DNA of 23,267 bases from assembly GCA_000961805.1 (NCBI GenBank), contig LADV01000342.1:1-23267 (forward strand), read 5' to 3'. Source of the stretch: Peptococcaceae bacterium BRH_c23. GTDB lineage: Bacteria; Bacillota_B; Desulfitobacteriia; Desulfitobacteriales; Desulfitobacteriaceae. A program made the translations under genes and the position numbers. Below the pieces are notes generated by a model. That model was given only the letters and a program-made list of their open reading frames with translations. It searched no databases and was not told the DNA's origin. Of this stretch, positions 1-23,267 are shown in pieces; positions within the stretch are counted from its first letter, which is position 1, and every line of letters starts with the position of its first letter.

Positions 1-46
1 AAGGCCATGGAGGTATAACCTAATTAGGTTATACCTCCATGGCCTT
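1..46. terminator. Perfect 46-bp palindrome, probable terminator of an upstream gene
   Basis: The first 46 bases are a perfect inverted repeat with 23-base arms meeting at the centre (AAGGCCATGG... to ...CCATGGCCTT). In RNA this is a very stable hairpin with an AT-rich tip, and it is followed by TACTTCTATGTT, a poor but partly T-rich tail. It lies before the first gene and most likely ends a gene lying left of the window. The repeat may extend further left than the window shows. Confidence 0.6.
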
Positions 47-60
47 ACTTCTATGTTATA

Positions 61-81
61 CATGTTTCGACAAAAAACATG
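61..81. promoter_or_regulatory. Short inverted repeat enclosing a Spo0A-box-like heptamer
   Basis: CATGTTT (61-67) and AAACATG (75-81) form a 7-bp inverted repeat. Inside it, 66-72 reads TTCGACA, whose complement TGTCGAA matches the Spo0A box (TGNCGAA). It sits about 155 bp before the predicted start of transcription of the first gene. A heptamer this short is expected by chance fairly often in a few hundred bases, and another copy occurs inside a coding region near 19.57 kb, so this is only a weak candidate. Confidence 0.2.
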
Positions 82-137
82 CTCTTTCCAACTTGAATTT
101 GTATTTAACATCTCGGTTTTCCATAGAAATATAATTC

Positions 138-219
138 AACCTGTAGGAACTACCTGGAAATTTATTTATTTTAACCTGTAGTTTATACGGATGTACAAAT
201 ACTGGAATAATCTTATAAT
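138..219 (+). promoter_or_regulatory. Activator-type promoter with two tandem dyad operators (copy 1)
   Basis: Two imperfect dyads, CCTGTAG-gaac-TACCTGG (from 140) and CCTGTAG-ttta-TACGG (175-190), start 35 bp apart. TATAAT at 214-219 is a perfect -10 box. The hexamer 17 bp before it is ATGTAC, which is not a -35 box, so an activator is probably needed. With a start near 226, the second dyad is centred about 43 bp upstream, the classical position for an activator touching RNA polymerase, and the first about 77 bp upstream. Almost the same sequence recurs at 9218-9298. The dyad halves read outward-in as TAC-type half sites, like those of NarL-family regulators such as ComA, which is encoded in this window. 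Confidence 0.75.
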
Positions 220-225
220 AAGTCA

Positions 226-501
226 GGAACTGTGCAGTTTAAGTAAATAATGGTAAGAGGATATTCAATCGAAAGAATGCCTTTTGAATTTAAGGTGCTA
301 AATTAATATCTGTTATTGCAGAGGGGAAAAGACGCAGCAAGGGTCTTAACGTCGAATAGGATGAATATTTGGGACTAGCGTATTTAGTGTTAAGACAATT
401 TAAGGGGGTGAAGGACGACTACGAGACGCCAATAAATCTGAATAAGATAGTCCATTGTCTAGAGCAGAGAAAACCTAAATATAGAGAGGAGAATTCATTA
501 C
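226..501 (+). other. Long 5' leader of the secreted Ig-like protein gene, no recognised riboswitch
   Basis: About 275 nt lie between the predicted transcription start and the start codon at 502. I recognise no riboswitch or T-box in it. Visible structure includes ATTCAA (263-268) with TTGAAT (284-289). There are also two mutually exclusive short stems around 329-353: AAGAC/GTCTT and GACG/CGTC. An open frame from a TTG at 369 runs into the gene but has no convincing ribosome site. The leader does not resemble the one at 9305-9512 beyond the promoter itself. Confidence 0.4.
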
Positions 502-1632
502 ATGAAAAAAATGAAAAAAGCGTTAGCTTCATTAGCAATTGCTGGTATGGCGCTTACTATGATTCCATTTAATGCTTTCGCTGAGGGGACAGTCCCGACA
601 GGTGCGGGAACTGCTACACAAATTGCGATACAAATCGCTGACCAAGGTGGTTCTTCACATACGACAACTCTTGACCAAATCGTGACTGAAATTATATCGT
701 ACCGTGGTTATCTTAATCCGAGTGAAAAAGCTTCCCTAAATGAAGCCAGAACAAACTTGTTGACTGCAGTACAAGATGGGACTTTAATCAGTGCCGCCGA
801 TGGACTTTTGACGGATCAAATAGTTGCAAAATTTCATGCAAAAGGTGTTACGAGAGCTGATGCAAAAGTGGCAATCATCAAGTCCCTCCTGGATTTTCAA
901 GCGATTCACTATACTGATGACAACGCTACTATAGAAAGAGCACTCGTAAAGTTTAAAACCGAGAATGGGAAAACATTCAGAACGCTTTTCGGAGATGACT
1001 TTAAAATAGAATTATTCTATGGTTTCATGATGGCTACGCAAGATGAACTCCAAAAAGAGATCAAAAAAGAAATTAAGAAAAATCCATCCGTTATATTAGG
1101 CCTTGTAGGCAGTTCTAACACAGAAATCAAGGATAAATTAGTTGAATGGCTGAAAATAGCCTTGCACAATGTTGCAGATCCTGAAAATAGTAAGTACCAC
1201 GTCTTTGATCAAAAGCTCGCAGATATTGGCTGGAATATAGATTTACTTGTTGATACGCAACGTCAGGTAGGGGCGGTCATTGACCCATCGAATGCGGCTG
1301 AAAAAGCAGTGGCAATGTCTGTTATTCGCTCTCGAATCCAATGTAAAATCAACGGTACTATCTGCGATCCCTTGACGCCTTTGGAATTAAAAAAAGGTAA
1401 TAATAAACTTAAACTTGTTCTTTCTGTCAAAGGGATAGATACTGGTGCATTTAATCTTGCAGGCCTGCTTGCTTGGAAGACCGATAATTCAGCGATTGCG
1501 ACTGTTGCCGAGGATGGCTCTTCAATTAAAGCCGGTACTACAAAAGGTACAACAGTGATAACTGCTTATAGAATGAATGATTCACAAGTAGAAACGAACG
1601 AGTTAATTAAGATCACAGTAGTTGTAAATTAA
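502..1632 (+). CDS. Secreted protein with C-terminal bacterial Ig-like domain
   Basis: The 376-residue product has a classical signal peptide: Lys-rich start, hydrophobic core at about residues 7-22, and AFA at 25-27 followed by EG, so cleavage after residue 27 is likely. The C-terminal stretch, roughly residues 290-376, has the hallmarks of a BIG2-type immunoglobulin-like fold (WKTDNSAIATVAEDGS, then KGTTVITAY). The middle, about residues 30-280, is polar and probably helical and matches no family I recognise. Two cysteines at 281 and 288 could form a disulphide. A GAGAGGAG ribosome site precedes the ATG by about 10 bases. The gene stands alone between the operator-bearing promoter (138-219) and its own terminator (1696-1728), so it would be made strongly and separately. 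Its place beside an EPS locus suggests an extracellular matrix or surface role, but the function is unknown. Confidence 0.85.
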   Translation: MKKMKKALASLAIAGMALTMIPFNAFAEGTVPTGAGTATQIAIQIADQGGSSHTTTLDQIVTEIISYRGYLNPSEKASLNEARTNLLTAVQDGTLISAADGLLTDQIVAKFHAKGVTRADAKVAIIKSLLDFQAIHYTDDNATIERALVKFKTENGKTFRTLFGDDFKIELFYGFMMATQDELQKEIKKEIKKNPSVILGLVGSSNTEIKDKLVEWLKIALHNVADPENSKYHVFDQKLADIGWNIDLLVDTQRQVGAVIDPSNAAEKAVAMSVIRSRIQCKINGTICDPLTPLELKKGNNKLKLVLSVKGIDTGAFNLAGLLAWKTDNSAIATVAEDGSSIKAGTTKGTTVITAYRMNDSQVETNELIKITVVVN

Positions 1633-1695
1633 TTGGGATTTGCTCAACGCTTGTATTACACTCGCTGAAGTTGCGGGAGAAGACATATGGATTAT

Positions 1696-1728
1696 ACAGA
1701 GAGTTGGGGATTCCAGCTCTCTGTTTTT
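1696..1728 (+). terminator. Rho-independent terminator after the secreted Ig-like gene
   Basis: Arms 1696-1707 (ACAGAGAGTTGG) and 1713-1724 (CCAGCTCTCTGT) pair over 12 positions with one G-T pair, around a 5-base loop, and run straight into five Ts (1724-1728). It separates the gene at 502 from the CWB2 gene at 1803, which therefore needs either its own promoter in 1729-1790 or read-through. I see no clear sigma-A promoter there, only an inverted repeat CTCAAA...TTTGAG at about 1758-1779 just before the ribosome site. Confidence 0.9.
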
Positions 1729-1802
1729 AAGTTAATCTTTTCAAGACAGAGATTTCACTCAAACTTATTGAAATTTGAGCAAATGTTTAAGGGGGATACG
1801 AC

Positions 1803-3230
1803 ATGCGTAAAAAATGGCCACGGCTATTCTACACAAGCATGGCTATCAGCTTAGCAATCGTTTTAGGGTTTTTAGTACAAATGTGCTCCGCCGCGACGGT
1901 GACTCCCTCAATATCCAGTTTCAGTGCAACAGCAGTCACTCGCTTAGGAGGGATAGACCAATATGAAACCGCAGCAAAAATTGCCGGGCAAGGTTGGGCA
2001 GGAACTTCGGATGTGGTTGTCCTTGCAGCGGGCATGGCGCCTAATTTAGTGGATGCCTTGGCGGCAGGGCCATTATCTGCTAAGCTTGAGGCTCCATTGA
2101 TTCTTACGGATGGGGGAAACCAGCTTAATGCTTGGGCGAAACAAGAACTTCAACGTCTAAAACCTTCAAAGGCCTTTATCATTAGCGGAACGGCTGTGAT
2201 TAAGCCGTCGGTCTTAGTAGAACTTAAGGAAATGGGAATCACCCCTGTTGAGCTGGGTGGGTATGATCAATACGAAACATCGGTAAATATTGCTAAAGAA
2301 ATGATCAACCAGGGAGTGCAAGTTTCTCAAGTCATTGTAGCCGCTGGGTGGACGTCTTCTGCGGATGCCTTATCGATTGCTGCTATCGCCGCAACTCAGG
2401 GCATACCCATAATGGAGACCACCTGTGACGCCTTGCCCCCCTCGGTTAAATCGTTTTTGGATAGTCTTTCCGGCATTACAGATTCTTATGTCATTGGTGG
2501 CATGGCTGTTGTAGGTAATACTGTGCAAGCCCAACTTCCGGGAACAACTCATCGTTATGCTGGATTGACCAAATATGATACAAATATTGAGGTCCTGAAA
2601 GGGTTTAAGGATGTTCTTCAGAATGAAAAAATCTACGTGGCTAATGGAGAAACCTTAGTAGATGCCTTGGCTGGAGTGCCATTGGCGGCTCAGAGCTCCT
2701 CAGCAATTCTCTTGACCGATCAGACGTTACCTACGACATCCTGCGACTATACGTTACTGAATGTACCCACTGAAGTTATAGCACTGGGTGGACAAGCTGT
2801 CGTGCCCCAGAGTATCTTAGAGTATGTGATGTCAACTCAGCCAGCTCCTCTGCCAGGATCTACACAGCCGACTATTAAGGTTCTTAAGATTCAAATGCAT
2901 ACGGTTCCTTCATACAACTCAGATGAAATGAGTAATGGCTCAACCGTTGACATGAGTGGTGCTCCGGATACGACTCAAGTGACTGGCTTTAGTATCACCG
3001 TTGACCAGTATTGCGACTTGCAATTGGATGGGATCGATAAAACCATTCCTCTTTCAGGAGGACAAGCTACCCTAGTGAACCTTGATGACTTAATTGCAGG
3101 AACACACGGTGGAAATGGGATTAGCTTAAGAACATTTAGAGCGTTTTACGGCAAGAGTGTTACAATTCAAGGGGAGCTCAAAAAAGATGGCAACGTCGCT
3201 GGAAATCTTTTGATGACGATAAAGCTCTAG
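1803..3230 (+). CDS. Exported CWB2 (cell wall binding repeat 2) protein with extra C-terminal domain
   Basis: The 475-residue product has an N-terminal export signal (hydrophobic core about residues 11-27, possible cleavage near SAA at 29-31). It then has three CWB2 repeats (PF04122). They start at about residues 46 (TRLGGIDQYETA), 149 (VELGGYDQYETS) and 250 (HRYAGLTKYDT), each ending in a hydrophobic 'isgG-avv' strand. In Clostridia such triplets anchor proteins non-covalently to cell-wall polymers. Residues after about 350 follow a Pro/Thr-rich linker and form a roughly 110-residue domain I do not recognise. The ribosome site is AAGGGGGA just before the ATG. The gene lies 42 bp before the co-polymerase gene with no terminator between, so it probably belongs to the polysaccharide export operon. 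It may hold matrix polymer or a matrix protein at the wall; that is inference. Confidence 0.9.
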   Translation: MRKKWPRLFYTSMAISLAIVLGFLVQMCSAATVTPSISSFSATAVTRLGGIDQYETAAKIAGQGWAGTSDVVVLAAGMAPNLVDALAAGPLSAKLEAPLILTDGGNQLNAWAKQELQRLKPSKAFIISGTAVIKPSVLVELKEMGITPVELGGYDQYETSVNIAKEMINQGVQVSQVIVAAGWTSSADALSIAAIAATQGIPIMETTCDALPPSVKSFLDSLSGITDSYVIGGMAVVGNTVQAQLPGTTHRYAGLTKYDTNIEVLKGFKDVLQNEKIYVANGETLVDALAGVPLAAQSSSAILLTDQTLPTTSCDYTLLNVPTEVIALGGQAVVPQSILEYVMSTQPAPLPGSTQPTIKVLKIQMHTVPSYNSDEMSNGSTVDMSGAPDTTQVTGFSITVDQYCDLQLDGIDKTIPLSGGQATLVNLDDLIAGTHGGNGISLRTFRAFYGKSVTIQGELKKDGNVAGNLLMTIKL

Positions 3231-3272
3231 GCAGATCGAACATGTTTTGCGGGACTATTTTGGGAGGTCGAC

Positions 3273-3965
3273 ATGGAAGAGAAAATTGAATTACGGCAGT
3301 ATTGGGACGTGCTGCGAAAACGTTGGATGATCGTGGTGGCCTTGCCGCTCATAGCGGCACTCACCAGTGGAGTTATTAGTTTTTTTGTGATTAAACCAGT
3401 TTATCAAGCTTCAACAACGCTGATCGTTGGAAAGAAAGCTTCGGAGTCTGGCCAAGCGGCAGTACAAATGCTCGATAATAGTGTACTTCAAGCTAACCAA
3501 CAACTTGCTAAAACTTATGCAATGATCGCGCAGAGTCGTACCGTCGAACAAAATGTGATCACGGATTTAAACTTGCCACTGACAGTCGAAGGGCTCGACA
3601 GTATGATCTCAATAAATCCAGTAAAGACCACGGAAATTTTGGAAATCCAAGTGACCAATACAAACTCTGAGCTGGCAGCCTCGATTGCCAATACAATGGC
3701 GCAAGAGTTTTCTAAAGCTGTTATTGACATCAAAAAAGTGGACAGTGTAAGCATTGTGGATACTGCAGTGATCCCGGATAAGCCCATTAAGCCAAGTAAA
3801 ACCCTGAACGTACTGATTGCCTTTGTTGTGGGCCTTATGGCTTCTGTTGGACTGGTCTTCTTACTGGAATATCTGGATAACACTGTAAAGACTTCGAGTG
3901 ATGTCGAGAAGCTTTTGGGGATTCCAGTACTGGGCATCATCCCAGACTATGAAATGGGAAAATAA
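3273..3965 (+). CDS. Wzz-like polysaccharide co-polymerase / BY-kinase activator
   Basis: This 230-residue membrane protein has the layout of CapA/CpsC/YwqC-type chain-length regulators. It has a cytoplasmic N-terminus (ELRQYWDVLRKRW), a first membrane span at about 19-40, an extracellular coil-rich part at about 41-175, a Pro-rich motif (VIPDKPIKPSK, 167-177), a second span at about 179-199 and a short cytoplasmic tail. In Gram-positive bacteria the tail activates a separate BY-kinase, which is encoded 21 bp downstream. Together they control the length and amount of polymer made by Wzy. The ribosome site is GGGAGG, 6 bases before the ATG. The length is typical for the Firmicute form, which lacks the kinase domain fused in proteobacterial Wzc. 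Confidence 0.93.
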   Translation: MEEKIELRQYWDVLRKRWMIVVALPLIAALTSGVISFFVIKPVYQASTTLIVGKKASESGQAAVQMLDNSVLQANQQLAKTYAMIAQSRTVEQNVITDLNLPLTVEGLDSMISINPVKTTEILEIQVTNTNSELAASIANTMAQEFSKAVIDIKKVDSVSIVDTAVIPDKPIKPSKTLNVLIAFVVGLMASVGLVFLLEYLDNTVKTSSDVEKLLGIPVLGIIPDYEMGK

Positions 3966-3986
3966 GGGCAAGAGGGGGAGATTTGA

Positions 3987-4697
3987 TTGGCATATTCATT
4001 AATTACCTTAGAGCAAACAAAATCCCCGATCTCAGAGGCCTATCGGGCGCTCAGAACAAATGTCCAGTTTACGAGAGTGGATTCAGAGTCTCAAAAAATA
4101 ATGGTCACGAGCTCTGGTCCTCGTGAAGGGAAATCTCACACAGTCGCTAATCTTGGGGTTAGTATGGCTCAATCGGGAAAATCCGTTCTGATTATCGATG
4201 CTGATTTGCGTAATCCCACTCAGCATAAACTATTTGGGTTGGATAATGGAGAAGGGTTATCGGTTTCCCTGGTTCAGGATCAAGACTATCATAAATATAT
4301 CAGGGAAACGACTGTGCCCGGTGTCATGGTTCTCCCGGCAGGTCCCGTTCCGCCAAATCCTGCAGAGCTTGTCGGATCCAAACGGATGAAACGCCTGATC
4401 GAGGAAGTCAGTGAGCAATTTGACATGGTCCTCATCGACACTCCTCCCATTATTGCAGTTACAGATGCCGCGATTCTTGCCCAGGAAGTTGATGGAGTCA
4501 TCTTAGTCTTAGCCTCAGGGGAAGTGAACAAAGGTTATGCGCAAAAAGCCAAGGAACAGCTGGATAAATTGGGGGTCAAGATCCTCGGGGCTGTTCTGAA
4601 TAAAGTGGACCTGAATACCAACGAATACTACCATTACTACTACTATAACGCTTCTGACGATACTGAGAAGAAACATAACCGTCATAAAGCCCGCTAA
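3987..4697 (+). CDS. Bacterial tyrosine kinase (BY-kinase, CpsD/CapB/YwqD family)
   Basis: The 236-residue cytoplasmic kinase autophosphorylates a C-terminal tyrosine cluster and cycles with the co-polymerase to regulate polysaccharide assembly. Visible are the conserved EAYRALRTNVQF (17-28), a Walker A loop (SGPREGKSHT, 43-52), Walker A' (VLIIDAD, 67-73), Walker B (VLIDTPP, 148-154) and a tail with six tyrosines in seven positions (214-220). The Walker A is slightly unusual: PREGKSH replaces the common PGEGKST. The start is a TTG at 3987 with an AGAGGGGGAG site 6 bases upstream; no better start exists before the conserved N-terminus. No clear terminator follows, so read-through into the comX region is possible. 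Confidence 0.93.
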   Translation: MAYSLITLEQTKSPISEAYRALRTNVQFTRVDSESQKIMVTSSGPREGKSHTVANLGVSMAQSGKSVLIIDADLRNPTQHKLFGLDNGEGLSVSLVQDQDYHKYIRETTVPGVMVLPAGPVPPNPAELVGSKRMKRLIEEVSEQFDMVLIDTPPIIAVTDAAILAQEVDGVILVLASGEVNKGYAQKAKEQLDKLGVKILGAVLNKVDLNTNEYYHYYYYNASDDTEKKHNRHKAR

Positions 4698-4752
4698 AGC
4701 AAATCAGCCGCAATCCCACACATATCTTTTTGGCGACATTGTTTCGTAAATA

Positions 4753-4774
4753 CTTTAAGATTGCTAATCTAAAG
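4753..4774. promoter_or_regulatory. Dyad in the comX upstream region (possible operator)
   Basis: The 184-bp gap before comX contains CTTTAAGATT-GCT-AATCTAAAG, an inverted repeat of about nine pairs per arm with one unpaired base. It is too weak and lacks the T-run for a terminator, so an operator is more plausible. I see no convincing sigma-A promoter: GATAAT at 4774-4779 and CATAAT at 4814-4819 are possible -10 boxes without good -35 partners. The CCTGTAG operators found elsewhere in the window are absent here, so autoregulation of the pheromone genes through that element is not supported. Confidence 0.25.
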
Positions 4775-4842
4775 ATAATCAGCGGAGTAGAACGTCATAA
4801 ATACACAGATTCGCATAATATTTTCCCAAATAGGAGGAATTT

Positions 4843-4863
4843 ATGAATAAATGTCAAATCTAA
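4843..4863 (+). CDS. Possible six-codon leader ORF before comX
   Basis: ATG at 4843 opens a six-codon frame (MNKCQI, stop at 4861-4863). It is preceded at the right distance by TAGGAGGAAT (4831-4840), one of the best ribosome sites in the window. It ends 18 bp before comX, which has its own site (AAAGGAAAGGGGG). It may be a translated leader, or the strong site may be the remnant of an older start. Nothing in the peptide suggests a function. Confidence 0.25.
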   Translation: MNKCQI

Positions 4864-4881
4864 AGGAAAGGGGGAATAAAA

Positions 4882-5082
4882 ATGAACTTTGACAACATTG
4901 CTGAATTAGTTCACGAATTAGCCAAAAATCCAAACCGTAGCTCAGTAATAATACCACAGTTAAAATCTAGCCGTGAAATTACTAACTGCGAATTGGATGC
5001 AATAACAAAGGTGTTCTCGAATGAAGAATTGTCGGGTAATTCCTTAGCAGCTAGAATGTTACCGACTCGTTTTTGGTTCTAG
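4882..5082 (+). CDS. comX: ComX-type pheromone precursor
   Basis: This 66-residue peptide is the likely precursor of an isoprenylated quorum-sensing pheromone. Its N-terminal part (IAELVHELAKNPNRS, about residues 6-20) resembles the 'I..lv..L..nP' start of ComX precursors. The C-terminus ends PTRFWF, with a tryptophan at 65, the residue ComQ-type enzymes prenylate in ComX. The identification rests mainly on context: a ComQ-like prenyl transferase starts 13 bp downstream, followed by ComP and ComA. Two features are unusual compared with the Bacillus examples I remember: comX lies before comQ instead of after it, and the tryptophan is penultimate, followed only by phenylalanine. The ATG is preceded by AAAGGAAAGGGGG. 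The length of the mature peptide cannot be read from the sequence. Confidence 0.8.
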   Translation: MNFDNIAELVHELAKNPNRSSVIIPQLKSSREITNCELDAITKVFSNEELSGNSLAARMLPTRFWF

Positions 5083-5095
5083 GGGCCAGGTGATC

Positions 5096-6037
5096 ATGAA
5101 TATGGACCAAATTATTGCGAAGGAAATAAAACTGCTTTTAACTGAATCAGGGCTTAGCAAGGGTGTAGTAAGCATAATTAATAGTTGGCTTGATTCCAAT
5201 TTTAGAATCAAGGGAAGGTATGGATGGGCCCAATTAACGCTTATGACTTGCGATTGCACTGGGGGGTTCTTAGAAGAAGGCCTACAAGGAGCAGTTGCTA
5301 TGGAACTCTACGCCTTGGTAGCGGATATTTTGGACGATATTCAAGACCAAGATAACAACGAACTTCCCTGGCGTAAAGTTCCTCCTGCGCAAGCGATTAA
5401 TTTAGCTACTTGTATACTAGTTCTTAGCTACAAAGCCCTTTCGACTTTATCTAATCGCCGTCACTTCGAGGATGTAAGCAAGGTTCTTAACCAAATGGGG
5501 TTACAAGCGTGTGATGGCCAATTTCAGGAGTTTTTGAATGACAGTAAAGAGAAAATTTCGCTTGAAGAATATTTCGAGATTATTAAGAAAAAGTCAGGCG
5601 GCTTAACTGCTAGTGCCTGTAAAATTGGGGCGATCTTAGGAGGCGCTGAACAAACACTTGTCGACCAGTTTGAACAATTCGGGTTGACATTAGGTTTAAT
5701 AAGTCAAATCAAAAATGATTTCCATGATTTTTTAAATTTGGAAACAAAAAGTGATTTCGTTAAGCGAAGGAAAACTTTACCGTTCGTTTATCTTTTATAT
5801 GTTCTTAATGAGATAAAAGCTGAAGAGTTTAAACGCCTTAGTTCTTTGGCGATCATAGGTTTAGATCAATTCGGTCCAAAAGAAAGAGGACAGTTAAGAG
5901 AATTGGTTGTAAATGAGGGGACTATTCATTATTGTTCGGTGATTCACGAGATGTATAAACAACGTGCGATGGAGATTTTAGACGGTATCCCGATTTCGGA
6001 AAAAAGTAAAAAGAAGTTGATTCAGCTTGTTGGATAA
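5096..6037 (+). CDS. comQ: ComQ-like isoprenyl transferase (pheromone modification)
   Basis: The roughly 313-residue product belongs to the trans-isoprenyl diphosphate synthase fold. From the ATG at 5096, the first Asp-rich motif is DDIQD at residues 80-84, within VADILDDIQDQD. The second is the ComQ-like NDFHD at 207-211, in QIKNDFHDF. These bind Mg-diphosphate of geranyl or farnesyl diphosphate. In ComQ the prenyl group is moved to the ComX tryptophan and the peptide is then processed. A GTG at 5090 with AGGGG just upstream is an alternative start adding two residues; ATG at 5096 has AGGTG close before it. The gene follows comX by 13 bp and its stop lies one base before the first comP ATG, so the three are very probably co-translated. 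Confidence 0.88.
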   Translation: MNMDQIIAKEIKLLLTESGLSKGVVSIINSWLDSNFRIKGRYGWAQLTLMTCDCTGGFLEEGLQGAVAMELYALVADILDDIQDQDNNELPWRKVPPAQAINLATCILVLSYKALSTLSNRRHFEDVSKVLNQMGLQACDGQFQEFLNDSKEKISLEEYFEIIKKKSGGLTASACKIGAILGGAEQTLVDQFEQFGLTLGLISQIKNDFHDFLNLETKSDFVKRRKTLPFVYLLYVLNEIKAEEFKRLSSLAIIGLDQFGPKERGQLRELVVNEGTIHYCSVIHEMYKQRAMEILDGIPISEKSKKKLIQLVG

Positions 6038-6038
6038 A

Positions 6039-8369
6039 ATGTATAGGCGGCTAGCATTTCGAATTGCTAATGCCGCCTTTATTATAGTTTGCCTTGTGTA
6101 TTTTACTGTTCTAGTCGGGCACCCATATGTAGGTCTTGGCATTGAAAGTAGGGAAGGAGAATGGAACGTTACTTTTAGTGATCCCCATGGCGAGGGTTAT
6201 CGATTGGGGATTCGTGTAGGGGATATGGTTTTAAAAATTGATAACGACGACCCAGGAAAGTATCCTTCTACTGAAAAGTGGGGTGAGATAGAAGGAGCCT
6301 CAACGATTACCGTAAAAAGTTCTGGAGAGCCGATTAGAGTTGTCCAAATAGCTAAACCGCCTTTAACATATACATTGCTAAGTGAACTCCCGATGGCGGC
6401 TCTAGGATTTATCTTTTGGCTGGTAGGTCTTGTTACAGTATTTAAGCGACCTTTCCTAGTACAAGCTCGTGCTATATTCTGGTTAAATTGGCTCGTCGGA
6501 TTAGTCATAATTTTAGCCCCTGCCTCAAGTCGTGGATTGATATTGGCGAGGGAACTTGAGGTAATCGGTTTCTCGATCGTACCAGTCCTATTGGTGAATT
6601 TTGTTTCTGTTTTGAATAACACACTTAATAGATTAAATCGACTTATAATTTGGGTCTTATGCCTAATTTCTGCACTTGTAGTTACGATTCTAATTTTAAA
6701 AGGGTTAGGAGCTGTTTTTGCGGTTGTAGAAATAAGAAAACTGGCGCTAGCCAATGGGCTGATCGGTACCGTTACAGTTTTATGGAATTTAGTTAGACTT
6801 GTTAAATTACCCACTGATAAACCCGAGAAGAACCAGGCAACTATTGTGTTTGCAGGATTAGCAATGGGGTTGTTGCCTTTTATTATACTTACAGCGATTC
6901 CAATCCTCCTTGATATTGACTTTCTCGTTAATCCTAAGATTAGTACTCTCTTTATTGCGATTGTTCCGATTACCCTTAGTTATGTTGTCGTAAATGAGAG
7001 CTTGCCGGATGGTCGTAAGTTCTTTCACTTTATTATTAGTTCTTTAGTTTCTGGTATTCTAACAAGCTGGTTTTTTACTTGGTTTTTACTGCTAATAGGT
7101 GTTATTAAAAAGTTAAAAAGTGAGACTTATCTATTAGTGTTGTCTTTAATCATAATGGCACTATTCATCTTTAATCTTTTTAAAGCTTTATTACATTATG
7201 CAATTGATATGATCCTTGGTACGGATGGGAATTCTAGAATTGAAAATAAAAACGTTGAACTAAATGGAAATCCGTCTTCTGTGAATGAAGCTTTAATAGT
7301 AGAAGAGTTAGTAAAGCAACTTGGGCTTGAAGGCGCCTTTGTTATAGCAGAGGATATGAAAGGTTGGTACACAAAAAGTGCTGTAGGACGATACCTTGGA
7401 AATACAACAGAACAAGCAATCATGGAGGATTATTACCGAACAGCTAAAAGCACAAGTCATTCCATTAAAACTTTTTCTAGCGATTTTCCTGTGGAGATGT
7501 ATATACCCTTTGTTTCTGACGATTTTACATGTGGAATGTTCCTAGGCCATCGTCGTTCCCATATCAGATTTCAATCAAATGAGATACTGCTGCTAACTTC
7601 GGTGTGTTATCAAATAGGTCAACGCCTCAAAGCGATCCGTTTCATAAAGCAATTGTCTAGGGAAATAAACGTAATGGACAAAAAGTCTCGGGAATCACAA
7701 CGAAGAAGCCAGGGACTGGAAGTAATCAATCGATTATTGTTTAGTAACCTCGAGGAAGAAAAGAAAGTTTTAGCGCGGGAAATACATGACGGATCATTAC
7801 AGATAGGCTTGGATCTAAACCGGAGGATGAAGGAATTAATTGCGAATTTTTCGACTGAGAATAATAGTTTTTATACTGTCTCAGTTATGCAGGATATGAT
7901 AGAGGATTTGAATTACGAACTTCGTTCAATATGTAGTAATTTACGTCCATCCTCTTTGAGGGATTTGGGTCTTATTCCTGCAGTCGAGGTTCTGTTTCAG
8001 CAAATCATGCAAAAAGAGCTTTTAGTAATATTTCTAGAAGTAATAGGAATGGGTAGAGAACATCGGTTTAAAGAGGATATTGAAGTGGTAGCATTTCGCT
8101 TTTTGCAAGAAGGAATTAATAACGTTGTGAAGCACTCAGGTTCGACCAAAGCAAATGTCACCATTACCCTGGAAGATGAGAGACTTGAAATGATCATTAA
8201 TGATTCCGGTAAAGGGTTTGACCCCCAGAAGATCGCCGATTGGTCTCTAGTGGGCAATCATTTCGGAATAATTGGAATGAAAGAAAGAATAGAAAGCTTA
8301 GGTGGGGAGTTTTATATTACTTCAAATATTGATCATGGGGTAACGCTTAAGGCTTCTATTCCTATTTAA
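6039..8369 (+). CDS. comP: ComP-like pheromone sensor histidine kinase
   Basis: This large membrane kinase is about 776 residues from the ATG at 6039; two TTG codons at 6027 and 6030 would add a few residues and overlap comQ. A first membrane span (about residues 6-23) is followed by an extracellular PDZ-like segment of about 80 residues (GYRLGIRVGDMVLKID) and then about nine further spans up to about residue 390. This is the ten-span plus PDZ layout known for Bacillus ComP. A GAF-like region follows. The HisKA_3 dimerisation box carries the phospho-acceptor His at about residue 583 (LAREIHDGSLQIG). The HATPase domain shows an N box (EGINNVVKHSG), G1 (NDSGKGFD) and G2 (HFGIIGMKERIE). It would sense the modified ComX peptide and phosphorylate the ComA homologue encoded 80 bp downstream. 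Confidence 0.92.
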   Translation: MYRRLAFRIANAAFIIVCLVYFTVLVGHPYVGLGIESREGEWNVTFSDPHGEGYRLGIRVGDMVLKIDNDDPGKYPSTEKWGEIEGASTITVKSSGEPIRVVQIAKPPLTYTLLSELPMAALGFIFWLVGLVTVFKRPFLVQARAIFWLNWLVGLVIILAPASSRGLILARELEVIGFSIVPVLLVNFVSVLNNTLNRLNRLIIWVLCLISALVVTILILKGLGAVFAVVEIRKLALANGLIGTVTVLWNLVRLVKLPTDKPEKNQATIVFAGLAMGLLPFIILTAIPILLDIDFLVNPKISTLFIAIVPITLSYVVVNESLPDGRKFFHFIISSLVSGILTSWFFTWFLLLIGVIKKLKSETYLLVLSLIIMALFIFNLFKALLHYAIDMILGTDGNSRIENKNVELNGNPSSVNEALIVEELVKQLGLEGAFVIAEDMKGWYTKSAVGRYLGNTTEQAIMEDYYRTAKSTSHSIKTFSSDFPVEMYIPFVSDDFTCGMFLGHRRSHIRFQSNEILLLTSVCYQIGQRLKAIRFIKQLSREINVMDKKSRESQRRSQGLEVINRLLFSNLEEEKKVLAREIHDGSLQIGLDLNRRMKELIANFSTENNSFYTVSVMQDMIEDLNYELRSICSNLRPSSLRDLGLIPAVEVLFQQIMQKELLVIFLEVIGMGREHRFKEDIEVVAFRFLQEGINNVVKHSGSTKANVTITLEDERLEMIINDSGKGFDPQKIADWSLVGNHFGIIGMKERIESLGGEFYITSNIDHGVTLKASIPI

Positions 8370-8449
8370 AGATTATAATGAGTAATGGTTAGGCGAAGTT
8401 AGTGTAATTATCAGGTAGACATGGGGATGCTAGTAGAGGAGGAATTATT

Positions 8450-9139
8450 ATGGTCTCTGGCTCGGAGAAGACTATAAGAGTGGTAGTAGTGGATGACCAT
8501 ACACTCTTTGCGGAAGGTACTGTAGCATTGCTATCTTCTGAGCCTTATATTTCTGTAGTGGGAACTGCTAAGAATGGACGTGATTGTTTAAAAATAGTGA
8601 AGACGGAATATCCGGACGTGGTATTACTTGATATTAATCTTCCGGATTTCTGTGGCACTGATTTAATAGAGAAAATTAAAGAGCTAGCTTCAAATGTCAG
8701 TATTATTATGCTTACTGGACAAAACCCAGAAGAGTATGTTAATGACTCCTTAAATAAAGGTGCCCATGGCTTTCTTCTTAAAGACTGTTCAAAAACGGAA
8801 ATGACTACGGCAATAATACAGGCCTCTAGTGGTAAGTACTATTTTTCCCAAAATATGGCCCAATATCTTAGATCTGTGATTGTTGGCGAAGAGATTAGTA
8901 CCAATATTATAGAGGCCGAAAAAATCCATGGTACATCACTTACTCCAAAGGAAATAGAAATAATAGACTTGATTGCCCAGGGCTTGCGCAATAGAGAAAT
9001 CGCTGCCACGTTGGGCATTAAAAACCGCACTGTGGACTTCCATGTTAGCAACATACTGTCAAAGTTAGGCGTTAAATCCCGTTTAGAAGCTGTATTGATT
9101 TATACAAAAGACAAAATGGAAAGCGCTAAGATTAGTTAA
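8450..9139 (+). CDS. comA: ComA-like response regulator (NarL/LuxR family)
   Basis: The 229-residue product has an N-terminal receiver domain: acidic pair D15/D16 in VVVVDDHTLF, phospho-acceptor D61 in VVLLDINLPD, Thr in IIMLTGQ, and Lys in GFLLKD at 111. It has a C-terminal LuxR-type helix-turn-helix at about 164-219 (LTPKEIEIIDLIAQGLRNRE, then TVDFHVSNILSKLGV). Phosphorylated by the neighbouring ComP, it should dimerise and activate transcription. The strong site GAGGAGGAATTATT precedes the ATG. It ends just before a hairpin terminator, beyond which lies one of the two tandem-dyad promoters, an attractive candidate target. No autoregulatory dyad of that type lies upstream of the cassette itself. 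Confidence 0.92.
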   Translation: MVSGSEKTIRVVVVDDHTLFAEGTVALLSSEPYISVVGTAKNGRDCLKIVKTEYPDVVLLDINLPDFCGTDLIEKIKELASNVSIIMLTGQNPEEYVNDSLNKGAHGFLLKDCSKTEMTTAIIQASSGKYYFSQNMAQYLRSVIVGEEISTNIIEAEKIHGTSLTPKEIEIIDLIAQGLRNREIAATLGIKNRTVDFHVSNILSKLGVKSRLEAVLIYTKDKMESAKIS

Positions 9140-9156
9140 GAGAGTGATCTAAAATT

Positions 9157-9199
9157 GAATGCAAAAGAGTCACACATGATGTGTGGCTCTTTTGCATTC
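9157..9199 (+). terminator. Strong hairpin terminator closing the comXQPA cassette
   Basis: Two 20-base arms (9157-9176 and 9180-9199) pair with a single G-T position around a 3-base loop (TGA). The descending arm contains CTCTTTT, and the ascending arm contains AAAAGAG, so the structure could stop transcription on both strands. It isolates comA from the polysaccharide promoter that starts 20 bp downstream. Confidence 0.88.
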
Positions 9200-9217
9200 T
9201 GCTATCAATTTTGAATT

Positions 9218-9298
9218 AACCTGTAGGAAATACCGTGGAATTTATTTATTTATCCTGTAGCTTACACGGATGTACAAATATTGGAGGCGTCTTATAAT
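9218..9298 (+). promoter_or_regulatory. Activator-type promoter with two tandem dyad operators (copy 2)
   Basis: This copy repeats the element at 138-219. Dyads CCTGTAG-gaaa-TACCGTGG (from 9220) and CCTGTAG-ctta-CACGG (9254-9269) start 34 bp apart. TATAAT lies at 9293-9298, exactly 39 bp after the start of the second dyad, as in copy 1, and the -35 position is again ATGTAC. The dyads, the AT-rich stretch between them (TTTATTTATT), the block from the second dyad to ACAAAT, and the -10 box with CTTATAATAAGTCA are nearly identical, while the sequences on either side are not. Such selective conservation indicates function. It should drive the polysaccharide operon from 9385 or 9513 onward. The leader (about 9305-9512) holds a small ORF and a weak hairpin CACCTT (9324-9329)/AAGGTG (9340-9345). 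Confidence 0.78.
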
Positions 9299-9384
9299 AA
9301 GTCAAAATAGGGGAAGTGGTTCACACCTTTTACATCACCAAGGTGACATTAGGCCTTAAATAGAGGAAGAGAGGGGTGCCGGAT

Positions 9385-9519
9385 ATGAAGTTGATACCGT
9401 CAGGGGGTTCAGGGAAAACACCGCTATTGGATCATATATCGGAATGTAATCATATGGTACTCTTAGCGGATTCCACGAGAAGAATACTTCATCTCCAAGG
9501 GGGTGAGAGAAAATGTTAA
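9385..9519 (+). CDS. Small 44-codon ORF overlapping the sugar transferase start
   Basis: ATG at 9385 opens a 44-residue frame (MKLIPSGGSGKTPLLDHISE..., ending GGERKC) whose stop TAA at 9517-9519 overlaps the next gene's ATG at 9513 by seven bases. A GAGAGGGG site lies 8-10 bases upstream. The overlap suggests translational coupling. The part DHISECNHMVLLADSTRR with ILHL faintly resembles the opening strands of a PAS domain, and GGSGKT looks like a P-loop fragment, but the peptide is too short for either to work alone. It could be a genuine small protein, a coupling leader or the remnant of a longer regulator. No function is claimed. Confidence 0.45.
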   Translation: MKLIPSGGSGKTPLLDHISECNHMVLLADSTRRILHLQGGERKC

Positions 9520-10904
9520 GAGAATACGGGGCCATATTAGATGATATTTCCCAGTTAGTAGATTTAATTGTCCTTGGTTTAGGGTTTTTCTTTACTGTGG
9601 GGCTTTATCAATATAAACATGCTATGCCTGGGAGTGCTTGGGAACAATACTTTCTTATATTTTTGGTTTACAGCTTATGCTGGATGATTAGCTCTAACAT
9701 TAATCGAGTTTACCAGTCTAGGCGATTTATGTCCGCAGGTTTGGAAACCAAGCAGCTCATTAAAGCGCATGTAGTTACCTTTGCCATAACCATTGCGTCC
9801 GTTACATTATACGAGCCCTCGTTGATACATAACCGATTTGTATTTTACTTTGAGGCTACAGCGCTGTGTCTCACGTTAGGTGTACATTTAATGGTTCGAC
9901 TGATGCTGCAAGCTTGGCGTACGATAGGAAGAGATACACGTTATGTGCTAATCCTTGGTAGCGGACAAGCTGCTCACTCCTATTTAGATAAAGTCAATGA
10001 AAATCCTCAGTTGGGTTACAAAGTGGTCGGTTATTTAGCCCCTGAACGCAATGGTCTGGAGATACCTTACTTAGGTGATTATTCAAATCTCCAAACCGTA
10101 ATAGGTATGAAAATAGTAGATCTTACGGTTATCACAGCACCATTGTCAGATGAACGGGTGAAGAATTGTCTTGAATTACTGGATCTCATGGGGAAAACAT
10201 TAACGGTTCTACTTGATGAGACAGTAGCTAAAGTTGCTCGGAGTAGACCGATTGATTTTGGTGGACTTCCGATGGTTACCTATGATGGTCGTCCAAGACT
10301 ACCTGTGCAGGAATTAGCCAAGAGGGGCATGGATGTTGTTCTTACGGGTATTAGTCTTGTAGTTATAAGTCCGATTCTGTTGGCAATTGCGATCGCTATT
10401 AAAGTTTCATCTGAGGGGCCGGTTTTTTTTCCTCAAGAACGTGTGGGCTTAAATGGTCGGATCTTCAAGATGTATAAATTCAGATCGATGGTTGTGGATG
10501 CGGAAAAACTTAAGTCCAAGTTAGCTCATCTTAATGAGATGAGTGGACCGGTGTTTAAGATTACAAACGATCCTCGGGTTACTCCGGTCGGAAGGTTTTT
10601 AAGGAAGACGAGTTTGGACGAGTTGCCACAGTTATGGAACATATTCTTGGGCGAAATGAGTTTGGTCGGACCACGCCCTCCATTGCCGAGTGAGGTTAAT
10701 ATGTATGATCCGAAGCATCGAAAGAGGTTGGCAGTTAGGCCGGGGATTACATGTATTTGGCAGATTAGTGGGCGGAATCAAGTAGATTTTGATGAGTGGA
10801 TGGAAATGGATGCAGAGTATGTGGAACGATGGTCGTTATGGATGGATTTAGCGATATTGGCAAAGACGGTGCCGGTAGTGTTGGTGGGGAGAGGAGCGAG
10901 TTAA
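9513..10904 (+). CDS. Initiating sugar-1-phosphate transferase to undecaprenyl phosphate (CpsE/WbaP-like)
   Basis: The 463-residue membrane enzyme starts polysaccharide synthesis by moving a sugar-1-phosphate from its UDP donor to undecaprenyl phosphate. Four or so membrane spans fill roughly residues 10-130. A CoA-binding-like nucleotide fold follows (VLILGSGQAAHSYLDKV, about 145-161). After a further span, the C-terminal bacterial sugar transferase domain (PF02397) starts near residue 270 (KRGMDVVL). It shows the conserved PQERVGLNGRIFKMYKFRSM, DELPQLWNIFLGEMSLVGPR and RPGITCIWQISGRN blocks. The length is typical of the family. AAGGGGGTGAGAG supplies the ribosome site. Glucose or galactose is the usual substrate, but specificity cannot be read here. 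It is the first large gene after the operator-bearing promoter, fitting regulated commitment to polymer synthesis. Confidence 0.94.
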   Translation: MLREYGAILDDISQLVDLIVLGLGFFFTVGLYQYKHAMPGSAWEQYFLIFLVYSLCWMISSNINRVYQSRRFMSAGLETKQLIKAHVVTFAITIASVTLYEPSLIHNRFVFYFEATALCLTLGVHLMVRLMLQAWRTIGRDTRYVLILGSGQAAHSYLDKVNENPQLGYKVVGYLAPERNGLEIPYLGDYSNLQTVIGMKIVDLTVITAPLSDERVKNCLELLDLMGKTLTVLLDETVAKVARSRPIDFGGLPMVTYDGRPRLPVQELAKRGMDVVLTGISLVVISPILLAIAIAIKVSSEGPVFFPQERVGLNGRIFKMYKFRSMVVDAEKLKSKLAHLNEMSGPVFKITNDPRVTPVGRFLRKTSLDELPQLWNIFLGEMSLVGPRPPLPSEVNMYDPKHRKRLAVRPGITCIWQISGRNQVDFDEWMEMDAEYVERWSLWMDLAILAKTVPVVLVGRGAS

Positions 10905-10912
10905 TAAGTAAC

Positions 10913-11425
10913 ATGAAGAGCATTAAAGAAAAAAACAAATCAAAACATTCTTTAAATATAAATAATAGCGACACAAGAAAACCAAAGGTCTGTCTTGTAT
11001 CCTCATCGGGCGGTCATTGGGAGCAGCTCCAAAAGCTACAGCCTCTCATTGATAAATACGATGGTTTCTTTGTAACCGAGAAAACGCAGTTTGAAGCCAA
11101 AGCAAAATATTTTATGTTACAGACGGATTTGAAAGATAAGCTGATGCCTTTCAAGATGCTCTATAATGCTACGAAAACATTGATGATATGGATAAGAGAG
11201 AAGCCTGATTTCATTATAACAACTGGAACCATGGTTGCTTATCCTTTCTATTTATTAACCGTGTTATTTCACAAAAAATTTGTTTTCATAGAAACCTTTG
11301 GCAGGGCAGACATGCCAACCGTGGCCGGTCTCAAAATGGAAAAGCATACAGATTTATTTATTGTCCAGTGGGAGACCCAGAAGAAATTCTATAAGAGTGC
11401 AATTTACGGGGGGTGTCTGTATTGA
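10913..11425 (+). CDS. PssD/Cps14F-like (Alg14-type) glycosyltransferase partner subunit
   Basis: I take the ATG at 10913, nine bases after the previous stop, giving about 170 residues. An upstream in-frame extension to 10796 lies inside the sugar transferase gene and has no family likeness. Conserved features are VCLVSSSGGHWEQL near residue 30, a central hydrophobic segment for membrane attachment (TMVAYPFYLLTVLF), and FIETFGRADMPTVAGL. In PssD/PssE and Cps14F/Cps14G pairs this subunit anchors or stimulates the catalytic subunit, as Alg14 does for Alg13. The partner is encoded next with a 13-base overlap, so the two should be made in equal amounts and form one enzyme adding the second sugar to the lipid carrier. 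Confidence 0.88.
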   Translation: MKSIKEKNKSKHSLNINNSDTRKPKVCLVSSSGGHWEQLQKLQPLIDKYDGFFVTEKTQFEAKAKYFMLQTDLKDKLMPFKMLYNATKTLMIWIREKPDFIITTGTMVAYPFYLLTVLFHKKFVFIETFGRADMPTVAGLKMEKHTDLFIVQWETQKKFYKSAIYGGCLY

Positions 11426-11925
11426 TTTTTGTATGCGTTGGTTCCCGGAACTACCCTTTCAATCGCCTATTCGTGAAGTTGGACGAGTTGTGTGAAGTGG
11501 GAATCATAAAGGAAGAAATATTTGCTCAGATTGGTACTTCTACCTATCAGCCAAAACATTTTGAATACAGGGATTTTCTTTCTCAAGAGGAATTTCAGGA
11601 AAAAGTGAATGCAGCGGATATCGTCATAAGTCACGGAGCATCCGGCTCCATTATGAAAGCCTTAAATGCAGGAAAGAAAGTCATTGCTGTTACTAGGCTT
11701 GAAAAATACGGTGAGCATATCAATGACCATCAAATACAAAATAATGAAGCATTTGCAGCAAACAAATATGTGCTTGCGGTGTTTGAGCATGACATGGAGG
11801 ATTTAGGGGCAGCAGTGCAAGCTTATTATGAGGGTACGGCTGATGTTGTTCCTTGGAAAAATAAAGACCCGATGGCGATTGTCAATATGATTCAGGAGTT
11901 TATTCAGGAGAATTGGTGTGACTGA
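11413..11925 (+). CDS. PssE/Cps14G-like (Alg13-type) glycosyltransferase catalytic subunit
   Basis: The 170-residue product starts at a GTG (11413) inside the end of the previous gene. It matches the C-terminal half of GT28-type enzymes: N-terminal strand IFVCVGSRNYPFNRLF, then the UDP-sugar binding region ISHGASGSIMKALNAGKKVI with RLEKYGEHINDHQ. In Streptococcus type 14 the equivalent pair adds a beta-1,4-galactose to glucose-lipid; the sugar used here is unknown. Its last codons, together with its stop region, are partly duplicated at 12990-13038 beyond the acyltransferase gene, evidence of a past recombination at this point. Confidence 0.9.
   Translation: MSVLIFVCVGSRNYPFNRLFVKLDELCEVGIIKEEIFAQIGTSTYQPKHFEYRDFLSQEEFQEKVNAADIVISHGASGSIMKALNAGKKVIAVTRLEKYGEHINDHQIQNNEAFAANKYVLAVFEHDMEDLGAAVQAYYEGTADVVPWKNKDPMAIVNMIQEFIQENWCD
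11875..11918 (+). repeat. Duplicated gene-end segment, copy 1 (inside the PssE-like gene)
   Basis: This 44-base segment, ending in GAGTTTATTCAGGAGAATTGGTG, encodes the last residues (MIQEFIQENW) of the PssE-like protein and includes the ribosome site of the O-acyltransferase gene. A diverged second copy lies about 1.1 kb downstream at 12990-13038. Confidence 0.75.
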
Positions 11926-12991
11926 TAAAGAGGCAGGGAGAGCTGAAAGTAAGCGTGAGTATTGGTTAGATGTTGCAAAGGGAGAAGCAATTATAGCTGT
12001 AGTGATGGGGCATGTGGTTGCGTCTTATCATAATTCAGGGCTTCTGTTAGAGGCCACAGGATTTAATTTTGTACATAGTTTTATTGCGAGTTTTCAGATG
12101 CCTTTGTTCTTTGTTATTAGTGGTTATCTATATCGGGTAACTGATCAACGGGACGTTACCCTAGGGAACAAGATAGGTAAAAAGGTGTTAAGTTACGGTA
12201 TACCATACATTATATTTTCAATTGGTTACTGGATTTTGAAAGCATTTACATCAGGCTATGTAAATACGAAACTAGATATTTCTGACTTGATTTTAATTCC
12301 AGTGTATCCCATCAGTTTCATGTGGTTTATCTACGCTTTGATGGTGATTACCATAATTGCTATTCTGTTGGACAGCCGGAATTATAATAAAAAAGTAATT
12401 TTAGCGGTCAGTTTTATCGCCATGTTGATATTGCCTTATATAAGTAAGTTAGAGATTTTAAGTCAGATTAATTTTACTGATACGTTTCTATATGATGTAT
12501 TAAAATGGTTCTTTTATTTTTACTTAGGTGCCCATGCAGGAGCTTCCTTTATAAAATGGCTTGAAGTTAATAAAAAAAATAATACCATGTTCATTTTAAA
12601 CGGAATAGCGATGGTAGCCCTGGTGATTATTAGCTTTAATTTTGTACAGATAAATTCGCTTTCAATTATTGGTGTGATAAAAGCATTCTTATGTATAACT
12701 TTTTTCCTACAGCTGAGTTATCGAATCGTTCAAAATAAAATACTTGAACACATTGGAAAGAATTCATTTCCAATTTATCTAATACATGGAGTTGTAATAG
12801 CAGCCACCAGGATAATTATGGATAGACTTGGAATTTTAATTGCAGGGGGGTGGAGCCAGTTATGTATATGTACGATAGCCGGAACCATTCTTCCATTAAT
12901 GTTATATAAGATATGTCAGAAAATATGGGTTATAGATTTTTGCTTTTATCCTAATCGGTATCTTGGCAGCGATAAGTATCAAAATAAGTGA
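11918..12991 (+). CDS. Membrane acyltransferase, acyltransferase_3 family (polysaccharide O-acetylation)
   Basis: The 357-residue integral membrane protein has about ten hydrophobic spans. It has the acyltransferase_3 (PF01757) N-terminal signature: REYWLDVAKGEAI, then the likely catalytic His in VVMGHVVASYH, then SFQMPLFFVISGYLYR. Such enzymes move acetyl groups from the cytoplasm to sugars of surface polymers. It starts at a GTG (11918) overlapping the end of the PssE-like gene by eight bases, with AGGAG seven bases upstream. The gene is bracketed by the duplicated segment 11875-11918/12990-13038, so it may have been inserted between the glycosyltransferase and the hexapeptide acetyltransferase, or the flanking genes may have been brought together by recombination. 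Confidence 0.88.
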   Translation: MTDKEAGRAESKREYWLDVAKGEAIIAVVMGHVVASYHNSGLLLEATGFNFVHSFIASFQMPLFFVISGYLYRVTDQRDVTLGNKIGKKVLSYGIPYIIFSIGYWILKAFTSGYVNTKLDISDLILIPVYPISFMWFIYALMVITIIAILLDSRNYNKKVILAVSFIAMLILPYISKLEILSQINFTDTFLYDVLKWFFYFYLGAHAGASFIKWLEVNKKNNTMFILNGIAMVALVIISFNFVQINSLSIIGVIKAFLCITFFLQLSYRIVQNKILEHIGKNSFPIYLIHGVVIAATRIIMDRLGILIAGGWSQLCICTIAGTILPLMLYKICQKIWVIDFCFYPNRYLGSDKYQNK

Positions 12992-13038
12992 GATTGACAT
13001 TATGATATGATTGATGAGTTTATTCAGGTAAATTGGTG
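12990..13038 (+). repeat. Duplicated gene-end segment, copy 2 (remnant of a PssE-like 3' end)
   Basis: The gap before the hexapeptide acetyltransferase gene matches 11875-11918 at most positions, apart from a five-base insertion. It still reads in frame as [10 protein letters not shown] followed by TGA (13007-13039), against MIQEFIQENW-CD in the intact gene. It is therefore the tail of another, related glycosyltransferase gene and not a simple tandem copy. It supplies the GGTGAGG ribosome site for the next gene. Confidence 0.75.
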
Positions 13039-13050
13039 AGGTTGAGTGTC

Positions 13051-13554
13051 ATGAAAAGAATGAGTTGGAAAGAAAAAATAAGAATCATCATAAGACTTAG
13101 TCTATCAAACTCTGGCAGGAAAAAGGCGAATTATTTAAAGGAAAAAGGGATCTTCAAGGCATTTGGTGACAATAACTTTTGGTATTCTCGCATTATACCA
13201 GCTGATCCGCATTTAATTACTATTCATGATAATGTAAAAGTAGCAACTGATGTGTATTTTTGCACACACGATGTATTACATGATTTATTTAATGATGAAT
13301 GCAAACTTCAGAATTCTTCGGTGAGGTATAAGCGATATAGTGGAGAGATTGAGTTGCTTACCAACGTTTTCATCGGAGCCAAGTCCGTTATTATGTACGG
13401 GGTGAAAATTGGCCCAAATGCAATTGTAGCGGTTGGCAGTGTTGTAACAAAGGATGTTCCAGAGGGATGTGTCGTTGGTGGGAATCCCGCAAAGGTTATT
13501 GGTAAATATGAGGATGTAGCTTCAAAACGAAAGATTTGGTCTCAAGAAAATTAA
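13051..13554 (+). CDS. Left-handed beta-helix (hexapeptide) O-acetyltransferase
   Basis: The product is about 167 residues from the ATG at 13051, with GGTGAGG eight bases upstream; an in-frame TTG at 13033 would lie within the recombination remnant and is less likely. The C-terminal half has hexapeptide repeats typical of the serine/galactoside/maltose acetyltransferase family: [20 protein letters not shown] and then [45 protein letters not shown] supplies the usual catalytic histidine region. It uses acetyl-CoA in the cytoplasm, probably on a sugar nucleotide or lipid-linked repeat unit. Together with the membrane acyltransferase it suggests two acetylation sites on the polymer. Confidence 0.88.
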
Positions 13555-13622
13555 ACCCATTATCTTAATAGAGTTTGGATTTAAATATAAAGTACAGTTT
13601 GAGATAAGCGAAGGGGTGAATT

Positions 13623-14891
13623 ATGAATTTTGTAGTATTAGAAAATACAGGGAAAAGATTATTAGAACAGTTTCCATTTGTTAAGCGTTCATGCAAGAGA
13701 GTTTATCAGCTCGGCATGTATGCATTATCAAATGAGAAATTTAAATCAGAAGGCAAAGTGATTCGAGTATCACCGGATGATAAATATGAATATTTCTTTG
13801 GTTATTACGATAAATCCCCGTGGGACATTACCGATAGATACATGATTTGTTTAAAAGTGCGACAGGCATATACGTCAGTGGCTCCGAAAGACGATGCAGA
13901 GATTATTCTTCTTGATACAAAGAACGGTAATAAGCCATACAAAATCGCTGCGACACATGCTTGGAATGTGCAGCAGGGCTGTATGGCACAGTGGTTGGGG
14001 CCGGACTTCTCCGAAAGAATTATCTATAATGATTTCAGAGATAAAAAGTACTGTTCCGTCATTTTTAATGTTAAAACGAAGTCAGAAGAAAAGGTTTTAC
14101 CCTTACCGGTATATAGTGTTTCTTCAGAAGGAACATTTGCTTTGAGCCTTGACTTTTCAAGATTACACAGGCTAAGAAAAGGATATGGCTATACCAACCA
14201 GCCAGATGTGACAGAAAAGGAATTATGTCCTGACAAGACCTGCATCTGGAAAATGGATTTACAAACTAGTGAAGTCATTGAAATTCTGAAATATACCGAC
14301 TTTGCAAACTTCATACCTAGAGAAGAAATGAAAGGGGCAGAGCATAAAGTAAATCATCTTATGATTAGCCCAGATGGTGAAAGATTTATGATCCTGCATC
14401 GCTGGTTCAAAAGAGGCAAAAAGTTTACCCGGTTGATTACTGCCAAATGCGATGGATCTGATATGTACAATCTGAATGATGATAATTTTACTTCCCATTG
14501 CTATTGGAAGAATAGTAACGAGATTCTCTCATTTATGCGTAAGTTTGAGACGGGTGACCACTATTATTTAATGAGAGATAAGACAAAGGAATATAAACTA
14601 TTTTGGCAGGAACTGAATACAGACGGACATTGCAGCTATTCTCCTAATAGCAGTTTGATAGTGACTGATACATACCCTAACAGAAAGCGTCTTGCATCGG
14701 TATTTATCTGCAAAGAAGAGAGTAATGAAGCAATGAAAATTACCAGGGTTTTTGCTCCATTTCGTTATGATAACGATGTGCGTTGCGACTTACATCCAAG
14801 ATGGAATCATGCTGGTGATAGCGTATGTATTGATTCGGTACATGAGGGTAAGAGAGGATTGTATATAATTCCCATAATTAATCAATTGTAA
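13623..14891 (+). CDS. Beta-propeller-like (TolB/PD40-type) protein of a polysaccharide locus
   Basis: The 422-residue product has no signal peptide and no clear glycosyltransferase motif. Repeated blade-like segments are visible: VIRVSPDDKYEYFFGYYDKSP, the MISPDGERFMILHRW block, SYSPNSSLIVTDTYPNRKR and LHPRWNHAGDSVCIDSVHEG. These recall TolB/PD40 propellers and the oligogalacturonate-lyase-like propeller family. Similar proteins in other EPS loci are, from memory, sometimes labelled glycosyltransferases without motif support. It could be a polysaccharide lyase, a binding protein or an assembly factor; absence of an export signal argues for a cytoplasmic role. The ribosome site is AAGGGGTG. 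Genes on both sides are polysaccharide genes in the same direction. Confidence 0.55.
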   Translation: MNFVVLENTGKRLLEQFPFVKRSCKRVYQLGMYALSNEKFKSEGKVIRVSPDDKYEYFFGYYDKSPWDITDRYMICLKVRQAYTSVAPKDDAEIILLDTKNGNKPYKIAATHAWNVQQGCMAQWLGPDFSERIIYNDFRDKKYCSVIFNVKTKSEEKVLPLPVYSVSSEGTFALSLDFSRLHRLRKGYGYTNQPDVTEKELCPDKTCIWKMDLQTSEVIEILKYTDFANFIPREEMKGAEHKVNHLMISPDGERFMILHRWFKRGKKFTRLITAKCDGSDMYNLNDDNFTSHCYWKNSNEILSFMRKFETGDHYYLMRDKTKEYKLFWQELNTDGHCSYSPNSSLIVTDTYPNRKRLASVFICKEESNEAMKITRVFAPFRYDNDVRCDLHPRWNHAGDSVCIDSVHEGKRGLYIIPIINQL

Positions 14892-14917
14892 AAACTAGCC
14901 TGAAAATAGGTTAAAAC

Positions 14918-14936
14918 AGAATTACAGTGTAATTCT
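14918..14936 (+). other. Short hairpin in the gap before the GT2 gene
   Basis: AGAATTAC (14918-14925) and GTAATTCT (14929-14936) form a perfect 8-bp stem with a 3-base loop. It is AT-rich with no T-run following, so at most a weak pause or processing site inside the operon. Confidence 0.3.
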
Positions 14937-14968
14937 ATTACTACACATCAAAGCGGAGGAATGCAATT

Positions 14969-15973
14969 TTGGGCCCTACATCAAATGCTTTGCACAAATC
15001 TTATGTTAGTGTAATTATACCTTGTTATAATGCGGCCAAAACATTACCATGGACACTAAAATCACTAGAGAATCAATCTTACAAAGACTTTGAAGTGATA
15101 ATTATTAATGATGGCTCTTCTGACAAAATTCATGAAGTTGTAGATAATTATCTGAATCAGTCATCTTTGAATATTAGATATATTGAACAAAGTAATTCTG
15201 GGGTAAGTGTAGCTAGAAACAATGGATTAAAAAATGCTAATGGTAAGTATATATGTTTCTTAGATGGTGATGATGTTTATCATAGAGGATTTTTAGAGTT
15301 AATAGTTAAATCAGTGGAAAATAATAATATTGATGTATCTTTTGCCTATTTTGATAGAGATATAGAAAGTGTTTTAAACAAAAAAGAAGTCGATAACAAA
15401 ACAACTTCAATTATTAATATAGCCGATATAATGAAAACTTTTATGTATGAGAAAGAAAATATCCATTTTGGCGGATTTATATACAAAATGGATATAATCG
15501 ATAAGTACAATATTAGTTTTACAGCAGGAACAAAATACGGTGAAGATTTAGAGTTTGCTTGGAAATATCTGACTCATTGTAGTAATGGAATTATCATAAA
15601 AGATAAGATGTATGGTTACTATAATAATCCTTTATCAGCGGTGAATACTGTTAGTTGGAACAAAACGGATTTGGTTGAAGCTATGATTAGAGTGAAACAA
15701 TATATGTTAGATGAAAATTGTGATTACGTTCACAATTTTAGTGGTTATATGTTACCTCGTACAGTATGGACGACAGCTAAAACCTTTGCTAAAGGGAAAC
15801 GAAGGGATCTATTTAAAAAATTCGCAACAACTTATCCAGTAATAAAACATATGAAAAAATTAGCTATGGGAGCACCGAATAGATTACTTCGAATTTCATC
15901 AGCTCTATATTGCTTAAATTTATGGGTTTTTTATTATACGATCATTGTTGTTTATAAAAATAACAACAAATGA
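14969..15973 (+). CDS. GT2-family glycosyltransferase
   Basis: The 334-residue cytoplasmic enzyme has the GT-A fold signature of family 2: VSVIIPCYNAAKTLPWTLKS (residues 13-32), IIINDGSSD (44-52), SGVSVARNNGL and the metal-binding FLDGDD (97-102). A conserved GEDLEFAWKY follows in the acceptor half. It adds one sugar to the growing lipid-linked unit; the donor is not deducible. The start is a TTG at 14969 with GGAGGA eight bases upstream, because the first in-frame ATG has no such site. A hydrophobic C-terminus (ALYCLNLWVFYYTIIVVY) may attach it to the membrane. AT content rises sharply from here on. Confidence 0.92.
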   Translation: MGPTSNALHKSYVSVIIPCYNAAKTLPWTLKSLENQSYKDFEVIIINDGSSDKIHEVVDNYLNQSSLNIRYIEQSNSGVSVARNNGLKNANGKYICFLDGDDVYHRGFLELIVKSVENNNIDVSFAYFDRDIESVLNKKEVDNKTTSIINIADIMKTFMYEKENIHFGGFIYKMDIIDKYNISFTAGTKYGEDLEFAWKYLTHCSNGIIIKDKMYGYYNNPLSAVNTVSWNKTDLVEAMIRVKQYMLDENCDYVHNFSGYMLPRTVWTTAKTFAKGKRRDLFKKFATTYPVIKHMKKLAMGAPNRLLRISSALYCLNLWVFYYTIIVVYKNNNK

Positions 15974-16021
15974 GCAATTGCATTATAACAAAATATTTCA
16001 AAGCATGAGGTAGCTATAAAT

Positions 16022-17287
16022 ATGATCGCAAAAGAACAATTAAATAATAAAACCAATAGAATAGATATTATGATTATGATATTAATTATTGCTGTTTGCA
16101 TGAGTGGTGGAACACTAATACTATCATATAGAATATATTTAATTTGGGCTGCTGCTCTTTTGATGCTTTTTAAATTAGGAAACACATTTATATATATAAA
16201 CAGATGTTTTATTATTTTTATGATACTTACAATTTGGATGGGGTTAGGAATCACATATACACAGGATATGGTTGCAACAATAAAATTTTTAAGTATTTAT
16301 CTTAGTTGCTGTCTTATATTGGCAAGACCATTTGATGAAAAAATATATTTACGAATTATGAAGACATTTGAAATAATAGCAATAGTTACCGCTATTTCAA
16401 TTATCATATCCGTATTTATACAAGATATGATACCGAATTATTTTATGTTTTTATTATCTAGAACGTATGAACAAACAATAATCGAACTGCAGACAGGATC
16501 ATATTCGGGTTTTATCGGAGAACGTGGCGAAGCGGCCGTTATCATAAATGTAGCTTTAGCGCTAACCTGGGGCAATTATTTTACAAAATCAGCCTCAAAC
16601 AAGAAAATGCTTCCATTGATGTTTATTTTTTATATAGCCTTAATCCTGACAGGGAAAAGAACTTTGTTTGTTATTTCAGTGATTATTCCAATATTTTTTA
16701 TTATGATTTCAAAACAGGGTAAACGGAAAATTTATATTATTGGTGCTGCGATAGTTTTAGGGATTACTTTATATTTGTTATCCAAAAATATAGATGCGTT
16801 GTATAATCTGTTTTTGCGTTTTCAGGATAGTGACGATTATTTGACGATGAATGGAAGGGAACGATTATGGGAGGTTGCCATTAATATGTTTAAGGATAGA
16901 CCAATATATGGAAGTGGAATGGGGAGCTATAATACAATTGCAAATGATTCGGGGATTCGATTTGGAAATGGAGATATTTGGATATATCAAGCCCATAATG
17001 TATATTATCAAATATTTGCTGAAACAGGAGTAATCGGAGGTACTATCTACTTAAGTTTATTGAGTTCTGTTTTTATGAGTGCATTTAAGTTATTCAAACG
17101 ATTAACAGATTTATCGGTTATTCATCAAAGAATGCTATATTTCATAATATATATGCAACTTCTGATTAGCATATATGGTATTACAGGAAACTGGATATAT
17201 TACCCAAATCAAATTATGATACAGGTAGTTATATTATCTATGATAATTTTCTTGATCCATACTTATAAGGAGAAATTACATCAATAG
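16022..17287 (+). CDS. wzy: Wzy-type polysaccharide polymerase
   Basis: The 421-residue protein is almost wholly hydrophobic with about 11-12 membrane spans. It carries the O-antigen ligase/polymerase (PF04932) region: GRERLWEVAINMFKDRPIYG, GSGMGSYN, and AHNVYYQIFAETGVIGG. It would join flipped repeat units on the outer face of the membrane. The extracellular loop with GFIGERGEAAVI includes Arg residues of the type used for substrate handling. The context of Wzx, Wzz-like and BY-kinase genes supports a Wzy-dependent pathway. Wzy sequences are very diverse, so repeat-unit specificity cannot be inferred. Confidence 0.88.
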   Translation: MIAKEQLNNKTNRIDIMIMILIIAVCMSGGTLILSYRIYLIWAAALLMLFKLGNTFIYINRCFIIFMILTIWMGLGITYTQDMVATIKFLSIYLSCCLILARPFDEKIYLRIMKTFEIIAIVTAISIIISVFIQDMIPNYFMFLLSRTYEQTIIELQTGSYSGFIGERGEAAVIINVALALTWGNYFTKSASNKKMLPLMFIFYIALILTGKRTLFVISVIIPIFFIMISKQGKRKIYIIGAAIVLGITLYLLSKNIDALYNLFLRFQDSDDYLTMNGRERLWEVAINMFKDRPIYGSGMGSYNTIANDSGIRFGNGDIWIYQAHNVYYQIFAETGVIGGTIYLSLLSSVFMSAFKLFKRLTDLSVIHQRMLYFIIYMQLLISIYGITGNWIYYPNQIMIQVVILSMIIFLIHTYKEKLHQ

Positions 17288-17317
17288 TATTTTAGGCAAC
17301 TGAAAAGAGGTATTATC

Positions 17318-18406
17318 ATGAGCAAGAAAATTGGAATTCTTACTTTCCACAAGGCGGTAAATTATGGTGCTGCCTTACAATGTTTCGCCTTATATCGAGC
17401 AGTAAAAAGTACAGGTTGTGATTGTGAAGTGGTCGATTACTTATATGATAATTATAAATGCAATAATACATTTCGAGGAAGGCTTTCAGGTGGTTTTAAA
17501 AAAATAATAGAATATATATTGATGTATCCTACACGTTCTATTCGTAAGAAGAAAATTGAAGAATTTTTAATGCGAAATACTACATTATCAGAAAAATTAT
17601 ATACGCCCCAAAACATTGCAGATTCAAATCAAATTTATGATAGTTTTATTGCTGGTAGTGACCAGATATGGGATTTAAAAAAAACAGGGAATGATCTAAA
17701 TTTTTATTTATCCTTTATAAAGGATGCCAAAAAGAAAAACTCTTATGCTGCAAGTTTGGGTGAGATTACACCTTCGGTGAAGGAGTGCTTAAGGCGGCAG
17801 CTTATGGATTTTAACCATATCTCTGTTCGTGAAAAAGATTTGCAAGAGGCGGTTGAATTTGAAACAAAGCGAACTGCAGAATTGTTAATAGATCCAACGT
17901 TTTTGATAGATAAAATTGAATGGATGGAGCACGCTGTCACTCCGAAGGAAAATAATTATATTTTGGTTTATACTTTAGCAAAGTCTCCCGATTTATTTTC
18001 GTTTGCAAAACAACTTGCCAAAAAAACTGGTTTAAAAATCATATATTTGTCAGTTAGAGCAGAAAGACCTCTTCACACAAAGATTGTTTCAACTGCTGGT
18101 ATAGGCGAATTTTTAGGATACTTTAGTAAGGCAAACTATGTTCTTACAAATTCATTTCACGGTACTGCTTTTTCCATTATCATGGAAAAAGAGTTCTTTA
18201 TTGGTTTGCATAAAGAAACACATATGGGTAATGCACGACTGGAAACATTACTCGATAAATTTGGGTTAAATAATCGTTTACTTGAAAATAATTTGGAGTT
18301 AGATTTGAACAAAACCATAGATTATGAAATAGTACGTTCACGGATCAAACAAGAAAAAAAGTATGCCTTCACATTTTTGAATAAGATTATTTCTAATATA
18401 GAATAG
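17318..18406 (+). CDS. Polysaccharide pyruvyl transferase family protein
   Basis: The 362-residue cytoplasmic protein matches PF04230. It has the N-terminal GILTFHKAVNYGAALQCFAL, central SFIAGSDQIWD and AASLGEI segments, a LLIDPTFLID strand, and the C-terminal ANYVLTNSFHGTAFSIIMEK. Members transfer a pyruvyl group from phosphoenolpyruvate to a hexose, forming an acidic ketal that gives negative charge to surface polymers. The FrhB-like gene two positions downstream is a frequent companion of this family. The ribosome site is AAAAGAGG before the ATG. The target sugar is unknown. Confidence 0.9.
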   Translation: MSKKIGILTFHKAVNYGAALQCFALYRAVKSTGCDCEVVDYLYDNYKCNNTFRGRLSGGFKKIIEYILMYPTRSIRKKKIEEFLMRNTTLSEKLYTPQNIADSNQIYDSFIAGSDQIWDLKKTGNDLNFYLSFIKDAKKKNSYAASLGEITPSVKECLRRQLMDFNHISVREKDLQEAVEFETKRTAELLIDPTFLIDKIEWMEHAVTPKENNYILVYTLAKSPDLFSFAKQLAKKTGLKIIYLSVRAERPLHTKIVSTAGIGEFLGYFSKANYVLTNSFHGTAFSIIMEKEFFIGLHKETHMGNARLETLLDKFGLNNRLLENNLELDLNKTIDYEIVRSRIKQEKKYAFTFLNKIISNIE

Positions 18407-18470
18407 TATTCGCTTTGTCTTAGAAAAATAGTTTGAGTAGTTTTGGAACAAGTAGTGAGGATTAAAGTAG

Positions 18471-19835
18471 ATGCTTAATAAAATATTAAATAAGCTTAAA
18501 TTGTCAATAAATGTGAGAAATGTCGCAAAGATTAGCAGTGGAACAATGGTCGGTCAAATAGTTTCCTTTATTACATTACCAATTTTTACTCGAATATATG
18601 GTGTAAAGATCCTTGGAATCTGGGCAACGATGTATTCAATATCAATTATTATAAATTCATTTTCAGACTTAGGGTTAACAAATGCTATCATGATTGAAGA
18701 AAGTGAAGAAGATACATTATTAATCTATAAAGTGGTTTCTACAATTGGAGTGATATTGAGTATTCTTTCTGGTGTAGTTATTTTTATTTACAATAACTAT
18801 ACAAACCCCTCCTCTTATACCGAACATTATATAATTTCACTTATGATTATAATTATTGCTTTTACTTTTCAGCAGACACAAATATGCTATACATGGCTTA
18901 ATAAAAAAGGTCAGTACAATATATTAATGAAAAACCCCATTATTAACAATGTATTTGCAGGTGTAATTGCTATTGGTATGGGCATGATGGGGCAAATTAC
19001 ATACGGATATTATATCGGTATGATACTTGGGCAAATTGTAACGCTAATTCATTTAAAACGATATTCGCCTAATGAAATATTTCTGTTTAACATAAAGGAA
19101 TTTTATAGAATAGTAAAATTAAAACGTGAGTTTGTAATTTATCAAATGCCTACGAATATTATTACACAGGTTAAAAACCAACTCCCTATTTTGTTTATCC
19201 GGGCATTATTTGGAGCTGAAATGGTAGGGTATTATTCGATTTCGGTAAAAATCCTAAATATTCCAGTTAATTTGCTGGCAACAGCAATTGGCCGGGTTTA
19301 TTATCAGTCAATAGCGTCGATGAAAGATGATGTTATTGCAATTAGTAATTTTACATATAGAAACTTAAAAAGAGCAATGAATATGGCGATATTTCCCATA
19401 ATATTACTATATTCCCTCTCTGATGTGCTAATACCTATGGTACTGGGTCCCGAGTATGTCATTGCCGGTGATATGATAAGAATTGTTGTTTTTAATGCAT
19501 TTTCCACTTTTATGCTGTTGTCATCACGGGGACTTGCAATTGTATTAAATAAACAAAAGTACCCAATGATTTCGACAATTATTCAATTAATAGTCTGTGC
19601 GCTTAGCTTCATAGCGGGTTATTATGTTTTTGACAGCATCTACATAGGTTTAGCATTGATGTCTGCTTGCGTTTTTTGTATACAAACATGTTTTTTTTGT
19701 GCACTATTTAACACAATGAAGTTCTTGTGGTGGAAATATTTAAAGAACATATTAGTTTCACTTTCAATTATTGTTTGTACATCATACTTGATACGTTTGT
19801 TCTTGTTGTTGATCGGTGTGCTAAGTACACTTTAA
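18471..19835 (+). CDS. wzx: Wzx-type polysaccharide flippase
   Basis: The 454-residue membrane protein has 12-14 predicted spans and the polysaccharide biosynthesis (RfbX/Wzx, MOP superfamily) start: VAKISSGTMVGQIVSFITLP then IFTRIYGVKILGIWATMYSI. It would move the finished undecaprenyl-linked repeat unit across the membrane for Wzy. A cytoplasmic loop with YSPNEIFLFNIKEFYRIVK divides the two halves, as usual. The gene is in the AT-rich core of the operon, 64 bp after the pyruvyl transferase gene. Confidence 0.92.
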   Translation: MLNKILNKLKLSINVRNVAKISSGTMVGQIVSFITLPIFTRIYGVKILGIWATMYSISIIINSFSDLGLTNAIMIEESEEDTLLIYKVVSTIGVILSILSGVVIFIYNNYTNPSSYTEHYIISLMIIIIAFTFQQTQICYTWLNKKGQYNILMKNPIINNVFAGVIAIGMGMMGQITYGYYIGMILGQIVTLIHLKRYSPNEIFLFNIKEFYRIVKLKREFVIYQMPTNIITQVKNQLPILFIRALFGAEMVGYYSISVKILNIPVNLLATAIGRVYYQSIASMKDDVIAISNFTYRNLKRAMNMAIFPIILLYSLSDVLIPMVLGPEYVIAGDMIRIVVFNAFSTFMLLSSRGLAIVLNKQKYPMISTIIQLIVCALSFIAGYYVFDSIYIGLALMSACVFCIQTCFFCALFNTMKFLWWKYLKNILVSLSIIVCTSYLIRLFLLLIGVLSTL

Positions 19836-19885
19836 TTTGCCCAACAAATTCTCATTACTGATAAATGAAGGGAGAGAATGATTAG

Positions 19886-21163
19886 TTGAAAAATAATAAA
19901 GATATAAAATCTAAAAAAATTATACTTTTTAGTCAAAAACAAATGTGTTGTGGGTGTGAAGCTTGTGTAAGTGTGTGTACAAAACAAGCAATTTCTATGA
20001 AGAGTGATGATTACGGATTCATCTATCCATCAATTGATGAAAAACTTTGTATTTATTGCGGAATTTGCAAAAAAGTATGTGCCTTTCAAACTATAGTCGA
20101 AGAAAATGAACCAAAAGGTTGCTATGCAGCGTGTAATAAAAATGAAATTCAGTTGAGTATTTCTTCGTCTGGTGGTGCATTTTCGGCAATTGCAACAGAT
20201 TTTTTAGAAAATGGAGGCGTGGTATTTGGAGCAACGCTGGAGAAAGAATGTAATAATACAACAGATGGTGAAATGAAACTTGTACCTAAGCATGTAGCAA
20301 TACACGAACTTAAGGATATGGTTAAATTGCAAGGCTCTAAGTACGTTCAAAGTTACATTAGAGATACTTATAAAGAGGCAAAGAAGTATTTATTAGAAGG
20401 ACGTCGGGTTTTATTTTCAGGCACACCTTGTCAGATTGCTGGTCTTAAAACATTTTTATATAAAAAATATGAAAATTTACTTACCGTTGACATAATTTGT
20501 CATGGTGTTCCTAATGCGGATTTTTTTAAAGCATATTTGTCATTGCTTGAAAAAAAAATGGGTGGAAAAATCGTTGATTTTAAATTTAGAGATAAAACAA
20601 AAGGTTGGGAATCGATGATTGGTAAGGTTACTGTTCAGATGAAATGGGGGGGAGTAAAAACAAAAACGGTTTATGTTGACGAATCCTCCTACTATAACTT
20701 ATTTCTCAAAGGTTTAATTCATAGAGAAAGTTGTTATGAATGTAAGTATGCCTGTAGAAACAGACCCGCAGATATAACGATCGGTGATTATTGGGGAATA
20801 CAGCATGAACATTCGGAAATTTTATCAGACACTAAAGGGCCGTATTCAGTGGAAAAAGGTATTTCTTGTATTGTTGTAAATACTACAGATGGAATAAAAT
20901 GGATTAATAAAAACAGGAGTCGACTACATCTGGTTGAATCTAAGTTTGAAAAAATTGGTTATAAGAATGGGAATTTATATCACCCATGTACAAAACCACA
21001 GATAAGGGAAAAAGTAATGGATATTTATAGTAAACAAGGGTATGTAGGTGTAGATAAATTCTTTTATAAAAAAATGGGAATGCAAATTTATTTAAAGAAA
21101 ATTAAAAATCGTATTCCACCTAACCTAAAAAAAGTAATTAAAAATTATGTAAAAAGTTGTTAA
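19886..21163 (+). CDS. FrhB-like Fe-S protein (coenzyme F420 hydrogenase/dehydrogenase beta subunit family)
   Basis: The 425-residue product starts with two [4Fe-4S] ferredoxin motifs: C21-x2-C24-x2-C27-x3-C31 and C55-x2-C58-x2-C61-x3-C65. The FrhB N- and C-terminal domains follow, with LFSGTPCQIAGL, DIICHGVPN and the Cys-rich ESCYECKYACRNRPADITIGDYWG. Related proteins are common in bacterial polysaccharide loci next to pyruvyl transferases, where they cannot be hydrogenase subunits; a flavin/Fe-S redox role on a sugar or on the pyruvyl donor is possible but unproven. The start is a TTG at 19886 with AAGGGAGAG upstream. No other hydrogenase gene is nearby. Confidence 0.9.
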   Translation: MKNNKDIKSKKIILFSQKQMCCGCEACVSVCTKQAISMKSDDYGFIYPSIDEKLCIYCGICKKVCAFQTIVEENEPKGCYAACNKNEIQLSISSSGGAFSAIATDFLENGGVVFGATLEKECNNTTDGEMKLVPKHVAIHELKDMVKLQGSKYVQSYIRDTYKEAKKYLLEGRRVLFSGTPCQIAGLKTFLYKKYENLLTVDIICHGVPNADFFKAYLSLLEKKMGGKIVDFKFRDKTKGWESMIGKVTVQMKWGGVKTKTVYVDESSYYNLFLKGLIHRESCYECKYACRNRPADITIGDYWGIQHEHSEILSDTKGPYSVEKGISCIVVNTTDGIKWINKNRSRLHLVESKFEKIGYKNGNLYHPCTKPQIREKVMDIYSKQGYVGVDKFFYKKMGMQIYLKKIKNRIPPNLKKVIKNYVKSC

Positions 21164-21230
21164 TGGATCTTGAATATAGATAAATATACTCTCAAATTGG
21201 AAAAATCATCGATATAAAAGGAGAACAACT

Positions 21231-22655
21231 ATGGACAAGATAGCATTTAAAACACTATCTCCACAAACCCAAGCCCCCAAGGCTATACCCCACCCACTTA
21301 ACATAGCAGTAGCAGGGACAGGATATGTTGGCTTAGTCTCAGGCGTATGCATGGCCCATAGAGGACATCAGGTAACTTGTGTTGATATTGATGTAAAGAA
21401 AGTAATAAGGATGCAAGAAGGCTTTTCCCCAATTTACGAACAAGATTTAGAGGAATTAATGTATCTTAATAAAGACAGATTAACTTACACTACCGACTAT
21501 AAATCAGCCTATAAGAACGCTGACGCCATCTTTATCGGAGTTGGAACACCGGAACAACCGGACGGTTCTGCCAACCTGTCATACATAGCAACAGTCGCAA
21601 GACAGATCGCTGAAACAGTTGAAAAGGACTGCCTCGTTGTGGTAAAATCCACAGTCCCTGTAGGCACCAATGACAAGGTGGAACAATTTATTCAGGACTT
21701 TCTGCCAAGAGACGGTGAGAATGATAATGTTGAGAAGAATAAGAAGATAAAGGTCGAAGTAGCAAGTAACCCAGAGTTCTTAGCCCAAGGTACAGCGGTG
21801 CGCGATACTTTGGAGGCGGCAAGAATTATCATCGGCACAGACAGCAAAACAGCCGAGGAAACCTTGATGAAGGTCTATGAACCCTTTGGCTTGCCTATCG
21901 TATCCGTGTCAAGAAGGTCCGCCGAGATGATTAAATACGCTTCCAACGACTTCCTCGCGTTAAAAATATCCTATATGAACGACATCGCTAACCTTTGTGA
22001 ATTAGTGGGCGCGGATATACAGAACGTGGCCAAGGGGATGGGATTCGATAGCAGAATAGGTAATAAGTTCTTAAATGCCGGTATTGGCTACGGTGGCAGC
22101 TGCTTCCCTAAGGATACGAAAGCCCTGGATTATTTGGCTAAGCAAAATGGCTATGAGCTTAGAACGGTTAAGGCTGCTATTGATGTGAATAAAGACCAGA
22201 AAATACTCTTATATAAGAAGGCCTGTCAGAGACTCATTACTTTTAATGGCTTGAAAGTGGCTGTGCTGGGATTGACATTCAAGCCGGGAACAGATGATTT
22301 AAGAGAGGCTCCATCTTTAGAAAATGTGCCTTTGTTGTTAGAACAGGGAGCAGATATTTATGCGTATGATCCTGTTGGGATTAATAACTTTAAGAAGGGA
22401 TTTCCTGAGACCAGTACAGAGGAGGAGGGGGAGCATGGCAAGGGTAGATTAAAATACGTAGAAAGCGTTGAAGAAGCGCTCCAAGGCGCTAACGTCTGCT
22501 TTATCTTTACAGAATGGGGAGAAATTAAAACTGTGAAGCCGGAAGATTTTAAGAAACTGATGCGCACCCCACTTGTATATGATGGAAGGAATATTTTTGG
22601 TGTGGAAGATATGAGGGAAAGCGGCGTGGAATATTACTCTATAGGTAGGAAGTAA
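21231..22655 (+). CDS. ugd: UDP-glucose 6-dehydrogenase
   Basis: The 474-residue cytoplasmic enzyme oxidises UDP-glucose twice to UDP-glucuronate with NAD+. It has a Rossmann GTGYVG (29-34) after an unusual N-terminal extension of about 20 residues, VGTPEQPDGSANLSY, STVPVGT, ASNPEFLAQGTAV, the central helix SNDFLALKISYMNDIANLCE, and the catalytic Cys291 in GGSCFPKDT. The C-terminal UDP-binding part has LGLTFKPGTDDLREAPS. An acidic insert (TSTEEEGEHGKG) is near the end. UDP-ManNAc dehydrogenases share the fold, but the NPEFLAQGTA form and the epimerase downstream favour UDP-glucose. Base composition returns to the higher GC of the left flank. The ribosome site is AAAAGGAGAA. Confidence 0.93.
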   Translation: MDKIAFKTLSPQTQAPKAIPHPLNIAVAGTGYVGLVSGVCMAHRGHQVTCVDIDVKKVIRMQEGFSPIYEQDLEELMYLNKDRLTYTTDYKSAYKNADAIFIGVGTPEQPDGSANLSYIATVARQIAETVEKDCLVVVKSTVPVGTNDKVEQFIQDFLPRDGENDNVEKNKKIKVEVASNPEFLAQGTAVRDTLEAARIIIGTDSKTAEETLMKVYEPFGLPIVSVSRRSAEMIKYASNDFLALKISYMNDIANLCELVGADIQNVAKGMGFDSRIGNKFLNAGIGYGGSCFPKDTKALDYLAKQNGYELRTVKAAIDVNKDQKILLYKKACQRLITFNGLKVAVLGLTFKPGTDDLREAPSLENVPLLLEQGADIYAYDPVGINNFKKGFPETSTEEEGEHGKGRLKYVESVEEALQGANVCFIFTEWGEIKTVKPEDFKKLMRTPLVYDGRNIFGVEDMRESGVEYYSIGRK

Positions 22656-22720
22656 TCTGTCACCCGATAGAATAGGATGAGTGGAGGGCATTCCATCTTA
22701 ATAAAAGGAGACGAACTAAC

Positions 22721-23267
22721 ATGATTGAAGGTTATAAACAATTAGACCCCAGTAATGCCTATTTAATCACCGGTGGTGCTGGATTCATCGGATTTTTCCT
22801 GTCTAAGAAGCTGTTGGAGCATGGATGCAGAGTCGTTGGAATTGATAATATGAACGACTATTATGATGTGAATTTAAAGTATAGCAGATTGAAACAGTTG
22901 GAAGGATATGACCGCTATACCTTTATCAAAGGGGACATCTCTGACAAAGACACTGTCACGAACGTCTTTGAAGACTACAAGCCAAACATTATCATGAATC
23001 TGGCAGCTCAAGCAGGAGTTCGCTACAGTATAGAAAATCCTGATTCCTATATTCAGAGCAACATCATCGGATTTTATAATATTTTAGAGGCCTGTCGTCA
23101 TAACTCGGTCGATCATTTAGTCTACGCATCCTCCAGTTCCGTTTATGGAGCGAATACGAAAGTACCGTTCTCAACCGATGATCAGGTCGACAATCCCGTT
23201 TCGCTTTACGCGGCTACTAAAAAATCAAATGAGTTGATGGCGCATACCTATAGCCAATTATACGGCA
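22721..23267 (+). CDS. UDP-glucuronate 4-epimerase family, 3' part beyond the window
   Basis: An open frame begins at ATG 22721 (AAAAGGAG upstream) and runs without a stop to the window end, giving the first 182 residues. It is a short-chain dehydrogenase-type NAD epimerase: GGAGFIG at 18-24, IDNMNDYYDVNLKYSRL, NLAAQAGVRYSIENP, YASSSSVYG with the catalytic Ser region and SLYAATKKSNE with the YxxxK pair. The 'DNMNDYYDVxLK' and 'AAQAGVRYS' wording is that of CapI/LspL-type enzymes making UDP-galacturonate from UDP-glucuronate. This fits directly behind the UDP-glucose dehydrogenase and indicates galacturonic acid in the polymer. Confidence 0.9.
   Translation, partial: MIEGYKQLDPSNAYLITGGAGFIGFFLSKKLLEHGCRVVGIDNMNDYYDVNLKYSRLKQLEGYDRYTFIKGDISDKDTVTNVFEDYKPNIIMNLAAQAGVRYSIENPDSYIQSNIIGFYNILEACRHNSVDHLVYASSSSVYGANTKVPFSTDDQVDNPVSLYAATKKSNELMAHTYSQLYG

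Follow-up and report, generated by a model that had tools for sequence, protein, structure and literature searches.

Two promoters in the 23,267-nucleotide stretch of DNA analysed here (the window) carry one and the same module, in which two inverted dyads stand at near-constant distances from a perfect -10 hexamer, and a search pattern drawn from it occurs, among 29 genomes of the genus, in exactly the eight that encode a close relative of the window's ComA-like response regulator. This ComA probably binds and activates both modules (a probability of roughly 0.8); through the paired tag its sensor system would very probably turn on genes for EPS and surface proteins, and perhaps its own genes as well. 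In the open-access literature no binding motif with a target set was found for any ComA outside Bacillus, and the module supplies a concrete candidate for both; if the reading is true, quorum sensing would lead these anaerobic bacteria to make matrix and surface proteins. The elements concerned are the following.

140-157, + strand: box 1, upstream dyad CCTGTAGGAACTACCTGG, with a GTA-N5-TAC core
175-190, + strand: box 1, downstream dyad CCTGTAGTTTATACGG, with its centre near 183, at about -43 relative to the predicted start
192-197, + strand: box 1, weak -35-like TGTACA, 16-bp spacer
214-219, + strand: box 1, -10 hexamer TATAAT, start predicted near 226
502-1632, + strand: sec502, first gene past box 1, secreted surface protein with a helical region and an Ig-like C-terminal part
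1696-1724, + strand: terminator-like hairpin in the sec502/cwb2 gap, possible attenuator
1803-3230, + strand: cwb2, CWB2 cell-wall-binding protein (Pfam)
3273-3965, + strand: wzz
3987-4697, + strand: bytK, BY-kinase-like
4882-5082, + strand: comX-like pheromone precursor, 66 aa, C-terminal PTRFWF
5090-6037, + strand: comQ-like polyprenyl synthetase (Pfam)
6027-8369, + strand: comP-like sensor kinase
8450-9139, + strand: comA-like response regulator, receiver plus GerE HTH
9220-9238, + strand: box 2, upstream dyad CCTGTAGGAAATACCGTGG
9254-9269, + strand: box 2, downstream dyad CCTGTAGCTTACACGG
9271-9276, + strand: box 2, weak -35-like TGTACA, 16-bp spacer
9293-9298, + strand: box 2, -10 hexamer TATAAT, start predicted near 9305
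9513-10904, + strand: EPS glycosylphosphotransferase, first large gene past box 2, followed by EPS genes

The nearest named relatives of the window ComA are from Desulfosporosinus, and by this measure the window is Desulfosporosinus-like. The prenyl transferase, precursor, sensor kinase and response regulator genes are adjacent on one strand, in the order X-Q-P-A rather than Q-X-P-A, and the locus is therefore called comQXPA-like. Its 66-aa precursor has no match to the Pfam ComX family; a Trp near the C terminus is invariant in 16 of 16 aligned ComX-like precursors (12 of 30 search hits plus four divergent loci). A census of 2014 listed comQXPA-like loci of the non-B. subtilis clade, Desulfosporosinus included (PMC4008528), and the window shares with them, as far as the sections concerned describe them, a prenyl transferase, a short precursor with a C-terminal Trp, a sensor kinase and a LuxR-type regulator, adjacent on one strand, while differing in its comX-comQ-comP-comA order; binding sites and targets are not mentioned in those sections. 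As for sec502, it has no Pfam match, and its fold is predicted with low confidence (mean pLDDT 61), the best matches being Ig-like Big_2 domains and no PDB match appearing at E<=0.001.

The first-pass annotation had proposed twin tandem-dyad promoters, and these are borne out: positions 133-225 and 9214-9304 align locally with a score of 115 (the best of 3000 random pairs of 200-bp chunks reached 48), and CCTGTAG-N4-YAC occurs four times in the window (at 140, 175, 9220 and 9254), forming two tandem pairs, against a mean of 0.02 in 100 dinucleotide shuffles, none of which held four. The dyad spacing of 34-35 bp claimed there was likewise recovered (35 in box 1, 34 in box 2), as was the 39-bp step to a perfect TATAAT, which is exact from the second CCTGTAG in both boxes. 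Other parts of that description need amending. The likeness had been confined to the dyads and the -35 and -10 elements within unrelated surroundings, but an A/T-rich stretch between the dyads and a ATGTACAAATA stretch are also common to both, and the whole of about 92 bp is one module. The -35, described as a non-functional ATGTAC, is indeed poor in the 17-bp register, but a 16-bp spacer gives TGTACA, with 4 of 6 consensus bases, and by sequence the -35 is weak, not simply absent. The promoters had been said to flank the quorum-sensing cassette; they do lie on either side of it, but the same-strand order is box 1, sec502, CWB2 gene, wzz, bytK, comX-comQ-comP-comA, box 2 and EPS genes, so that the first is directed into sec502-cwb2-wzz-bytK-comX-comQ-comP-comA. 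No known RNA family was found in the module leaders, the sole match being sub-threshold, elsewhere and attributable to chance.

Searching related genomes with both dyads had been put forward in the first-pass annotation as a check, with an element widespread in genomes devoid of comXQPA named as evidence to the contrary. The pattern used, two CTGTAG-N4-YAC with 13-30 bases between them, was derived from the window only and excluded the -10. It gave 19 matches in 8 of the 29 genus genomes, whereas a reversed control gave none in 29 and about 0.2 chance pairs are expected over all of them. Exactly the eight pattern-positive genomes have a close ComA, with 79-93% identity for the best match; of the other 21, six have only a relative of about 50-55% identity and 15 have none at 1e-40. 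The pattern is thus found in 8/8 genomes with a close ComA and 0/21 others (Fisher p 2e-7, ignoring relatedness). This outcome favours the interpretation given in the first-pass annotation, which did not extend to boxes placed before com genes (feedback), to the resemblance to the lux box or to the differing repeats next to divergent ComA paralogues. The match G008:C1:323125 was set aside by eye as a triplet repeat, leaving 18 of the 19, and TATAAT stands exactly at +39 from the second CCTGTAG in 18 of these 18 matches read; two further rows at locus L135 were set aside because they repeat a single site in a shifted register or from the opposite strand. These 18, the two window modules and six mismatch-tolerant sites from com loci make up an alignment of 26 sites, with a dyad spacing of 34 (15 sites), 35 (6), 33 (4) or 32 (1), the -10 always at +39 (25 of the 26 read TATAAT and one TATACT), and the GTA-N5-TAC core in 22 of the 26 upstream and 19 of the 26 downstream dyads. 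In a tree of GuaA from 27 genus genomes (the remaining two, G019 and G024, have no GuaA match), a single-gene tree with some node supports as low as 0.19, presence of the close ComA changes at least six times, and near neighbours (G008 versus G005/G013, G007/G009 versus G012) differ in both the close ComA and the pattern; judged from this tree, the genomes with close ComA and box are not one clade.

A profile, R1, was trained on the 26 aligned sites and then run on the same genomes. At E<=1e-10 it marks 30 places in the genus, namely 28 in the eight ComA genomes and a single place each in G022 and G027; 18 of the 28 lie within about 11 kb of the close comA and ten elsewhere, one of the ten being only 21 kb from it. 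Most boxes are thus com-linked, and since linked boxes come and go with com, the unlinked ones weigh more. Unlinked sites occur in 5/8 ComA genomes and 0/21 others by pattern (p 5e-4), and in 5/8 and 2/21 by profile (p 0.008), counts in which a separate contig of a draft genome does not prove distance from comA; in the single-contig genome G011 the unlinked site is 1.4 Mb away.

Over the genus, R1 matches 11 of the 29 genomes, the eight plus G022 (2.3e-23), G027 (2.4e-15) and G006 (1.5e-6, a half-box at a contig end). The pattern is missing from all 21 genomes that lack the close ComA; the profile brings in the G022 box and the G006 half-box from genomes where no ComQ was found at 1e-20 and only generic kinases appeared, assembly gaps being possible. 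The leader and first codons at the G022 box resemble those of sec502 genes; a frameshifted sec502 behind it was considered and rejected, as tblastn found no sec502 body there. In G027 the box accompanies a divergent com locus whose comA, in the piece read, matches only to residue 69. Wider sets raise the tally to 12/45 genomes of the family and 13/82 of the class, adding G033, with weaker boxes directly before comX and directly after comA of a divergent com system (its comP is two ORFs, and the box -10 is not TATAAT), and G051, where a C-terminal remnant of comA is directly followed by the box, with TATAAT missing at +39.

Farther afield the pattern yields little. An even sample of 398 genomes of the phylum, none of the eight included, gave three matches; two of them, in G226 and G214, lack a TATAAT within 60 bases downstream of the match and look like chance, given 2/398 for the reversed control, and the third is the G051 box behind the comA remnant. 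Viral contigs gave at least 299 matches in at least 120 loci; of those listed, 295 have a spacing that is a multiple of 3 and none has TATAAT at +39, and they were rejected as boxes, the few read being coding repeats. A scan of genomes of all species with the ComA alignment was also set aside, the matches listed being mostly other NarL-type regulators.

Taken together, the genes behind the boxes are a coherent set concerned with surface and matrix, adhesins included. They encode sec502-type surface proteins, CWB2 proteins and proteins with Big_2, Big_3, fn3 or LRR_5 domains. EPS operons that start with a polysaccharide biosynthesis protein also lie behind boxes, as do genes for a UDP-GlcNAc 2-epimerase, for a subtilase and for an ABC transporter, and a second comA. 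The sec502 module occurs at 12 places in 7 of the 29 genus genomes, 11 of them in ComA genomes and one, distant (44%), in G002; each of the 11 has a box upstream (nine strong and two weak, the weak pair lying near 3.28 Mb in G011). A few boxes are less easily assigned: L175 has no gene nearby in the sense direction, small ORFs come first at L130 and L134, leaving the target unclear, and at L169 a 359-aa ORF starts about 590 bases downstream.

From the elements, their fixed geometry and their co-occurrence with the close ComA we infer ComA binding and its dependence on phosphorylation, activation, the start sites, read-through and feedback, which would fit together as follows. The ComX pheromone would engage ComP and give rise to phosphorylated ComA dimers, which would bind the two GTA-N5-TAC dyads of each module; the downstream dyad, near -43 and beside the weak -35, would hold a class II position and the upstream dyad, 32-35 bp further up, a class I position, and both would jointly recruit RNA polymerase to the perfect -10. 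Box 2 would drive the EPS operon, and box 1 would drive sec502 and, via read-through, probably wzz-bytK-comXQPA, so that the pheromone system would amplify itself. Positive feedback is predicted because box 1 is aimed at comXQPA and boxes precede com genes in three relatives: directly ahead of wzz-bytK-comXQPA in G029, ahead of comA2-comXQPA with a small ORF between in G019, and directly ahead of comX in G033. The hairpin after sec502 could limit read-through from box 1; none is listed between bytK and comX, and the count of terminator-like hairpins listed in the region is no higher than in shuffles. According to a 2021 study, the B. subtilis ComQXPA system lacks signal-dependent feedback and its operon has no known regulators (PMC7794433); if the prediction is right, one set of signalling parts could be studied both in a loop and free of one.

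The reading as a ComA box draws its support from the 8/8 versus 0/21 co-occurrence, the repeated changes of ComA presence on the tree, the constant TATAAT at +39, the clustering of boxes at comA, the unlinked pattern sites, the G033 boxes and the coherent gene set behind the boxes. Against it count the profile matches in G022, G006 and G027, the linkage of most boxes to com and the boxes with no clear target gene. NarL/LuxR-type regulators are a large family able to bind GTA/TAC half sites, and it is conceivable, if unlikely, that the dyads are bound by a different regulator controlling EPS and surface genes, whose scattered occurrence coincides by chance with that of the com locus, as the G022 box and the G006 half-box, with no com system found, might suggest; yet by the pattern boxes match the presence of the close ComA exactly across its six or more changes, they cluster at comA, and they follow comA even where it is a remnant (G051) or divergent (G033).

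That ComA binds but mainly represses, or has a mixed effect with no feedback activation, is a still weaker prospect. Only the sequence is known and the post-sec502 hairpin may block read-through to com, but the downstream dyad, near -43 and next to a weak -35, occupies an activator position, and B. subtilis ComA has been proposed as a class I and class II activator (PMC4797271). Least probable of all is that the likeness stems from recent copying of a promoter cassette, or from a dispersed repeat, and not from a shared regulator: the similarity does span the spacer and the -35/-10 stretch besides the dyads, but the 39-bp step is kept in 26/26 sites while dyad spacing (32-35) and leaders vary, and the pattern is missing from 21 congeners.

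If ComA is indeed the activator, its site differs from that of its Bacillus namesake, as had been anticipated. The B. subtilis box is TTGCGG-N4-CCGCAA plus a direct repeat, in contrast to the two GTA-N5-TAC inverted dyads of the window, although the promoters described in the part concerned are alike in having an inverted repeat ahead of a poor -35 and a second site nearer the promoter, with a class I/II logic proposed (PMC4797271). The B. subtilis box was tried and is not above chance: the window, where 5.06 matches are expected, has two, both weak and distant from the promoters, and the best matches at the 26 promoters carry 4-6 mismatches, the same as in shuffles. By sequence the HTH of the window ComA resembles NarL and VraR chains (E 1e-10) more closely than it does B. 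subtilis ComA (1e-8).

LuxR works from about -42.5 in a circuit that activates itself. The upstream-dyad consensus ACCTGTAGGA is identical to the first half (10 bases) of the Vibrio fischeri lux box, given as ACCTGTAGGATCGTACAGGT in the part of the source concerned (PMC4444344). The 20-bp lux palindrome with its CTGTA-N6-TACAG core is not found in the module; the core spacing is N5 instead of N6 and the right half is unlike. The lux regulator is an acyl-homoserine-lactone receptor, whereas the local candidate has a receiver domain and a GerE HTH, and the likeness is likely convergence. We would give even odds to the broader idea that Desulfosporosinus ComXQPA is a self-amplifying, lux-like switch acting via tandem lux-box-like dyads on its own pheromone operon and on a dedicated set of surface adhesins, EPS genes and a protease, with box specificity having diverged along with the ComA HTH among com systems of one family.

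The divergent ComAs bear on the last point. Those of G002 and G026 have a distinctive HTH in common, and 3' of comA both genomes have TGTACTWWRGTAC pairs 33-34 bases apart, then TATAAT, a pair pattern found in 3 of 45 family genomes (these two, plus G031, where no com locus is found at 1e-20); a pair of ComAs falls short of proving that protein and box changed together. Among 13 divergent ComA loci scanned with guessed motifs, something follows comA in six and nothing in seven, and a ACGGRGGACAAA-type repeat at L136, L183 and L185 is only suggestive of a divergent-ComA box. The upstream repeat after comA in G002 and G026, ACCTGTACTAAAGTACAGGT, matches the lux box at 16 of 20 positions (counted by eye); it is also a hairpin followed by T and may be the comA terminator.

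A module of some 330-340 amino acids, that of the predicted secreted surface protein gene sec502 (window 502-1632), recurs within other proteins of related genomes, every one of them encoded behind a box, the tandem-dyad element with its TATAAT.

Proteins of relatives carrying the sec502 module
L176:5987-8401, larger Big_2/LRR surface protein, 87-88% identity
L178:2761-5529 and 6207-9890, larger Big_2/LRR surface proteins, 87-88% identity
L129:4891-6948 and L131:4531-6606, two CWB2 proteins, ~52% identity

Three strong boxes in relatives are followed, in the sense direction, by no gene or by small ORFs only, and may drive small peptides or RNAs:
L175:6627-6719 (+)
L130:4256 (+)
L134:7350 (-)

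Box 1 has a long leader (window 220-501), which is conserved with the L168 leader of the congeneric G022 and gave no Rfam match. Upstream of this box lies TTCGACA (window 66-72), a Spo0A-box-like sequence that has no counterpart at box 2.

A hairpin (CAGAGAGTTGGG..CCAGCTCTCTG) occupies window 1696-1724, between sec502 and the cell-wall-binding protein gene cwb2, and one resembling it is found in G008 (L127), in the leader directly behind the box at 18078; the hairpin is a possible attenuator.

Several species (L136, L182-L187, L171 and others) possess a second, divergent comXQPA system, whose ComA is ~50% identical and whose gene order is likewise X-Q-P-A wherever comX was seen. G019 has a second comA-like gene, in which the HTH has diverged:
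L125:3776-4468 (+), second comA-like gene, 63-64%, between box and comX
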